DNA of 64,000 nucleotides from Algoriphagus pacificus (GTDB lineage: Bacteria; Bacteroidota; Bacteroidia; Cytophagales; Cyclobacteriaceae). Position numbers and translations under genes: made by a program. How positions within the stretch are numbered: the first letter of the stretch is position 1; each line of letters opens with the position of its first letter. Positions 1-64,000 of this stretch are shown here, piece after piece. The DNA is taken from assembly GCF_017254845.1 (NCBI RefSeq), contig NZ_JAFKCU010000002.1, forward strand, positions 1,105,956-1,169,955. Reading direction: 5' to 3'. The notes below the pieces were generated by a model. It was not told where the DNA came from. It made no database searches and was given only the letters and a program-made list of their open reading frames with translations.

Positions 1-36
1 TTGAACCCCAGTTACCATAGCTCTGATTTTGTCCAT
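1..36 (-). CDS. fabH: Beta-ketoacyl-ACP synthase III, N-terminal 12 codons only (probable)
   Basis: An ATG on the minus strand at position 36 opens a frame that runs off the left edge and reads MDKIRAMVTGVQ. This resembles the first residues of Bacteroidota FabH, which begin M-x-K-I-x-A-x-I-T-G-V and lead into the first strand of the thiolase fold. FabH starts fatty-acid chains by condensing acetyl-CoA with malonyl-ACP. The location supports the call: rpmF and yceD lie directly upstream, and yceD-rpmF-(plsX)-fabH is a widely conserved order. A well-formed promoter at 122-152 points at this start. With only 12 residues the identity is tentative. Confidence 0.45.
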   Translation of the reverse strand, partial: MDKIRAMVTGVQ

Positions 37-121
37 TATAGTTTGGTTATAAAAAGGAGCCCCAAATAAAAAACTCCTTAAATATGGGTTGAAAGGTAGG
101 TATGCTTTCTTTGGGTAGGGT

Positions 122-152
122 CAAAAATATTACAATTGTACCTGACCACCAA
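122..152 (-). promoter_or_regulatory. Bacteroidota-type promoter reading toward the left-edge gene
   Basis: On the minus strand the -7 element TATTTTTG (122-129) matches TAnnTTTG exactly. A -33 TTG (150-152) lies 20 bases upstream, the usual spacing for the Bacteroidota housekeeping sigma factor. Transcription would start near 115, giving an untranslated leader of about 80 bases before the ATG at 36. It gives the putative fabH its own promoter behind the rpmF terminator. Nothing else was recognised between 37 and 217. Confidence 0.55.
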
Positions 153-217
153 AATAAAAACTACCAATAGAATTCAATGTACTGAAAGCCAGCCAATTGA
201 ATTCCGTTTAAAACAAA

Positions 218-245
218 AAATCCATTCTTAGCTAAGAATGGATTT
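218..245 (-). terminator. Rho-independent terminator after rpmF
   Basis: A perfect 28-bp palindrome (14-bp arms, 218-231 and 232-245) lies 20 bases beyond the rpmF stop. On the minus strand it runs into TTTTTTGTTT (211-220), so it should end the yceD-rpmF transcript. Confidence 0.8.
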
Positions 246-265
246 AATATGTTTCGGTTGACTGA

Positions 266-457
266 TTAAGCCAATACCTCTTTTTCGATAATAACTTGTC
301 CTTTATAGTACAATTTACCGTCCAACCAGAATGCTCTGTGTGGCAAGTGCATTTCGCCAGTAGTTTGGCATTTCGCCAATCCAGGAGCTTCTAACTTGTA
401 ATGAGTTCTTCTTTTATCTCTTCTGGTTTTCGAAATTTTTCGTTTAGGATGTGCCAT
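266..457 (-). CDS. rpmF: 50S ribosomal protein L32
   Basis: Small basic protein of 63 residues, the usual size for bL32, a structural protein of the large ribosomal subunit. The N-terminus [17 protein letters not shown] is the family signature and the central LPHRAFW matches the conserved LPHR segment. Zinc-binding L32 has two CxxC pairs; here only one Cys (in KCQTTGE) remains and the second pair is absent, so this is the zinc-independent type. It follows yceD by 18 bases, the classic yceD-rpmF pair, and is followed by a strong terminator at 218-245. Confidence 0.97.
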
Positions 458-475
458 TTTATATGTGGTTTATGA

Positions 476-1045
476 TTATTCCTTGTTTTTTAAATTTTTT
501 AATGATGCCCAGCGGGGATCAATTTCTTTTGGTTCTTCTTTTGAGTTGTCCTCAAGTTCGTCATCTTCGAAGTTTTCATCATCTAGATAAACTATGCCTC
601 CTTCTCCTTCAAAATCTTCATCATCCAGTTCATTACGGTAGTCTGGGTGAATCTTTTTTGCCGGAAGATTGAGCAATATGAATTCATAGATCAATTGAGC
701 CACATTGACAGAAGGGGTGTCCCTAGTGATCATCATGACATCTTCGTTGATTTCTTTTTCCTCGGAGCCGAATTTGTAGATCATCTTTTCATGGATGTCC
801 AAAGGCTGCTCAAACTCTTCCAGACTTCTGTCACAGATAAGATTTACAGTTCCTTGGATATGAAAATCCATTTCTATCAAATGTGCTCCTTTGTCCATGA
901 TGATCCGTACGATCATCTGACCTTTTTCGACAAGATTGTTGTCTTCGAAGTGTTGGAAGAAAGAATCTCCGATTTCGAATTCGATTTCGTGTCTTCCTTC
1001 AACGAACTTAATTACCTCAATATCAAAGGTTCTCCAGAATTTCAC
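476..1045 (-). CDS. yceD: YceD/DUF177 family protein (large-subunit rRNA accumulation factor)
   Basis: Acidic protein of 189 residues of the DUF177/YceD family. Family members elsewhere are needed for normal 23S rRNA levels and are almost always encoded next to rpmF, as here. The call rests on length, acidity (acidic tail rich in Asp and Glu with DDEDFEGEGG around residue 140), the central CDRSLEEF segment (C-x-R-x-L-E-x-F is the family's recognisable core) and synteny. No signal peptide or membrane segment. The region 1046-1160 upstream holds a -7-like TAAATTTG (1071-1078, minus) but no -33 partner. Confidence 0.85.
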   Translation of the reverse strand: MKFWRTFDIEVIKFVEGRHEIEFEIGDSFFQHFEDNNLVEKGQMIVRIIMDKGAHLIEMDFHIQGTVNLICDRSLEEFEQPLDIHEKMIYKFGSEEKEINEDVMMITRDTPSVNVAQLIYEFILLNLPAKKIHPDYRNELDDEDFEGEGGIVYLDDENFEDDELEDNSKEEPKEIDPRWASLKNLKNKE

Positions 1046-1160
1046 GATTCCTCCTCTCGATTTAAGACCGCAAATTTAGGGAATTATTTAAATAGGATAA
1101 AATAGATTGTAAAATATTCTTTGGTCAATTGCGGATTTCTTGACAAGAATTTGAATAAAT

Positions 1161-2177
1161 CTATTCTTCCTCTGGTGTGTGCTGGGAAATAATGTCTGCT
1201 GCAAGGAAAATCGCAGCTCGCATGGATCCTTCATCTGCCAGGTTTTTGCCTGCAATGTTATAGGCTGTGCCATGATCAGGTGAAGTTCTGATTACTGGCA
1301 AACCAGCAGTATAATTCACACCAGAACTGAATGCGATTGACTTAAAGGGAATCAAGCCTTGGTCATGATACATCGCCAATATTCCATCAAACTTCGTCTG
1401 GTGCATCATTCCAAAGAAGCCATCAGAAGGGTAGGGACCAAAAACCATTTTATTTTGATCTTTTAATTCCCGAATTGCCGGTTTGATGATTTCCTCCTCT
1501 TCTTTACCCAGCAACCCATCTTCTCCAGCATGGGGATTCAGACCCAGAATAGCGATTTTTGGCTTGTTGATTCCAAAGTCCTTTTCCAAGCTATCCAATA
1601 ACAACTTGGCTTTTTTAAGAATTCTTTCCTTTGTAACTGCTTCTGGGACTTTTGCCAAAGGGATATGCCCAGTTACCAAACCAACTCTCAATTGGTCTGA
1701 AACCATCAGCATCAAACTGTCTTTTGCTCCCACAGCTTCTGTGATGAATTCAGTATGTCCTACGAAATGAAGCTCCTCGGAATTTATATTGTTTTTGTTG
1801 ACTGGAGCAGTAACCAGCGCTTGAATCTGACCTGATTTAAGGTCTTCTACAGCTTGAGATAATGCTGCCAAAGCCATTTTACCTGCTTCTTGAGTTTCTA
1901 CCCCGGGAATCACATCAGGACATTCCTCCATAACATTGATGACATTCACACGCTTGTGTTGCACTTCATCCAGACTTTTGATCTGTACGAAATTAAAATC
2001 GTCGATAGACAAAGCTTTCTTATAAAATGAGATTGCTTTTCCATGCCCATAGATCAAAGGAGTGAATGATTTAAAGATCCTGTTGTCAGTTAAGGCTTTG
2101 ATAACCACTTCTATGGCTACACCATTTATATCTCCAATACTGATCCCGATAATGGGCCTGCTCTTTCTTATGTTCAT
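1161..2177 (-). CDS. pdxA: 4-hydroxythreonine-4-phosphate dehydrogenase
   Basis: NAD-dependent enzyme of the DXP-dependent vitamin B6 pathway. It oxidises 4-phosphohydroxy-L-threonine, whose product decarboxylates spontaneously. At 338 residues it has the usual length. Metal and substrate motifs are present: VGHTEF (His near residue 140), AMYHDQGLIPFK and RTSPDHGTAYNIAG near the C-terminus. The N-terminal motif, normally GDxxGIGPE, reads GDINGVAIEV, so the usual Gly-Pro is Ala-Ile. It is transcribed divergently from rsmA with 118 bases between the starts and lies 115 bases upstream of yceD. It is probably a soluble cytoplasmic homodimer. Confidence 0.93.
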   Translation of the reverse strand: MNIRKSRPIIGISIGDINGVAIEVVIKALTDNRIFKSFTPLIYGHGKAISFYKKALSIDDFNFVQIKSLDEVQHKRVNVINVMEECPDVIPGVETQEAGKMALAALSQAVEDLKSGQIQALVTAPVNKNNINSEELHFVGHTEFITEAVGAKDSLMLMVSDQLRVGLVTGHIPLAKVPEAVTKERILKKAKLLLDSLEKDFGINKPKIAILGLNPHAGEDGLLGKEEEEIIKPAIRELKDQNKMVFGPYPSDGFFGMMHQTKFDGILAMYHDQGLIPFKSIAFSSGVNYTAGLPVIRTSPDHGTAYNIAGKNLADEGSMRAAIFLAADIISQHTPEEE

Positions 2178-2295
2178 ATTATTTTGGGCATTGCGAAAAT
2201 TGAACCTTACTTGCCAAGCAATTCGCAGTGTTTCCTTTTAGAATATTCTCTTAATTTTAAGGCTGCAATTTATAAAAATTTATCAGAGCTTACCG

Positions 2296-3081
2296 ATGGA
2301 AAAAGTCAGAGCCAAAAAACATCTTGGCCAACACTTTTTGACCGATTTGAGTATTGCGGAGCAAATTGCTCTAGCGGTCAAAGGGCATGGAGGTGTGAAG
2401 AAAGTCCTTGAAATAGGGCCTGGCATGGGTGTGCTCACAGATTATTTGCTGAAAAGCGACTTGGAGCTATATCTAATCGATATAGATTCCGAATCGATTA
2501 CTTATTTAAATAAGAAATATCCTGCTTTGAAGGATAGAATTATTGAAGGAGATTACCTTAAATATAATTTCAAAGAGGTGATTCCTGATCAATATGCCAT
2601 TGCAGGGAATTTCCCATACAATATATCATCCCAGATTTTCTTCAAAGTACTAGAGGTAAGAGATCAAGTCACAGAGGTGGTTTGCATGCTCCAAAAGGAG
2701 GTTGCTCAGCGAATTGCTTCTCCAAAAGGAAATAAAGATTATGGGATTTTGTCTGTTTTACTTCAGGCATTTTATGACATAGAATATTTGTTTTCTGTTC
2801 CTCCAGAGGTATTTGATCCACCGCCGAAAGTGAACTCAGGCGTGATCAGGCTGGTTAAGAATGAAGTAAAAAGTCTGGACTGTAACGAAAAATTGTTTTT
2901 TCAGGTAGTGAAAGGTGGATTTGGAAACCGAAGAAAAACACTGAGGAATTCATTGAAATCTTTTCAACTATCGGAAGACTTGAAAAATAATCCTTTATTG
3001 GATAAGCGTGCCGAGCAATTGGATGTCGCCGATTTTGTTTTTATCGCACAACAAATAGAAGCTTCTCGTGGAAATCATTAA
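2296..3081 (+). CDS. rsmA: 16S rRNA (adenine1518/1519-N6)-dimethyltransferase
   Basis: RsmA (KsgA) dimethylates two adjacent adenines in the 3' terminal hairpin of 16S rRNA late in 30S assembly, using SAM. At 261 residues it has family length. The start reads MEKVRAKKHLGQHFLTD, with the conserved KxxGQxFL motif. The SAM-binding loop EIGPGMGVLT and the catalytic motif NFPYNISS (N105-Y108, the NLPY equivalent) are present, followed by the VPPEVFDPPPKV segment. The stop codon overlaps the start of mgtE by 14 bases, suggesting translational coupling. An earlier in-frame start would lose the canonical N-terminus, so ATG 2296 is preferred. Confidence 0.97.
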   Translation: MEKVRAKKHLGQHFLTDLSIAEQIALAVKGHGGVKKVLEIGPGMGVLTDYLLKSDLELYLIDIDSESITYLNKKYPALKDRIIEGDYLKYNFKEVIPDQYAIAGNFPYNISSQIFFKVLEVRDQVTEVVCMLQKEVAQRIASPKGNKDYGILSVLLQAFYDIEYLFSVPPEVFDPPPKVNSGVIRLVKNEVKSLDCNEKLFFQVVKGGFGNRRKTLRNSLKSFQLSEDLKNNPLLDKRAEQLDVADFVFIAQQIEASRGNH

Positions 3082-4435
3082 GCAATTTGAACTTTCGAAG
3101 GAGTACCTTGAAAGCCTCAGACTGGGGATAGAAGAGGAGAATAATGACTTTATCCGGGAATCTCTCGATGGAGCCAATGTGGCTGACGTTGCTGCGATTC
3201 TCGATGAGCTTTCTATGGCTGAGTCGATTTATGTACTTCGACTTTTAGAAAATCAATTCTCTGCAGATATTCTTATCGAGCTCGACGAGGATACTTTGAC
3301 GCGGGTGCTGAAGGAAATGGAAATTCCAGAAATCGCCGGTCTCATCGAATGTATGGACTCCGATGATGGAGCGGATATTTTGAACCTTCTTTCCCTTAGA
3401 GAGCGGGAAGAGGTAATCGGGTATTTTACGGATCGGCAGAAATCTGAGCAGATTCTTGAACTCTTACGCTACGAAGAAGACACTGCCGGTGGTATCATGG
3501 CCAAGGAATACATTCGAGCAAATAAAAACTGGAATGTTGTTCAGACCATCAACGAAATCAGAAGACAAGCGGAAAACGTAGACAAGATTTTTTCTATTTA
3601 CGTGGTTGACAATAAACAGCAATTGCTGGGAAGGGTCTCATTGAAGAAAATCGTTTTGGCATCTGAGCACACCAAAATCGAGGATATTTACGAAGATGAG
3701 GTGATTTCCGTGCCTACCTACATGGACCAGGAAGAAGTGGCTGAAATCATGAGAAGATATGATTTGGAAACTGTTCCTGTGGTCAATGTTAAAAACAAAT
3801 TAGTGGGCAGGATTACAGTCGATGATATTTTGGATGTAATCCGGGAAGAGGCGGAAGAAGATATTCAGGCGATGACCGGTATATCGGATACAGTTGATGA
3901 ATACGATAGTGTTTATCGATTGACTAAAGCGAGATTGCCTTGGTTGCTTATTGGAATTGTAGGTGGATTACTTGGAGCTGGTTTTATCGGCTTCTTTGAG
4001 GAAGGCTTGAATAAGGTTACTGCACTTGCGTTTTTCATTCCTCTGATCACTGCAACAGGAGGGAATGTAGGAATTCAGTCATCTTCTTTGGTTGTACAAT
4101 CCCTTGCAAGTAGATCGGCCTTTGACGATTCTTTTGGAAAGCGATTTATCAAAGTGCTCCTGGTTGCGATTATCAATGGATTAATACTGGCCACCTTCGT
4201 CTTTGGTGTGGTGGTGTTTATTTATAAGAATGATATCTCATTCGGGATGGTCGTAGCGATTGCCTTGTTTTCAGTGGTTTTGCTTTCTTCATTTATGGGC
4301 ACTATTACTCCCATTTTATTGGATAAAATCGGAATTAATCCCGCTTTGGCATCGGGTCCGTTTATTACCACTGCAAATGATTTATTAGGATTGGCTGTAT
4401 ACTTTTTAGTAGCCATTTCCCTTTTACACATTTAA
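3068..4435 (+). CDS. mgtE: Magnesium transporter MgtE
   Basis: Inner-membrane Mg2+ channel/transporter of 455 residues, the usual MgtE length. Order of domains: an N-terminal superhelical MgtE_N domain (about residues 10-130), two CBS domains (about 135-255, including SVPTYMDQEEVAEIMRRYDL), then five membrane helices from about residue 295, with the pore-helix segment FIPLITATGGNVGIQSSS typical of the family. The start is GTG at 3068, inside the end of rsmA. The next gene begins 9 bases after the stop. No Mg2+ riboswitch is possible in the overlap, so regulation is probably through protein-level gating by the cytoplasmic domains. Confidence 0.95.
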   Translation: MEIIKQFELSKEYLESLRLGIEEENNDFIRESLDGANVADVAAILDELSMAESIYVLRLLENQFSADILIELDEDTLTRVLKEMEIPEIAGLIECMDSDDGADILNLLSLREREEVIGYFTDRQKSEQILELLRYEEDTAGGIMAKEYIRANKNWNVVQTINEIRRQAENVDKIFSIYVVDNKQQLLGRVSLKKIVLASEHTKIEDIYEDEVISVPTYMDQEEVAEIMRRYDLETVPVVNVKNKLVGRITVDDILDVIREEAEEDIQAMTGISDTVDEYDSVYRLTKARLPWLLIGIVGGLLGAGFIGFFEEGLNKVTALAFFIPLITATGGNVGIQSSSLVVQSLASRSAFDDSFGKRFIKVLLVAIINGLILATFVFGVVVFIYKNDISFGMVVAIALFSVVLLSSFMGTITPILLDKIGINPALASGPFITTANDLLGLAVYFLVAISLLHI

Positions 4436-4444
4436 ATAGAACCA

Positions 4445-5374
4445 ATGAGGATCTTAATAATTGACGAGATGCATTTGAGCATAGTTCCTATGCTTGAGGC
4501 AAAAGGACATGCGGTTACCTATTCTCCAAAAATTACGCGTGCAGAAATCTTGGATCAGGTTGGAGATTATGAAGGCTTGATCATCCGATCCAAAACCCCG
4601 ATGGATCGTGAATTATTAGAGAAGGCAGTTAATCTGAAGTTTATTGGACGTGCTGGAGCTGGCCTAGATCAAATCGATTTGGAATACCTGGTCAATCGAG
4701 GAATCAAATTATTTCATGCTGCCAAAGGAAATCGTGATGCAGTAGCAGAACACGCAGTGGGGATGTTACTGGCGCTTTTCAACAATATAAAAAAAGCTGA
4801 TTCTGAAGTTCGAAAAGGAATTTGGGATAGGGAAGGCAATCGCGGTCATGAACTGATGGGTAAGACTGTAGGGATCATGGGTTATGGAAATATGGGTAAA
4901 GCTTTTGCGAAAAGGCTTCAGGGCTTTGGAGTTGAGATTTATGCATACGATAAGTACAAAATGAATTATGCGGATGATTTGGTGCATGAAGTCATCTGGG
5001 CCAAAGTAAAAGCGGAGTCAGAAATTTTAAGTATTCATGTTCCGCTGACTACCGAAACCCGTAATTTTTTGACCTTGGAGGAACTGGAAAGCTTCGCGAA
5101 TCCGATTTGGCTAATAAATACAGCACGTGGAGAGGTGATCAGTTTCAAGACTTTAAATGAAGCATTGGATCGTGGAATTTTGCTCGGAGCGGTTTTGGAT
5201 GTGCTGGAAAATGAAAAATTCGCAAGATTTTCAGAAGAGCAAAAGGCTGAATTTGAAAAGCTTGCCCAGCGTGAAAATGTATTGTTTACACCGCATGTAG
5301 CAGGCTGGACTTATGAGTCTTATGTGAAAATTAATAAAGTCCTCGTAAAGAAAATCAGCAAGGCATTTAGCTAA
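4445..5374 (+). CDS. D-isomer-specific 2-hydroxyacid dehydrogenase (phosphoglycerate dehydrogenase-like)
   Basis: Protein of 309 residues with the substrate-binding half first and an inserted Rossmann domain (KTVGIMGYGNMGKAFAKRL, about residues 138-156). Catalytic landmarks are the Arg in NTARGEV and the His in TPHVAGWTYES. The family oxidises or reduces D-2-hydroxyacids with NAD(H). The closest well-known member is 3-phosphoglycerate dehydrogenase (SerA), but the C-terminal ACT regulatory domain is missing and the true substrate cannot be told from sequence. It ends the rsmA-mgtE cluster (9-base gap to mgtE). It may equally be a glyoxylate/hydroxypyruvate reductase. Confidence 0.85.
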   Translation: MRILIIDEMHLSIVPMLEAKGHAVTYSPKITRAEILDQVGDYEGLIIRSKTPMDRELLEKAVNLKFIGRAGAGLDQIDLEYLVNRGIKLFHAAKGNRDAVAEHAVGMLLALFNNIKKADSEVRKGIWDREGNRGHELMGKTVGIMGYGNMGKAFAKRLQGFGVEIYAYDKYKMNYADDLVHEVIWAKVKAESEILSIHVPLTTETRNFLTLEELESFANPIWLINTARGEVISFKTLNEALDRGILLGAVLDVLENEKFARFSEEQKAEFEKLAQRENVLFTPHVAGWTYESYVKINKVLVKKISKAFS

Positions 5375-5416
5375 AGAATTTGAAAAGAAATTACAGTTTT
5401 CAGACGCTTTGTGAAA

Positions 5417-5447
5417 TTGTTTTGTAGCATTTGGTTTATTATCTTTG
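5417..5447 (+). promoter_or_regulatory. Promoter of greA
   Basis: A -33 TTG (5417-5419) is followed after 20 bases by TATCTTTG (5440-5447), an exact TAnnTTTG match, which is the Bacteroidota housekeeping pattern. Transcription should begin near 5453, leaving a leader of about 80 bases before the greA ATG at 5535, with the hairpin 5474-5500 inside it. Confidence 0.65.
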
Positions 5448-5473
5448 GACATCAAATAAAGACATCTGGCTAA

Positions 5474-5510
5474 GTAACGGTCCCCAAACGCGACCGTTAC
5501 TTTGTTTTTG
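5474..5510 (+). terminator. Terminator-like hairpin in the greA leader (possible attenuator)
   Basis: A perfect 9-bp stem, GTAACGGTC (5474-5482) with GACCGTTAC (5492-5500), has a 9-base loop and is followed by TTTGTTTTTG (5501-5510). By form it is a rho-independent terminator on the plus strand. It lies downstream of the greA promoter and upstream of the greA start, so besides ending the upstream dehydrogenase transcript it could attenuate greA itself. Confidence 0.7.
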
Positions 5511-5534
5511 GTGCCTTTCTAATTGAGAATAATT

Positions 5535-6008
5535 ATGGGAAAAGTACAATACTACACTGAAGAAGGACTGAAGAAGTTAAAGGACGAACTTCAAGAATTA
5601 AAGACCAAAGGCCGTACAGATATTGCAAAGCAAATTGCTGAGGCAAGGGATAAAGGGGATTTGAGTGAAAATGCTGAATACGATGCAGCAAAGGATGCTC
5701 AAGGTCATTTGGAGCTGAAAATTGCGAAACTCGAGGCAGTAGTAGGTAATGCTCGAATTTTCGATAATTCCCAAATGGATACTTCCAGAGTTGGAATCCT
5801 TAGTACTGTAAAAATCAAAAATGTTAAGAACGGAATGACAGTTTCTTATACGTTGGTTTCTGAAGAAGAAGCAGATCTGAAGGCAGGAAAGATTTCTTTG
5901 GGTTCTCCTTTTGGAAAAGGACTTGTTGGTAAAAAGGTAGGAGAAGTAGCAGATATCAACGCGCCTGCTGGCGTACTTCAATTCGAAATTCTAGACATTT
6001 CATATTAA
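5535..6008 (+). CDS. greA: Transcription elongation factor GreA
   Basis: GreA enters the RNA polymerase secondary channel and stimulates cleavage of backtracked transcripts. With the ATG at 5535 the protein has 157 residues, the family length. A TTG four codons upstream is in frame but would add unconserved residues. The coiled-coil domain (residues 1-75) carries the tip motif DLSENAEYDAAKD with the acidic residues that coordinate the catalytic Mg2+. The C-terminal FKBP-like domain ends in SPFGKGLVGKKVGE and the LQFEILDI strand. It has its own promoter and a leader hairpin, and a terminator at 6015-6037 follows. Confidence 0.97.
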   Translation: MGKVQYYTEEGLKKLKDELQELKTKGRTDIAKQIAEARDKGDLSENAEYDAAKDAQGHLELKIAKLEAVVGNARIFDNSQMDTSRVGILSTVKIKNVKNGMTVSYTLVSEEEADLKAGKISLGSPFGKGLVGKKVGEVADINAPAGVLQFEILDISY

Positions 6009-6014
6009 ACTATT

Positions 6015-6037
6015 TCCCGGTCATGCCGGGATTTTTT
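6015..6037 (+). terminator. Terminator after greA
   Basis: TCCCGG (6015-6020) pairs with CCGGGA (6026-6031) across a 5-base loop and is followed by six T (6032-6037). It sits 6 bases past the greA stop and 10 bases before the HIT gene, so some readthrough is likely. Confidence 0.7.
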
Positions 6038-6047
6038 ATTTCAAATT

Positions 6048-6440
6048 ATGGCTTCAATTTTCACTAAAATCATCAATCGAGAAATTCCCGCTCAGATCGT
6101 CGCTGAAGATGAAAATTACATAGCATTTCTGGACATTATGCCTTTAGTCAAGGGCCATGTGTTGGTGGTGCCTAAACAGGAAGTAGATTATATTTTTGAC
6201 TTAGAGCCAGAGGTTTTAGCTGGTCTACATGTCTTTTCACAAAAGGTGGCCAAAGCGATGGACAAAACCATCAAATGTACTCGAATCGGTGTCGCAGTGA
6301 TTGGCTTGGAAGTGCCACATGTACATGTCCATTTGGTTCCACTCCGAACGATGGATGATATAAATTTCAGCAGACCAAAATTGAAATTGACTCCAGAAGA
6401 ACTTGCAGAAACCGCAGAATTAATTAAAAGCGGGTTTTAG
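6048..6440 (+). CDS. HIT family protein (histidine triad nucleotide hydrolase)
   Basis: Small protein of 130 residues with the defining H-phi-H-phi-H-phi-phi motif, VPHVHVHLVPL (H91, H93, H95). The N-terminal SIFTKIINREIPAQIVAEDE matches the Hint/protein-kinase-C-interacting branch of the superfamily. These are soluble homodimers that hydrolyse nucleoside phosphoramidates or adenylyl-lysine adducts. The usual fourth histidine position near residue 40 is in GHVLVVPKQ, as in the family. It follows greA and ends in a bidirectional terminator shared with the convergent sugar kinase. The natural substrate cannot be read from sequence. Confidence 0.93.
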   Translation: MASIFTKIINREIPAQIVAEDENYIAFLDIMPLVKGHVLVVPKQEVDYIFDLEPEVLAGLHVFSQKVAKAMDKTIKCTRIGVAVIGLEVPHVHVHLVPLRTMDDINFSRPKLKLTPEELAETAELIKSGF

Positions 6441-6441
6441 C

Positions 6442-6482
6442 AAAAAAAGAGCGGTAAGAAATTTCTTACCGCTCTTTTTTTA
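6442..6482. terminator. Bidirectional terminator between the HIT gene and the sugar kinase
   Basis: A perfect 26-bp palindrome (6449-6474, 13-bp arms) is flanked by seven A on the left and a T run on the right, so it works on both strands. The kinase stop codon (6480-6482) lies in its T run. Confidence 0.85.
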
Positions 6483-7355
6483 TTGGATTTGCTCTACTTC
6501 TGCTTGGGTATATTTTGGAGTTCCTCCTTTTTTTGTCGCCACAAAAGCTCCTAGTTTGCTGGCAAAATCCAAGGTTTTTTCAGGCGGGTTGTCTTCCAGA
6601 TACATTTTGATAAATCCACTCAGAAAAGCATCTCCAGCCCCAATGCTGTCTTCAACTTTTACCTTATAACCTGGATGTTCAATGATATGTCCTTTTTCAT
6701 AGACCAAAGCACCTTTTGAACCTTTAGTCACACAAATCAAATCCATGGGGAAATGCTGGTCTAGATATTCACAGACAGCATTGACAGATGGTTCCAAATC
6801 GAAATAATCAGCGAAAATTTCCAATTCATCCTCGTTGATTTTCAGAATATCTGCAAAACCCAAAAGCGTCTCGATTATTTCAAAATCATAAAATGGAGGT
6901 CTTAGGTTGGCATCAAAAATCCGTAAAGTCTGATGATGCAATAGCTTAATGAGTGTATTGAGACTTTCGGTATTTCGCACACCTAGGGTTCCAAAAACAA
7001 AAGCATCTGCACTTGAGACAGCTTCATCCATGGTGGGGTTCCAAGTGATAAAATCCCAAGCAACAGGAGAGACGATCGTGTACTTCATGTTTTCAGGGTC
7101 GGAATCATCTACCAAAACCTTGGAAGTTTCATGTTCTTCTTTTTGTTGAATCAAATTGGTAGGTAATTGGAATCCTTTCAAAAATTCCAAAAGTTTCTCC
7201 CCATCCTCATCTTTTCCTACTGCTGAAATGAGTATTGAATTCAAGCCTAATTGATGAAGATTCAAAGCTACATTCATGGGAGCTCCGCCTGCTACTGGGC
7301 CACTGGGAAGGCAATCCCACAGCATTTCTCCAAAAACAACTACCTTATTTTCCAT
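6480..7355 (-). CDS. PfkB family carbohydrate kinase (probable fructokinase)
   Basis: Cytoplasmic sugar kinase of 291 residues. The N-terminal substrate region has GEMLWDCLPSG and AGGAPMNVALNLHQLG (PfkB signature 1, with the GGAxxN motif). The C-terminal signature DSIGAGDAFLSGF carries the catalytic Asp and anion-hole glycines. The EMLWD start and overall pattern are typical of ATP:fructose 6-phosphotransferases in Bacteroidota, often paired with a sugar porter. Here the sugar porter is immediately upstream, 4 bases away, on the same strand, which supports import of a free hexose followed by phosphorylation. Other PfkB sugars such as ribose or 2-keto-3-deoxygluconate are less likely but not excluded. 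Confidence 0.85.
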   Translation of the reverse strand: MENKVVVFGEMLWDCLPSGPVAGGAPMNVALNLHQLGLNSILISAVGKDEDGEKLLEFLKGFQLPTNLIQQKEEHETSKVLVDDSDPENMKYTIVSPVAWDFITWNPTMDEAVSSADAFVFGTLGVRNTESLNTLIKLLHHQTLRIFDANLRPPFYDFEIIETLLGFADILKINEDELEIFADYFDLEPSVNAVCEYLDQHFPMDLICVTKGSKGALVYEKGHIIEHPGYKVKVEDSIGAGDAFLSGFIKMYLEDNPPEKTLDFASKLGAFVATKKGGTPKYTQAEVEQIQ

Positions 7356-7359
7356 TGAA

Positions 7360-8691
7360 TTAATGAATGTTTTGATGTATTTCCTCTAAGGTTCTTCCTT
7401 TGGTTTCCGGCATTCTGAATCGTACCCATAAGAGTTGAAATAGCATCATCACTGCAAAGAATGAAAAGATATAACCGGGCCCAAATTGGTTTGCAAAGAA
7501 AGGAAAGATATTAGCAATAATAGCTGCTAAAATCCAATGGGTGAAAGAACCAATAGATTGGCCATAGGCACGCAAGTCGTTTGGAAACATCTCAGAAATG
7601 AAAACCCATATCACTGCTCCCTGGCCGATTGCATGAGAGGCAATAAAACCGAAAACAAAAATAGGAAGCCAGAAAGTTGGGATTCCTGGACCTAGAAAAT
7701 TGTAAGCCATAAGTGATAGTGAAATGATATAACCTACCGAACCCATATACATTAATTTTTTTCTTCCGATCCTGTCAATCAGGTAAAGTCCTAAGAAAGT
7801 TGCCAGTAAGTTTACTACTCCAATACCGATGGTGGAGATCAAGGCACTTTCGGTTGAAATCCCCGCCATTTCAAATACTCTGGGAGCAAAATAGATAATG
7901 GCGTTGATCCCAGAAACTTGGTTGAAAAAGGCAAATATGATAGCCATGATTGTCGTAGGGAAGAATCGCTTTTCAAAAAGTGCGGAAAAGCTTCCTTTTT
8001 TCTTGATTTTCTGTTCTTCTTCAATGGCCATTTTTATGGCTTCGTCCACTCCATCTGGGTCTGTTCTTGTTAATATTGCCCGAGCTTGAATCTGATCGTT
8101 GAATTTACCGATAAGCCATCTTGGGCTTTCTGGAATTCTAAAAATCATGACCGAATAAATCAAAGCTGGAACTCCTTCTGCAGCAAGCATCCATCTCCAA
8201 TCTTGGTCTAATTCTGCGGTTCCAATTAGGTAATTGGATACATAGGCCATCACTATCCCGAATACAATGTTGAATTGGTATAATGCGACAAGTAAACCTC
8301 TGTTTTTCGCAGGAGCAATTTCTGAAATATACATGGGGGCAACCACAGAGGAAGCACCTACGCCCAATCCACCAAGAAATCTGAATAAGGTAAATGAAGT
8401 GACATCCCAAGCTAAGCCGGATCCGACTGCTGAGATTAAATAAAATAGACCTATCCAAAGGAGACTTTTCTTTCTTCCGAATTTATCAGCTGGAACTCCT
8501 CCAAATAAAGCACCTATTACTGTTCCGTATAAAGCCGATGCAATCGCAAGTCCATGCATCCAGTCGCTTAATTCCCATACTTCTTGAATTGCTCTTTCAG
8601 CTCCCGAAATGACAGCTGTATCAAAACCGAATAAAAATCCACCGAGGGCGGCAGTGATCGAAACGAAGAATGCATAGTTTTTTGAAGACAT
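7360..8691 (-). CDS. Sugar porter family MFS transporter
   Basis: Inner-membrane protein of 443 residues with about twelve helices. It has all sugar porter (XylE/GLUT-type) signatures: GFDTAVISGAE in helix 1, DKFGRKK in the first cytoplasmic loop, PESPRWLIGK after helix 6, the QVSGINAIIYFAP motif in helix 7 that binds the sugar, DRIGRKKLM in the repeat loop, and PETKGRTLEEI at the C-terminus. The family mostly performs proton-sugar symport or facilitated uptake. It leads the two-gene operon with the PfkB kinase. The region 8692-8949 upstream is shared with the divergent mutase gene; no perfect promoter was found there for this gene. Confidence 0.92.
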   Translation of the reverse strand: MSSKNYAFFVSITAALGGFLFGFDTAVISGAERAIQEVWELSDWMHGLAIASALYGTVIGALFGGVPADKFGRKKSLLWIGLFYLISAVGSGLAWDVTSFTLFRFLGGLGVGASSVVAPMYISEIAPAKNRGLLVALYQFNIVFGIVMAYVSNYLIGTAELDQDWRWMLAAEGVPALIYSVMIFRIPESPRWLIGKFNDQIQARAILTRTDPDGVDEAIKMAIEEEQKIKKKGSFSALFEKRFFPTTIMAIIFAFFNQVSGINAIIYFAPRVFEMAGISTESALISTIGIGVVNLLATFLGLYLIDRIGRKKLMYMGSVGYIISLSLMAYNFLGPGIPTFWLPIFVFGFIASHAIGQGAVIWVFISEMFPNDLRAYGQSIGSFTHWILAAIIANIFPFFANQFGPGYIFSFFAVMMLFQLLWVRFRMPETKGRTLEEIHQNIH

Positions 8692-8949
8692 GGATATTTT
8701 GGGCTATTAAGTTTGCTAAACTAAAGAGAAGCCTAATAATTCAAAACAGAAATGTCTTTTTCAGCAAATTATTATCAGAGGTGGATCTGTGTCTATTTAA
8801 TTAAAACCAAAGAAAATTTTGTTTTGGAACAAGGAATTCAAGGTCAACTCGTGCGATTTTACGTATATTCGCAAGCAGGTAAAATTTGATATTTCTACAG
8901 TTTGCGAACCTGAAAAATCAACAAGCTATCATCATTATAAACCCAATTC

Positions 8950-11900
8950 ATGACTGTCACAACAGAGATTTATAAGCCAAAAAACCACATTAGAATTGTA
9001 ACTGCCGCCTCACTTTTTGATGGGCATGATGCTGCTATCAATATCATGCGGAGAATCATCCAATCGACTGGTTGTGAGGTAATCCATCTTGGACATAATA
9101 GATCGGTACAAGAGATTGTTTCCTGTGCAATCCAAGAGGATGTGCAGGCTATTGCTATTACTTCCTATCAAGGAGGTCACGTAGAATTTTTTAAATACAT
9201 GTATGATTTGCTCCATGAAAAGGGAGCTGGGCATATCAAGATTTTCGGCGGGGGAGGAGGAACCATCCTTCAAGAAGAAATCAAAGAACTGCATGAATAT
9301 GGAATAGCCAGAATTTACGCTCCAGATGATGGAAGGGCTATGGGATTGCAAGGCATGATCAACGATCTGGTTTCACAGGCTGATTTTCCAATAGGAGATA
9401 AACTTCAAGAGGGTTTTAAACTTGATCGCGAAAACAAAGCATTTATTGGAAGAGCTATTTCAGCATTTGAAAATTTTCCAGAAAAATCCACTGAATTACT
9501 AAAAGAGGTAAGAGAGGCCAGCAAAAAGTCTGTGACTCCTGTGCTTGGGATCACAGGAACAGGAGGTGCCGGTAAATCATCTCTCGTGGATGAATTGGTA
9601 AGGAGATTTTTGATGGACTTTGAGGATAAAACCCTTGCTATCATTTCGGTTGATCCATCTAAGCGGAAAACAGGAGGCGCACTTCTAGGTGATAGAATCC
9701 GCATGAATGCGATTCATCATCCCAGAGTTTTTATGCGTTCGCTCGCGACTAGACAGTCCAATTTGGCACTATCTAAATATGTCCAAGATGCTGTGGATAC
9801 GGTGAAAGCTGCCGGTTTTGATATGGTTATTTTGGAAACTTCTGGCATCGGTCAATCAGATACTGAAATCATTGAGCATTCTGAACTGTCTCTCTATGTG
9901 ATGACTCCGGAATACGGAGCAGCATCTCAGTTGGAAAAAATTGATATGTTGGATTTTGCTGATGTGATTGCTTTGAACAAATTCGACAAGCGAGGTGCAT
10001 TGGATGCTATCCGAGATGTCAAAAAACAATACCAAAGGAACCATAATCTTTGGGAGATAGCTGACGAAGATATCCCTGTTTATGGGACAATTGCTTCTCA
10101 GTTTAATGATCCTGGCATGAACCAATTGTATCGTGCTTTGATCTCCAAGATCAACGAAAAGCATCCGGGTTGGGAAAGTACTTTTGAATTGACAGCTGGA
10201 ACTTCTGAAAAGATTTATATCATTCCACCTGCTAGAACACGGTATTTGTCTGAGATTTCTGAAATCAACAGGAACTATGATACTTGGGTAGAAGAGCAAA
10301 AAGAAATTGCTCAGAAGCTTTATAGTATCCATATGTCCATGGAAACCATTAAGTCCCTGAAAGTTGACGACCAGGATCGCTTATTGAAGGAGCTTCAGGA
10401 AGTTTATAATCAAGTGGAGTTAGATCTGGATCCAAAAAACAAAAAGTGGATCGAAGAGTGGCCTACTGAAGCCGCTAAATACGGCGATGATTTTTATGTA
10501 TTCAAAGTAAGGGATAAAGAAATCAAGGTAAAAACTTACTATACCTCACTTTCTGATTCAAAAATCTCTAAAATTTCCCTTCCGAAATATGAGGCTTGGG
10601 GTGATTTATTGAAGTGGGGTTTACGGGAAAATGTACCAGGTCAATTCCCTTATACTGCTGGAGTTTTTCCTTTCAAAAGAGAAGGAGAAGATCCGACTCG
10701 AATGTTTGCTGGAGAGGGAAGTCCGGAAAGAACTAACAAAAGATTCCATTACGTCTCGAAAGACATGCCTGCCAAGCGACTTTCGACGGCCTTTGATTCG
10801 GTGACACTATATGGTGAAGATCCTGATTATCGACCGGATATTTATGGCAAGATAGGCAACTCTGGAGTTAACGTTTGCTGCTTGGATGATGCTAAAAAAC
10901 TCTATTCAGGGTTTAACCTGGTAGATCCAATGACCTCTGTATCCATGACTATCAATGGTCCTGCTGCAACTATGACTGCGTTTTTTATGAATGCCGCCAT
11001 CGATCAGCAATGTGAGGTTTACATCAAAGCTAACGGGTTGGAAGATGAGGTACAGCAAAAAATAGATGCCTTGTACAAAGAGAAAGGACTGCCAAGACCT
11101 ACCTATTTGGGTAAAATTCCAGATGGAAATGATGGTCTTGGATTGATGCTTTTAGGAGTTACAGGTGATCAGGTTTTGCCGCTCGAAACTTATGAAAAAA
11201 TAAAGGCTGACACAATTTCCAGAGTTCGAGGAACTGTGCAGGCAGATATCTTAAAAGAGGATCAAGCTCAGAATACCTGTATTTTCTCAACTGAGTTTTC
11301 CTTGAGGTTGATGGGAGATGTTCAGGAATATTTTATTGATAACAGTATTCGAAATTTCTATTCAGTTTCTATTTCAGGCTATCATATTGCTGAAGCTGGA
11401 GCCAATCCAATTACCCAATTGGCGTTGACGCTTTCCAATGGATTTACTTACGTGGAATATTACGTGAGTAGAGGAATGGACATTAATAAGTTTGCTCCCA
11501 ACCTTTCGTTTTTCTTTTCGAATGGAATTGATCCGGAATACGCAGTTATTGGTCGTGTTGCCAGGAGAGTTTGGGCCAAAGCCATGAAACTTAAGTATGG
11601 TGCCAATGAACGATCTCAAATGCTGAAATATCATATTCAGACTTCTGGAAGATCTCTTCATGCCCAGGAAATTGATTTCAATGACATTCGTACCACTTTG
11701 CAAGCTCTGTATGCCATTTATGATAATTGTAACTCATTGCATACAAATGCCTACGACGAAGCGATCACGACGCCAACAGAGGCTTCTGTGAGGCGTGCTA
11801 TGGCTATCCAGTTGATCATCAATAAGGAATTGGGTTTAGCCAAAAACGAAAATCCAATCCAAGGTTCATTTATTATTGAAGAATTGACGGATTTGGTAGA

Positions 11901-12327
11901 AGAAGCGATTTATCTTGAATTTGATAGAATTACAGAGCGTGGTGGTGTTTTAGGAGCCATGGAGACAATGTATCAGCGAGGCAAAATCCAAGAGGAGAGT
12001 TTGCACTATGAAATGCTGAAACACACAGGAGAATATCCAATTATAGGTGTGAATACATTTCTTTCCTCAGACGGATCACCAACTGTGACTCCTGGGGAAG
12101 TAATCCGGGCAACTCAAGAAGAGAAGGAAGCTCAAATTCAAACTTTGAAAAATTTGAATCAATCACATCCAGAACTTGTTAATTCACACCTTCAAAACCT
12201 CAAAAAGGTAGCTATCACCAATGGTAATATTTTCGCAGAACTGATGGAAGCAGCGAAATATTGTTCTTTGGGACAGATTACACATGCCTTATATGAGGTT
12301 GGAGGTCAATACAGAAGAAATATGTAA
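8950..12327 (+). CDS. icmF: Fused isobutyryl-CoA mutase IcmF (B12-dependent acyl-CoA mutase with built-in G-protein chaperone)
   Basis: Protein of 1125 residues joining three parts in the IcmF order. First is a cobalamin-binding domain (about 13-145) with DGHDAAIN, where D24 and H26 form the DxH base-off ligand pair. Second is a MeaI/MeaB-like GTPase (about 195-420) with Walker [10 protein letters not shown] and the NKFD base motif. Third is the substrate-binding TIM barrel (about 550-1090) containing [19 protein letters not shown] and [15 protein letters not shown]. IcmF interconverts isobutyryl-CoA and n-butyryl-CoA using adenosylcobalamin, and some members take isovaleryl/pivalyl-CoA. In Bacteroidota it is often annotated as methylmalonyl-CoA mutase, but the domain order is that of IcmF. 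No mutase subunit or separate chaperone lies nearby. A -7-like TATATTCG is at 8864-8871 with no -33 partner. Confidence 0.93.
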
Positions 12328-12377
12328 AAATTAAGACTGGAATTTAAATTCCGGTCAAAAGGAAAATTTTCAATATC

Positions 12378-12794
12378 ATGTCAAAAAGAAATGTGACTGT
12401 TCGCATGAAGGCGGACTACGAATACGAGGCGGTAAACCCTCAGGGCAATACGGTTCAGATCGATATGTATGATCCAGATCAGAAAAAAGCACAATCGCCA
12501 ATGGAGCTTTTGCTTTCTGCATTGGGTGGTTGCTCGGCTGTCGATGCTGTATTGATGATGAAGAAAAAGAGAAGAACCATTGAGTCTTTTACTGTGGATG
12601 TGGAAGGAATCAGAAATGATGGAGTCCCAGCTTTCTATACAGATATTCATATGTCCTTTACGTTGGTTTCTCCGGATGCAAACGAGTTGGAATTTGGGAA
12701 AGTAGTAGCGCTGGCCGTAGAAAAATATTGCTCAGTTGCCTCTTCTTTGAACCCTAAAATCACCTATTCTTATTTAGTAAAGAAGCCCGAATGA
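12378..12794 (+). CDS. OsmC family peroxiredoxin-like protein
   Basis: Protein of 138 residues with the OsmC/Ohr fold. The two redox cysteines are in the expected places: SALGGCSAVD (C52), followed by the long helix, and EKYCSVASSL (C118). OsmC proteins reduce organic hydroperoxides using thiols or lipoyl-protein reductant and work as dimers in the cytoplasm. This is the YhfA-like branch (short, with SPMELLLSALGGC) rather than Ohr, judging by the second motif. It lies 50 bases after icmF and overlaps the following small gene by 4 bases (ATGA). Confidence 0.88.
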   Translation: MSKRNVTVRMKADYEYEAVNPQGNTVQIDMYDPDQKKAQSPMELLLSALGGCSAVDAVLMMKKKRRTIESFTVDVEGIRNDGVPAFYTDIHMSFTLVSPDANELEFGKVVALAVEKYCSVASSLNPKITYSYLVKKPE

Positions 12795-13030
12795 GAGTAG
12801 TAAAAGAGTTTACCCAGGAGGAAATCAGAATCAGTATTTTCTCCTGGAATAATAAATACATCCTCAAATTTGAGTTTGGACCACTTGAACAAACTTTTAA
12901 AGCAAGTGAAATGGATATTTTGGAGGAGGTTGATTTAGAAGCCTTTTGGAAAGGTGAATTTTTTGAAAAAGTGAAAGAAAGATTTAAAGAAATGGGTCAA
13001 ACTTTTCGTGCTGAATTGGAAAATTTATAA
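12791..13030 (+). CDS. Small conserved-type hypothetical protein
   Basis: I do not recognise this 79-residue protein by name. It starts with an ATG that overlaps the osmC stop (ATGA), which argues for real, coupled translation. It is acidic with a predicted beta-strand half (RISIFSWNNKYILKFEFGPLEQTF) and a charged helical half (EAFWKGEFFEKVKERFKEMG). No signal peptide, no membrane helix and no cysteine. The ordered codon use and the overlap suggest a functional partner of the OsmC protein, but no role can be assigned. Confidence 0.75.
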   Translation: MRVVKEFTQEEIRISIFSWNNKYILKFEFGPLEQTFKASEMDILEEVDLEAFWKGEFFEKVKERFKEMGQTFRAELENL

Positions 13031-13056
13031 TTTTCAAAACAAGCACCTGACTCAAA

Positions 13057-14070
13057 GTGAAAAAAGCAGCTTACATTTTTATACTTCCATTTCTAATTTT
13101 TTCTTGTGTAAGCAAGCCTTCCTTGGACGAGTTACCTGGAAATGATCACCTGAATGAGCTTATTCAAGAAATGGAGCAGGAAATCCTTGTTTTGAATGAG
13201 GAAATTATCTCGCTAAAAACCTATTATGAATGGATTCTAGAGAATAAAGAGGAACTTCTCAAGAAAGCCGATAAATCGAAATACACCTTGGTCGGTTCTT
13301 TCTCTAACAATGCCTTGGATGAAAATGGCGACTTGAGTAAGATTATTTTATCTACTAAAACTCCTGATTATCAGAAGTCCTACGATGAACTTTTATTTAC
13401 CAATATACTTGATTCTGCATTTAAGGCTGTTTACAAAAAACATCCTATCATAGCTCAGGTCTATTCCAATTCCGCTATGCAGGTGTCCCGTGTGTATCCT
13501 CCTTATGACGCACAGAATTTGATGGATCCGGATATCGATCTGCCGACTTTCAATTTCTATTACGAAGGAGATGAAGAGCACAACCCTTCCAAAGGTCCAA
13601 TTTGGATTCCTGAAGTTTATGTTGATCCTGCTGGTAAAGGTTGGATCATGTCATTGGTTCAGCCTGTTTATGAAGGTGAAAAGCTCTCGGCTGTTTTGGG
13701 AATTGATATAACTGTGGAAGAAATACTTCATCGTTTTCTGGAAGTGGAAGATGGTAATTTTTTGATAGTGAATGGAAAAGGCGATATTGTTTCCGGTAAT
13801 TCATCGGCAATAGAAGCATTGAGTTTGCCTCCATTGAAAAACCATATTTACAGGGAAACGATCCGATCTGATAATTTTAGAATTTCTGATTACAATCTTT
13901 TTAATAGTAAAAGCAGACAGGTGAGAGAAATGGCAAATGCATTTTTATTGAAGAAAGAAGAGAAGTTTTTGTTTGAAGAGGAAAACAACCTTTCGGATGC
14001 GATTGCTGCTGATTTTGATTTTACAGATTGGTATTTAATTGAAATCAACCCACCAAAAGATGTCGAATAA
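13057..14070 (+). CDS. Lipoprotein with Cache-type extracellular sensor domain
   Basis: Protein of 337 residues beginning at GTG 13057. The N-terminal hydrophobic stretch ends in LIFSC (C17), a lipobox, so it should be a lipid-anchored envelope protein. Residues about 30-75 form a charged coiled coil (EQEILVLNEEIISLKTYYEW). The remainder resembles a double Cache ligand-binding domain: the pattern IWIPEVYVDPAGKGWIMSLVQPVYEGEKLSAVLGIDITVEEI, split by Gly-rich turns, is the hallmark 'motion, old data, new data' strand pair of dCache sensors. It has no kinase or methyl-accepting domain of its own. The hybrid kinase starts inside its last codons, so the pair is almost certainly co-expressed and probably works together. 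Confidence 0.8.
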   Translation: MKKAAYIFILPFLIFSCVSKPSLDELPGNDHLNELIQEMEQEILVLNEEIISLKTYYEWILENKEELLKKADKSKYTLVGSFSNNALDENGDLSKIILSTKTPDYQKSYDELLFTNILDSAFKAVYKKHPIIAQVYSNSAMQVSRVYPPYDAQNLMDPDIDLPTFNFYYEGDEEHNPSKGPIWIPEVYVDPAGKGWIMSLVQPVYEGEKLSAVLGIDITVEEILHRFLEVEDGNFLIVNGKGDIVSGNSSAIEALSLPPLKNHIYRETIRSDNFRISDYNLFNSKSRQVREMANAFLLKKEEKFLFEEENNLSDAIAADFDFTDWYLIEINPPKDVE

Positions 14071-16912
14071 ACCCTATAAGAATCTTAGTTTTTTACTTAC
14101 GACCGCTTTAGGTATATTTTTGGTTCTATTGGTTGTTGCTTTAGGGGTAAGTTTTTATTTCGCCATTTCTGATGCTCAATTGGCCTCGCGAAAGGTCTTT
14201 TTAAATAAACAAACTGAACTTGCTGCCAGGGAATTAGAAATGGAAATTGACAAATTTGAAGACGATGCAGAAAGCATGTTTTCATTTTTGGAAGATAAGG
14301 ATCTTGATTTGGATGATTATAGGCAAGATCTTACTACAGTTACCAGAAAAGTAGTCAATAGTTATCCTGGTCTTATCGATACAGTTTGGGTCAATTTGGT
14401 CGATTCCGCAGTTTATTTTACGATGACTGATCGTAATGATTTTTTAAGAACACCTTACAATGGATTTGTCAGAAGTAACTACAGAGAAAATTCAAGTCTT
14501 TATCGAAGTAATCCACAAGGAATGCAGGCACTTTTTCGTCTTAACCTTTCTGAGTTTACCAAGGACTTTGTGACCAATTATTACCTCAATGCCGGTGGAG
14601 GAAAATTCTTATTGATTGGTGATCAAATCATCAACCTAAATCCCCAAAATCCAGATAGCCCGATTGAATTTGATAAAGAGGTTTTTAATACGATTAAAAG
14701 TGATGTAGCTGTTGGATTGAAGGGTATGTATAATATCCAACTGAGAGAAGGCGATAGGAAGATTGATGGGATTTTGGTTCAATATCCTTTTGATTTTGGG
14801 AATATACTTGAAAACGCCTCTTTGATATTTTTTATAGAAACTGAGCAATTGACTTCTGGAATCTATAATACCTACCTTTTGCTGTTTTCAGTACTGATTT
14901 TGCTATTAATAGGAACGATTATATTTTTTATTCTATCCCTCAGAAATAATCAAAATTATCAAAAGCAGCTTGAGAAGAATTCCAAGGAAATTTCGGAGCT
15001 ATTTGATCAGCAAAACCTTTTGTTGAAGGAGCTTAAAGGATTCGTATATTTCCATAATCACAAGGGAGAGATTACAGATGTAAGTGAAGAAATGGAGAAA
15101 ATCCTGGGTTCTCCAAAAGATGTCTTTTTGGAAGCATTTCGGCCCGAAAGTACGCACGAGGATGTGTTACGACTGAAACAAAAAGTCTATGATGCATTAG
15201 ATGCAAAGACTACATTTTTGGATTTTGAATACGATTATGTTCGACCTGATAAAAGAAAAATAAGAGTCAAAATATTTGAAAAGCTTTTATTTGATAAGAA
15301 TGGAAGGTTTAACGGAGGAATTGGAATCTGTACAGATATTACTTCTCAGTTTGAGTTTAGTCAGAAATTGATCCAAAGTGAAAATCGACTTCGAACAGTT
15401 TTGGAAAATATTCCTGATGTAATTTTCATTTATGATAACGAAGGAAATGTCATCGATTTTCATGTTAAGGATAAAATTCCTGGCTGGGACAAATCCTCTC
15501 TTGGTAAAAACATTTCTATCCTACTACCTCCAGACCAGCGTGATGAAACCTTGCAGGCCTTTGACATTGCAAGGAGAGAAGGCCAAATCCAAACTGTAAA
15601 TAGAAAGCTGAATCTACCAACTGGCACTCGCTATTTTGAGATCAGATATTTCCCTCTCGATGAGGATAGAATGATGTCGTTGGCAAAAGATATCACCAAT
15701 CAGAAGATTTGGGAAAAGGGATTGGTAGAAGCCATGAATGCAGCAGATGAAGCCAGTAGAGCCAAATCTGAATTTTTGGCAAATATGAGTCATGAAATAC
15801 GTACGCCAATGAATGGCTTATTGGGTATTATTGACTTGTTGGAAATGACCCCACTCGACAGTGAGCAAACACAATATCTGGAAATCATCAAAAACTCTGG
15901 AAATTCCCTACTAGGGATCATCAAGGATATTTTGGATTATTCTAAAATAGAAGCCGGAAAAATGGATATCAATCCAACGGTCGGAGTGCCGGCAGAAGAG
16001 CTGGAAAAGCAAATCCAGATATTTTATGGATTGGCACAAAAGAAAAAGATCAAAATCACAACAGCTATTGGTTCTGAAGCTAGAGAATTGTTTGAAACTG
16101 ATTTTGACAGGATCAACCAAGTGCTTCTCAACTTGGTTGGAAATGCAGTAAAATTCACTCCAATGGGTGGTTCAGTATCCATTTCTATGGATGTTGAGAA
16201 AATTGAAGATGATCTTTTTTACTTGAAAACCCAGATTAAGGACAGTGGAATAGGGATTCCAGAGGAATTGATTCCTATGCTGACAGAGCCTTTTTTTCAA
16301 GTGGAAAGCTCGAGTACGAGAAGTTTTCAAGGGACAGGTTTGGGACTTGCCATTGCCAAAAGAATCATCGAACTCATGGGAGGTGAGCTTGATATCACCA
16401 GTAAAGTGGGAGAGGGTTCCAAGTTCTCTTTTTCAGTTTTGATTAATAAAGCGAATGTTGAGAAAGAGGCCTTAAAGAATAAAACTTCGGATGAGCGTAA
16501 AAATTGGTTTGGAATGGGTAATGAATATCCACTTCGTCTATTGCTTGCCGAAGATAATGATCTCAACCTGCAACTAATGCAATTGATGTTAGATCAGTTG
16601 GGATATAAGTTTGATATAGCTAGAAACGGTTTGGACGCGCTGAAGATGGTCATGAAAAAAGAATACGATATGGTCTTGATGGATGTGCAAATGCCAGTAA
16701 TGAATGGTTTAGAGGCCACAAGAAAAATCAGGGAAACTCCAGGCATGGATAAGCTTTTTATTGTGGGATTATCCGCAAACGTTTTTGATGAAGATCAGAA
16801 GAAAGCAATTGAAAGTGGGATGGATGATTATTTAACCAAACCAATTAGATTGATTGCTTTGGCTCAAAAACTGGAATATTACTATATGAAAAAGCAGAAT
16901 GTAAAAGCATAA
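14060..16912 (+). CDS. Hybrid sensor histidine kinase/response regulator
   Basis: With the ATG at 14060 (preferred over an in-frame TTG 21 bases upstream) the protein has 950 residues. Order: membrane helix (about 10-35), extracytoplasmic sensor domain (36-265), second membrane helix (about 269-293), PAS domain (about 327-440), second PAS (about 440-560), HisKA with LANMSHEIRTPMNG (H578), HATPase_c with NLVGNAVKFT, DSGIGIPEE and GTGLGLAIAKR, then a receiver domain (about 825-940) with AEDND, phospho-acceptor D875 in LMDVQMPVMNG, and LTKP. No output domain or HPt is attached, so phosphotransfer must continue to an unlinked protein. It overlaps the upstream Cache lipoprotein by 11 bases, which suggests the lipoprotein acts as its accessory sensor. 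Confidence 0.93.
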   Translation: MSNKPYKNLSFLLTTALGIFLVLLVVALGVSFYFAISDAQLASRKVFLNKQTELAARELEMEIDKFEDDAESMFSFLEDKDLDLDDYRQDLTTVTRKVVNSYPGLIDTVWVNLVDSAVYFTMTDRNDFLRTPYNGFVRSNYRENSSLYRSNPQGMQALFRLNLSEFTKDFVTNYYLNAGGGKFLLIGDQIINLNPQNPDSPIEFDKEVFNTIKSDVAVGLKGMYNIQLREGDRKIDGILVQYPFDFGNILENASLIFFIETEQLTSGIYNTYLLLFSVLILLLIGTIIFFILSLRNNQNYQKQLEKNSKEISELFDQQNLLLKELKGFVYFHNHKGEITDVSEEMEKILGSPKDVFLEAFRPESTHEDVLRLKQKVYDALDAKTTFLDFEYDYVRPDKRKIRVKIFEKLLFDKNGRFNGGIGICTDITSQFEFSQKLIQSENRLRTVLENIPDVIFIYDNEGNVIDFHVKDKIPGWDKSSLGKNISILLPPDQRDETLQAFDIARREGQIQTVNRKLNLPTGTRYFEIRYFPLDEDRMMSLAKDITNQKIWEKGLVEAMNAADEASRAKSEFLANMSHEIRTPMNGLLGIIDLLEMTPLDSEQTQYLEIIKNSGNSLLGIIKDILDYSKIEAGKMDINPTVGVPAEELEKQIQIFYGLAQKKKIKITTAIGSEARELFETDFDRINQVLLNLVGNAVKFTPMGGSVSISMDVEKIEDDLFYLKTQIKDSGIGIPEELIPMLTEPFFQVESSSTRSFQGTGLGLAIAKRIIELMGGELDITSKVGEGSKFSFSVLINKANVEKEALKNKTSDERKNWFGMGNEYPLRLLLAEDNDLNLQLMQLMLDQLGYKFDIARNGLDALKMVMKKEYDMVLMDVQMPVMNGLEATRKIRETPGMDKLFIVGLSANVFDEDQKKAIESGMDDYLTKPIRLIALAQKLEYYYMKKQNVKA

Positions 16913-16940
16913 AAAAAGCCGGAAGAAATTCCGGCTTTTT
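16911..16940. terminator. Bidirectional terminator between the hybrid kinase and the E2 gene
   Basis: GCCGGAA (16918-16924) pairs with TTCCGGC (16929-16935) over a GAAA loop, with seven A before and five T after. It sits right at the kinase stop and just past the convergent E2 stop. Confidence 0.85.
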
Positions 16941-16943
16941 CAT

Positions 16944-18242
16944 TTATAGTGAGGTATTTAAATCAAACTCCTCTAAATAATCTGCTACTCTTTTAACGAA
17001 CATTCCTCCCAATGAACCATCGACTACCCGATGATCATAAGAATGAGACAGGAACATTTTATGTCTAATTGCAATCACATCACCGGTAGGGGTTTCTACC
17101 ACTGCAGGTTTTTTCACAATAGCTCCTACGGCCATAATGGCAACCTGAGGTTGCATGATGATTGGAGTTCCCAAGACATTTCCAAATGATCCAACATTGG
17201 AAACTGTGTAAGTTCCACCACTCAGGTCATCCGCTGTCAGCTTATTGTTTCTCGCTCTGTTAGCTAAATCATTGACTTGCTTGGAAATCCCCACTAAGTT
17301 CAATTGATCAGCTTTTTTGATCACGGGAACAATCAAATTACCACTTGGAAGGGCTACAGCCATTCCGATATTGATATCTTTTTTCTTTATGATTTTATCT
17401 CCATCAACAGAAATATTGATCATTGGAAAATCTCTGATCGCTTTGGAGATTGCCTCTATAAAGAAAGGAGTATAAGTGATTGATTCGCCGAATTTCTCTT
17501 TGTATGCCAACTTGTTTTTCTCTCTCCAAAGGACAATATTGGTCATGTCTGCTTCTACAAATGACGTCACATGTGGAGCGATTCGTTTAGAATCGACCAT
17601 TCTTTGAGCGATCATTTTTCGCATCCGATCCATTTCGATGATTTCATCTGAAGCTGAAATACTCACTTGTACTTTAGGTTCAGAAATAGATGGAATGGAT
17701 TTTTCCAACGAACTGCTAGAAGAATTTCTCTTTTCCAAGTAATTCAACATGTCTTGCTTCGTGACACGTCCGTCTTTTCCAGTCCCCGGAATTTTTGATA
17801 ATTCAGCTTTAGAAATTCCCTCTTCTTTGGCAATGCTTTGAACCAATGGAGAGTAAAATCTATCATCTCCTACTGCTTCCTTGGAATCAGATACAGGAGA
17901 AATCAATGAAGCTGTATTTTCAGGTGCCGCAGCTAGTAATTCCTCTTTGGCTTCTGCTGCTTCTTGTGGTTTTGTTGCTGAAGGTACGTTTTCCTCTGTA
18001 CCGTTTGTTTCAATCACTGCGATCGGAGAACCTACAGCTACTACATCACCTTCTTTTGCTAAAATCTTTTTTAAAACGCCGGCATGGGTAGATGGTACTT
18101 CGGTGTCCACTTTATCAGTAGCCACTTCTAAAACAGATTCATCCTGATCAATAGTCTCGCCTTCTTTTTTAAGCCAGCTCAGGATTGTTCCCTCTATGAT
18201 ACTTTCGCCCATTTTGGGCATTAGCATTTCTACACTTGCCAT
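16944..18242 (-). CDS. 2-oxo acid dehydrogenase complex, dihydrolipoamide acyltransferase (E2)
   Basis: Protein of 432 residues. It has one lipoyl domain (1-80) with the lipoylated Lys44 in ATDKVDTEV, a linker rich in Ala and Glu, an E3/E1-binding domain (about 130-168, YSPLVQSIAKEEGI and GTGKDGRVTKQDML), and the catalytic domain from about 205, ending with SHSYDHRVVDGSLGG, where His and Asp form the HxxxDG active site. E2 passes an acyl group from lipoamide to CoA and builds the complex core. Features fit the branched-chain 2-oxoacid or 2-oxoglutarate type; the substrate cannot be fixed here because E1 and E3 are not in the window. It follows cinA on the same strand across a 94-base gap. Confidence 0.9.
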   Translation of the reverse strand: MASVEMLMPKMGESIIEGTILSWLKKEGETIDQDESVLEVATDKVDTEVPSTHAGVLKKILAKEGDVVAVGSPIAVIETNGTEENVPSATKPQEAAEAKEELLAAAPENTASLISPVSDSKEAVGDDRFYSPLVQSIAKEEGISKAELSKIPGTGKDGRVTKQDMLNYLEKRNSSSSSLEKSIPSISEPKVQVSISASDEIIEMDRMRKMIAQRMVDSKRIAPHVTSFVEADMTNIVLWREKNKLAYKEKFGESITYTPFFIEAISKAIRDFPMINISVDGDKIIKKKDINIGMAVALPSGNLIVPVIKKADQLNLVGISKQVNDLANRARNNKLTADDLSGGTYTVSNVGSFGNVLGTPIIMQPQVAIMAVGAIVKKPAVVETPTGDVIAIRHKMFLSHSYDHRVVDGSLGGMFVKRVADYLEEFDLNTSL

Positions 18243-18283
18243 AATTGTAAGAATAATTAAATTGGGTATATATTCAACTTTTA

Positions 18284-18335
18284 AAATTAAATTTTATTAT
18301 GAATCAACCCAAACCTTTTGGTTAAAATTTAATTT
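18284..18335. repeat. AT-rich inverted repeat between cinA and the E2 gene
   Basis: Perfect 13-bp arms, AAATTAAATTTTA (18284-18296) and TAAAATTTAATTT (18323-18335), enclose 26 bases. It lies directly after the cinA stop in the minus direction. It could slow RNA polymerase or end the cinA transcript, but there is no clear T run and the arms contain no G or C. Confidence 0.4.
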
Positions 18336-18336
18336 G

Positions 18337-19587
18337 CTATTTCTTTGAAAAACAAATTCTAAACAAGTTTAAAACTGCAACAGCCGTTAATTGGATGTTC
18401 AGCATTCTATCTTGAGTAAGTCGCAATTTTTTGGTTTCTACAAAACTATCACCGGCACAAGCAATCCAGATTGTCCCAACCGGTTTTTCCTCTGTTCCAC
18501 CATCAGGTCCGGCGATTCCACTGCTAGCTAGGCCAAAATTTGACTTGAAAAGTGTTTTAACACCTGTAGCCATTTCAATGACTGTCTGCTCGCTCACCGC
18601 TCCAAATTCAAGAAGTGTTTCAGCTTTGACCCCGATAATCTCTTCTTTGAATTGATTATGATAGGGGACTACGGCTCCTTGAAAATAAGCACTGCTACCA
18701 GGAATACTTGTAATCAAATGAGAAATGTAGCCACCTGAACAGCTTTCAGCCAAAGCTAGGGTTTTATTACTTTTCTTCAAAAGCTTGCCAATAGCTGTTT
18801 CCAAGGTTTCCTCATTGTAGCCATACACATAGGATTCAATAGTCGGCAAAACGAGGTCAATTTGATTTTGGATTTCCTGTTCGATTTTCTTTCGATCAGT
18901 TCCAAAACCAGTAAGTCGTAATTTGACATGACCTAAAGAAGGCAAATATGCCAGTCTGATATGACTGGGAAGTGCATTTTCCCAATCTCTGATCAAATCT
19001 GCGAGCCAGCTTTCACCGATTCCCACAGTTTTGATCACTTGATGGGCAATCACCGGAAGTTCAAAAATTTCTGGAAGTTTTGGGATGACAAAATCCTTAA
19101 TCAGCTTTTTCATCTCATGTGGCACTCCCGGCATAGACATCCAGTAGGTTCCATTTCGCTCAAACCACATTCCCGGTGCTGTTCCAACTTCATTTGGAAC
19201 GTATGTACAACACTCAGGTAAATGTCCCTGCAAAATATTCAGAGGAGTCATTTCTCTCCCTCTTCTTTGGAAGAAGCTAGTCACTGCGGCCACAGCCTCT
19301 TTATTCTCGACGATGCCACAGCCAAAGTATTCTGCTAGCAAAGGTTTGGTAAGATCATCCTGAGTGGGACCTAAACCACCTGTGATCAAAATCAAATCAG
19401 CCCGCTCTTCAGCTTTTGCAAAAGACTCAAGAATATCCTCTCGATTATCTCCAACTGTCGTCCTTCTGACTACTCTGACTCCGAGGAGATCAAGTTCTTG
19501 GCTGATCCAATGGCTATTTGTATCAATGATTTGGCCATAGAGTAATTCGTCTCCAATGGCTATAATTTCGGCTTTTATGGGTTTCAT
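18337..19587 (-). CDS. cinA: CinA family nicotinamide mononucleotide deamidase-related protein
   Basis: Protein of 416 residues, the usual full CinA length. The N-terminal MoCF-like (COG1058) domain has AIGDELLYGQIIDTNSHW and LITGGLGPTQDDLTK and in other species hydrolyses ADP-ribose. The C-terminal PncC domain has LALAESCSGGYISH and SSGIAGPDGGTEEKPVGT, with the catalytic Ser, and deamidates NMN in pyridine nucleotide salvage. It lies 20 bases after the SDR gene in a folA-SDR-cinA run. The historical name means competence-induced, but no competence genes are nearby. Confidence 0.93.
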   Translation of the reverse strand: MKPIKAEIIAIGDELLYGQIIDTNSHWISQELDLLGVRVVRRTTVGDNREDILESFAKAEERADLILITGGLGPTQDDLTKPLLAEYFGCGIVENKEAVAAVTSFFQRRGREMTPLNILQGHLPECCTYVPNEVGTAPGMWFERNGTYWMSMPGVPHEMKKLIKDFVIPKLPEIFELPVIAHQVIKTVGIGESWLADLIRDWENALPSHIRLAYLPSLGHVKLRLTGFGTDRKKIEQEIQNQIDLVLPTIESYVYGYNEETLETAIGKLLKKSNKTLALAESCSGGYISHLITSIPGSSAYFQGAVVPYHNQFKEEIIGVKAETLLEFGAVSEQTVIEMATGVKTLFKSNFGLASSGIAGPDGGTEEKPVGTIWIACAGDSFVETKKLRLTQDRMLNIQLTAVAVLNLFRICFSKK

Positions 19588-19607
19588 AAAATTCAGAGCT
19601 GTACCTC

Positions 19608-20393
19608 TTATCGGACTTTAGCTTTAAGTAATATTTTTGAAAAGATTCCTGGAAAAAAACGTTTCAGATAGATGGCCATCACTTCTTTTCCTCCAATGTA
19701 AATCTCCTCTTTTTTGGATTTAATTCCTTGGTAGATTTTGGTAGCGCATTTTTCGGCACTCATGCCATTTGCTTGAGCATCATCCATTTGATTCAGAGAT
19801 TTTCCATCGGCAGTCAATGCATTCACAGAAACATTGGTCTTGATGAATCCCGGGCAGATCATTGTTACAACGACATTATCAATAGCATGTTCAGCTCTTA
19901 ATGAATCAAAGTAACCATGCAAAGCATGTTTAGAGGCAGCATAAGTGGAGCGATAAGGCGAGCCAATAATTCCAACTAGGGAACTTGTAACAGCAAAATG
20001 ACCGGATTTTCTTTGTTGAAAATGTGGCAAAATCGCTTTGGTAAGGGCAATGGTTCCGAAGAAATTGACTTCCATTATTTTTCTATCTACTTCCATTTGG
20101 GTTTCGATAGCCAATGACCGCTGACTTATTCCTCCATTGTGAAACATGAGGTCCACATGACCAAATAAACTGATGGCTTTTGCAGCTTTGCCTTGCAAAC
20201 TATCTGAATCTGCTAAATCCAGCGGCAAAATCGCACAAGCTTCAGGATGAGCACAACTGTTTTTTACAGCTTCCAAATCACCTTCATTTCGCGACGAAAG
20301 AATTACAGCAAATCCTTCTTTCGAAAACTTCTGGGCGGTGGCAGCTCCAATGCCTGATGAAGCACCGGTTATCCAGATAACGGGTTTCGTCAT
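19608..20393 (-). CDS. Short-chain dehydrogenase/reductase
   Basis: Classical SDR of 261 residues. The nucleotide-binding motif TGASSGIG occupies residues 9-16 and the active site YAASKHAL (Tyr and Lys, about residues 155-159) is intact, with the catalytic Ser in VTSSLVGI. The C-terminal third is basic (YLKRFFPGIFSKILLKAK), as in the DHRS7/YqjQ-like group that acts near membranes. It sits 3 bases after folA and 20 bases before cinA, so all three are probably one transcript. The substrate is unknown; the neighbours do not point to one. Confidence 0.88.
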   Translation of the reverse strand: MTKPVIWITGASSGIGAATAQKFSKEGFAVILSSRNEGDLEAVKNSCAHPEACAILPLDLADSDSLQGKAAKAISLFGHVDLMFHNGGISQRSLAIETQMEVDRKIMEVNFFGTIALTKAILPHFQQRKSGHFAVTSSLVGIIGSPYRSTYAASKHALHGYFDSLRAEHAIDNVVVTMICPGFIKTNVSVNALTADGKSLNQMDDAQANGMSAEKCATKIYQGIKSKKEEIYIGGKEVMAIYLKRFFPGIFSKILLKAKVR

Positions 20394-20396
20394 AGT

Positions 20397-20897
20397 CTAG
20401 GATTTTATTCTTTCGTAGTCAACAAAAGAAAATGGGTATTGGTTTTTCTCGTCAGCAGGGTGACTTTCTTTGCTTACTATTTTCCAGTTGTTTGGATCAA
20501 TTTCGGGAAAATAAGTATCGCCTTCCGGTTCAGCATCGACTTCAGTGATTACCAGTTCATCAGCCAGAGGCATTGTCTGTTTGTAGATTTCACCTCCTCC
20601 AATTACATACAATTTCTCTATTCCCAGTTTATTGCAATAAATGAAGGCATCTTCGACGCTCTTGAAAACATGATGTCCTTCTGGAACCTGATAATCAGGA
20701 TTTCTAGTAATGACAAGGTGCGTTCTATTTGGAAGTGGTTTTCCCAAAGACTCAAAAGTCTTCCTTCCCATCAAAATATAATTGTCTGATGTGAGGGCTT
20801 TGAATCTTTTGAAATCAGTTGGGATTTTCCAAACCAAGTCATTTTCCTTGCCAATTACCCCGTTTTTTGCGACAGCAGCAATCAATAGTATCCTCAT
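20397..20897 (-). CDS. folA: Dihydrofolate reductase
   Basis: Protein of 166 residues, the normal length of chromosomal type I DHFR. It reduces dihydrofolate to tetrahydrofolate with NADPH. Diagnostic stretches are AAVAKNGVIGKENDLVWKIP (Met20-loop region, with the conserved Trp), the active-site Asp in IPTDFKRFK, YILMGRKTFESLGKPLPNR (NADPH binding, GRxTxES), and YVIGGGEIYKQTMP (the GGxxxY motif). It heads the run of genes toward cinA. The 68 bases before it hold no clear promoter. Confidence 0.96.
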   Translation of the reverse strand: MRILLIAAVAKNGVIGKENDLVWKIPTDFKRFKALTSDNYILMGRKTFESLGKPLPNRTHLVITRNPDYQVPEGHHVFKSVEDAFIYCNKLGIEKLYVIGGGEIYKQTMPLADELVITEVDAEPEGDTYFPEIDPNNWKIVSKESHPADEKNQYPFSFVDYERIKS

Positions 20898-20965
20898 AAA
20901 TCAATTTATCTAACTCTTGAAGATACTAGGCTTTGGGCATGGAAAAAACTAAAATCAGTAGGTAA

Positions 20966-21901
20966 TTACTGCTTTTCCATTTGAGACATCATATTCGGAT
21001 AGTCTGCCATCGCAAATGACTTTGATTCAGAGTCATTTACCTCAATAATATTCAAATCGATTTTTGAACCGTCTTCTGCTGAGGTAAAAGTCATTTCCAT
21101 AAAGTTTCCTTTTGGAAGATTTTCGAAATAATCAGCGTATTTCTGTTTGGTTTTTTCTGAAGCAAAAGGACTGTTGGTTCCCCAGAAGGAAGAGTAACCT
21201 CCGATTGGCTCTTCGGTGATCCAATAATATCCTTCTCCATCTTTACTCTTGACGTGGTACTCATCACAGGTATAGCCTAAAATATCCTTTGTATTACCGG
21301 TTTTTTCGATCAGGATATCTGGATCTTCTGCCGGATCTGGAGCATTCTCTTCGGCACTTTCCATGATCTCATCAAAATCCATTTTATAGGCAAAGCTGCT
21401 TTTTGAGTTATCATTGTCCATTAAAAGGATGGAAGCCTGATTAGGAATGTCATAAACCATAGTCATGACAGCTTCAGGCTTTTTGGGATCAACTATTTCC
21501 ATTCCTGTATAATCACTGGATTTGGATAGATAGGACTTTATTTTAGTTGGATCCTCGGTCTTCCCATTTTTATTGGTGGATGTCATTTCCATCACGACAT
21601 AGCCAAAAAAATCATACTGATCTGCAGTTTCAACTTCTTCTCCCATTCCCTTAAGAATCTTGTTCATATCGATTCCCACAGGATTGCTTGAATCTTCATC
21701 ATCTCCAAAAATTCCTTCAAACTGCTTTTCCAGCTGTTTTTGCATCATCTTATTCGCCTCTTCTTCCACCTTTTTCTCAATGGCTTTTTCGGCTCCTCGA
21801 GAGGCTGCTTTTTTGATTTTGTTGATGAACTGAGCCTGACTAAAATTTGAGATTGAAATCAGTAGAATAGAAAATAATAGCGTTTTGAAGATTCGTTTCA
21901 T
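20966..21901 (-). CDS. Secreted DUF4412-like protein
   Basis: Protein of 311 residues with an N-terminal signal peptide (MKRIFKTLLFSILLISISNF then SQAQF). Residues about 25-75 are a charged helical segment (GAEKAIEKKVEEEANKMMQKQ). The rest alternates short strands and includes KTKDILGYTCDEYHVKS-like spacing (NTKDILGYTCDEYHVK), the feature I associate with the DUF4412 family of Bacteroidota periplasmic or outer-membrane proteins. The function of that family is unknown. It stands alone between folA and fmt with 84 bases on the fmt side. The family call is moderate; secretion is well supported. Confidence 0.7.
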   Translation of the reverse strand: MKRIFKTLLFSILLISISNFSQAQFINKIKKAASRGAEKAIEKKVEEEANKMMQKQLEKQFEGIFGDDEDSSNPVGIDMNKILKGMGEEVETADQYDFFGYVVMEMTSTNKNGKTEDPTKIKSYLSKSSDYTGMEIVDPKKPEAVMTMVYDIPNQASILLMDNDNSKSSFAYKMDFDEIMESAEENAPDPAEDPDILIEKTGNTKDILGYTCDEYHVKSKDGEGYYWITEEPIGGYSSFWGTNSPFASEKTKQKYADYFENLPKGNFMEMTFTSAEDGSKIDLNIIEVNDSESKSFAMADYPNMMSQMEKQ

Positions 21902-21985
21902 GATTATTCATTTAAAAATTGTTCATTATAATTTAACCCAATTTCTTAAAAATCAAAGAGATGAAAAAATAATTGTCTCTTAAAT

Positions 21986-22909
21986 TTATAGAAGTTTGTA
22001 GCCTCTTAAGAAATCAGCTACACTCATTCGCTTTTTGCCTTCTAGTTGTAATTCTTGAATTGACAGCACGCCATCTCCCGTCTGAAACAACAATTCTGTT
22101 TTTCCATCTGTTGTGAATTGACCGGGTTCTTTGCTAAGATTTTTAGAAAGCGCTTTTGTTTTGTAAATCTTGCAAATTTTTCCATCCAGTTCTGTCCAAG
22201 CGGCAGGATAGGGGGAAAGTCCTCTCACTAAATTATGAATGGATATTGCTGAATCTTTCCAGTTGATTTGGCCGGTTTCCTTAAAGATTTTTGGAGCATG
22301 ATGTATAGCTTTGGATTCATCTTGTGGAAGTGGGTCTACAGAATCACTTGCAATCGCTTCCACGGTTTTCAAAACCAACTCAGAGCCAAGGTTCATTAGT
22401 TTTTCATACACAGTTCCTAAGTCATCTTCCTCAAGGATGGGTACTTTTTCTTGGTAAATGATACTTCCTGTGTCGATTTCATGCTTTAAAAAAAAAGTAG
22501 TCACCCCAGTTTCTTTCTCTCCGTTGATTATTGCCCAGTTGATTGGCGCAGCACCTCTATAATTTGGCAATAAAGAAGCATGAAGATTGAAGGTGCCCAA
22601 AGGTGGCATGCTCCAAACAGATTCGGGAAGCATTCGGAATGCCACCACGATTTGTAAGTCTGCATTCAGGTTTTTCAATTCAGCTTGGAATTCAGGAGAT
22701 TTCAAATTAGTAGGCTGTAAGACTGGAATCTGATATTTTAGCGCTACTTCTTTGACAGGGGAAGGAATCAACTTTTGTCCCCGGCCTTTTGGTTTATCCG
22801 GAGCTGTGATGACAGCCACGACATTCCAATTATTTTCTACTAATTTTTCAAGGGCAGGAACTGCAAATTCCGGTGTCCCCATGTATATGATTCGCAAGTC
22901 TTTATTCAT
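21986..22909 (-). CDS. fmt: Methionyl-tRNA formyltransferase
   Basis: Fmt formylates initiator Met-tRNA using 10-formyltetrahydrofolate. With the ATG at 22909 the protein has 307 residues, the usual length; an in-frame GTG 12 bases upstream is less likely. Motifs: IIYMGTPEFAVPALEKL at the start, KPKGRGQKLIPSPVK, and the catalytic stretch NLHASLLPNYRGAAPINWAI (Asn, His and the downstream Asp of the formyltransferase fold). The C-terminal OB-like tRNA-binding domain runs from about residue 205 (GLSPYPAAWTEL). It follows namZ by 34 bases on the same strand. Confidence 0.96.
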   Translation of the reverse strand: MNKDLRIIYMGTPEFAVPALEKLVENNWNVVAVITAPDKPKGRGQKLIPSPVKEVALKYQIPVLQPTNLKSPEFQAELKNLNADLQIVVAFRMLPESVWSMPPLGTFNLHASLLPNYRGAAPINWAIINGEKETGVTTFFLKHEIDTGSIIYQEKVPILEEDDLGTVYEKLMNLGSELVLKTVEAIASDSVDPLPQDESKAIHHAPKIFKETGQINWKDSAISIHNLVRGLSPYPAAWTELDGKICKIYKTKALSKNLSKEPGQFTTDGKTELLFQTGDGVLSIQELQLEGKKRMSVADFLRGYKLL

Positions 22910-22943
22910 TCCGGCTTTCACTCTCGTAGTATTTATTAATCTT

Positions 22944-24134
22944 TTAATCTTTGTAAATGAGGTAATTGGATCTCAGGGTTTTATATTTTGCTAAATCAGC
23001 AGCCCAAGAACTTCTTATTTCAGTTTCACTTTTTCCTGCCAAAATCTGACTTTTCAACTGATCAGTTCCTGCCAATGTGTTAAAATAATTGGTGAAGAAA
23101 GCTGCTCCTTTCCCTGACTTTTTGAAAGCATCCAAAAGATACGATAGCGTAAACTGGTGATCCAATGGTTCATTTCTCAAATCAACTCCATAGCAAAGTT
23201 TGTCTTGCAAAGGAGGAGTTTTGGACATTCCAGGAATACTCACTGGAGTAAAGGTAAAATCTCCGAAGTTTTTGTCTGGATAGCCATAGACCTGAAAAGG
23301 AAAATAGGTGCCTCTACCCAAAGAAATAATCGTTCCTTCAAAGAAACAAGTGCTAGGATAAAGTCGGATAGATAGATCGTTAGGTAGGTTTGGAGAAGGT
23401 TTTACTGGGAGATTGTAAGCTGTTTTATGAGTCCAGTTTTTTACTGGAATCACCTCTAATTCACAGGCAATGCCATTTTTCAGCCATTTCTCCCCATTGA
23501 TCATATAGGCTAATTCCCCAACTGTTAACCCATGGACAACTGGAATCGGATGCATTCCAACAAAACTTTCAAATCCTTTTTTGAGAACTGGGCCATCGAC
23601 GTAATCCCCGTTTGGATTGGGACGGTCCAAAATCATTACTTTTTTACCATTTTCTGCTGCCGCCTCCATCACATAATGCATGGTGCTGATGTAGGTATAA
23701 AATCGAACTCCAACATCCTGCAAATCGAAAATGATAATATCCAGATCAGCGATCTGTTGCGCTGATGGTTTCTTATTGTTACCGTATAATGAAACGATTG
23801 GCAAACCGGTTTTGCTATCTACCGAGCTATCCACCTTTTCCCCAGCATCTGCATCTCCTCTGAAACCGTGCTCCGGGACAAATACTTTTTTTAGGTTGAT
23901 TCCACTTTCCAATAGGAAATCGACCACATGTTTATTCTCACTATGTGGCATGATGCTGGTTTGATTGGCTACAATTCCAACTGACTTGCCTTTTAAAATT
24001 TCCAGATACAAATCAGGCCTTTCTGCTCCCGGAAGAATCTGGGCCTGCTGTGCAGTCAGATTTCCAATTGCCAGAAAAAATAGAAGTAGAAAGCTCAAAA
24101 TGTTACTAAAGGGTGAAAGTTTCGTTTGCTTCAT
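22944..24134 (-). CDS. namZ: DUF1343 protein, exo-beta-N-acetylmuramidase NamZ-like
   Basis: Secreted protein of 396 residues with a signal peptide ending near residue 28 (FLAIGNLTAQQ). The core begins GKSVGIVANQTSIMPHSENKH and continues with KKVFVPEHGFRGDADAG, DIIIFDLQDVGVRFYTYISTMH and LDRPNPNGDYVDGP, the conserved pattern of DUF1343. The founding member NamZ of this family (GH171) removes non-reducing terminal MurNAc from peptidoglycan fragments, so this is likely a periplasmic muropeptide salvage enzyme. It starts 39 bases from the divergent LolC-like gene, and fmt follows on the same strand. No MurNAc kinase or transporter is in the window. Confidence 0.88.
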   Translation of the reverse strand: MKQTKLSPFSNILSFLLLFFLAIGNLTAQQAQILPGAERPDLYLEILKGKSVGIVANQTSIMPHSENKHVVDFLLESGINLKKVFVPEHGFRGDADAGEKVDSSVDSKTGLPIVSLYGNNKKPSAQQIADLDIIIFDLQDVGVRFYTYISTMHYVMEAAAENGKKVMILDRPNPNGDYVDGPVLKKGFESFVGMHPIPVVHGLTVGELAYMINGEKWLKNGIACELEVIPVKNWTHKTAYNLPVKPSPNLPNDLSIRLYPSTCFFEGTIISLGRGTYFPFQVYGYPDKNFGDFTFTPVSIPGMSKTPPLQDKLCYGVDLRNEPLDHQFTLSYLLDAFKKSGKGAAFFTNYFNTLAGTDQLKSQILAGKSETEIRSSWAADLAKYKTLRSNYLIYKD

Positions 24135-24173
24135 GCTATTTTGCGATCTGATAGAACAAATTAAAGCACTCCA

Positions 24174-25391
24174 TTGAACCTTTCCTATTTCATTGCTAAA
24201 AGAATCAGCTTCAAAAGAGCCGGTGGTTTCTCAGCAACAATCCATAAAATAGCAGTAGGCAGCCTTGCAATGGGAATTGCTGTGTCTATCCTCTCATTTA
24301 TGGTCTTGGGTGGATTCCAAAGTACTGTTTCAGATAAGGTATATGGGTTTACTGGGCATTACCAGGTGCAGCGCTTTACGATGAGCAATGCCTTTGAAGA
24401 GGCTCCATTTTCCTTGAAAAGCGATTTTGTGCAAGAATATGGCCAATTGCCTTTTGTTGAGAGAATCCAGTCTTTCGCTCATAAAGCAGCCTTGATCAAA
24501 GGCGAAAATGAGGTGGAAGGAATACTAGTAAAAGGAGTTGGGAAAGATTTTGATACGCTGGCTTTTAAGAAGTACATCAAGGAAGGAAGACTGCTTAAAA
24601 TTCCAGAAACTGGAACAAGTAATGAGGTGATGCTCAGTAAAGTAATTGCTAATAAATTATTACTAAAAGTAGGAGATAAAGTCACACTTTACTTTGTGCA
24701 GGATCCACCTCGATTCAGAAGGGTAGAAGTGGTTGGCATTTTTGAAACCTATCTGGAGAACTTTGACGAAAAGATCGTCATTGGAGAACTTCAGACCATT
24801 CGGAATTTGAACGATTGGGGTGAAGATCAAGTAGGAGGACTAGAGGTCTTTGTTGAAGACAGTAAGAAAATAGCCAGCTATACTCCTCAGCTGGAGGATA
24901 TCATGGATTTTGATTTGAAGCTAATCGCCAGTAAGGATAAGTTTTTGGAGATTTTTGATTGGCTGACATTATTGGACACCAATGTCTATGTGTTTGTGGG
25001 ATTGATTGCGTTTGTAGCCATTTTCAACATGGGAGCTATCCTATTTATTCTCATTATGGAAAGAACTCAAATGATTGGTTTACTGAAGGCTATGGGCGCT
25101 GCCAATAAGCAAATCAGAAGAATATTCTTTTGGAATGGGATGAATATCCTGGCGAGAGGACTTTTGATCGGAAATGCCATTGGTTTTGGCTTTGGAATCC
25201 TGCAGGATAATTTCAAATTAATTCCTTTGGATCCTGCCAGCTACTACATGTCCTATGTACCGATAGAGTGGAATTGGCCAATTTTTATTTACATCAATCT
25301 AGGAATCACCTTATTGACAGCATTGGTTTTGTTTATTCCGGTAATGGTGATTTCCAGAGTGGATCCAATTAAATCGATTCGCTTCGATTAA
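24174..25391 (+). CDS. LolC/LolE-like ABC transporter permease (FtsX/MacB fold)
   Basis: Inner-membrane protein of 405 residues starting at TTG 24174; no ATG or GTG fits better, and NLSYFIAKRISFKRAGGFS matches the amphipathic start of the family. One membrane helix near residue 25-48, a large periplasmic domain (about 50-265, with LSKVIANKLLLKVGDKVTLYF), then three helices (about 272-300, 325-350 and 375-400), including ILIMERTQMIGLLKAMGA, the coupling-helix motif. In Proteobacteria LolCE extracts lipoproteins from the inner membrane with the LolD ATPase. No ATPase gene is adjacent. The 3' end overlaps the convergent glycosyltransferase by 23 bases. Confidence 0.9.
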   Translation: MNLSYFIAKRISFKRAGGFSATIHKIAVGSLAMGIAVSILSFMVLGGFQSTVSDKVYGFTGHYQVQRFTMSNAFEEAPFSLKSDFVQEYGQLPFVERIQSFAHKAALIKGENEVEGILVKGVGKDFDTLAFKKYIKEGRLLKIPETGTSNEVMLSKVIANKLLLKVGDKVTLYFVQDPPRFRRVEVVGIFETYLENFDEKIVIGELQTIRNLNDWGEDQVGGLEVFVEDSKKIASYTPQLEDIMDFDLKLIASKDKFLEIFDWLTLLDTNVYVFVGLIAFVAIFNMGAILFILIMERTQMIGLLKAMGAANKQIRRIFFWNGMNILARGLLIGNAIGFGFGILQDNFKLIPLDPASYYMSYVPIEWNWPIFIYINLGITLLTALVLFIPVMVISRVDPIKSIRFD

Positions 25392-26121
25392 GCTTATAAG
25401 GAGAGAAAATACTCTTGATTTTCATCCAGATCACTCCAAAAACAGCTTCTTTAAAAATTCCTTTGCTCATTTTAGAGGTGCCTCTGGTACGATCGGTAAA
25501 AATGATTGGGACCTCGATTAGTTTAAACCCTAATTTCCAAGCTGTAAATTTCATTTCGATCTGGAAAGCGTATCCGATAAACTTGACCTCTTTCAACTTT
25601 ATCCCTTCCAAAACACTTCTATGGTAGCATTTAAAACCGGCAGTGGCATCCTTGATCGGTAAGCCTGTGATAAACTTGACGTACACACTGGCAAAATAAG
25701 ACATCAAAACCCTTCCCATTGGCCAGTTCACCACGTTCACACCTGTAATGTATCGTGAACCTATTGCCATGTCAAAGTCCCTGTTTTCACAGGCTTCGTA
25801 GAGTCTGATCAGGTCTTTTGGATCATGCGAGAAGTCGCAGTCCATCTCAAAGATAAAATCATAATTATTTTTGAGAGCCCACTTGAATCCATCGATATAG
25901 GCAGTTCCCAGACCTAATTTCCCTTTTCTTTCCAAGAGAAAAAGTCTTTCTGGAAAATTGGCTTTTTCGGATCTGACTAGATTGGCTGTGCCATCTGGCG
26001 AACCATCATCAATGATCAATAAATTGAAATCTCCATCTAGCCCCATGACAGTCCGGATCATTTCCTGGATATTCTCAATCTCATTGTAGGTGGGAATAAT
26101 GACTAATTTTCGGTGCTTCAT
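25369..26121 (-). CDS. Polyprenol-phosphate glycosyltransferase, DPM1-like GT2 family
   Basis: GT2 enzyme; the ATG at 26121 gives 250 residues, while a TTG 18 bases upstream is the only longer choice. It opens KLVIIPTYNEIENIQEMIRT, followed by IIDDGSPDGTANLV (nucleotide-sugar binding), KLGLGTAYIDGFKWAL, the DxD-type EMDCDFSHDPKDL, and GSRYITGVNVVNWP. This order matches dolichol/polyprenol-phosphate mannosyltransferases of the short type, with no C-terminal transmembrane domain. It would load a sugar (mannose in the model enzymes) on a lipid carrier at the cytoplasmic membrane. Its last 23 bases overlap the convergent LolC-like gene. Confidence 0.9.
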   Translation of the reverse strand: MKHRKLVIIPTYNEIENIQEMIRTVMGLDGDFNLLIIDDGSPDGTANLVRSEKANFPERLFLLERKGKLGLGTAYIDGFKWALKNNYDFIFEMDCDFSHDPKDLIRLYEACENRDFDMAIGSRYITGVNVVNWPMGRVLMSYFASVYVKFITGLPIKDATAGFKCYHRSVLEGIKLKEVKFIGYAFQIEMKFTAWKLGFKLIEVPIIFTDRTRGTSKMSKGIFKEAVFGVIWMKIKSIFSPYKLNRSESI

Positions 26122-26224
26122 GGGTGACTCAAAGTTCAAAAGTAATCTTTCGGGCTGATTTTAGAAGAAAGCAATTAATAATTTTTGGTTAAAGTGTATT
26201 TTCGCCCCACCTAATAACAAGCAC

Positions 26225-27094
26225 ATGATAGCTATCGTAAGTTATGTTTCTGTTGGAGCATATGATTCAAATACAGTTGATGAGGATAAAATTCTGTCTT
26301 CGATTCTGGAAGATTTGGGAATACCCCATGAAATCATGCCCTGGTCAGATTCAACTGTCAACTGGTCCAAATATTCAGGTCTTTTGATCAAATCTACTTG
26401 GGACTATTTTGATTATTATCCAGAATTTCTGGCTTGGATAGAAAAAATCAAAAAGCTTGAAATCCCTGTTTGGAATGATCTAGATACTGTCCTTTGGAAT
26501 TCTTCTAAATCCTACCTGAAGGAAATTGAATCGAAAGGCTTTCCAGTAGTTTCAGGTGTAGAGTTGAAAAAAGGGGAGCAAGTCTCTTTTGAACTTTTGG
26601 AAAATAAAATAGCTACAGATTATTGGGTAGTGAAACCTTTGGTCAGTGGTGGTGCTAAAAACACATTAAAATTTCACAAAAGTGAATGGGATAAAGTCTC
26701 CCAAAAAGTGCAGGAATTAGTAGATCAAGAGGACTTTTTGATCCAACCATTCATCAAAGAAGTTCAAGAAGTAGGGGAGTATTCTCTGCTGTTTTTTAAT
26801 GGGGAGTTTTCCCACGCGGTTTTAAAATCTCCAGCAAAAGAGGATTTTAGGGTTCAGCATTACTTTGGTGGAACCATTCACAACATTAATCCTAGTGAGG
26901 AAATGAAAGCTTCTGCATTGAGTCTTGTTCAGGAATTTGCCTCAAAAAGTCTGTATGCTAGAGTAGATGGAGTTGACATAAATGGAGTATTTCATCTAAT
27001 GGAATTGGAACTAATCGAACCCTATCTTTTTCTTGCATTGGATGAGAAAGCAATTCCTAACTACAAAAGGGCATTGGCAAAAAGGTTGCTTTAA
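26225..27094 (+). CDS. ATP-grasp domain protein (glutathione synthetase-like superfamily)
   Basis: Protein of 289 residues. The N-terminal third (IAIVSYVSVGAYDSNTVDED and the SGLLIKSTWDYFDYY segment) resembles the pre-ATP-grasp domain of COG0189-type ligases. The central part has YWVVKPLVSGGAKNT, with the ATP-binding Lys and the Gly-rich flap, and DFLIQPFIKEVQEVGEYSLLFFNGEFSHAVLK. The end, ARVDGVDINGVFHLMELELIEPYLF, holds the acidic Mg2+ ligands. ATP-grasp ligases join a carboxylate to an amine or thiol through an acyl phosphate. The substrate is unknown. It overlaps the convergent TPR gene by 4 bases. Confidence 0.85.
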   Translation: MIAIVSYVSVGAYDSNTVDEDKILSSILEDLGIPHEIMPWSDSTVNWSKYSGLLIKSTWDYFDYYPEFLAWIEKIKKLEIPVWNDLDTVLWNSSKSYLKEIESKGFPVVSGVELKKGEQVSFELLENKIATDYWVVKPLVSGGAKNTLKFHKSEWDKVSQKVQELVDQEDFLIQPFIKEVQEVGEYSLLFFNGEFSHAVLKSPAKEDFRVQHYFGGTIHNINPSEEMKASALSLVQEFASKSLYARVDGVDINGVFHLMELELIEPYLFLALDEKAIPNYKRALAKRLL

Positions 27095-27888
27095 ACGCAG
27101 ATTTCCTTTTGGTTTTGGGCATAGAGACTGCCTTTTCTGGCAGCTTCCTGAATCAAATGGCAACCTTCAGTATCTCCCAAAGTTGCCATGCAATAGCCTT
27201 TCTTTGCCAAGGCTTCTACGTGATTCGGATTAAGCTTTAAAACCTCATCAAAATCTTCTAAAGCAAACTCAATGTATCCCGCTCTCATATAAGCGAAGCC
27301 TCTGTTATATCTACCCACCACTTGATTGGGCTCTCGACTTACGTAAGAGTTAAATGATGCTGCGCATCCTAGAACATCACCACGCATTGCTCTCGACATA
27401 CCTTCATAAAAATAGACTTGAGCATAATCGGGATTCAATTCTTTGGCCTTCTTTAGAAAATTCTCAGCAGAGGAATATTTCTCTGTCATAAGTTGAGCTC
27501 TTCCGAGCAAATACAAAATGTCAAAATCTTCAGAATCTATCGTTGCTGCGCGCAAAAGGTAAGATTCAGCACGGCTATAATCTTCTTCCTCAAATAGAAT
27601 TTTACCTAAACCTGCATATGCTTGGGCGTAATTATCATCTAAAGCAATTATTCGCTCATAGTCTTTTTTGGCTTCAGCTATCTTTCCGATTTCTTCATAG
27701 CTTCTAGCACGAAGATGCAAAGCCTTTAAATCTGTGACATGGAAAAACAAGTAGCTATCGAGCTCATCAATAGTTGCTTCGTACTTTTTATCCTCGTACA
27801 AGGCCTCGATTTTTTGAAAATTATTAGAGCAGGCGCTGACTAGAATATTTACTAATATTATAGTCAAAATATGTAAAAATCGTTTCAT
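27091..27888 (-). CDS. TPR-repeat lipoprotein
   Basis: Protein of 265 residues with a lipobox at LVSAC (C20), so it should be anchored in the envelope. From about residue 40 to 250 it is built of roughly six tetratricopeptide repeats (for example AQAYAGLGKILFEEEDYSRAESYLLRAATIDSE and its neighbours at 34-residue spacing), which form a superhelix for protein-protein contacts. The tail has CMATLGDTEGCHLIQEAARKG, a Sel1-like turn. It follows the his terminator and lies convergent to the ATP-grasp gene. The partner is unknown; such proteins in Bacteroidota often serve gliding, secretion or assembly complexes. Confidence 0.88.
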   Translation of the reverse strand: MKRFLHILTIILVNILVSACSNNFQKIEALYEDKKYEATIDELDSYLFFHVTDLKALHLRARSYEEIGKIAEAKKDYERIIALDDNYAQAYAGLGKILFEEEDYSRAESYLLRAATIDSEDFDILYLLGRAQLMTEKYSSAENFLKKAKELNPDYAQVYFYEGMSRAMRGDVLGCAASFNSYVSREPNQVVGRYNRGFAYMRAGYIEFALEDFDEVLKLNPNHVEALAKKGYCMATLGDTEGCHLIQEAARKGSLYAQNQKEICV

Positions 27889-27902
27889 AACTAAATGAAG
27901 TC

Positions 27903-27952
27903 AAAAAAAAGGATTTGGAAAAATTTTCAATGTGAAAATTTCCAAATCCTTT
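27903..27952 (-). terminator. Terminator after hisB
   Basis: A long hairpin (arms 27908-27929 and 27933-27952, 20 pairs with a two-base bulge) lies 30 bases past the hisB stop. On the minus strand it runs into eight T (27903-27910). It closes the hisGDCB transcript before any other his gene. Confidence 0.85.
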
Positions 27953-27981
27953 AAAACTTTTTTCAGCTAATAAGCTGGCTA

Positions 27982-29079
27982 TTAAAGTACTCCCTTCGTG
28001 CTAGGCAATTGATTGATATTTCTGGCATCTCTCATTACCGCCATTTTGATTGCTCTGGCTAGTGCTTTGAAAATAGCTTCAATTTTATGATGCTCGTTTG
28101 TGCCTTCAGCTTTGATGTTCAAATTGCATTTGGCAGTATCTGAGAAAGACTTGAAGAAATGATAAACCATTTCAGTTGGCATGTCGCCGACTTTCTCTCG
28201 TTTGAATTTTACGTCCCAAACAATCCAAGGCCTTCCACCAAAGTCAATAGCTGCCTGTGCCAAGACATCATCCATGGGTAGGAGGAAACCGTAACGATAG
28301 ATTCCTTTTTTGTCTCCCAGGGCATTCAAATAGGCTTCTCCCAAGGCAAGAGCAGTATCTTCAATGGTATGATGCTCGTCAATATGCAAATCTCCTTTAA
28401 CCGTGATTTCTAAATCCGTGCTGCCGTGCTTTCCCAATTGCTCAAGCATATGATCAAAGAAATGAAGACCTGTTGAAATCGCACATTTTCCAGAACCATC
28501 CAGATTCAATTTGATATGAATGTCAGTTTCGGAAGTTGTTCTTCTGATTTCAGCTGCTCTTGGAGGCATTTTCAGGAAATTGTAGATCTCATCCCAATCT
28601 TTGGTGCTTAAAGCTGCCTTTTCATTGTCTTCACCAATAAAGATTGCTTTCGCCCCAAGATTTTCTGCTAGCTGCACATCGGTCAATCTATCTCCAATCA
28701 CATAGCTATTTTCTAGATCATATTCCTCTGAGAAATATTCTGTCAAAAGTCCTGTTCTCGGTTTACGGGTAGGAGCATTTTCATGCTCAAAAGTTTTGTC
28801 TACATGAATTGCTTTGAAGAAGATGTTTTCTTGCTCTAGCGTTTTCAACATTTTGTATTGAGCTGGCCAAAATGTGTTTTCAGGAAATGAATCGGTGCCC
28901 AATCCATCTTGATTGGTGACCATGACTAATTCATAATCTGTTTCTTCAGCAATTTTTCGAAGATTTGAGATCGCCTTTGGAAGGAATTCGAGTTTTTCCA
29001 AACTATCTACCTGATAATCAGTAGGTGGTTCTTTGATAATAGTTCCGTCACGATCTATAAATAATACCTTCTTTTTCAT
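27982..29079 (-). CDS. hisB: Bifunctional histidinol-phosphatase/imidazoleglycerol-phosphate dehydratase
   Basis: Fusion protein of 365 residues catalysing steps 6 and 8 of histidine synthesis. The N-terminal HAD phosphatase domain (1-165) has FIDRDGT (nucleophile D9, D11) and [20 protein letters not shown]. The C-terminal dehydratase (about 175-365) begins [20 protein letters not shown] and has [14 protein letters not shown] and [16 protein letters not shown], which hold the paired metal-binding His motifs, and [14 protein letters not shown] near the end. It lies 18 bases after hisC and is the last gene before the terminator at 27903-27952. Confidence 0.97.
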
Positions 29080-29097
29080 AAAAAGGGGATAATAGGT

Positions 29098-30159
29098 TTA
29101 AACTGATTTGGAGGTTACCTTCTTTAAATTTTCCAAAAAGGCCTCGTTTTCTGCCCTTGTGCCAACTGAGATTCTCAGACAATCTTCACAAAGAAGAACT
29201 TTTGCTCGGTTTCTGACAATGATCTTTTGCTCGATCAGGTCTTGGTAAACCTTCATGGCATTTGGGATTTTTACCAACAGGAAGTTCGCATGTGAAGGAT
29301 GAATTTTTTGAACGAAAGGCAATTTTGATAATTCGTTTTTAAGAAATTCCCTTTCTTCCAAGATCTCCTGGGTCATGGATTTTACTTTGTCATAATTTTT
29401 CAAAGAAGCCAAGACAGTGTCCTGGGTCAAACCCGAAATGTTATAAGGAGGCTTTATTCTATTTAGAATTGCAATGATTTCTTTGGAACCAAAGGCCATC
29501 CCTAACCTCAAGGAAGCAAGACCCCAAGCCTTTGAGAAGGTCTGCATGACCAAAAGGTTTGGATATTGTTCTAACTGAGTCGTGAAGCTAGGCTCATCTG
29601 AGAAATCAATATAGGCTTCGTCCACAACTACTATCCCCTTAAAGTTTTCCAGAACCTGAATAATGTCATCTCGCTTCAGTTTATTAGCACTTGGATTATT
29701 AGGGGAGCAGATAAAAATGATTTTGGTCTGATCATCTACTGCTGCAAATACCTTCTCCGGCTGCATCTGAAAGTCGCTGGTCAAAGGGACTTTTCGGATT
29801 GCCACATCATTGATGGAAGCACTGACTTCATACATCCCGTAAGTGGGAGGTAGTAAAATCACATTGTCCTTTCCTGGATTGCAAAATGCCCGGAAAAGTA
29901 AATCGATAGCTTCATCGGATCCATTTCCTAAGAAAATCTGATCGGCTGGAACTTCCTTGATTTTGGAAATTTCAGTTTTCAAATCGCTTTGGTAGGGGTC
30001 AGGATATCTATTGAAATCCTGATCCGTAATAGATCCGTATGGGTTTTCATTGGCATCTAAAAAGACTCCAATCTTCCCCGTATATTCATCTCTTGCGGAA
30101 GTATAAGGCTGAAGAGTAGCAATATGAGGTCTTAATAATGAGATTAAGTAGAATTTCAT
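29098..30159 (-). CDS. hisC: Histidinol-phosphate aminotransferase
   Basis: PLP enzyme of 353 residues (fold type I, class II aminotransferase) that converts imidazole acetol phosphate and glutamate to histidinol phosphate. Landmarks: LRPHIATLQPYTSARDEYTG at the start, LDANENPYG, NGSDEAIDLLFRAF, SPNNPSANKL, DEAYIDFSDEPS, and the PLP lysine in MQTFSKAWGLASLRLG. It starts inside the last codon of hisD (4-base overlap), so translation is coupled. The first eight residues are less conserved, and the start could in principle be elsewhere, but the overlap supports it. Confidence 0.96.
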   Translation of the reverse strand: MKFYLISLLRPHIATLQPYTSARDEYTGKIGVFLDANENPYGSITDQDFNRYPDPYQSDLKTEISKIKEVPADQIFLGNGSDEAIDLLFRAFCNPGKDNVILLPPTYGMYEVSASINDVAIRKVPLTSDFQMQPEKVFAAVDDQTKIIFICSPNNPSANKLKRDDIIQVLENFKGIVVVDEAYIDFSDEPSFTTQLEQYPNLLVMQTFSKAWGLASLRLGMAFGSKEIIAILNRIKPPYNISGLTQDTVLASLKNYDKVKSMTQEILEEREFLKNELSKLPFVQKIHPSHANFLLVKIPNAMKVYQDLIEQKIIVRNRAKVLLCEDCLRISVGTRAENEAFLENLKKVTSKSV

Positions 30160-31451
30160 ATCTTTTTGCTTTTCAGATATTTAAGACGAATTGAAACTGC
30201 ATTTTTGTGGGCGTCCAAAAGTTCATTAGCTGCCATTACCTCAATCGTTGGACCTAAGGATTTGATGCCTTCTTCTGTAATTTTCTGGTAAGTCATTTTC
30301 TTGACAAAGCTATCCAGTGATACACCGCTGTAGCTCCTTGCATAACCATAAGTTGGTAAGGTATGATTGGTTCCAGAGGCATAATCACCTGCCGATTCTG
30401 GAGTATAGTTTCCAATGAAAATGGAGCCTGCATTGTAGATAGCATCCACCACTTCCTCTTCATTCTCCACAGAAATGATTAAATGCTCTGGAGCATATTC
30501 ATTGATCAATTCCAAAGCTTCTTCTTGATTTTCCATCACAACTGCTCTGGAATTTTTCAAGGCTTTTTGAGCGATGTCTTTGCGAGGCAAATCTTCAAGT
30601 TGGGCATCAATTTCTTTCAATACCTGTTTGGCGATTTTTTCGGTAGTTGTCACCAAAACCACTTGGCTGTCAACTCCATGCTCTGCTTGGGAAAGTAAAT
30701 CGGCTGCTACAAAGGCTGGAATCGCAGTTTGATCTGCATAAACCAAAACTTCTGATGGTCCAGCAGGCATATCGATGGCTACTCCGTATTTGGTCGCCAT
30801 TTGTTTTGCAGCAGTTACGTATTGGTTTCCGGGACCAAAAATCTTATCCACTTTTGGTACTGAACTCGTCCCAAAAGTCATGGCAGCCACGGCTTGAGCG
30901 CCACCAACTTTCATGATTTTGGTAATCCCCACCAAATTAGCTGTGTAAAGAATAGCAGGGTGAATTTTACCATCTCGATCAGGAGGTGTACAAAGTACTA
31001 TTTCTTTACATCCTGCTATTGCAGCTGGGACGCCTAGCATCAATACCGTACTAAAAAGGGGAGCAGTACCTCCCGGTATATAAAGCCCAACGCGTTGGAT
31101 GGGCATACTTTTTCTTTTACAAACCACGCCAGGCATCACTTCCTCAACCAATTCTGGGGAAATTTGAGCTTTGTGGAATCTCTCAATATTCTCTTTAGCC
31201 ACCTGAATGGCCTCTTTTAATTCTGTGGGTATTGCAGCTGCAGAAGCTTTGATTTCCAGTTCACTTGCTTCCAGATTTTCCAAATGAACGTGATCATACT
31301 CCAAAGCAAATTTCAATAAGGCTTTGTCTCCATTCCTTTTTACTTTTCTAAGGATCGGTTTAACAATCTTATTGATCTGTTTAGTTTTTTGAACAGGTCT
31401 GGCCAGTTCCTTGGTCCAAGTATCCGAAGAAGGATTTATAAGAATTTTCAT
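30156..31451 (-). CDS. hisD: Histidinol dehydrogenase
   Basis: Zn-dependent NAD enzyme of 431 residues that performs the final two oxidations from histidinol to histidine. Conserved pieces: PGGTAPLFSTVLMLGVPAA, KVDKIFGPGNQYVTAAKQ, MPAGPSEVLVYAD, LLSQAEHGVDSQVVLV (Zn and catalytic His), YAPEHLIISVENEEE, and the ASGTNHTLPTYGYARSYSG region. Length is normal. It follows hisG by 39 bases and overlaps hisC by 4 bases. Confidence 0.97.
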   Translation of the reverse strand: MKILINPSSDTWTKELARPVQKTKQINKIVKPILRKVKRNGDKALLKFALEYDHVHLENLEASELEIKASAAAIPTELKEAIQVAKENIERFHKAQISPELVEEVMPGVVCKRKSMPIQRVGLYIPGGTAPLFSTVLMLGVPAAIAGCKEIVLCTPPDRDGKIHPAILYTANLVGITKIMKVGGAQAVAAMTFGTSSVPKVDKIFGPGNQYVTAAKQMATKYGVAIDMPAGPSEVLVYADQTAIPAFVAADLLSQAEHGVDSQVVLVTTTEKIAKQVLKEIDAQLEDLPRKDIAQKALKNSRAVVMENQEEALELINEYAPEHLIISVENEEEVVDAIYNAGSIFIGNYTPESAGDYASGTNHTLPTYGYARSYSGVSLDSFVKKMTYQKITEEGIKSLGPTIEVMAANELLDAHKNAVSIRLKYLKSKKI

Positions 31452-31490
31452 GAAGATGATTTCTTTTTGGATGGGTAAAATTCTGATTCT

Positions 31491-32351
31491 TTAGAGAATC
31501 ATTTTTTCAATAGGAACTACAAGAATTCCCTCGGCACCTGCAGCTCTGAGTTCTTCGATATGCTCCCAAAATTGGTCTTCATTAAGTACTGAATGAACAG
31601 ATGACCAACCTTCCTCTGCTAGTGGTAAAATGGTAGGGCTTCGCATACCCGGGATCAATTTAATGATTTTATCAATGGAGGCATTGGGAACATTCATCAG
31701 TACATACTTGCTGCTTTTACCTTTTTGAACTGCGTTCATGCGGAAAAGCAATTTATCCACGATGGCTTTTTTCCAATCATCCAATTGATTGTTGGCTATC
31801 AAAACTGCTTCAGATTTGAAGATTTCTTCCACTTCTTTCAAGCCATTCATCATCAAGGTAGAACCTGAGCTGACAATATCACAGATACCTTCTGCCAAAC
31901 CGATGCTTGGTGCGATTTCGACAGAACCGCTAATTTCATGGATATCAGCATTGATTCCTTTTTCATTGAGATAATCTCCAAGAATCTTAGGGTAGGAAGT
32001 TGCTATGTTTTTTCCTTCAAAAAATGAAATGCCATTATATTCCTGGCCTTTTGGGATGGCAAGAGAAAGTCTGCATTTTGAAAATCCAAGTTTTTTAAGC
32101 GTTTGAACGTCCTTGTCTTTCTCGACTAATTCATTTTCTCCCACGATTCCAAGATCAGCAACTCCGTCAGCCACATAACCAGGGATATCATCGTCTCTTA
32201 AGAATAGAAATTCAATGGGGAAGTTGGTGGAAGTGGATTTAAGTTTTCCGGTTCCATTGTAAAATTTGATGCCACATTCCTTGATCAAGGCAAGTGAGTC
32301 ATCGGATAATCTGCCGCTTTTTTGGACGGCTATTCGGATAATTTGTTCCAT
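31491..32351 (-). CDS. hisG: ATP phosphoribosyltransferase, long form
   Basis: First enzyme of histidine synthesis; it joins ATP and PRPP. At 286 residues it is the long HisG form, with catalytic domains (1-210; IRIAVQKSGRLSDDSL, DGVADLGIVGENELVE, ISGSVEIAPSIGLAEGICDIV, SSGSTLMMNGLKE) and a C-terminal ferredoxin-like HisG_C domain (about 210-286, NAVQKGKSSKYVLMNVPN and SPTILPLAEEGWSSVHSV) that binds histidine for feedback inhibition and needs no HisZ. It is the first structural gene of the operon. A leader with a His-rich peptide lies between its promoter and its ATG. Confidence 0.97.
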   Translation of the reverse strand: MEQIIRIAVQKSGRLSDDSLALIKECGIKFYNGTGKLKSTSTNFPIEFLFLRDDDIPGYVADGVADLGIVGENELVEKDKDVQTLKKLGFSKCRLSLAIPKGQEYNGISFFEGKNIATSYPKILGDYLNEKGINADIHEISGSVEIAPSIGLAEGICDIVSSGSTLMMNGLKEVEEIFKSEAVLIANNQLDDWKKAIVDKLLFRMNAVQKGKSSKYVLMNVPNASIDKIIKLIPGMRSPTILPLAEEGWSSVHSVLNEDQFWEHIEELRAAGAEGILVVPIEKMIL

Positions 32352-32544
32352 GAGGACAATATACGACTAGTACAAAATTGATTTGAATTAAATATGGGTG
32401 AATGGCCGAATCTCTGTTCATCAGCCCACCGGGGCGATATGTTTAAAATTATTCCTCTCAGGAGGAATGATGGAAATGATGCTGCACATGCGAATGCAGA
32501 GCAGTAGTTGAAAAAGCAATATTTGGGGTCGAGTTTTTCATTTC
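32352..32544 (-). promoter_or_regulatory. Histidine operon leader (putative attenuator)
   Basis: About 190 transcribed bases separate the putative promoter from the hisG ATG. They hold a His-rich leader ORF and three hairpins. One sits inside the ORF, with arms CTGCA/TGCAG at 32482-32499. One spans its stop codon, ATTCCTC/GAGGAAT at 32451-32468, with a 4-base loop and AATTTT next on the minus strand. The third is downstream, GCCC/GGGC at 32424-32435, extended by three pairs with one bulge. No strong T run follows the third, so the switch may be transcriptional with a weak terminator, Rho-dependent or translational. Confidence 0.75.
32458..32541 (-). CDS. hisL: Histidine operon leader peptide
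   Basis: A short frame of 27 codons (ATG 32541-32539, TGA 32460-32458) lies upstream of hisG on the same strand. Residues 15-25 read LHSHVQHHFHH: six His codons, all CAT, within ten. That is far above chance for His and is the defining mark of a his attenuation leader, in which ribosome stalling for lack of charged tRNA-His changes the folding of the downstream RNA. The stop codon lies inside a hairpin (32451-32468), so a terminating or stalled ribosome would change that structure. The gene symbol is used by analogy with enterobacterial hisL; the sequences are not otherwise alike. It was too short for the usual ORF cut-offs. Confidence 0.82.
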   Translation of the reverse strand: MKNSTPNIAFSTTALHSHVQHHFHHSS

Positions 32545-32550
32545 CGTTGG

Positions 32551-32580
32551 CAAATATAGAAATGGTAATTAAATAGCCAA
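32551..32580 (-). promoter_or_regulatory. Promoter of the his leader and hisGDCB
   Basis: On the minus strand, -7 TATATTTG (32551-32558) matches TAnnTTTG exactly, and -33 TTG (32578-32580) lies 19 bases upstream. Transcription would start near 32545, only a few bases before the leader-peptide ATG at 32541, so the leader message would be nearly leaderless. Confidence 0.6.
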
Positions 32581-32730
32581 GCAAGATGAGTTGAATTTTG
32601 AGAATTAAGCTGCAATTCATTTAGACAACTAATTTTTGCCAAAAGGGTTGACGTTTCCTCCATAAACTTCAAAGTTCTTTTATCTTTCCTCAACGAATAA
32701 ACCTTGGGCGGTATTAAAACCCACAATGCT

Positions 32731-33153
32731 ATGGAAAGTAAACGAACACCCATCTTTTTTGGAACTATCATTTCCTGGATGCTTTTTGCATTCATTGGAT
32801 TTGGAATGTGGGGATGTCCCACATACAATGTTTGGCAGCAAGAAATGAGTGGAAGGGCTGAATTCGCAAAAGCTGAACAAAACAGAAGGATCTTGATCGA
32901 GGAAGCAGCTGCTAATTTGGAAGCTGAAAAACTGAATGCTCAGGCTGAAATAGAACGAGCCAAAGGTGCTGCTGAAGCAATCAAAATCGAAAACGGATCG
33001 ATTTCTGAAAAATACATCCAGTATTTATGGGTAAGGCAGCAAAAGAATTTGGGAGACAAAACGGTAATTTATATTCCGACGGAAGCCAATTTGCCGATTC
33101 TAGAAGCAGGAAGATTACCCAAAATTCCAAATCAGAATCTGGACAACCAGTAA
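32731..33153 (+). CDS. Small membrane-anchored coiled-coil protein resembling the tail of SPFH/stomatin proteins
   Basis: With the ATG at 32731 the protein has 140 residues; an in-frame TTG 27 bases upstream is less likely. Residues about 7-30 form one membrane helix with a Cys-Pro just after it (GFGMWGCPTYNVW). Residues 38-85 are an Ala/Glu-rich coiled coil (EEAAANLEAEKLNAQAEIERAKGAAEA), and the end IQYLWVRQQKNLGDKTVIYIPTEANLPI matches the end of prohibitin/HflC-type proteins. The globular SPFH domain that normally lies between is absent. It is monocistronic and ends in a bidirectional terminator. The GC could form a lipobox-like site, but the spacing from the start is long. Role unknown, perhaps membrane-domain scaffolding. 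Confidence 0.75.
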   Translation: MESKRTPIFFGTIISWMLFAFIGFGMWGCPTYNVWQQEMSGRAEFAKAEQNRRILIEEAAANLEAEKLNAQAEIERAKGAAEAIKIENGSISEKYIQYLWVRQQKNLGDKTVIYIPTEANLPILEAGRLPKIPNQNLDNQ

Positions 33154-33154
33154 C

Positions 33155-33182
33155 AAAAAAGCCCTGAAAAATCAGGGCTTTT
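33155..33182. terminator. Bidirectional terminator between the stomatin-like gene and SUI1
   Basis: GCCCTGA (33161-33167) pairs with TCAGGGC (33172-33178) over AAAA, with six A before and four T after. It serves the convergent genes on both sides. Confidence 0.85.
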
Positions 33183-33187
33183 ATATT

Positions 33188-33541
33188 TTAACCTCCAGAT
33201 CTTTTGGCCTTATAACCAGCTGACTGAAGCACTTGAACAACTTTGTCGCGATGGTCTCCCTGGATTAAAATCTCACCATCCTTCGCAGATCCGCCAACAC
33301 CACATTTGCTTTTTAGCATTTTGCCGAGTTCTTTTAAATCATATTCGGTCCCGATAAAGCCATCCACAAGGGTAACCTGCTTTCCGGCTCGGGATTTTTT
33401 ATCCAACATCACTTTAAGATTTTGTTGGGCAGGAGGTAGGGTCTCCGCAGCTTCATCACCTTGCTCTTGGTATTCAAAATCATCACTTGTGGAGTAAACT
33501 ACTCCATCTCGTTTTTTCCAGTCGTTAGTTCTCTTTGCCAT
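33188..33541 (-). CDS. SUI1/YciH family translation initiation factor
   Basis: Protein of 117 residues. The N-terminal half (WKKRDGVVYSTSDDFEYQEQ) is variable and acidic. The C-terminal half carries the SUI1 domain, with VTLVDGFIGTEYDLKELGKMLKSKCGVGGSAKDGEILIQGDHRDKVVQVL split across strands and helices as in YciH and eIF1. YciH-type proteins bind the 30S subunit near the P site and affect start-codon choice; their role in bacteria is modest and stress related. It stands between two terminators and is probably transcribed alone. Confidence 0.92.
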   Translation of the reverse strand: MAKRTNDWKKRDGVVYSTSDDFEYQEQGDEAAETLPPAQQNLKVMLDKKSRAGKQVTLVDGFIGTEYDLKELGKMLKSKCGVGGSAKDGEILIQGDHRDKVVQVLQSAGYKAKRSGG

Positions 33542-33550
33542 AAGTTCATG

Positions 33551-33575
33551 AAAAAGCCCGCCCCTCAGGACAGGC
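33551..33575 (-). terminator. Terminator after the UspA gene
   Basis: On the minus strand GCCTGTCC (33575-33568) pairs with GGGCGGGC (33563-33556), eight pairs including two G-U, over a TGAG loop, and is followed by five T (33555-33551). It ends the uspA transcript just before SUI1. Confidence 0.65.
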
Positions 33576-33595
33576 CATTGTTTTATCTAGGCTCT

Positions 33596-34447
33596 TTATT
33601 TTACTTTAAGTGTCCAAACAGGTCGTTTAGCATGGTTTACCACGTCTTCAGCAATACTTCCAGTGATCAGATGCAAAAATCCTGTTCGGCCGTGAGTAGC
33701 CATCGCAATCAGATCTGCATCGATATCCTCTGCAAATTCAATGATTCCAGATTCTTCAGATCGGGAATTGTAGATTTCTGCTTTGACTCCTTCGAAACCA
33801 TATTTCTTAGCAAACATCTTTATGCGTTTGATCGATTCTCGGGTAGTTTCAAAATTTGCAGGAGTGTTAACCACTACAAAGTAAAGATCTGCATTAAAAA
33901 GAGTTTGGAGATTCTTCATTCGTCTCGCAATTTCATCTTCGTCCTCCCTGAAATCACTCGCAAAAACAATCTTTTTGAAATTTTCCGGATCCGTTTTTGA
34001 CTTAACCGTAATCACAGGGCAAGTAGCTGTTCGAACGATTTTTTCTGTGTTGCTTCCGATCAAAACTTCTTCTATTCCTGAGGAACCTTTCGATCCCATC
34101 ACAACCATATCAGGTTCTTCTTCTAATATTGACTCAGAAATGCTTTTGAAGGCATTTCCCAGTTTTAATTTTGCCTGAAAAGTGAAGTTTTTATTAGAAT
34201 ACTTTTTTTGAAGGTCTTCTATCTGCTTCTTTCTTTTCTCCATCATTTCGACGAAGAAAATTTGATTTTCTATCTCTGGCATCACTTCTCCTCCACCCAT
34301 TGTCCCGACACTTGAAGAATAGGGGACTTCCAAAACATGAACCACATCTACGTGGACATTCTCTATTTTATTGGCAAGTCCAGTGGTAAAATCCAATGCA
34401 TTTTGGGCTTGCTCAGAAAAATCATAAGGTACGAGTACTTTGATCAT
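33596..34447 (-). CDS. Universal stress protein with two tandem Usp domains
   Basis: Cytoplasmic protein of 283 residues made of two Usp domains (about 1-142 and 148-283). Each domain has the ATP-binding pattern G-x2-G-x9-G-[ST]: VVMGSKGSSGIEEVLIGSNTEKI in the first and IAMATHGRTGFLHLITGSIAEDV in the second. The start IKVLVPYDFSEQAQNALDF is typical. Two-domain Usp proteins are common in Bacteroidota and respond to energy or redox stress, but the biochemical role is poorly defined. It lies 70 bases after menA on the same strand with its own terminator. Confidence 0.93.
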   Translation of the reverse strand: MIKVLVPYDFSEQAQNALDFTTGLANKIENVHVDVVHVLEVPYSSSVGTMGGGEVMPEIENQIFFVEMMEKRKKQIEDLQKKYSNKNFTFQAKLKLGNAFKSISESILEEEPDMVVMGSKGSSGIEEVLIGSNTEKIVRTATCPVITVKSKTDPENFKKIVFASDFREDEDEIARRMKNLQTLFNADLYFVVVNTPANFETTRESIKRIKMFAKKYGFEGVKAEIYNSRSEESGIIEFAEDIDADLIAMATHGRTGFLHLITGSIAEDVVNHAKRPVWTLKVK

Positions 34448-34517
34448 ATCAGGATGAATTTTTGTTCAACCTAAATTAGCTAAATTTTAGAAGGGCAGCA
34501 GATATTTTCACTCCTTT

Positions 34518-35429
34518 TCACAAAAAAAGTAAGCCTATTCCAAACAGAATTACCCAAAGGAGTGTGGATAATGACATCATTTTTAAATTAGGGTCAATTT
34601 CCTCCGAAGTTTTTCCTTTGGATACATTGACTCCAACTTTAAGCATCAGTGGCAAAGCGAGAAAACCTAAAGCGGCACCCCAATTTTGAGTGATCATTAT
34701 GAATATGATCAAAGTAGCATAGCCGCCTAAAATGAGTGTCCAATTATAGATAATGGCTGCTTTTCTACCGATTCGAACCGGAATGGATCTCTTTCCAGCT
34801 TGAAAATCAGATTCAATGTCACGGATATTATTGATGTTTAGAACTGTCGTGCTGAAGAATCCCAATGAAAGCCCAATCCATATCACTGAGGAGTTGAAAT
34901 CTGTGCTGTGAAGAAAGAAAGTTCCAATCACTCCAAGCAGTCCAAAGAAAAGGAATACAGAAATATCACCTAAACCTATGTAACCATAGGGATTGCTTCC
35001 AGAAGTGTAGGAGACAGCTGCCCAAATAGATGCGAGTCCCAACCCCAGAAAAACGAAAAATAAGGTCCAATTTGGAACTGCAAAATAGAGAAGTATCAAT
35101 CCTGAAATCAAAGATAAAGTACCGAAGAGGTACATGGCTTTTTTCATTTCAGGCAGGGAAATCAAGCCAGATTGAACAGCTCTGATTGGACCAGTTCTAT
35201 CCTGATGATCGGCGCCGTTTACTGTATCTCCGTAATCGTTCGCTAGATTTGATAGAATTTGAAGAAAAATAGTGGTCAGTGACGCAAAAAGTAAGATTTC
35301 CCATTGGAAAACCTGAAGCGAATAAGCCAATAAAGAACCAGCAAAAATACTTGCCAGTGATAAGGGTAAAGTACGAAGCCTGACTGCGTGCAGCCAGGCT
35401 TCTTTCTTAGATTGTATCGTTTTTTTCAC
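34518..35429 (-). CDS. menA: 1,4-dihydroxy-2-naphthoate polyprenyltransferase
   Basis: Polytopic inner-membrane protein of 303 residues of the UbiA superfamily with about nine helices. The first Asp-rich motif is NDYGDTVNGADHQDRTGP, diagnostic of MenA, which prenylates and decarboxylates DHNA to give demethylmenaquinone. The second is DIESDFQAGKRSIPVRIG. It lies 15 bases after the peroxidase gene, so it is probably the last gene of an argS-gpx-menA transcript. No other menaquinone gene is in the window. The organism therefore respires with menaquinone, as expected for Bacteroidota. Confidence 0.93.
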   Translation of the reverse strand: MKKTIQSKKEAWLHAVRLRTLPLSLASIFAGSLLAYSLQVFQWEILLFASLTTIFLQILSNLANDYGDTVNGADHQDRTGPIRAVQSGLISLPEMKKAMYLFGTLSLISGLILLYFAVPNWTLFFVFLGLGLASIWAAVSYTSGSNPYGYIGLGDISVFLFFGLLGVIGTFFLHSTDFNSSVIWIGLSLGFFSTTVLNINNIRDIESDFQAGKRSIPVRIGRKAAIIYNWTLILGGYATLIIFIMITQNWGAALGFLALPLMLKVGVNVSKGKTSEEIDPNLKMMSLSTLLWVILFGIGLLFL

Positions 35430-35444
35430 TAAATCAAATTCTTA

Positions 35445-36035
35445 TTAAGCTCCTATTGCAGCCAGGATTTCTTCATCCAGAGGCGTTACAGAGGAAGGGT
35501 AAAATTTTAGCAATTCTCCATTTTCATCAAGAAGGTATTTGCAAAAATTCCAAGTTGGTTCCTGATTGTTCCATCCGTTCATTTTTTCGTCAGAAAGCCA
35601 TCTGTAAAGCGGATGTTTATCAAAACCTTTAACAGAAATTTTCTCAAATACAGGGAAAGTCACGCCATAGTTTTCTGAGCAAAAGCTTTTGATTTCCTCG
35701 TTGGAACCCGGCTCTTGCCCCCCAAAATTATTGGCAGGAAAACCTAAAATCTGCACTTTGTCTCCAAACTTCTCATTCAGTTCCTGCAAAGCTGCATACT
35801 GAGGTGTATATCCGCATTTAGAAGCTACATTGACGATCAAGACTTTCTTTCCTTTGAACTGGTTGAAATCAATTTCTTTCCCGTCCAGATCCTTCATTTT
35901 AAAATTGTAGAAAGTACTTTCCATAGTTTTTGAATTTGAAGTGAAAAAGCCAGCCTGTAAAACTTCTGGTCTCTCTAAGGTTCTTTGGCATGAGAAAAGT
36001 ATCGCCAAAACACATACGAATACAAGGTTTTTCAT
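35445..36035 (-). CDS. Glutathione peroxidase-family lipoprotein (thiol peroxidase)
   Basis: Protein of 196 residues with a lipobox at LFSC (C16), placing it in the envelope. The mature part is a thioredoxin-fold GPx: NVASKCGYTPQY has the peroxidatic Cys (C74, selenocysteine in the animal enzymes), FPANNFGGQEPGSNEEI has the catalytic Gln, and PTWNFCKYLLD has the Trp-Asn pair. FCSENYGVTFPV has the likely resolving Cys, so it probably works with thioredoxin rather than glutathione. It is 2 bases after argS, in the same transcript, and 15 bases before menA. Confidence 0.9.
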   Translation of the reverse strand: MKNLVFVCVLAILFSCQRTLERPEVLQAGFFTSNSKTMESTFYNFKMKDLDGKEIDFNQFKGKKVLIVNVASKCGYTPQYAALQELNEKFGDKVQILGFPANNFGGQEPGSNEEIKSFCSENYGVTFPVFEKISVKGFDKHPLYRWLSDEKMNGWNNQEPTWNFCKYLLDENGELLKFYPSSVTPLDEEILAAIGA

Positions 36036-36037
36036 AG

Positions 36038-37828
36038 TTACATTCTTTCTGGTACATCAATACCTAGCAAACTCATTCCTTTCTTGATTGTTTCTGCTGT
36101 CAATGCTGAAAGCGCAACTCGAAAGGCTAGGATAGAACTGTTGTTTTCATGAAATATAGGAAGGTCTGCATAAAAACGATTATACTCCTTCGCCAAATCA
36201 AATAAATATTGCGCAATGATCGCTGGAGAATACTCATCTCCGGCCAATTTGATTTTCTTATTGAAGTCTCCCAAAAGGAAAATCAAACTGGATTCAGATT
36301 CCTCGATGCCAGTTATTCCTGATAGATCGGGATTTTTATATTCTACACCGATTTGTTCTGCCTTTCTCAAAATGGATTTAATTCGGGCATGGGAATACTG
36401 GATGAATGGACCTGTATTTCCTTGGAATTCGATGGATTCCTGTGGGTTGAAAAGCATTCGCTTCTTAGGATCAACTTTCAATAGGAAATATTTCAAAGCA
36501 CCCAAGCCTAAAGTCTCATAAAGTTCGGCTGCTTGTTCTTCATTGAAGCCGTCGATTTTACCTAATTCTTCGGTGTGATGCGCAGCAGTATCTACCATTT
36601 CTTGCATCAAATCATCAGCATCTACGACAGTTCCTTCTCTGGATTTCATTTTACCGGAAGGCAAATCTACCATACCGTAAGAAAGGTGATACAATCCTGG
36701 ACCATATGGACGACCTAGTTTCCGCATAATCTTAAACAAGACATCAAAATGGTAATCTTGCTCATTTCCAACGACATATACAGATTTATCGATTTTAAAA
36801 TCATCGTATTTTAAATCTGCTGTCCCCATATCCTGAGTGATGTAAACAGACGTTCCGTCGCCTCGAAGAACCAACTTTTCATCAAGTCCTTCGTCAGTCA
36901 AATCAACCCAAACAGAGCCATTATCCTTTTTGAAGAAAACACCTTTTTTAAGCCCTTCTTCCACAATGTCTTTTCCTAATAAATAGGTGTCTGACTCGTA
37001 ATAAAACTTGTCAAAATTGACTCCCATTTTTTCATAGGTTTTTGCAAATCCAGCATATACCCACTCATTCATCTGCTTCCAAAGCCCAACTACTTCAGCG
37101 TCATTAGCTTCCCATTTACGAAGCATTTCCTGAGCTTCTAGCAGGAGGGGAGCATTCTTTTTGGCCTCTTCCTCAGACTGGCCTTCAGCTTTTAGAGCTT
37201 CAATTTGCTTTTTGTATTCTTTGTCAAAAATCACATAGTACTTTCCAGCCAAGTGATCACCCTTCAGGTTTGCTGATTCGGGAGTTTCTCCATTTCCAAA
37301 ATGTTGATAAGCAACCATGGACTTACAGATATGAATTCCCCGATCGTTGACCAAATTGGCTTTGGTTACTTCATATCCATTGGCTTTTAGGATTTCAGCC
37401 ACAGAGTAACCCAAAAAATTATTTCTTAAATGACCTAAATGCAATGGCTTGTTGGTATTCGGTGAGGAATATTCCACCATTACTTTTTGGCCGTTTGCAG
37501 GCAATTGTCCTAGGTTTTTTGCAGCATAAAGTTCTTTGAATACATCCAGCCAGATCAATTCATTCAACTCCAGATTCAAAAATCCTTTGACCACATTGAA
37601 TCCAGAAACGACACTGACGTTTGCTTTTAAATATTCACCAATTTGGTTTGCAGTCGCTTCAGGAGTTGTTTGACTCACTTTGAGATAAGGGAAAACCACA
37701 AAAGTGTAAGTTCCCTCAAACTCCTTTCTGGTAGGAGCCAAGCTCAATTGATCCAAGGAAACCTCGTGATTATAGATATTTTGAAAAGCCAGCTGAATGC
37801 CGGAAATAATGGATTCTTGTATGTTCAT
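36038..37828 (-). CDS. argS: Arginyl-tRNA synthetase
   Basis: Class I synthetase of 596 residues that charges tRNA-Arg. The N-terminal ArgRS additional domain (1-110) precedes the catalytic core with SSPNTNKPLHLGHLRN (the HIGH motif as HLGH) and KMKSREGTVVDADDL (the KMSKS loop). The C-terminal DALR anticodon-binding domain starts near residue 470 (GPFIQYSHARIKSILRKAE). The ATG is at 37828. Upstream, six bases away, lies one end of the GxxExxY inverted-repeat element, so the original upstream neighbour was probably arginase, whose operon the element interrupts. Confidence 0.97.
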   Translation of the reverse strand: MNIQESIISGIQLAFQNIYNHEVSLDQLSLAPTRKEFEGTYTFVVFPYLKVSQTTPEATANQIGEYLKANVSVVSGFNVVKGFLNLELNELIWLDVFKELYAAKNLGQLPANGQKVMVEYSSPNTNKPLHLGHLRNNFLGYSVAEILKANGYEVTKANLVNDRGIHICKSMVAYQHFGNGETPESANLKGDHLAGKYYVIFDKEYKKQIEALKAEGQSEEEAKKNAPLLLEAQEMLRKWEANDAEVVGLWKQMNEWVYAGFAKTYEKMGVNFDKFYYESDTYLLGKDIVEEGLKKGVFFKKDNGSVWVDLTDEGLDEKLVLRGDGTSVYITQDMGTADLKYDDFKIDKSVYVVGNEQDYHFDVLFKIMRKLGRPYGPGLYHLSYGMVDLPSGKMKSREGTVVDADDLMQEMVDTAAHHTEELGKIDGFNEEQAAELYETLGLGALKYFLLKVDPKKRMLFNPQESIEFQGNTGPFIQYSHARIKSILRKAEQIGVEYKNPDLSGITGIEESESSLIFLLGDFNKKIKLAGDEYSPAIIAQYLFDLAKEYNRFYADLPIFHENNSSILAFRVALSALTAETIKKGMSLLGIDVPERM

Positions 37829-37834
37829 GATTTT

Positions 37835-37865
37835 ACCACAGAGGTCACAGAGAGTAACACAGAGA
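37835..37865. repeat. Left inverted repeat of the GxxExxY element
   Basis: Starts ACCACAGAGGTCACAGAG and contains AACACAGAG. It pairs with 38313-38344 in inverted orientation, with about 24 of 31 positions identical. It begins 7 bases past the argS start codon. Confidence 0.75.
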
Positions 37866-37888
37866 ACTCAATGTATTTATCAGTGTCC

Positions 37889-38287
37889 TTATTTAGTATT
37901 AATAATTCTTTTTATGCCGTATTTGAGTTTGGGTACATTAAAATTAATCAATAGTCCCAGTTTGAATTTCCCTAATCTGAGATAATTTAAAGTTTGTGCG
38001 AAATGAATTTCCGAAATTGATTCCACTGATTTTAATTCTAATACAAGTGCTTTCTCAACTAATATATCAATGTTAAATCCGCCGTCAATTTTAATCCCAT
38101 CAATCATCAAAGGTATTTTTTTTTCAATCTCAATAAAAAGCCCTTCTTGTTGCAGTTTATAAGCTAGAGCTTTTTTATATGCGCTTTCTAATAACCCTGG
38201 TCCTAATTGAGAATGAACATTCATAGCTATTCCAATCACTTTAGTAGCTAATTCATTTTCTAAACTTACATCAGGCTGCTCATTCAT
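37889..38287 (-). CDS. GxxExxY family protein
   Basis: Protein of 132 residues with the name-giving motif GPGLLESAY (G-x-x-E-x-x-Y) near residue 32. It also has a nuclease-like core: a strand and Asp in IKIDGGFNIDILVEKALVLELKSV, where the D-x(n)-E-x-K spacing resembles PD-(D/E)XK enzymes. The family is small, multi-copy in many environmental bacteria and of unknown function. The gene sits inside a pair of inverted repeats and is more AT-rich than argS and arginase. It may be a selfish or domesticated element gene. An endonuclease role is suggested by fold resemblance only. Confidence 0.85.
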   Translation of the reverse strand: MNEQPDVSLENELATKVIGIAMNVHSQLGPGLLESAYKKALAYKLQQEGLFIEIEKKIPLMIDGIKIDGGFNIDILVEKALVLELKSVESISEIHFAQTLNYLRLGKFKLGLLINFNVPKLKYGIKRIINTK

Positions 38288-38312
38288 AATTGATTTCGAT
38301 TCAACCTTTGTG

Positions 38313-38344
38313 CTCTTTGTGTAATACTCTGTGAGCTTTGTGGT
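38313..38344. repeat. Right inverted repeat of the GxxExxY element
   Basis: Ends TGAGCTTTGTGGT and contains CTCTTTGTGTAATA; it is the inverted partner of 37835-37865. It stops 3 bases before the arginase stop codon in the minus direction. Confidence 0.75.
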
Positions 38345-38346
38345 TT

Positions 38347-39297
38347 TTAAAAATTGTCCACCAAAGACTTGGTAGTGACTTCCAAAACTTCGAAAGCATT
38401 TTCGGCCATTCTGTTTTCTGAATCAAGCGTCGGGTTTACTTCTACGATTTCCCAGCAACAAACCCGCTTATCTTTAATCAATTCGGCATTTAATTGAATT
38501 GCTTCTTCTACCGTCAGACCATCGGCTACCGGTGTTCCAGTCCCTACCGAAATCGAGCTATCTAAACTATCCACATCAAAAGAAATATAGATTTGATCGC
38601 AATCTTTCAATACTTCCAAAGCCATTTTCGCAATGGTCTCTACTCCATTTTCTCTTACATCCTTTGTTTTGAAGTTTTTGATACCATGCTTTTTCATCAA
38701 GAAATCTTCAGGTCCTTCTGTATCTCTTACGGTGATGAAAACAATGTCATTTAGGTCAATTTTCGGGAATTCTCCCCCGATGTTTTTGATTTTGTCCCAA
38801 TAGATCAGCGTTTCTTCGGAAGGTTCATTCACTTTGCAATCCAGGTTGTCAATCCTTGCCGACATTGCTAAAGGCATTCCATGCATGTTGCCGGAAGGAG
38901 TGGTAAAAGGAGTATGCAAATCAGCATGTGCATCTATCCAAATTACACCAAGTCTCTTTTTAGGGTCAGCTGCCTTGATCCCCATGATGGTTCCGGCTGC
39001 AGTACTATGATCTCCTGCTAAAACGATTGGGAATTTTTTCTCCATCCTAAGAGACTCAATCGTTCCATACACATTCTTCAACACCTGGTAAACTCCATCT
39101 ATGTATTTGGCATGCTCAAACTTATTACCCTTCCAAAGGTAATTGTTGGCATCTGGCACATTGATAGGATCAAATTGAGTGAAGAAGTTTGATTTTTTAT
39201 CCAAGCTGGCAATTTTCAATGCATCGACTCCTAAACTTGCACCTCGGGTTCCGGCGGCTAGTTCGGAGCGAACTTCGACTAATTTGATATCACGCAT
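38347..39297 (-). CDS. Arginase
   Basis: Ureohydrolase of 316 residues. The Mn2+-binding motifs are GDHSTAAGTIMG, WIDAHADLHTP and SFDVDSLDSSISVGTG. TPSGNMHGMPLA is the arginase-specific segment, where agmatinases differ, and it precedes a divergence region (NEPSEETLIYW). It would hydrolyse arginine to ornithine and urea in the cytoplasm. It lies upstream of argS on the same strand, now separated by the GxxExxY element. Upstream at 39338-39345 (minus) is TACTTTTG, an exact -7 match, but without a -33 partner. Agmatinase activity is the main alternative and less likely. Confidence 0.88.
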   Translation of the reverse strand: MRDIKLVEVRSELAAGTRGASLGVDALKIASLDKKSNFFTQFDPINVPDANNYLWKGNKFEHAKYIDGVYQVLKNVYGTIESLRMEKKFPIVLAGDHSTAAGTIMGIKAADPKKRLGVIWIDAHADLHTPFTTPSGNMHGMPLAMSARIDNLDCKVNEPSEETLIYWDKIKNIGGEFPKIDLNDIVFITVRDTEGPEDFLMKKHGIKNFKTKDVRENGVETIAKMALEVLKDCDQIYISFDVDSLDSSISVGTGTPVADGLTVEEAIQLNAELIKDKRVCCWEIVEVNPTLDSENRMAENAFEVLEVTTKSLVDNF

Positions 39298-39495
39298 TTT
39301 GGTTAGTTTTAAGTTAGATTTGGGCGTATTGGTCGCGCAAAAGTAGGCAAATTTGACCGGAAATTCAGTTTCTTTTCAAAGCTGATTAGATGTCATATTG
39401 TTGGAAAAGCTTCAATTTTTTTCAAAAATCAAGGAATTGTAGGAAATCGAACTATTTTTAAAAAGTCCTTTTCAAAAGCCCAAAAAATCAAACTT

Positions 39496-40644
39496 ATGTT
39501 GATTGAATCCAAACTTCCAGATGTAGGAACCACCATTTTTACAATCATGTCAAAAATGGCAGCAGATCATCAGGCCATTAATCTTTCACAAGGCTATCCT
39601 GGATTTAATGCTCCTCAAGGTTTGTTGGATTTGGTGACCAAGCATATGAACTTGGGAAACAATCAATATGCTCCCATGAGCGGGATTCCTCTGCTCAGAG
39701 AAAGAATCCGAGAAAAGGTTCGACTAGAGACTGGTTTTTCTTATGATGCAGAATCTGAAATAACAGTAGTTTCTGGTGCGACGGAAGCTATTTATTCAGC
39801 TATTACCACTGTCATCCAACCAGACGATGAGGTGATAGTTCTAGAGCCTGCTTATGATCTATATGTTCCAGTGATCAAACTTTGCGGAGGCATTCCAGTT
39901 TTTGTTTCGTTGAATATGCCTGATTTCTCTGTTGACTGGGAAAAGGTAAATGCTGCAGTTACTGAAAAAACCAGGTTGATCATGGTCAATACTCCTCATA
40001 ATCCAGGAGGTTATGTTTGGACACAGGATGATCTGAACCAGTTGGGGGCTTTGGTTGAATCAAGAAATCTATTGGTGATCTCAGATGAGGTGTATGAACA
40101 CATCACTTTTGATGGGAGAGCTCATTTATCTTTGATGACTCATCCGGTTTTAAGGGAAAAGACATTTGTTTGCTGTTCTTTTGGTAAGACTTTTCATGTA
40201 ACTGGTTGGAAAGTGGGCTATTGCTTGGCACCGAAAGAACTTACAGCTGAATTCAGAAAAGTACATCAATTCGTTACTTTCAGTACTCCCACGCCTTTCC
40301 AATTTGCTTTAGCTGAGTACATTCAGGATCCAAAAGCCTATCAAACCCTTTCTGATTTCTATCAGAAAAAAAGAGACCTTTTTTGTCAAGGACTAAAATC
40401 TACCCAGTTTGAATTTACCCCAGCTCAAGGAAGTTTTTTTCAATTGGTTTCTTATGGTCATTTAAGTCAGGAACCGGATCTGGAATTGGCAAAGAGAATG
40501 ACAATTGATTATGGGGTTGCTTGTATTCCGATTTCGGTATTTTTTCATGACAAGAAAGACCACCACATCCTTCGTTTTTGTTTTGCCAAATCTGATGAAG
40601 ATCTAACTAAGGCTCTAAACAAAATCCAGAGTCTGGTGTTTTAA
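39496..40644 (+). CDS. PLP-dependent aminotransferase, YbdL/methionine aminotransferase-like
   Basis: Class I/II aminotransferase of 382 residues. The start SKLPDVGTTIFTIMSKMA and the INLSQGYPGFNAPQGLLD motif are those of YbdL-type enzymes, which transaminate methionine, other hydrophobic amino acids or kynurenine with 2-oxoacids. Other landmarks are NNQYAPMSGIPLLRERI, NTPHNPGG, ISDEVYEHITFDG, the PLP lysine K231 in CSFGKTFHVTGWKVGYC, and the RFCFAK region near the end. It is transcribed alone, with 198 bases upstream and 119 downstream. The substrate is an inference from motifs only. Confidence 0.9.
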   Translation: MLIESKLPDVGTTIFTIMSKMAADHQAINLSQGYPGFNAPQGLLDLVTKHMNLGNNQYAPMSGIPLLRERIREKVRLETGFSYDAESEITVVSGATEAIYSAITTVIQPDDEVIVLEPAYDLYVPVIKLCGGIPVFVSLNMPDFSVDWEKVNAAVTEKTRLIMVNTPHNPGGYVWTQDDLNQLGALVESRNLLVISDEVYEHITFDGRAHLSLMTHPVLREKTFVCCSFGKTFHVTGWKVGYCLAPKELTAEFRKVHQFVTFSTPTPFQFALAEYIQDPKAYQTLSDFYQKKRDLFCQGLKSTQFEFTPAQGSFFQLVSYGHLSQEPDLELAKRMTIDYGVACIPISVFFHDKKDHHILRFCFAKSDEDLTKALNKIQSLVF

Positions 40645-40763
40645 AACTATCCTTCTTAACCGGAGGAAAAATATTTTAATTAAAACCCTACAAAAAGAAT
40701 AGGGAATATAGGATATTAAAAATATTGCCTTTACATTTGACCAATTATAAAACTCAAAAGAAC

Positions 40764-41198
40764 ATGAGCGCATTATCTTATCAATCCGCATCCTCTACTA
40801 GTCTATTCAATTTGACAGTAGGAAGAAACTCCAAGGTTTCCCAGATTTCTGCTAATCAGCAGGATTTGGTTAAGTTTTTCAACCAAAAAACAGGGGATAT
40901 GATGCAGGGAATGTGCCGTTTGGAACAAAATTTTCAAACTTTGTATCCATTATTCAGAGGTCTGATCAGCCTAGGCAAGCCTAGTTCGTTGATTTTGACT
41001 TTTTCACCAGAAGAGAAATCGATATTCTATTCTTTTAGAGCCGAATCACTTCCAGAGGTTGAGCAATTTTTTACCCGAATTTTAACATTGCTCCAAAAAG
41101 AGGTGAAATTCAAAAAAGTTTTGAAAGAAATTATTGAAAACAGATTACAGTTTAAAGCTGAGCAAAGATTGCTTCATTCGGCTCTTTTGGTCGATTAA
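40764..41198 (+). CDS. Hypothetical protein of 144 residues
   Basis: I do not recognise this protein. The ATG at 40764 is preferred; a TTG 39 bases upstream in frame would extend it, but a -7-like TACATTTG (40732-40739) lies in that extension, which supports the shorter form. The protein has no signal peptide or membrane helix. It is serine-rich at the start, then alternates strands and helices (ILTFSPEEKSIFYSFRAESLPEVEQFFTRILTLLQKEV). It ends in a terminator at 41231-41261 and lies between the aminotransferase and the arginine decarboxylase. Confidence 0.65.
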   Translation: MSALSYQSASSTSLFNLTVGRNSKVSQISANQQDLVKFFNQKTGDMMQGMCRLEQNFQTLYPLFRGLISLGKPSSLILTFSPEEKSIFYSFRAESLPEVEQFFTRILTLLQKEVKFKKVLKEIIENRLQFKAEQRLLHSALLVD

Positions 41199-41230
41199 GA
41201 AGAGATCAATCCAAGAATTTTAAAATTGAG

Positions 41231-41261
41231 AAGGACATTTCCGGCGGGATTTGTCCTTTTT
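41231..41261 (+). terminator. Terminator before the arginine decarboxylase gene
   Basis: AAGGACA (41231-41237) pairs with TGTCCTT (41252-41258) over a 14-base loop and runs into five T (41257-41261), 33 bases past the end of the hypothetical gene. Confidence 0.6.
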
Positions 41262-41326
41262 CATTTGAATTCCCCTCAGAAAGAACAATTTTTGTATCCG
41301 ACTATTACGCAATAAAACAAGTCACA

Positions 41327-42715
41327 ATGAACAGATACATTGATCTTATTCAACAGACCTTTGATTTTCCAACCAAAGAATTCCATGTTGAAAACAATGA
41401 ATTATTTTTTAATGGTGTAAATATGATGGAGATCATAGATACTTATGGTACTCCACTCAAACTCACTTACCTGCCTAAGATTTCAGAGAATATCCAAAAG
41501 GCAAAAACCTATTTTAACAATGCTATTCAAACGCACGATTACAAGGGGAAATATACCTACTGTTATTGTACCAAGTCCTCGCATTTCAGCTTTGTCTTAG
41601 ATGAAGCATTGAAGAATGACATTCATATCGAGACTTCCTCGACTTTTGATATTCCTTTGGTAAGAAGTCTTTATGCAAAAGGTAAAATCACCAAAGAGAC
41701 ATTTATCATCTGTAATGGCTTTAAGCGTGAGCTGTACAAGCAATATATCAGCGAATTGCTAAACGATGGTTTTGTCAATTGTGTGCCTATTCTGGATAAC
41801 CTTAGCGAAATCGATTATTACCTAGAGCATGTGAAAGTTCCTTTTCAGGTAGGGATTCGAATTGCAGCTGATGAGGAGCCAAAGTTTGGATTTTATACTT
41901 CCAGATTGGGAGTGAGGTACAATGACATCATCAAACTTTACGAAGAAAAAATCAAGGATCATCCCTTGGTGAGTTTGAAAATGCTTCATTTTTTCATCAA
42001 CTCTGGCATCAAGGATACTGCTTATTATTGGTCAGAATTGACTCGTTTTATCCAGAAATACGTGGATCTTAAGAAAGTAGCTCCTTCTTTGGATACCATG
42101 GATATTGGTGGAGGTTGGCCGATTAAGACCAATGTGTTTTTTGATTACGATTACCAGTACATGGCTGAGCAAATTGTGAAAAACATCAAATGGATGTGTG
42201 CCAAAAACAACACCACCGAACCGAATATTTTCACAGAATTCGGATCATTTACAGTGGGTGAAAGTGGGGCTGTACTTTATTCTGTATTAGATGAAAAGCT
42301 TCAGAATGATAAAGAGCTTTGGTACATGATCGATGGATCGTTTATTACGCAATTGCCTGATAGCTGGGGTCTGAATCAGAAATATATCATGCTTGCCATC
42401 AATAACTGGGATGAAACCTACCATAACATCAACTTGGGTGGATTGACTTGCGATAGCATGGATTATTACAATTCAGAAGCTCACCAGTTCAATATCTATC
42501 TTCCAAAACCGGATAATGGTAAAAAACAATACCTAGGATTTTTCCATACCGGAGCTTATCAAGAATCTTTGGGTGGCTATGGTGGAATCCAACATTGCCT
42601 GATTCCTGCACCGAAACATGTGCTTATCGATCGGGATGAAAATGGGAATGTTGTTCATCGACTTTTCAGAGAAGATCAAACTGAAGAAAGCATGTTGAAG
42701 ACATTGGGATACTAA
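41327..42715 (+). CDS. speA: Arginine decarboxylase, short Bacteroidota type
   Basis: PLP enzyme of 462 residues, fold type III (alanine racemase/ornithine decarboxylase-like). YGTPLKLTYLP at about residue 40 and YCYCTKSSHFSF with the PLP lysine K83 begin the barrel. HFFINSGIKDT, DIGGGWPI and TEFGSFTVGESG (PLP phosphate site) follow, and FHTGAYQESLGGYGG ends the active site. It is much shorter than the 630-residue E. coli SpeA but matches the short form I know from Bacteroidota, which makes agmatine from arginine as the first step of polyamine synthesis. It lies near arginase and argS, so arginine use clusters here. A terminator follows. Confidence 0.88.
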   Translation: MNRYIDLIQQTFDFPTKEFHVENNELFFNGVNMMEIIDTYGTPLKLTYLPKISENIQKAKTYFNNAIQTHDYKGKYTYCYCTKSSHFSFVLDEALKNDIHIETSSTFDIPLVRSLYAKGKITKETFIICNGFKRELYKQYISELLNDGFVNCVPILDNLSEIDYYLEHVKVPFQVGIRIAADEEPKFGFYTSRLGVRYNDIIKLYEEKIKDHPLVSLKMLHFFINSGIKDTAYYWSELTRFIQKYVDLKKVAPSLDTMDIGGGWPIKTNVFFDYDYQYMAEQIVKNIKWMCAKNNTTEPNIFTEFGSFTVGESGAVLYSVLDEKLQNDKELWYMIDGSFITQLPDSWGLNQKYIMLAINNWDETYHNINLGGLTCDSMDYYNSEAHQFNIYLPKPDNGKKQYLGFFHTGAYQESLGGYGGIQHCLIPAPKHVLIDRDENGNVVHRLFREDQTEESMLKTLGY

Positions 42716-42720
42716 ACTTG

Positions 42721-42749
42721 AAACCGCCTTGAAAGAGGCGGTTTTTTTT
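42721..42749 (+). terminator. Terminator after the arginine decarboxylase gene
   Basis: AAACCGCCT (42721-42729) pairs with AGGCGGTTT (42736-42744) over six bases and is followed by a run of eight T to 42749. Confidence 0.88.
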
Positions 42750-42805
42750 ACTTTAAAATTTAATTTGAATTGGTATATTGGATTTAGTTTAAACCCAAAA
42801 TATCC

Positions 42806-45589
42806 ATGTTTTTCAAGCCTTTACGGGTTATATTTTTCATTTTTCAGTTCCTGTTTATCCTACAGGCTAATTCACAAACAATCCGTGGAAAGGTAATTAA
42901 CTCTAAGACTAAGGAGCCGCTTCAGTTTACCAATGTTTTCATCAATAATACCACCATTGGATCGACCACCAATGAAAAAGGAGTGTTTATAATCCGAAAT
43001 GATTTGCCTTCAACTTTGGAGTTGGTGGCATCTTTTGTAGGATTTAAGACGAGTAGTCAGAAAGTTGAAACCAGAGGTAAGAGCCTGATAGAAATTGATT
43101 TTGCTTTGGAACCTTTGGAAAATGAGTTGACCGAAGTAGAAACCCGGAGCAAAAGAGACAAGAAGTGGGAGAGACATTTGGAACGATTCAAACGTGTTTT
43201 TTTGGCAGTTCCGGATGATCCGATCTTCAAAGAAATGGATATCCGCAATCCCTGGGTTTTGGATTTTGAATTGGTAAAGACCAAAAGAAGCCCCAATTAT
43301 ATTCATGCAACTGCATCACAACCCTTACTTGTAGAAAATAAAGCTTTGGGTTTTGAAATAGAATATTACTTACAGGATTACAGATTTTACAAAGGCAAAT
43401 CTATGTATTATGGATTGGCATTCTTTAAAGAAGTTTTAAGCGAGGATTCCTTAGTCCAGCAATCAAAGGATGATATTAAGGAGAGTTCCTATTTAGGTTC
43501 TTCGAGACATTTATTCAGATCACTCTTGGTTCGTCAAGCGGAAGCTGAAGGATTTTTTATCTATAAAAAGAACCCCTACTTTTTTAATGAGCTTCGAACC
43601 AATGTTCTAGGAGAAGAATTAGGGAAATCCGTTGAATATGTTTCGCAGGATTCCATTCGCAGAATCCCCTTAAGAAATGGGAATTTCAGAGTTATTCTAT
43701 CCGGAGACTATGAAATCCATTACCAAAAGAAACCTTGGAGAAATGAATACTATTCAGATTATTATCATCCGGTAAGTTGGATTACTGCTCCAAAAGGTTA
43801 CTTCGATATTGATCGAAATGGCATCATCATCGATCCTACAGAAGTTGAGCTTTCTGGTTATATGGGGAGACAGCGATTGGGAAGGTTTTTACCTTATGAT
43901 TTTGAACCAACGGAAAACTTTGTATCCAATTTGGCAGAGGTGGACAGCATAGAATCTGAAAAAGCGAAGTTTAATAACTTGCGTGAAAAGCCATGGATTA
44001 CGACCAATAAATCTTTTTATTATCCCGGAGAGCCAGTCTGGTTTCATGCCAAAATGCTGTATCATAATTCCCTGATGATGGACTCTTTGAGTAAGGTTCT
44101 ATATGTGGAAGTGTTGGATCCAACTTATAAGGTAATTCAGAGGGAGTCTTATTACATAGCTGAAGGGGCTGTTTCTGGAGGATTTATTTTACCAGATACA
44201 ATCGCTGCCAATGACTATTTCATTCGGTCCTATACCAATTGGATGAGGAATTTTCCAGACAGGGATATCACTTTATTGCCTTTGCCGATTTTGGAAAAAG
44301 ACCAGCTATTGGTAAGTCAAAAAGTAGAAGAACAGGAGTTTTTCGGTGATTTGACAATTCTGATGAACCAATTCATAAAGCTCGATTCTGGGAAGCAGTT
44401 TGTAGAAATTGAGCTTGGTTTCACAGATCAAACTGATGAATATGCAGAGTCTCAATTTACTATATCTGTTACAGATCCATCTTTAGTCGGTTTTATAAGC
44501 GAAAGAAAAAATCTAGAATCAGGACTGGAATGGCTAGACGATAAATCTATCTCAACTTTTGAGTTGATGGAGGAATATCCCATTGAATATGGTATTACGA
44601 TTCAGGGTAATTTTGAGCGGACCAAAAAGAGATTTCCTTACATCAATCCAATTACGATCGTCCAAGGGGATCTAGAAGATTATGGAATTGTAAAAACTGA
44701 TTCTTCTGGCTACTTCAGAGCCACCGGTTTGAGTTTTACGGATTCAGCTACGATCTCTATTGCAGCGATGGATGAGAAAAACAGACCTTATGGATTGGTC
44801 AGTTTGATTGAAAATACAATTCCAGTATTCAAAGGTTCCTATCCAACCTATGCATATCAAACCGTAAAGGCCTCAGGTCAATTTTTGCGCTTTGACCAAT
44901 CTGGAAAGTATATCGAATTGGAAGAGTTTGTAAAAGAAGATGGGAAATTCGAAAGATGGGAGGACTTTAATTACGGATACGGGGAACCTGATAGGAAAAT
45001 TACTCCAGATGATTTGGACAATTGGGCTGGCCAGCCTCTGTGGACAGTGATCGGGATGCAATTTGGTAATGGAAGGCTTGGAAATTACAATTACGGATTG
45101 GATGTTGGTCAACCTCTTTTAATCATCGATGGACAGCGATATTTCTATCAGGAAGGCGAAACTGCTCAGGAAGTTTGCAATCGATATTTGACCACAGAGG
45201 TTAAATCCATATCCATTTATACGACCAATACCCACATTTTTGGATTAGCGGGATTTGCTGGTGTGATTATGTTTGATACCAAAAAAGGTCAAATGGATGG
45301 TCCATCAGTTGGGAAGCAGTTCAACTCCACTGGTTTTCAGCAGTTTGAGGTTAGAGGGTTTTCCATACCATTGGATTTTAAGACGCTGAACGAAAGTCAA
45401 AATGTGAATCAACAACGGCCAACGGTATATTGGAACCCAAAAGCTAAAACTGATAAGGGACTATTTACTTTCAGATTTACTCCTGTGGAAGGAATTAAAG
45501 AGTATGATTTAATGATAGAAGGATTGACTGATCAGGGATATCCATTCACCAAAATTTTCAGGATAGACTTAAATGAAAAAAGGGAATAA
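42806..45589 (+). CDS. Secreted protein with CarboxypepD_reg domain, macroglobulin-like domain and plug-like end
   Basis: Protein of 927 residues with a signal peptide (to about 23, ILQANSQ). Residues 24-110 form a carboxypeptidase-regulatory-like domain (IRGKVINSKTKEPLQFTNVFINNTTIGSTTNEKG), as in the N-terminus of SusC-type and other outer-membrane proteins. Around 395-490 is an MG2-like segment, FYYPGEPVWFHAKMLY and PDTIAANDYFIRSYTNW, as in macroglobulin-like proteins. Near 770-835 a segment (LLIIDGQRYFYQEG, EVKSISIYTTNTHIFGLAGFAGVIMFDTKKG) reads like the end of a TonB-receptor plug domain, where a designed variable name meets a short strand. No beta-barrel follows, so it is not itself a receptor. 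I cannot assign a function. It is probably exported to the outer membrane or surface. Confidence 0.7.
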   Translation: MFFKPLRVIFFIFQFLFILQANSQTIRGKVINSKTKEPLQFTNVFINNTTIGSTTNEKGVFIIRNDLPSTLELVASFVGFKTSSQKVETRGKSLIEIDFALEPLENELTEVETRSKRDKKWERHLERFKRVFLAVPDDPIFKEMDIRNPWVLDFELVKTKRSPNYIHATASQPLLVENKALGFEIEYYLQDYRFYKGKSMYYGLAFFKEVLSEDSLVQQSKDDIKESSYLGSSRHLFRSLLVRQAEAEGFFIYKKNPYFFNELRTNVLGEELGKSVEYVSQDSIRRIPLRNGNFRVILSGDYEIHYQKKPWRNEYYSDYYHPVSWITAPKGYFDIDRNGIIIDPTEVELSGYMGRQRLGRFLPYDFEPTENFVSNLAEVDSIESEKAKFNNLREKPWITTNKSFYYPGEPVWFHAKMLYHNSLMMDSLSKVLYVEVLDPTYKVIQRESYYIAEGAVSGGFILPDTIAANDYFIRSYTNWMRNFPDRDITLLPLPILEKDQLLVSQKVEEQEFFGDLTILMNQFIKLDSGKQFVEIELGFTDQTDEYAESQFTISVTDPSLVGFISERKNLESGLEWLDDKSISTFELMEEYPIEYGITIQGNFERTKKRFPYINPITIVQGDLEDYGIVKTDSSGYFRATGLSFTDSATISIAAMDEKNRPYGLVSLIENTIPVFKGSYPTYAYQTVKASGQFLRFDQSGKYIELEEFVKEDGKFERWEDFNYGYGEPDRKITPDDLDNWAGQPLWTVIGMQFGNGRLGNYNYGLDVGQPLLIIDGQRYFYQEGETAQEVCNRYLTTEVKSISIYTTNTHIFGLAGFAGVIMFDTKKGQMDGPSVGKQFNSTGFQQFEVRGFSIPLDFKTLNESQNVNQQRPTVYWNPKAKTDKGLFTFRFTPVEGIKEYDLMIEGLTDQGYPFTKIFRIDLNEKRE

Positions 45590-45598
45590 ATCCCTTTT
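45578..45598. terminator. Bidirectional hairpin over the two convergent stop codons
   Basis: AAAAGGGA (45578-45585) pairs with TCCCTTTT (45591-45598) over ATAAA. It overlaps the stop of the gene on each strand and, being flanked by A and T, can end both transcripts. The stem is short. Confidence 0.65.
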
Positions 45599-46367
45599 AC
45601 ATTCTTGCGATGGTCAAGCCGCCGTCAACATTAATGATTTGCCCGGTAGCGTAGGGGAGGTCTCCCTTCACTAAAGTGGCAACTACTTGGCCGATGTCTT
45701 CCGGTTTGCCGATTCTCGTTTCTAAGGTGGCTCCGGTTTTCACCAACTCCAGATAAGTAGCCCGTACTTTTTCAATCATATCAGTATCCACGAATCCCGG
45801 TCTGATTTCGAAGACAGAAATTCCATGAGGAGCCATCCGAATTGCCATGGTTTTGGAAAGCATGGATAGACTTGCTTTGGACATGCAATAGGCTGCTCTG
45901 GTTGTTGAAGCTAATTCAGCAGAAACTGAAGTAATATTGATGATATAACCCTGCATGGATGGATTTGAATCTTTTAAATCAATCATCCATTTGGCAATTT
46001 CCTGGGTCAGAAAGAAGGTGCCTTTTTCATTGATGTTCATCAAATGATCGTAATCATCCTCGCTAACTTCCAAAACATCACAGCGATTTCTGGGAGCAAC
46101 TCCGGCATTGTTGACCAATACATCAATTTTACCGAAACTACTTCTCATCCCTTCAATAATGGAATGAAGATCCGATCTTTCGGCAATATTTCCTTGGAGA
46201 TAGACCACTTTAGAACCCAAAGCTTTCAATTCATCAAGGTTAGCTTTTGCATCAGATTCTGGTCTTACTCCGTTGATTCCTAAATTATAGCCAGCCTCAG
46301 CCAGTTTCTTGGCGATGCCAAATCCAATTCCTCGTGATCCTCCTGTAATTAATGCGACTGGTTTCAT
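45597..46367 (-). CDS. Short-chain dehydrogenase/reductase (FabG-like), last gene of the GH88 operon
   Basis: Classical SDR of 256 residues: [12 protein letters not shown] (about residues 8-19), NNAGVAP, the catalytic Ser in NITSVSAEL, Tyr and Lys in [11 protein letters not shown], and the C-terminal [12 protein letters not shown]. The overall form resembles 3-oxoacyl-ACP reductases, but the neighbours are a GH88 hydrolase, a flavin oxidoreductase and a symporter. A role on an oxidised sugar, for example reduction of a 4-deoxy-5-ketouronate, fits better. It overlaps the oxidoreductase by 4 bases. The substrate is inference. Confidence 0.88.
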
Positions 46368-47809
46368 TTGTTTTTTGCTGCTTTAAGTTGATCGTGTTCT
46401 TCCATTTTCTTGTAAAAAGGATCCAAAGGATAGCATCCCGAAATGATTCCGTTTCTTGGAGCTGTGGTGCAATCAGAAAAAGTCCGACAGATTTTGGGAC
46501 GTTTCATTTCATTTCCAGCCAAAACATCCGCTGGTAAATCCGGATAGCTGAGAACCATTCTTCCCAAACCTATTGAATCTGCTTTTCCTTCATTCAAAAC
46601 GTTGTGACCTACATTTGGAAGCCATTCCTGGAGATAAGAGTAGGCTGATCCCACCACATAAAATTCAGGGAATGCTTTTTTCACTTCGGCACATGCCTGT
46701 ATTTGTCTGGCAACTCCATGAAGTGGATCCTCTGGTGGATTATAGCCATCGGAAGGAGGGAAGAGTGCTGGTCTCTGAATATGTGGGTTATAATAAGGGC
46801 TTCCCGCTGTGGTACAGAGTAATTCGATGTCTAGCTTTTTCAGTTCATTTAGAAATTCGAAAGACTCAGAGAGTTTTTCTTGTGTTCCGGTTTCATCCCC
46901 TCCAAATGCATACTTGTATCCATCAGTCATGGAGGGAATTCCCTTTCCGTCTGGACCTTCCTTGAAAGGAACCCAGTCAAAAATGCTCATTCTTACCCCA
47001 ATTTCCAGCCCTGGAGCTTCCGCGCGTATTCCTGCTACAATCTCTCTTAAAAACCGGGTTCGATTTTCCAGAGACTTTCCATACTTCCCATCTCTGTCGT
47101 ATGCGCTTAGGAACTCATGGCCCAAATACCCATGACAATGTTTGATATCCACAAACTTATAACCCGCTTTTTGAGCTCTTACCGAAGCAATCACATAATC
47201 ATCGATAAGTTCTGAAATCTCAAAATCACTCATAATGGGATAATCCTCGGCCAATCCAAATTTCTTATTTAAAACCGGATGGGAATAGAGGATCTTAGGC
47301 TCCATTTTGGTTTTGCTATTAGGCTTGCAAAACCTTCCACTATGCGTCAATTGAAGTCCGGTCAACAAATCACTCGTATTCCCAAAAGCTTCTTGATGCT
47401 CCTTCTCAACCATTTGATAAAGCCCTTCAAATTCTGAAAGATTGGCTTCATTCATCACCAATTGATTGGGATTGGCTCGTCCTTCATGTCTGACGGCTAC
47501 TGCCTCACATCCCCAAAGTAATTTTGCTCCGCTGATCGCAAAGTTTTTCCAACGTCTTTTTGTCATTTCAGATGGTCTCCCATCTGTCGTTCCATCCCAT
47601 CCTTCCATTGGGAGGATGCAAAATGAGTTTCCGATTTGATTTCCGGCTCTCGTAGTATAGGATTTTGCAAAAGGAGAGTCCGTGCCTTTTGTCAGCTCTT
47701 CATCAAAGCCCAAATCAATATTTTCCTTCGCAAGATATTCCCGGAAGATCTCAGCTGTTTTCAGCTGAGCAACTCGGGGATATTCCGGTTTGTATTTTCC
47801 GCTACTCAT
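46364..47809 (-). CDS. NADH:flavin oxidoreductase, Old Yellow Enzyme-type TIM barrel
   Basis: Protein of 481 residues. [15 protein letters not shown] is the substrate-binding strand with the OYE His. [35 protein letters not shown] is the long family signature (split here by the usual spacing), and [12 protein letters not shown] is the FMN phosphate site. After the barrel lies [19 protein letters not shown], a Cys-rich stretch resembling the position of the 4Fe-4S cluster in 2,4-dienoyl-CoA-reductase relatives but with different spacing. There is no C-terminal NAD-binding domain. The enzyme could reduce an alpha,beta-unsaturated carbonyl. It overlaps its neighbours by 4 bases on both sides. 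Confidence 0.85.
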
Positions 47810-49191
47810 GAGATAGGTTGGATGCAGTTAAAGTAACTATAATAGGTTTCCTGATTGAGCATACGCTGAAGTACCAAAGCCAATTCACGCGCATGATAAT
47901 CTCCCCACATGGAAGATTCTCCATAAGGAGCTTTATCAGGTTCAGGTTGGTAATCCCAACCATTTGGCTGATGGTAAATGCTGTGTAAAATTAATCCTTG
48001 ATGGGATTTGTCAGTTGATAGGTAAGGCTCACTGAAAAGTGATTTGGCAACAGATAATGCTGCTTTTATGTATTTTTCAGATGTTTCTGGCTCACTTTTT
48101 TGAAGGAAATTCCCAATTCTCAAAAGACCTTGAGCTGCGATGCAAGCTGCAGAACTGTCGACTGGTTCGAAGCTATTGAATGGATCTGATTCCCGGTTTA
48201 AATAATCTCCCATTTTTGATAAGCCAGGAGCTCCGGTATCCCAGTAAGGAATTCCGTCAGTGGGCGTGTTTTGAATATAAAACTCGGCGGTCGCTTTCGC
48301 TGCAGTGAGCAGTTCTTCTATTAAAGCATTTTTGGAAATCAGGATAGCATAGTCTCGCTCGTCAATCTGATCTAAAACTTCTAAGGTTTCACCCAATCCA
48401 CAGATTGCCCAAGCCAATCCTCTGGTCCAAGTGCTAAAACCTGTATATCCCTGCTGGGAATTTGGACAGCGGTAATTTCCGTCATTGGTATTGAAAATGA
48501 TTTCATGGGCTGTCCTCCCGGCAATGTCATAGGAATCTCTTCCATTACCATAATAGATTGAGTATTTCACTGTACTCAGGATATGCTGGATTGCTCGCTG
48601 GATCAAAGAAATACGCTTGTCATTTTCTCCCTGAAGCACATGTCCCAAAGCATGAGAAACTACCAAGGCACGGCAAGAACGGATGGTGTCCACAAACAAA
48701 GAATGAGGTCCGTTAAAGGAGTAAATAAAACCACCTCCTTGGATTGTTGTCCAACGCATAGCCTGAACCGCACCACTTACTTTTAAGGCAATTTTATAGA
48801 AATTCTTCTCCCATTCGTTTTCTGAGATTTTACCCTCCTTCATTAATCTTAGAAGGTTTCCGTAGGTGCTCACATTGTTAAATCCATGATCATGAACTCC
48901 AGTATGAGTCAAATGAAGAGCCATTTTGTTAAGGGTATTATCCCGCCCGATTTTCAGGAATTTTTCGTCTCCTGTAGCATCAAATTGTAGTAGGGCAGAT
49001 CCATACTGAAAACCTTGGGTCCATTCAGTCCAGCCTCGGGTTACATAAACACCCTTTTCCGTAAAAACCGGAGCTCCTTTGGCAGGGTCAAAAGACTTTT
49101 CAATCAATTCAATTTTTTGACCGGAAAGCTTCCAAAACTGCTCTAATGGGCCTTTTAATTCATTTATATTTATTTCAGGATGAAGCTTCAT
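47806..49191 (-). CDS. Glycoside hydrolase family 88 (unsaturated glucuronyl hydrolase)
   Basis: Protein of 461 residues with the (alpha/alpha)6 toroid of GH88. [17 protein letters not shown] holds the first catalytic Asp (the His-Asp-His run near residue 95), [21 protein letters not shown] is the signature Arg/Trp stretch, and [11 protein letters not shown] then [18 protein letters not shown] completes the pocket. The family removes 4,5-unsaturated uronic acid from oligosaccharides made by polysaccharide lyases, by hydration rather than hydrolysis. No signal peptide, so it acts in the cytoplasm on imported disaccharides. The 17-base overlap with the symporter gene fits coordinated use. No lyase is in the window. 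Confidence 0.9.
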
Positions 49192-50587
49192 TTTTTTTGG
49201 TTTTTGAATGGGTAATCATGATAGCGCTCGTGAATACAAATAGTATGATATACATCACAAAATCCAGAGGTAATCCAAAATACTTATCTGGCACAACCCC
49301 CACTATAGATAGGATAAAAAAGGACAATGCAAAAGCTGAAAGACCGATCAATGCTTTAGGAGGTTTGCTGAAAATCACTGCTCCCAAAACCACCGGCGCA
49401 ATCATGGATGTGCCAGCAAAACTCACTCTTGCCAAGAGCACCAATTCATCGCTCATGTAAGTAGAAAAGACCAAAACGATCAATGAAAATACAAGGATAG
49501 AAATTTTGGTCACCCTCATATTTGATTTGTCTGATCCTCCTAATAAGCTTCGCAACTCAGTTCCTAAAGCAAAAATCTGTGCATTGGTGGTCGAAAGACA
49601 GGCTGCAAATAAACCAACTACTGCCAAAGCTGCTACAGGAACTGCCTGATCAAAAAGCAAAGCTTGGCTAAGAAAGTCTGCAGTACTGGCTTCTGGATAT
49701 TGGATTGCCCCATATAAGCCAATAAAGGCAGTTGGTAGGATTACTAAAATGGCGAAAATCCCAACTGCATAGGCCATTCGATGCACTGATTTCAGATTTT
49801 TCATCACCACCAAACGAGTGGTAAACTGCGGTTGAGAAACAGGAATCAAAACAATAGCAATGGCAGAAGCAATCAGAAATGGACTGCTGAAAAGTCCATT
49901 TGGTCCAGGAAGAGAAAGTAAATCCTTATTTGTCGAGGCAACCTGAGCGATACCGTCTTCTAAGCCACCAGCCATTTTCAGACAGGTAAGACCAATTATC
50001 CAAATCACGGCAAGCATGATAACTCCTTGGATGGCATCACTGTAAACAATGGCCTTAAGCCCGCCGATTTCAGAATAGATCAACATGATGAAAACCAACA
50101 AAGCCGACCAAGACCAATAGGGGAGCATGTCGGGAAATGCTGCATCTAAGAAGATAGAAATACCTCTGATTTGGATGGCTACATAAGGAATCAAGAACAG
50201 GAAGGCGCTGGCAAAAACAAGATAACCAGCAAATGAATTTTCGTAGCAGGATTTCACTAGTCCGGCTATGCCTTTATAACCTTTGATGGTTGCTCTTTTT
50301 CGAAGCGCATAACCAAACCAGATCAGAAAGAATACCATTAATGCATCCGAGAGTGCCAAGAAAATCCAGGCCCCAACTCCGTGGGTTCGGAAGAAATCCG
50401 GCATTCCCATAAATGTAAATGCACTAAAAAGGGCTGCAGAGAATGTCAGGAAACCTAAAATGGTTCCAATATTTGATCCTGCGAAAATGAAATCATCTGA
50501 GGTCCTGTCTTTTCGATAAGATCGATAAGAGGCATAGCCTAGCATGGCTAGGAAAATACCAAAGAAGAATACTAACCAACCGATCAT
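49175..50587 (-). CDS. Sodium:solute symporter family transporter
   Basis: Inner-membrane protein of 470 residues with about 13 helices, of the SSS family. The opening helix (IGWLVFFFGIFLAMLGYASY) and the later YSEIGGLKAIVYSDAIQGVIMLAVI are typical, as are GYALRKRATIKGYKGIAGLV and LFAACLSTTNAQIFALGTEL (helix 8 with the Na+ site Ser-Thr). It would import a carboxylate, sugar or sugar acid with Na+. It starts just after the 70-residue membrane protein with a 4-base overlap and is followed by GH88, so the cargo is probably an uronate-containing disaccharide. Confidence 0.9.
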   Translation of the reverse strand: MIGWLVFFFGIFLAMLGYASYRSYRKDRTSDDFIFAGSNIGTILGFLTFSAALFSAFTFMGMPDFFRTHGVGAWIFLALSDALMVFFLIWFGYALRKRATIKGYKGIAGLVKSCYENSFAGYLVFASAFLFLIPYVAIQIRGISIFLDAAFPDMLPYWSWSALLVFIMLIYSEIGGLKAIVYSDAIQGVIMLAVIWIIGLTCLKMAGGLEDGIAQVASTNKDLLSLPGPNGLFSSPFLIASAIAIVLIPVSQPQFTTRLVVMKNLKSVHRMAYAVGIFAILVILPTAFIGLYGAIQYPEASTADFLSQALLFDQAVPVAALAVVGLFAACLSTTNAQIFALGTELRSLLGGSDKSNMRVTKISILVFSLIVLVFSTYMSDELVLLARVSFAGTSMIAPVVLGAVIFSKPPKALIGLSAFALSFFILSIVGVVPDKYFGLPLDFVMYIILFVFTSAIMITHSKTKKNEASS

Positions 50588-50796
50588 GGCTTCTTAGGAT
50601 CTTCGTATGGAAAAAGTTTGGAGCCGAGGAATGTTGCGAACACAACTACAACAGTCACTATAAATCCCGTCCAAAATATATAAGGTACAGAACCTAATTC
50701 GGGATCAATTTTTTGTTCGCTGAATAAAAAGAGGTAGGCTACTACTGTCAATAGGATCACTGATAGAACCAATAAGTTCCAGGATTTGGATTTCAT
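50584..50796 (-). CDS. Small two-helix membrane protein, likely partner of the symporter
   Basis: With the ATG at 50796 the protein has 70 residues; a TTG 30 bases upstream is an alternative. It has two hydrophobic helices (about 6-25 and 37-60) separated by QKIDPELGSVPYIFWTGF, a loop with the conserved Gly-Pro-aromatic character of the DUF3311-like partner proteins of SSS transporters. It starts the five-gene operon and overlaps the symporter start by 4 bases (ATGA). Partner function is inferred from position and from the known association of such small proteins with SSS genes. Confidence 0.75.
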   Translation of the reverse strand: MKSKSWNLLVLSVILLTVVAYLFLFSEQKIDPELGSVPYIFWTGFIVTVVVVFATFLGSKLFPYEDPKKP

Positions 50797-50971
50797 AATT
50801 TTGGGTTTGATTAATTTGGTGATCAACCTTAAAATCCTAAGGAACGATCAAGAAAGGCTTAAAATAGCAATTATAGTTTTAATAGCTAGCCTGAACAGTC
50901 TGACAATTACCAGAAGGGAATTGATAATTCACGGAATCGATTTCTATTTTAATGAATCTGGATTAAGGCAA

Positions 50972-52183
50972 TTACTTTCCTTCTATTTGGTTCTTTTTTA
51001 TTGGAAAAAATTTCTGATAAGTAAAACATCTCCATAACCATTCTAAAGGTCCATATTGGAAGTAGGATAACCAGAGTTTACTGTAGAACCATTGGAAAAT
51101 AAATACTCCAATTGCTAAGAGAAATGTCTGAACTGGAGATAGTTTTTCATACCAACCCAAACCAATTGATGAAAAAAGAAAAAGACCAATCACACTTTGC
51201 AAAATGTAATTAGTCAGTGCCATTTTTCCAGGATATTTGAATGGTTTGATGAGTTTTTTCCAAGAAGTGAAATAGTAGAGGTAGGCCAATAGCCAAAGGT
51301 AAAATAGTCCGAAAGCTAAGTCGGATAAATACATGATTTTGAAAAAAATGGGTCGGGCAATTTCATTTCTATAAATTTCCTAGTTTGGTAAATAAAAGAT
51401 GAATATTATTCTATAAGCATTGGTCAGTATCATTATCCAGATGACTGATTTTTGAGTTTTTTTCACCAATAAATCCAGTTGCCTCTCAAACTGATTCTTT
51501 CCAAAATAAACCTCTAAAAGGAACATTGATAAAGCCAGTGGAGCTAAGTAAACGAAAAGGATTGGGACGTTTGATAAGTATTCCTGGACTCGAAAATTAA
51601 CCGTTTCCAAGTAGGGACCATTTCTGAGGAGTTCAGTGATTTTTTCAGAAGGATAGGCTTCCAGAAAAGATTCAGGTGAAAAACCAATGTGTTCAAAAAA
51701 CCAAAAGGCAAACTGATCATAAAAAGGAAAAATCAACAAGAAAATTGAACCTCCAAGAATCCACTTATCAGGAAGATAAATGATATAAATAATTCCTAAA
51801 CCCAATAAAGCATACAAATGGATTACATCTCCATTCCACAAAAACAGAATATGCATGACTCCAATCACAAAAAGGAAAAACATTCTGCGGAAATAAAATG
51901 AAATCCTATTTTGACTTAGTTTGAACAATTTCATGGTTTGCATTGAAATGCCAAGTCCAAATAAAAATGAGAAAATCGGAAAAAATTTGCTGTAGAATAA
52001 GAGTTGTAGAACCCTAAAAACGACAAGATTTATGTCTCCTTGAAATTGCTTAGCAAAAATTCCTTGGTTTGAAATTGCGCAATTCATGATCTCAATATTG
52101 ACCACAAAAATCCCAAAAACAGCAAACCCTCTAAAAATGTCTAGTAATTCAATTCTATCACTTTGTGATATCGGTAAACTCAT
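50972..52183 (-). pseudogene. DUF418 family membrane protein, interrupted by one in-frame TAG
   Basis: The frame opens at ATG 52183 and runs 267 codons with LLDIFRGFAVFGIFVVNIEIM, FSFLFGLGISMQT and FYFRRMFFLFVIGVMHILFLW, all typical of YeiB/DUF418 membrane proteins. TAG at 51380-51382 stops it. The same frame then continues without a stop for 15 codons (E-I-Y-R-N-E-I-A-R-P-I) and 120 more, ending at 50972. That part carries KYPGKMALTNYILQSVIG and YGPLEWLWRCFTY, the DUF418 C-terminus. The combined 403 codons are family length and no frameshift is needed. It is one gene with a nonsense codon: a pseudogene, a recent mutation, a sequencing error or true readthrough. Family function is unknown. 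Confidence 0.85.
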
Positions 52184-52288
52184 TATTTAGCTTTTAATGA
52201 AAAGCTAAAATGAGGAAATTAATTGAGTAGAAAGAATTAATTGAAAATCGGTAAGATTTTAGAAATGAACTCAAGTTTAAAAGTTCTA

Positions 52289-52774
52289 TCAGGAAGCACT
52301 GGTTATAGCCACATGAAGGTTCATTGCATATCCCACATAAACCAGCAATTCATTATTATCTACCTGCGTATCTTCATATTTAAAAACAATCGTATAATCT
52401 AATTTGAGTTTTTTCCAATTGGTTGAAGCTTTCAATTCCATCAGCACTTCATCCTGCTCATTTTTTAGGCAAAAATCGGATTGCCAAAAACCTGTCCTTT
52501 CCAATGTGAACTTTAAGAGTTTACCTTCCTCATTTGTGTATTGGATATGCATTTTACCATTCCAAGACATCCCAATCGTCCCGATATTTTTGCCATGTTT
52601 TCTGATTTCAGATTTGGTTTGAAATAGACCTTTTGGCTTTATTTCAATCTTTTGTCTGTCCAAAAAAGCTTCCGCTTTGCCCAAAAACCAATTGGTATAA
52701 TTCAGTTTGAAGATTTCTTGATGACCTTCCAAAACTTTGAAACTACCGTTGCCAGATGTTGAAATGAGATTCAT
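52289..52774 (-). CDS. Hypothetical protein, possibly a LURP-one/tubby-like beta-barrel
   Basis: I do not recognise this 161-residue protein with confidence. It has no signal peptide or membrane segment and is mostly beta-strands (KFTLERTGFWQSDFCLKNEQDEVLMELK, KLDYTIVFKYEDTQVDNNE), with no conserved catalytic motif. The alternation and the SDFCLKNEQDEVLMEL segment recall LURP-one-like domains, which bind membranes or ligands, but this is weak. Upstream of its start there is no clear promoter. At 52186-52209, in the gap to the DUF418 gene, is a hairpin (10-bp arms, AATG loop) without a clean T run. Confidence 0.65.
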   Translation of the reverse strand: MNLISTSGNGSFKVLEGHQEIFKLNYTNWFLGKAEAFLDRQKIEIKPKGLFQTKSEIRKHGKNIGTIGMSWNGKMHIQYTNEEGKLLKFTLERTGFWQSDFCLKNEQDEVLMELKASTNWKKLKLDYTIVFKYEDTQVDNNELLVYVGYAMNLHVAITSAS

Positions 52775-52918
52775 GATATTTGGGGTTTATTCTTAAAGCT
52801 TCTAAAAACAATACGCTTTCCTTAATCATAGAGTTATTCCATCCGTATATTTTAGACTTAAAATTTAAAAGAAAAGTACTATCATCGGGACTTAGAATAG
52901 TTAAAACCCTTGAATCAT

Positions 52919-54994
52919 ATGAAGAATAAGTTCATCCTCACGATCGCGGCAACTTTGGCCTCCGTCGTGATGACACAAGCACAGGATAAGTTGAAAAACA
53001 TGCCTGGCTATGAACAATACCAAAAAATGGCTCCGCAGATTTACAGCTCTGTGAAATCAGGAGCAATCAATGCCACTTGGAACGAAGAAGGAACAAGCTT
53101 TGAGTATGTTCAATCTGGAAAACTTTATAAATACGACCTCAAGTCTAAGACTACAACTGAGATTGGTGAGGCTCCAAGGATGGAACGAAGAAGATATAAC
53201 GGCCCGGCAAGAGGTCGCCAATTTGATTCTGCAGTTTCTCCCGATGGTAAAGTAAAAGCCTTCACAAAGGATAGAAATATGTACATCAGTAATCCTGACG
53301 GATCAGGAGTCGTGGCTATTACTACTGATGGCAATGAAGAAAACCAAGTGAAGTACGGAATTGCTACTTGGGTCTACGGAGAAGAATTGGGACAAAACAC
53401 AGCTATGTGGTGGTCTCCAGATAGCAAGAAGATTGCTTTCTACAGATTTGTAGAGAAGGACGTGAAGAAATACTACGTTTTGCTTGATCAACTTTCATTG
53501 TATGACTCATTGGAAATCGAAGCTTATCCTAAAGTTGGTGAGCCAAATCTACCTGTTGATTTGATGGTTTATGATTTGGAAACTAAAGAGATGAAAGAGC
53601 TGGATATTCGTGATGGCAAAGCCTATGATGACGGAGATCTTGGAACTTACATCTATGACATTTCTTGGACACCTGATGGAAAAGAATTGCTTTTTCACAG
53701 CACAAATAGAAGGCAGAACATCCTGGAGCTTCGAGCTGCAAATCCTGAAACAGGTAAAAGCAGAATTGTGATCAGAGAAGAATGGCTTCCAAGTTTCGTA
53801 GAGAACTCTCCTGAAATGGAAGTCTTGGCAGATGGCGAGCATTTTATCTGGGCCTCTGAAAGATCAGGGTTCAATAATTATTACCTGTACAATTTTGATG
53901 GCACTTTGGTTAATGCAATCACTAGCCATCCTTTTGAAGTGGCAAACATTGTCAAGGTGGATGAAAAAGCAAAGGAATTGTACTACATGGCTCGATCTGG
54001 TGAAAACCACATGTTGATGCAATTGCACCGTGTGAAACTGGATGGTACGAAGGACATTAGATTAACTGATCCTGCATTCAACCATTCAGTAGCTATTTCA
54101 CCTGATGGAAAATATTTTGTAGATGTAGCTCAAAAACATGATGTTGCCCCATTTACTAATTTGATTGATTCCAAAGGTAAAGTGGTTGCTGAATTGGCAA
54201 AAAGCGACATGAGTAAGTTTGAAGAGCTGGGATTGAAGAAGGTGGAGGTATTTACTTTTACTTCCAAAGATGGCGTGACTGAGCTACATGGCATGATTCA
54301 TTTTCCATCAGACTTTGATCCATCCAAAAAGTATCCTGTGATTCTAAGTAATTACGGTGGGCCGGCAACAAATGCATTTCGTGAGAATTTTACTTATCCA
54401 GATCCTTTGACAGAATATGGGTTTTTGGTATTGAATATTGATGGCCGAAACGTAAAAGGAAGAGGAAAGAAATTGTTGGATCAACTTTATGGAAATCTTG
54501 GTTTAGTCGAAATGGATGATTTCGCAGAAGGAATCAAGTCACTGCACAGCAGACCCTATTTTGACAAAGAGCGAGTTGGAGTTTATGGTACTTCCTACGG
54601 AGGAACCACAGCTGCTTCCATGCTTTTAAGATTCCCTGATTTGGTTCATGCTGCTGTTGCTAACTCCTCTGTGACTGATTGGAGATTATATGACAACATT
54701 TACACTGAGCGATTTATGAGCACTCTTGACAACAATGAAGAGGGATACAACAGATTTAGTTTGATGAATAAAGCCGATCAATTGCAAGGGGAATTGTTGA
54801 TTTTCTTTGGAACAGCCGACAATAATGTGCATCCTTCCAATTCACTTCAGTTGATCAAAGCATTTCAGGATGCTGGAAAAAGCATAGAAGTTCAGATTGC
54901 TCCAGATGGAGGTCATACTGCGCTAAACCGCGATCGAATGATGGAGTTTTTCATCGAGCACTTGGTGACGGATTATCAAAAAGAAGTGAGGTAA
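52919..54994 (+). CDS. Dipeptidyl peptidase IV (S9B), secreted
   Basis: Protein of 691 residues from ATG 52919 (a TTG three codons earlier is in frame). The signal peptide ends near 22 (VVMTQAQ). The DPP IV N-terminal beta-propeller (about 60-460) has WVYGEELGQNTAMWWSPDSKK, with the double Glu that binds the free amino terminus of the substrate. The C-terminal alpha/beta hydrolase has the catalytic serine S559 in GTSYGGTTA, the Asp in FFGTADNNVHP and the His in GGHTAL. DPP IV cleaves X-Pro or X-Ala dipeptides from peptide ends. It is a single gene with a terminator at 55012-55045. Location is periplasm or outer-membrane associated. Confidence 0.95.
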   Translation: MKNKFILTIAATLASVVMTQAQDKLKNMPGYEQYQKMAPQIYSSVKSGAINATWNEEGTSFEYVQSGKLYKYDLKSKTTTEIGEAPRMERRRYNGPARGRQFDSAVSPDGKVKAFTKDRNMYISNPDGSGVVAITTDGNEENQVKYGIATWVYGEELGQNTAMWWSPDSKKIAFYRFVEKDVKKYYVLLDQLSLYDSLEIEAYPKVGEPNLPVDLMVYDLETKEMKELDIRDGKAYDDGDLGTYIYDISWTPDGKELLFHSTNRRQNILELRAANPETGKSRIVIREEWLPSFVENSPEMEVLADGEHFIWASERSGFNNYYLYNFDGTLVNAITSHPFEVANIVKVDEKAKELYYMARSGENHMLMQLHRVKLDGTKDIRLTDPAFNHSVAISPDGKYFVDVAQKHDVAPFTNLIDSKGKVVAELAKSDMSKFEELGLKKVEVFTFTSKDGVTELHGMIHFPSDFDPSKKYPVILSNYGGPATNAFRENFTYPDPLTEYGFLVLNIDGRNVKGRGKKLLDQLYGNLGLVEMDDFAEGIKSLHSRPYFDKERVGVYGTSYGGTTAASMLLRFPDLVHAAVANSSVTDWRLYDNIYTERFMSTLDNNEEGYNRFSLMNKADQLQGELLIFFGTADNNVHPSNSLQLIKAFQDAGKSIEVQIAPDGGHTALNRDRMMEFFIEHLVTDYQKEVR

Positions 54995-55011
54995 CCTCAA
55001 AGAAATAATTT

Positions 55012-55045
55012 AAAAGCCAGGTTAGGTAATTCTGATCTGGCTTTT
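55012..55045. terminator. Bidirectional terminator between DPP IV and the DinB gene
   Basis: AAAAGCCAG (55012-55020) pairs with CTGGCTTTT (55037-55045) over 16 bases, then ATTTTTT. The DinB-family stop overlaps the right arm. Confidence 0.8.
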
Positions 55046-55526
55046 ATTTTTTCAGGCCTTCTATATTCTTACAGAAATTCAGTAAGAGTGAAATCTGACC
55101 TAAATGATAAATATCATGGTGTAAAACACCCAAGATGAGTTCGTAGTGATTGTATATTTTTTTACTGAATGGTTTTTGGAGTAGGGTTTTATCTGTTTCA
55201 TTCAAAAAATCAAGCCAGTCTTCTTGTGAATCTTTCAATCGAACAAGAGTATGTTCCCATTCCAAATCGGTAGGTGATTCTATTGGGCAAATGAAATTGT
55301 GTTCGGGCGAAATATAGCCGTTTTGAGGGATGCCTTGAAGGACTGCTTCTCGCCAGCCAATAATATGATTCAGGATTTCCCAGATAGAATTGGTTTCTGG
55401 AGAAAATTTATATGCCGCTATTTCAGGGGTAATTTGGGAAAGTTTTGAAATGAAATTTACCCCAAGCCAGGGGTCACCATCGTACTGTTTTTCAAAAAGA
55501 CTCCGGATTCTTAAGGTTTCTTTCAT
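55044..55526 (-). CDS. DinB superfamily protein
   Basis: Four-helix bundle protein of 160 residues from ATG 55526, preferred because MKETLRIRSLFEKQYDGDPWLG is the conserved beginning; an upstream ATG at 55574 would add 16 residues. The metal-binding histidines are in EILNHIIGWREAVLQG and LHHDIYHLGQISLLL, the usual three-His arrangement. DinB-family enzymes include bacillithiol-dependent S-transferases and many uncharacterised metal proteins. Here no specific role can be given. Confidence 0.8.
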   Translation of the reverse strand: MKETLRIRSLFEKQYDGDPWLGVNFISKLSQITPEIAAYKFSPETNSIWEILNHIIGWREAVLQGIPQNGYISPEHNFICPIESPTDLEWEHTLVRLKDSQEDWLDFLNETDKTLLQKPFSKKIYNHYELILGVLHHDIYHLGQISLLLNFCKNIEGLKK

Positions 55527-55690
55527 AAAGACATTGTATTCCTTTAAAATACTAAATGTCAATGGTTTTCCCATAGACTTTTGGGATAAAACCCTTCTAG
55601 TCGAAAATGGTTTTTGAAATGAAATTAATTCCCTCCGATTCTTTTAGGACTTCAATCTTGATGAATAACTAAAAAAAATCTACATCCAGC

Positions 55691-56062
55691 CTATTTGAAA
55701 GGCTTGATCAAAAGCGTGTAGTTTTTATCATTATCAAATTGGACAAACGGCATGTTGCTATAACCTTCCAGTTTTGCCATTGGCATAGGATCCATGAAAC
55801 TTTGCTCTTGTGGATTAATGAAATGGATTTCTCTATTTAATGGAATCACTCGCCCATTTTTATCCTCCAGCGATCTTAATTGTGCGTAAGGTTTTAGATC
55901 TTCAATTGGGTTTATGGGATGGACTTTTAGGGAATCAGATAAAAATGGACTGATTTTTAAATCGAATTTTGGATCAATTTTTTCAAGCACTTCAGCTTCT
56001 TGTGCTGATACTTTGAAAGTGAAGGCTGCGAACAAAAGAACTGTAGCGTATAAAAATTTCAT
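55691..56062 (-). CDS. Small secreted protein of unknown function
   Basis: Protein of 123 residues with a signal peptide (LYATVLLFAAFTFKVSAQE). The mature part is rich in Pro and Asp and has no Cys (for example IDPKFDLKISPFLSDSLKVHPINPI). The C-terminal FVQFDNDKNYTLLIKPF is hydrophobic. I do not recognise a family. It is a single gene with 164 bases to the DinB start and 148 to the MBL stop. In the latter gap lies the terminator of the MBL gene. Confidence 0.7.
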   Translation of the reverse strand: MKFLYATVLLFAAFTFKVSAQEAEVLEKIDPKFDLKISPFLSDSLKVHPINPIEDLKPYAQLRSLEDKNGRVIPLNREIHFINPQEQSFMDPMPMAKLEGYSNMPFVQFDNDKNYTLLIKPFK

Positions 56063-56159
56063 ATGGAGGATTTGTTTAATACTTTCTTTTTGTACGGAAT
56101 AAGTTAGGTTTAGTTAGTTGATTTTCAAGGTTAAAAAGACTTAAATGCTCTTTTTTAAC

Positions 56160-56189
56160 AAAAAAAGCGTTGCCGATAGACAACGCTTT
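56160..56189 (-). terminator. Terminator after the metallo-beta-lactamase-fold gene
   Basis: AAAGCGTTG (56164-56172) pairs with CAACGCTTT (56181-56189) over 8 bases, and on the minus strand leads into T (56160-56166) then GTT. It closes the MBL gene, whose stop is at 56211. Confidence 0.8.
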
Positions 56190-56210
56190 CAAAGTGAGGT
56201 ATTTGATTTC

Positions 56211-57095
56211 TTATAAATCAACGGTTTTGAAAACCGATTCTATAAACCTTTCTGAGTTGATGAAACCCTTACCGAATTCTTCATCCCATTCCTTAGAAAG
56301 CCCCATTTTTTGAACTTCCTCTAGACTTTTTCCGGAAGACTTGGCGCTTTTCACTCGCTCTCTGACAGTATCAATCATATCTCTGTAAGATTTGAGAGTA
56401 GCTCGATCTGAAACTTTTCCATGGCCCGGGATAATTTTGGTTTGATCATTCACCAGGAAAAGAGCCCTGTTTAGGTTTGTGATTAAACCTTCTATATCTC
56501 CGTTGGAATTTATATCAATAAAGGGATAGCCACCATTTGGAAAATTATCTCCTAGATGAATCACATTCTTCTCAGGGAAATAAATGAATGAATCCCCATC
56601 AGTATGAGCGCTTTCCATATGGAAAATCATCATCGTATTATTTGGGTCCAAATGAATTGTCATTTCATCAGTAAAGGTGATTTCAGGCAAGGCTAAGTAA
56701 GGTGTTGTAGATGCAGTTTCACCATTACGGGGCATGCTCATTCTTTTTCTCACCGCATCATTTGCGACAAGGATCGCACCTTGTTTGGCCATGTTTTCGT
56801 TTCCTCCTGTGTGGTCACCATGCCAGTGAGTATTTACAACATACTTGAGTGGTTTGTCTGTGATTTTCCTTACCGCAGCCAATATTTTTTCTGAGAGTTG
56901 TCCAAATTGATCATCGATCATATATGCGTAATTCTCGCCTACAGCAAGACCGATATTACCTCCTGACCCAAAAAGCACATAAATATTGGGGGCTAGTTGT
57001 TCTGAGGTAATGGTGACATTCTCCATTCCAGATTGGGCTTTTGAAATGCCTGCGAATAGCAAGCATGACAAAAAAATAAAGGTTAATTTTTTCAT
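56211..57095 (-). CDS. Secreted metallo-beta-lactamase-fold hydrolase
   Basis: Protein of 294 residues with a signal peptide (MKKLTFIFLSCLLFAGISKAQ). The zinc site is present: NTHWHGDHTGG (H90, H92, D94, H95), HTDGDSFIYFPEKN (His-Thr-Asp-Gly-Asp), HLGDNFPNGGYPF and IIPGHGKVSDR (last His). The arrangement HxHxDH-...-H-...-D-...-H is the group with sugar, quorum and quinoprotein-relay hydrolases as members. It is not a class B beta-lactamase by context. Periplasmic, substrate unknown. It is followed by a terminator at 56160-56189 and precedes, on the same strand, no other gene of that transcript. Confidence 0.88.
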   Translation of the reverse strand: MKKLTFIFLSCLLFAGISKAQSGMENVTITSEQLAPNIYVLFGSGGNIGLAVGENYAYMIDDQFGQLSEKILAAVRKITDKPLKYVVNTHWHGDHTGGNENMAKQGAILVANDAVRKRMSMPRNGETASTTPYLALPEITFTDEMTIHLDPNNTMMIFHMESAHTDGDSFIYFPEKNVIHLGDNFPNGGYPFIDINSNGDIEGLITNLNRALFLVNDQTKIIPGHGKVSDRATLKSYRDMIDTVRERVKSAKSSGKSLEEVQKMGLSKEWDEEFGKGFINSERFIESVFKTVDL

Positions 57096-57292
57096 AGGTT
57101 GGTTATTTGTGCCAAAATTTAAATTGAATTCTTTCTTGATACGGGTTGATTCTTCTGAAATTACTAAATAAAACCCAATAGATCTCTAGGGTTTTATTTT
57201 AGGAAAACTCCAATAAAATATAATTGTTCTGACTTATCTCTTCCAGTTCTAATTTGAAATTTATTGGAGAGCATTTTTTAGCCAAGTGTCAT

Positions 57293-57320
57293 AAAAAAAG
57301 CGAAGTATCAAACTTCGCTT
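57293..57320 (-). terminator. Terminator after the two esterase genes
   Basis: AAGCGAAGT (57298-57306) pairs with ACTTCGCTT (57312-57320) over ATCAA, preceded on the plus strand by seven A (T run on the minus strand at 57293-57299). It lies 12 bases past the stop of the second esterase. The rest of 57096-57331 holds nothing else I recognise. Confidence 0.8.
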
Positions 57321-57331
57321 TTCCTTATTCT

Positions 57332-59710
<2,379 letters not shown>

Positions 59711-59880
59711 TTATTTCTGGTTTTGTTAATAGGGTTGAAGCAAAAACTAATTCAACTTTTAAATCTATTGTTTCATAATGACAAATACTAAAAAAGGGTG
59801 ATAATTTTACAGCAATGAACGCTTTATAATCAGTTGGGAGAGTGGTGACTTCAATCAATTTCACTTCTCTTGTCTTCTAA

Positions 59881-59913
59881 AAAACAAAATCGATCTTTTT
59901 AGGATCGATTTTT
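59881..59913. terminator. Terminator after the DUF2306 gene
   Basis: AAATCGATC (59887-59895) pairs with GATCGATTT (59903-59911) over 7 bases; on the minus strand it reaches TTTTGTTTT, and on the plus strand five T follow. The DUF2306 stop is at 59940. The remainder of 59702-59880 shows no further feature. Confidence 0.75.
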
Positions 59914-59939
59914 AATGAGCTTCGAGTTGAATTGGGAAA

Positions 59940-60578
59940 TCAGGCTTGAATGACTTTTTTGGTTTTTTGTTCTCTTTTTGAAATAATCCAATAAGCTACC
60001 AACATGTTTGGAACCCAGCACAACCAAGCCACCACTCTATAAGCTGGAATAAATCCTCCCAAGACATTCTCTAAAATCGGTAGGTAGATTCGTAAAGTCA
60101 CAGCAGCGAAACAAGCTGCGTAACTATAGGTCATCCAGTTTTCATGAGAATCAAAGTCTTTGTTTTTTGCAGTTTTCCAGCCCATACCAGTGGTGAAAAG
60201 CCAAACTAAACCTAAGAGGAAAAATCCTAAAGAACTGACAATTCCTCCGACTGTATAAATCGACACATACACTCCTGCAATTCCTGAGAAGAAAACAGCT
60301 GTGACATATGCCATTCCAATTCGCTTATGCAGCTTCCTATTCTTATCCCTTAGTTTTTGATGAAATTGAATCCAGCCTATAAGCAGGGAAAAACCTCCCA
60401 GAACGATATGTGTATAGAAAAAGCTGTTCCAGATCAAACTATTCAACTCTTCGGGACCATGCGAATTCAGAACCCCAAACTGACGGCCAAAGACAAAATA
60501 AAGGATCGGGTAGAGGCCTATAACTGTACCAAAGAATCCAAATAAAACCCAAGAGATTTTGTTCGATAAAGCGCTCAT
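59940..60578 (-). CDS. DUF2306 family membrane protein
   Basis: Polytopic protein of 212 residues with about six helices. Family features are HIVLGGFSLLIGWIQFHQKLRDKNRKLHKRIGMAYV (the R-x-x-H-R motif after helix 2), FLLGLVWLFTTGMGW, and DSHENWMTYSYAACFAAVTLRIYLP (His-x3-Met with conserved Arg). The His pairs suggest a heme or metal site, as in related haem-binding four-helix proteins, but the role is unknown. It lies 21 bases after the SRPBCC gene and may share its transcript. Confidence 0.83.
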   Translation of the reverse strand: MSALSNKISWVLFGFFGTVIGLYPILYFVFGRQFGVLNSHGPEELNSLIWNSFFYTHIVLGGFSLLIGWIQFHQKLRDKNRKLHKRIGMAYVTAVFFSGIAGVYVSIYTVGGIVSSLGFFLLGLVWLFTTGMGWKTAKNKDFDSHENWMTYSYAACFAAVTLRIYLPILENVLGGFIPAYRVVAWLCWVPNMLVAYWIISKREQKTKKVIQA

Positions 60579-60599
60579 TGCTTCAATTCCAGTTTAGAT

Positions 60600-61091
60600 T
60601 TACTCCTCAAGGTACTTTTCCAATTGACCAAAAGTTGCCGAAAAACCTTCTTCCATTTGCGAAATGCTATTTGAGAAAACGGCTTTCGATTCATCGCTAG
60701 CATTATGGGGAAAAGAGACCATGTCGATTCTGGTCTTTCCATCTTCCTCATAAAACTCCAGATCCAAAATCATTTCCAATGGCCAATCCGGACCAAAAGG
60801 GATTTCTGGAGCTTTTACTGTTTCACCAGCTTCATTCGAAAAACAATTGATTACCTGGATTTTATGAGGTTCTCTGATATTCTGGAAAACCCATTTTGCC
60901 CACATTTCAAAAGCATCATTTTTCAAAACAAAGTGGAAAATACCATCCGTATGAAACTCAAACTTTTTCGTTTCCATGGCAAAACCTGCCGGTCCCCACC
61001 ACTTTTCAAGACTTTCTGAAGTAGTAAAAGCATTGAAAACAGTTTCAAGTGGAGACTGAAAATAGCGGATTATCTGAAGTTGCTTATACAT
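60600..61091 (-). CDS. SRPBCC/AHSA1 domain protein
   Basis: Protein of 163 residues with the START-like/AHSA1 fold. The first strand-helix is IIRYFQSPLETVFNAFTTSESLEKWWGPAGF, with the conserved LxxWWGP, followed by FHTDGIFHFVLKND and the closing long helix DESKAVFSNSISQMEEGFSATFGQLEKYL. Such proteins bind hydrophobic ligands or, in other cases, activate HSP90-type ATPases. No catalytic residue is visible. It is 22 bases after the aldolase-like gene and before DUF2306, so the three may be one operon. Confidence 0.85.
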   Translation of the reverse strand: MYKQLQIIRYFQSPLETVFNAFTTSESLEKWWGPAGFAMETKKFEFHTDGIFHFVLKNDAFEMWAKWVFQNIREPHKIQVINCFSNEAGETVKAPEIPFGPDWPLEMILDLEFYEEDGKTRIDMVSFPHNASDESKAVFSNSISQMEEGFSATFGQLEKYLEE

Positions 61092-61112
61092 TAGGAAAGT
61101 GTTGAAATTAAT

Positions 61113-62219
61113 TTAGGCTGAATATCCTTCTGCATGGTCCACTACTTTTCCGTCAATTGTCAAATAGGATCCCATAGCATCTGCTGTCATACAAGAATGC
61201 ACAGGAAGGATTCCCAGTAAATCCCCAACTTTCACCCTAGCCATTAATTCCTTTGAAGCTTTAATGATACCATGCTCTTGGGAGATGCTTTTTAAGTGCG
61301 AACGATCTTCTGGAATTTCCCAGCCATTTTCATCCAAATACACCACTTCACCGAAGTTTTTGTTGCCATCTGAATCAATAAGAACATCTTTCGCCAAATG
61401 GACTCCTCCACCATGAACAAGAATTTCATTTCTGTCTTTTTTGATGTCCACAACTGGTACTGCCAAGCAAACAGCAATATCTGATTTGTAACATCCTCCC
61501 AATTCGGCTTGCATCAGATCATAGAAGACAAAATTACCTGGACCCATTTCATCAATATCTCCAAAATCTTCCATCACAGCGCATCCTGGGGTGTCCCCAA
61601 CTCGAGTCGCTAATTTTGGATATTCTGTGCTATACTTATTTTTCAGCATGCTGAGTGCATTTCTTGATTGTTCATAGATAGCAGGAATGTCAGACATATA
61701 ATAAGTATGTCCCGGATGTAGATAGAATCCTTTGAAATTGAGCTTGTCTGATTTTTTAGCAATGAATAAGATGTCTTCAATCAATCCAAAATCGGTTACT
61801 TCCACACCTGTTCTACCGTATCCTGCATCTATTTCAATAAAAAAACCAACAGGAAATTCTAATTGGTCAACAAGCATTTGGGTAGTCGTGGTATTGATCA
61901 GCTGAACGGAAATAGACTGTTTTTCTGCTATTTGATTCAGTTTTGGGATTTCCAATGGATTGAAAGGAAAAGCGATATGTATGTTTACCCAACCTTCTCC
62001 ACTTAGGTATTCAGCCATTTTAATGGAGGAAGCAGTTACTTCCGTGATTCCGTATTCTTTGGCCCAGTCACCGATTTCATGGGACTGTGCAGTTTTGAAA
62101 TGGGGAACCAATTTCATGTTGTGGCGAGCAGCCTTGTCAGCCATGCGTTTGATGTTTGCGCGGCAGATATTTTCATCAAGAAGTAAAGTAGGAGAGGTAA
62201 TGTGATCTAAATAGCTCAT
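61113..62219 (-). CDS. D-threonine aldolase/D-serine dehydratase-like PLP enzyme
   Basis: Fold type III PLP protein of 368 residues. The PLP lysine is K42 in VPHFKTAQSHEIG, and the barrel continues with FFIEIDAGYGRTGV, LHPGHTYYM and TRVGDTPGCAVM (phosphate site). The C-terminal domain ends in PVHSCMTADAMGSY, the H-x-C metal site that holds Zn2+ or Mn2+ in D-serine dehydratase and D-threonine aldolase. It would break D-threonine-type amino acids to glycine and aldehyde, or dehydrate D-serine. The exact substrate is not set. It is the first gene of a probable three-gene run with the SRPBCC and DUF2306 genes. Confidence 0.88.
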   Translation of the reverse strand: MSYLDHITSPTLLLDENICRANIKRMADKAARHNMKLVPHFKTAQSHEIGDWAKEYGITEVTASSIKMAEYLSGEGWVNIHIAFPFNPLEIPKLNQIAEKQSISVQLINTTTTQMLVDQLEFPVGFFIEIDAGYGRTGVEVTDFGLIEDILFIAKKSDKLNFKGFYLHPGHTYYMSDIPAIYEQSRNALSMLKNKYSTEYPKLATRVGDTPGCAVMEDFGDIDEMGPGNFVFYDLMQAELGGCYKSDIAVCLAVPVVDIKKDRNEILVHGGGVHLAKDVLIDSDGNKNFGEVVYLDENGWEIPEDRSHLKSISQEHGIIKASKELMARVKVGDLLGILPVHSCMTADAMGSYLTIDGKVVDHAEGYSA

Positions 62220-62347
62220 TATGATTTTTGAGTTTTAAAAGTTTATTGAAAGTAAGAAAGATTTATGAAGTTGGAAACTGGATTGGAATCAAAGGAAGTT
62301 CAAAATAGAAATTCCGTAAACAATGCAGGTAACACCATCAATTCTAT

Positions 62348-62355
62348 TAATTTTG
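62348..62355 (+). promoter_or_regulatory. Possible -7 element of alaS
   Basis: TAATTTTG matches the TAnnTTTG consensus and lies about 62 bases before the alaS ATG. No TTG is present 19-21 bases upstream, so the promoter is incomplete. The rest of the gap 62220-62417 holds nothing else recognisable. Confidence 0.3.
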
Positions 62356-62417
62356 TCACCCGATAAAATTGGCTGGAGTTCAGCTGAAAAGAGTTAATAA
62401 TTGCCTCAAAACCTTTC

Positions 62418-64000
62418 ATGGAAGCAAAAGAAATCAGGAGCACCTTCATTGAGTTTTTCCAATCCAAAGAACATTATTACGTTCCGTCCTCACCAATTGT
62501 AGTCAAAAATGATCCCACGTTGATGTTTACCAATGCAGGGATGAATCAGTTCAAAGACGCTTTTTTGGGAAATGAAGTCGCCAAATATGCTCGTGTAGCC
62601 AACTCTCAAAAATGTCTTCGTGTCAGCGGCAAGCACAACGACTTGGAAGAAGTGGGCGTGGACACCTACCATCATACCATGTTTGAGATGCTTGGCAACT
62701 GGTCTTTTGGAGATTATTTCAAAGCAGAGGCAATCGAATGGGCATGGGAGCTATTGACTGAGGTTTATAAACTTCCAAAAGACAGACTTTACGTTTCGGT
62801 TTTTGAAGGCGATACAGGAGATAATCTTGCGATGGATTCCGAAGCTTTTGATTTTTGGAAAAAAATCGTTCCTGAGGACCGAATTATCATGGGTTCCAAG
62901 AAAGATAATTTCTGGGAAATGGGAGATACAGGACCTTGCGGACCTTGCTCTGAAATCCACATAGATTTAAGGCCAGATTCTGAAAGAGCAAATGTTGCTG
63001 GAAGAGATTTGGTCAATAATGACCATGAACAGGTTATCGAAATCTGGAATTTGGTTTTCATGCAATTCAACAGACTTGCTGATGGAAGCCTGAAAGAATT
63101 GCCAGCCAAACATGTGGATACAGGAATGGGATTCGAGCGATTAGTTCGTGCTATCCAGCAAAAATCCTCCAATTACGATACGGATTTGTTTGCACCTTTT
63201 TTAGCTGCTTTGGCAAAGAAATCAGGCAAAACCTATGGAAAAGACGAACAAACTGATATTGCATTCAGAGTAATTGTAGACCATATTAGAGCTATTTCAT
63301 TTACGATTGCAGATGGACAGCTACCTTCCAATAATAAAGCGGGTTACGTAATCCGTAGAATTTTGAGAAGAGCGGTTCGTTATGGATATACCTTTTTGGG
63401 CTTTCATGAGCCGTTTTTGTATGAACTGACTTCTTTGATTGCTGAAAATTTTGGAGATGTTTTTCCAGAAGTAAGACAGCAGCAGGAGTTCATTTCCAAA
63501 GTCATATATGAAGAAGAAGCATCGTTCTTGCGTACTTTGGACAATGGCTTGAAAATATTAGACCAAATCAAAGCTGAGCTGAAGGAAAAAAATGAAACGG
63601 TAATTCCTGGCAAAACTGCTTTTGAATTATACGACACTTTCGGTTTCCCTTTGGATTTGACTTCTTTGATTGCCAGAGAAAATGGGCTTTCACTTGATGA
63701 GAAAGGCTTTGCCATTGAAATGGAAAAGCAAAAGACTAGATCTAGAGCTGCCTCTGAATCAGAAACCGGAGATTGGGTATTGGTTCATGAAGATTCTGGA
63801 GTGGAATTCATTGGATACGATTTTCTGGAATCTCATTCCCATATCATCAAATACAGAGTTATCACTGATAAAAAAGGAGACAAATACCAGATTGTATTAG
63901 ATAAGACTCCATTTTATGCTGAAAGTGGAGGTCAAGTAGGAGACACAGGATGGTTGGTTTCTGACACGGAGAAAATCCGAGTGATCGATACCAAAAAAGA
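62418..64000 (+). CDS. alaS: Alanyl-tRNA synthetase, 5' part, truncated by the window edge
   Basis: The frame begins at ATG 62418 ([20 protein letters not shown]) and is open to the right edge, giving 527 codons of an expected 870 or so. It is a class II synthetase: [55 protein letters not shown] (motif 2 region) and the [13 protein letters not shown] loop are the alanyl family pattern. [38 protein letters not shown] and the tail [14 protein letters not shown]-like ([16 protein letters not shown]), which begins the editing-domain region, follow. It charges tRNA-Ala. The break is the window edge, not a mutation. Confidence 0.97.

Follow-up and report, generated by a model that had tools for sequence, protein, structure and literature searches.

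How does a histidine leader peptide control the genes behind it when the terminator through which such leaders are expected to act is weak in its own sequence and missing from those of its near relatives? The question is raised by a locus in Algoriphagus pacificus, analyzed here within a window of 64,000 nucleotides (the whole stretch of DNA that was studied), in which a short His-rich frame precedes hisG. In textbooks, attenuation is what connects translation with transcription, and most accounts identify it with a choice between terminator and antiterminator. The leader described below differs from that textbook attenuator, and its output step is unusual.

The frame lies upstream of an operon whose order, hisG-hisD-hisC-hisB, agrees with the Pfam domains, with the hisD-hisC-hisB block spanning 27982 to 31451 on the minus strand (Table 1). 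A U-tract terminator follows the operon, so the source genome uses terminators of this type. The box ahead of the leader, TATATTTG, is one that we take to be a Bacteroidota -7 promoter box, with TAnnTTTG assumed as the consensus for the phylum. A TAnnTTTG-type box ends 7-10 nt 5′ of the leader ATG in 74 of the 78 parsed named relatives, as a raw count. The leader begins so close to TATATTTG that the 5′ UTR would be very short. Initiation in Bacteroidota is unusual in general, with short 5′ UTRs and little use of Shine-Dalgarno sequences. Directly 5′ of hisG, the stretch TATATTG (32363-32357, minus strand) is conserved in the window and in relatives. It equals TAnnTTTG minus one base, with a full match in locus L003, and might possibly serve as a second promoter yielding a nearly leaderless hisG transcript. 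A frame of 149 amino acids on the plus strand (32704-33153) adjoins the leader promoter and has no Pfam match.

Table 1. Features of the his locus, in coordinates of the window
Feature	Position	Strand	Sequence, basis or remark
U-tract terminator at the end of the his operon	27903-27952 (ends approximate)	minus	read by eye
hisB, two-domain	27982-29079	minus	Pfam domains
hisC	29098-30159	minus	Pfam domains
hisD	30156-31451	minus	Pfam domains
hisG, first gene of the operon	31491-32351	minus	PF01634, PF08029
Hairpin P2	32397-32430	minus	outer GGTG/CACC, inner GGCTGA/TTCGGCC; weak tail CATATTTAATTC
Motif CATATCGCCC	32432-32441	minus	apparently unpaired; in the window, ATAT begins 11 nt past GAGGAA of H1
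Stop-codon hairpin H1	32451-32468	minus	ATTCCTC-CTGA-GAGGAAT, stop in loop
His leader peptide MKNSTPNIAFSTTALHSHVQHHFHHSS	32458-32541 (including stop)	minus	sequence; conserved HHxHHSS end
Paired His codons CAT CAT TTC CAT CAT	32467-32481	minus	predicted stall site
Hairpin H0	32482-32499	minus	CTGCA...TGCAG, inside the leader frame, directly before the paired His codons
Promoter box TATATTTG	32551-32558	minus	fits TAnnTTTG; leader ATG 9 nt downstream

The original prediction, made from this sequence alone, had described a 27-codon frame on the minus strand, between a promoter and hisG, with six CAT codons among ten, and exactly such a frame is present. It runs from an ATG at 32541, 190 nt before hisG, to a TGA stop at 32460-32458, and the CAT codons whose first bases lie at 32496, 32490, 32481, 32478, 32472, and 32469 place six His within residues 16-25. 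When the 230 nt before hisG in the window were shuffled with dinucleotides preserved, at least five His in eight residues arose in 0 of 5000 shuffles and at least four in 15 of 5000. The prediction further expected a conserved short frame with clustered His codons upstream of hisG in relatives, and this was borne out. Among 90 Cyclobacteriaceae loci, eight residues hold at least three His in 84, at least four in 71, and at least five in 36, while the corresponding fractions in shuffles of these loci (n = 1800) are 0.035, 0.0039, and 0. The 90 loci represent the 93 hisG-bearing genomes among 98 searched, minus G037, G069, and G086, and the family label rests on the names of hisG relatives; the named records closest to the hisG of the window are Algoriphagus. 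A His-rich leader was also found in 78 of 80 named relatives, with the two exceptions (L134 and L137) having just 68 and 172 nt of sequence 5′ of hisG. Three loci (L165, L166, and L170, on two contigs of one MAG) carry an Algoriphagus-like hisG and leader in records titled Spirosoma fluviale, and these are likely mislabelled or mixed bins.

The pattern of codon change bears on whether the frame is translated. In a set of 96 distinct leaders, the last two His codons served as the anchor, so the evidence comes from the first two paired ones alone. These are CAT or CAC in 88 and 87 of the leaders, and the 40 changes at them comprise 23 from CAT to CAC and 17 to non-His codons. This excess of silent changes suggests that the frame is translated. 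A leader-peptide attenuator calls for a short, translated-looking frame rich in the amino acid made by the operon, and such a frame is found here. Judged by its sequence and conservation, the leader very probably senses histidine. Owing to the HHxHHSS-stop end of the peptide, the distance from the first paired His codon to the stop is 21 nt in most of the 89 loci listed.

The hairpins around the frame were compared in the same manner. The original prediction had drawn one hairpin at 32482-32499, a second at 32451-32468 enclosing the stop codon, and a third at 32424-32435, and expected hairpins to covary among relatives. The first two (H0 and H1) are present as drawn. At the position of H0, a 37-nt stretch has a mean z of -2.00 against base shuffles over the 96 leaders. 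An H1-type hairpin of at least 4 bp across the stop occurs in 83% of 59 family leaders without a strong terminator (mean z -2.54), compared with 50% of 26 and 44% of 36 terminator-bearing leaders (z -0.13 and -0.37). In 53 matches aligned by fitting to a covariance model, three of the six H1 pairs show two-sided change, in one sequence each, a level reached in 0 of 500 shuffles. The H1 covariation score of 0.054 is equalled by one slid control (0.055 at +3), and none of the slid controls gives more than one pair with two-sided change. At the third position, four GCCC/GGGC base pairs are feasible, but what is conserved at this place is the larger hairpin P2. Its arms covary: in other-type loci, the outer arms read GGAT/ATCC, GGTT/AACC, GGTA/TACC, or GGTG/CACC, and the inner arms read GGCTGT/ACAGCC, GGCTAT/ATAGCC, or GGCTGG/CCGGCC. 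In 30 distinct Algoriphagus-type P2 hairpins, 92% of the cells are paired as opposed to 34-51% when slid, a high value that is partly built in, as the 53 Algoriphagus-type hairpins were picked by requiring 8 of 10 pairs. The 36 other-type hairpins were picked by a pattern requiring the CATATYGCCC motif and a GGCT stem.

A mutually exclusive fold between CATCA in the His codons and TGATG near the third hairpin had also been proposed. The complementarity exists, but it is patchy: TGATG falls inside P2 in 32 of 53 Algoriphagus-type loci and 5 of 36 other-type loci. Where it is present, the predicted pairing in ribosome-free RNA averages 0.092 (maximum 0.720) in the Algoriphagus-type and 0.061 in the other-type loci. 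The window itself gives 0.002, and the exclusive fold was rejected for this locus, though one Algoriphagus-type locus reaches 0.72.

The conserved core consists of the HHxHHSS-stop end, H1, CATATYGCCC at 10 (9-11) nt where kept, and P2. A covariance model of this core (R1), built from 27 sequences and used with strict filters that miss weak cases, has matches in 50 of the 291 order genomes, which belong to families f1 and f2 apart from one in f51, and in 5 of the 197 class genomes, one of them in f63, with a single match in each. At least six genomes of the same genus have no R1 match under these filters. In all 33 of the R1 loci that were fetched, hisG lies downstream on the same strand. The source genome has a single R1 match, and a 16-base core pattern occurs in it exactly once; with one or two mismatches, the pattern is found at 63 further places versus 23 for the reversed pattern. 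Most of the loci sampled from other Cytophagales families (40 loci, 13 families) are without a His leader by the rule used, with at least three His in eight residues in 7 of 40 loci and at least four in 4 of 40.

A textbook attenuator also has a U-tract intrinsic terminator before the first gene. This feature is missing in the near relatives, in that 0 of 78 leaders of named near relatives pass the terminator rule, and it is weak in the tail of P2 in the window. The P2 of the window does pass the automatic rule (-12.7 kcal/mol, tail TATTTAATTC, four T in the first five tail bases), and the window is accordingly one of 27 terminator-bearing loci among the 85 Cyclobacteriaceae loci with a leader. 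Because of the result for the named near relatives and the weak T tails after P2, we moved the window by hand to the group without terminators, which leaves 26 leaders with a terminator and 59 without. At least five T in the first 8 nt after P2 are found in one of the 53 Algoriphagus-type loci and in none of the 36 of the other type, whereas each of the 26 family leaders with a terminator has at least six T in eight around the tail. Among the 33 fetched R1 loci, five pass the rule, namely the window and four loci of family f2 (L288, L300, L303, and L309). With L260 of f51, which passes too, the f2 loci indicate that, outside the family of the window, the core does not strictly preclude a terminator-like hairpin, and these five loci are possible intermediates between the two architectures. 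H1 was itself tried as a terminator with a delayed T-rich tail and rejected; T-rich sequence lies 2-4 nt past H1 in some loci, and many relatives do not have it. Beyond the order, a Bacteroidia sample (L177-L210) has a His-rich leader in 34 of 34 loci and a strong U-tract terminator after it in 28. The remaining six are L179, which is borderline (-10.3), and L205-L209, all of family f4. In a wider sample of the phylum (L211-L230), 9 of 20 loci have a leader and seven of those have a terminator.

The next property of a classical attenuator is an antiterminator that depends on the position of the ribosome. When complete leaders were folded at equilibrium, a switch was seen in 6 of 62 terminator-bearing leaders, as the finished terminator wins and hides it. 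A second test, chosen after this outcome was seen, truncated the RNA at the terminator loop and modeled a ribosome, its footprint assumed to be 13 nt, on each of the His codons or on the stop. The readout was the share of the terminator 5′ arm paired upstream. In terminator leaders of the family (26) and elsewhere (36), the mean maximum on stalling is 0.77 and 0.75, respectively, and the mean at the stop is 0.21 and 0.19; the switch rule is passed by 15 and 23 of them, or 38 of 62. The trp leader of the source genome, MKTIKANIWWWHLNSFQGKAQKARA (L313:1298-1425, contig C32, ahead of trpE), was treated likewise. It holds WWW and a U-tract terminator of -20.4 kcal/mol, and the 5′ arm of this terminator switches from 0.63 to 0.0 with ribosome position, so the cell appears from the modeling to hold a classical trp attenuator. 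Since the trp leader and the control leaders switch, the method detects classical attenuators, and the his leader behaves otherwise. Occupancy of the P2 5′ arm in window-type loci is 0.42 with the ribosome stalled and 0.29 with it at the stop, and 11 of 89 loci switch. The window shows no switch (0.59 versus 0.58), a flat result that we ascribe to the GCCC/GGGC hairpin, which forms independently of the ribosome. The reading of the locus as a histidine attenuator thus holds for the conserved His-rich leader ahead of hisG, with His codons kept through synonymous change, but not for the classical architecture, given the terminator, T-tail, and switching counts above.

We favor, tentatively and at a little short of an even chance, a his leader-peptide control element in which termination is nonintrinsic and most likely Rho-dependent. 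RNA polymerase would start a few bases 5′ of the leader ATG. When histidyl-tRNA is scarce, the first ribosome would stall when the codon at 32481-32479, the first of the paired His codons, occupies its A site, and its front edge would stop short of H1, allowing H1 to fold while the C-rich His tract stays covered. Rho would then be unable to load, and transcription would continue into hisGDCB. With ample histidine, the ribosome would open H1, depart at the stop, and bare the His tract and the downstream RNA, and Rho-dependent termination before hisG could follow. H1 together with CATATYGCCC at its fixed distance, where kept, may act as a hairpin-dependent pause that synchronizes polymerase and ribosome. 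Folding of the 89 loci under the same assumed 13-nt footprint is sensitive to where the ribosome stands: in most loci, H1 pairing reaches about 0.9 for an A site on the first of the paired His codons, is partial (0.05-0.83) for the second, and is absent for the third and fourth.

Base composition was the next source of evidence on Rho. The C-minus-G value after the leader stop is +0.085 in family leaders without a strong terminator (n = 57) versus +0.008 in terminator-bearing ones (n = 27, window included), with a Mann-Whitney p of 2.6e-7; leaving out the terminator hairpins changes the latter value to +0.016 and p to 3.0e-5. A Rho RNA-binding domain was found in 10 of 10 genomes searched, the source genome included. 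In the window, the value is +0.028, which is no excess over control 5′ regions (+0.032, n = 32), and the composition argument for Rho fails at this locus. It is for this reason that we hold the Rho version below an even chance and grant a motif-reading factor a minor share. The motif and its fixed spacing from H1 are also not required by a plain Rho model.

That motif is central to a different reading, which we regard as unlikely but as the strongest of the alternatives: H1 would be a hairpin pause, CATATYGCCC would be read in trans by polymerase, a NusG-type protein, or another protein, and this factor would decide between termination and read-through, with the role of the ribosome being to open H1 or to move off it. 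The E. coli his leader has a hairpin pause about 11 nt from its hairpin. In 46 loci with 30 distinct spacers, the distance from GAGGAA to ATAT is 10 nt in 39, 9 nt in 4, and 11 nt in 3. A second set that reaches two other families and overlaps the first in some genomes gives 10, 9, and 11 nt in 18, 3, and 2 of 23 loci. This constancy despite variable spacers, the strong conservation of the motif, and the failure to find, on scanning the alignments by eye, any other invariant stretch complementary to it all suit a factor that reads the motif. Against such a factor, none of the 44 titled Algoriphagus loci carries the motif after H1; these loci retain the leader, together with H1 in full or shortened form. 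In the window, the motif is present. A second reading frame starting from the CATATCG motif after H1 was considered and rejected on one-base insertions seen by eye among relatives. Sequences like the motif also occur elsewhere. A CATATYGCC-like stretch lies inside the leaders of L054, L029, L010, L049, and L260, often as H-I-A codons near the N-terminus, and in L055 and L087 the CATATCGCCC motif is part of the His cluster itself (HWHHIAHCHHV and HWHHIAHFHYV). L206 of family f4 has an ATCGCC/GGCGAT hairpin at the stop codon that resembles the complement of the CATATCGCC motif.

Taken further, the motif could define a distinct class of amino-acid leader in the Cytophagales, in which a ribosome-gated H1 and the motif at a fixed 10 nt, read by polymerase or a trans factor, replace the intrinsic terminator, with the classical form retained in related lineages and in the cell's own trp leader. 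We consider such a class doubtful.

Control could instead be exerted after transcription, with a stalled ribosome opening the hisG start region or protecting the mRNA. The nearly constant distance from leader to hisG fits this proposal (among named loci, about 95-111 nt where the end is of the HHxHHS type, and 81-92 nt in five variants). Predicted accessibility of the start region speaks against the translational form, as 0 of 75 loci differ by more than 0.2 between stalled and stop states, and P2 ends 45 nt before the start codon in the window; we judge control of translation or stability to be improbable. A classical intrinsic attenuator, with P2 as a weak terminator and upstream pairing as the antiterminator, is similarly hard to credit. 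P2 does occupy the terminator's place in related leaders, the window and the five possible intermediates pass the terminator rule, and terminator leaders of the phylum switch, as does the trp leader of the source genome. The failure of every named near relative under that rule, the scarcity of T tails, and the small difference in arm occupancy on stalling count against it. Least probable by far is that the short peptide, though conserved, plays no part in sensing histidine, given that the His codons are specifically kept and that the leader precedes hisG in every fetched core-model locus across several families.

No Rfam family matches the window at the gathering score (three weak matches fall below the cut-off at E up to 10) or any of ten representative loci; the His_leader covariance model RF00514 matches neither the window nor these ten loci, and the T-box model has no match at gathering score in the window. 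In titles and the beginnings of abstracts of the open-licence literature, we found no his leader reported in Bacteroidota and no report of the terminator-less form. Vitreschak and others, in 2004, are said to list attenuators in Bacteroidetes/Chlorobi in their abstract, so attenuation in the phylum is probably not undescribed, and its classical His leaders may well already be in print.

With the proteobacterial his attenuator (RF00514), the present leader shares a His-rich frame ahead of hisG and hairpins in and after that frame. It differs in the lack of a U-tract terminator in near relatives and in a position-dependent antiterminator that is mostly not found in the lineage. Regulatory uORFs linked to Rho are known; tnaC is one, and it senses tryptophan rather than a lack of charged tRNA-His. 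In the toiL uORF, as described in PMC12121999, ribosome stalling governs downstream transcription via Rho, and the effect is relayed by translation of the following gene. That uORF senses antibiotics and not a lack of charged tRNA-His, and for the his leader a part for Rho is only inferred. Beside the his attenuators named in Proteobacteria, new ones have been reported in Firmicutes (PMC9413887), where by description, which is the basis of our comparison, a short leader with three to five consecutive His codons is combined with terminator/antiterminator pairs; the word Bacteroidetes was not found in the main text of that article. The Bacteroid-trp RNA (RF01692), listed in PMC2864571, is likewise an amino-acid leader element of Bacteroidetes, but it belongs to the trp operon. 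It matches neither the window nor any of 60 family genomes and was rejected as a parent element. A further comparison is with those His leaders in other Bacteroidia and in other members of the Cyclobacteriaceae that bear a terminator. They have clustered His codons at the same place before the same gene, and what sets them apart is a U-tract terminator, at about -11 to -24 kcal/mol, and, in 38 of 62, the stall/stop switch. Leaders with and without a terminator thus stand side by side within one family and at one gene, with the trp attenuator of the same cell as an internal control. The coexistence of these forms makes it testable how a leader-peptide switch loses its terminator and yet is kept, and makes ribosome-polymerase coupling in Bacteroidota testable as well.
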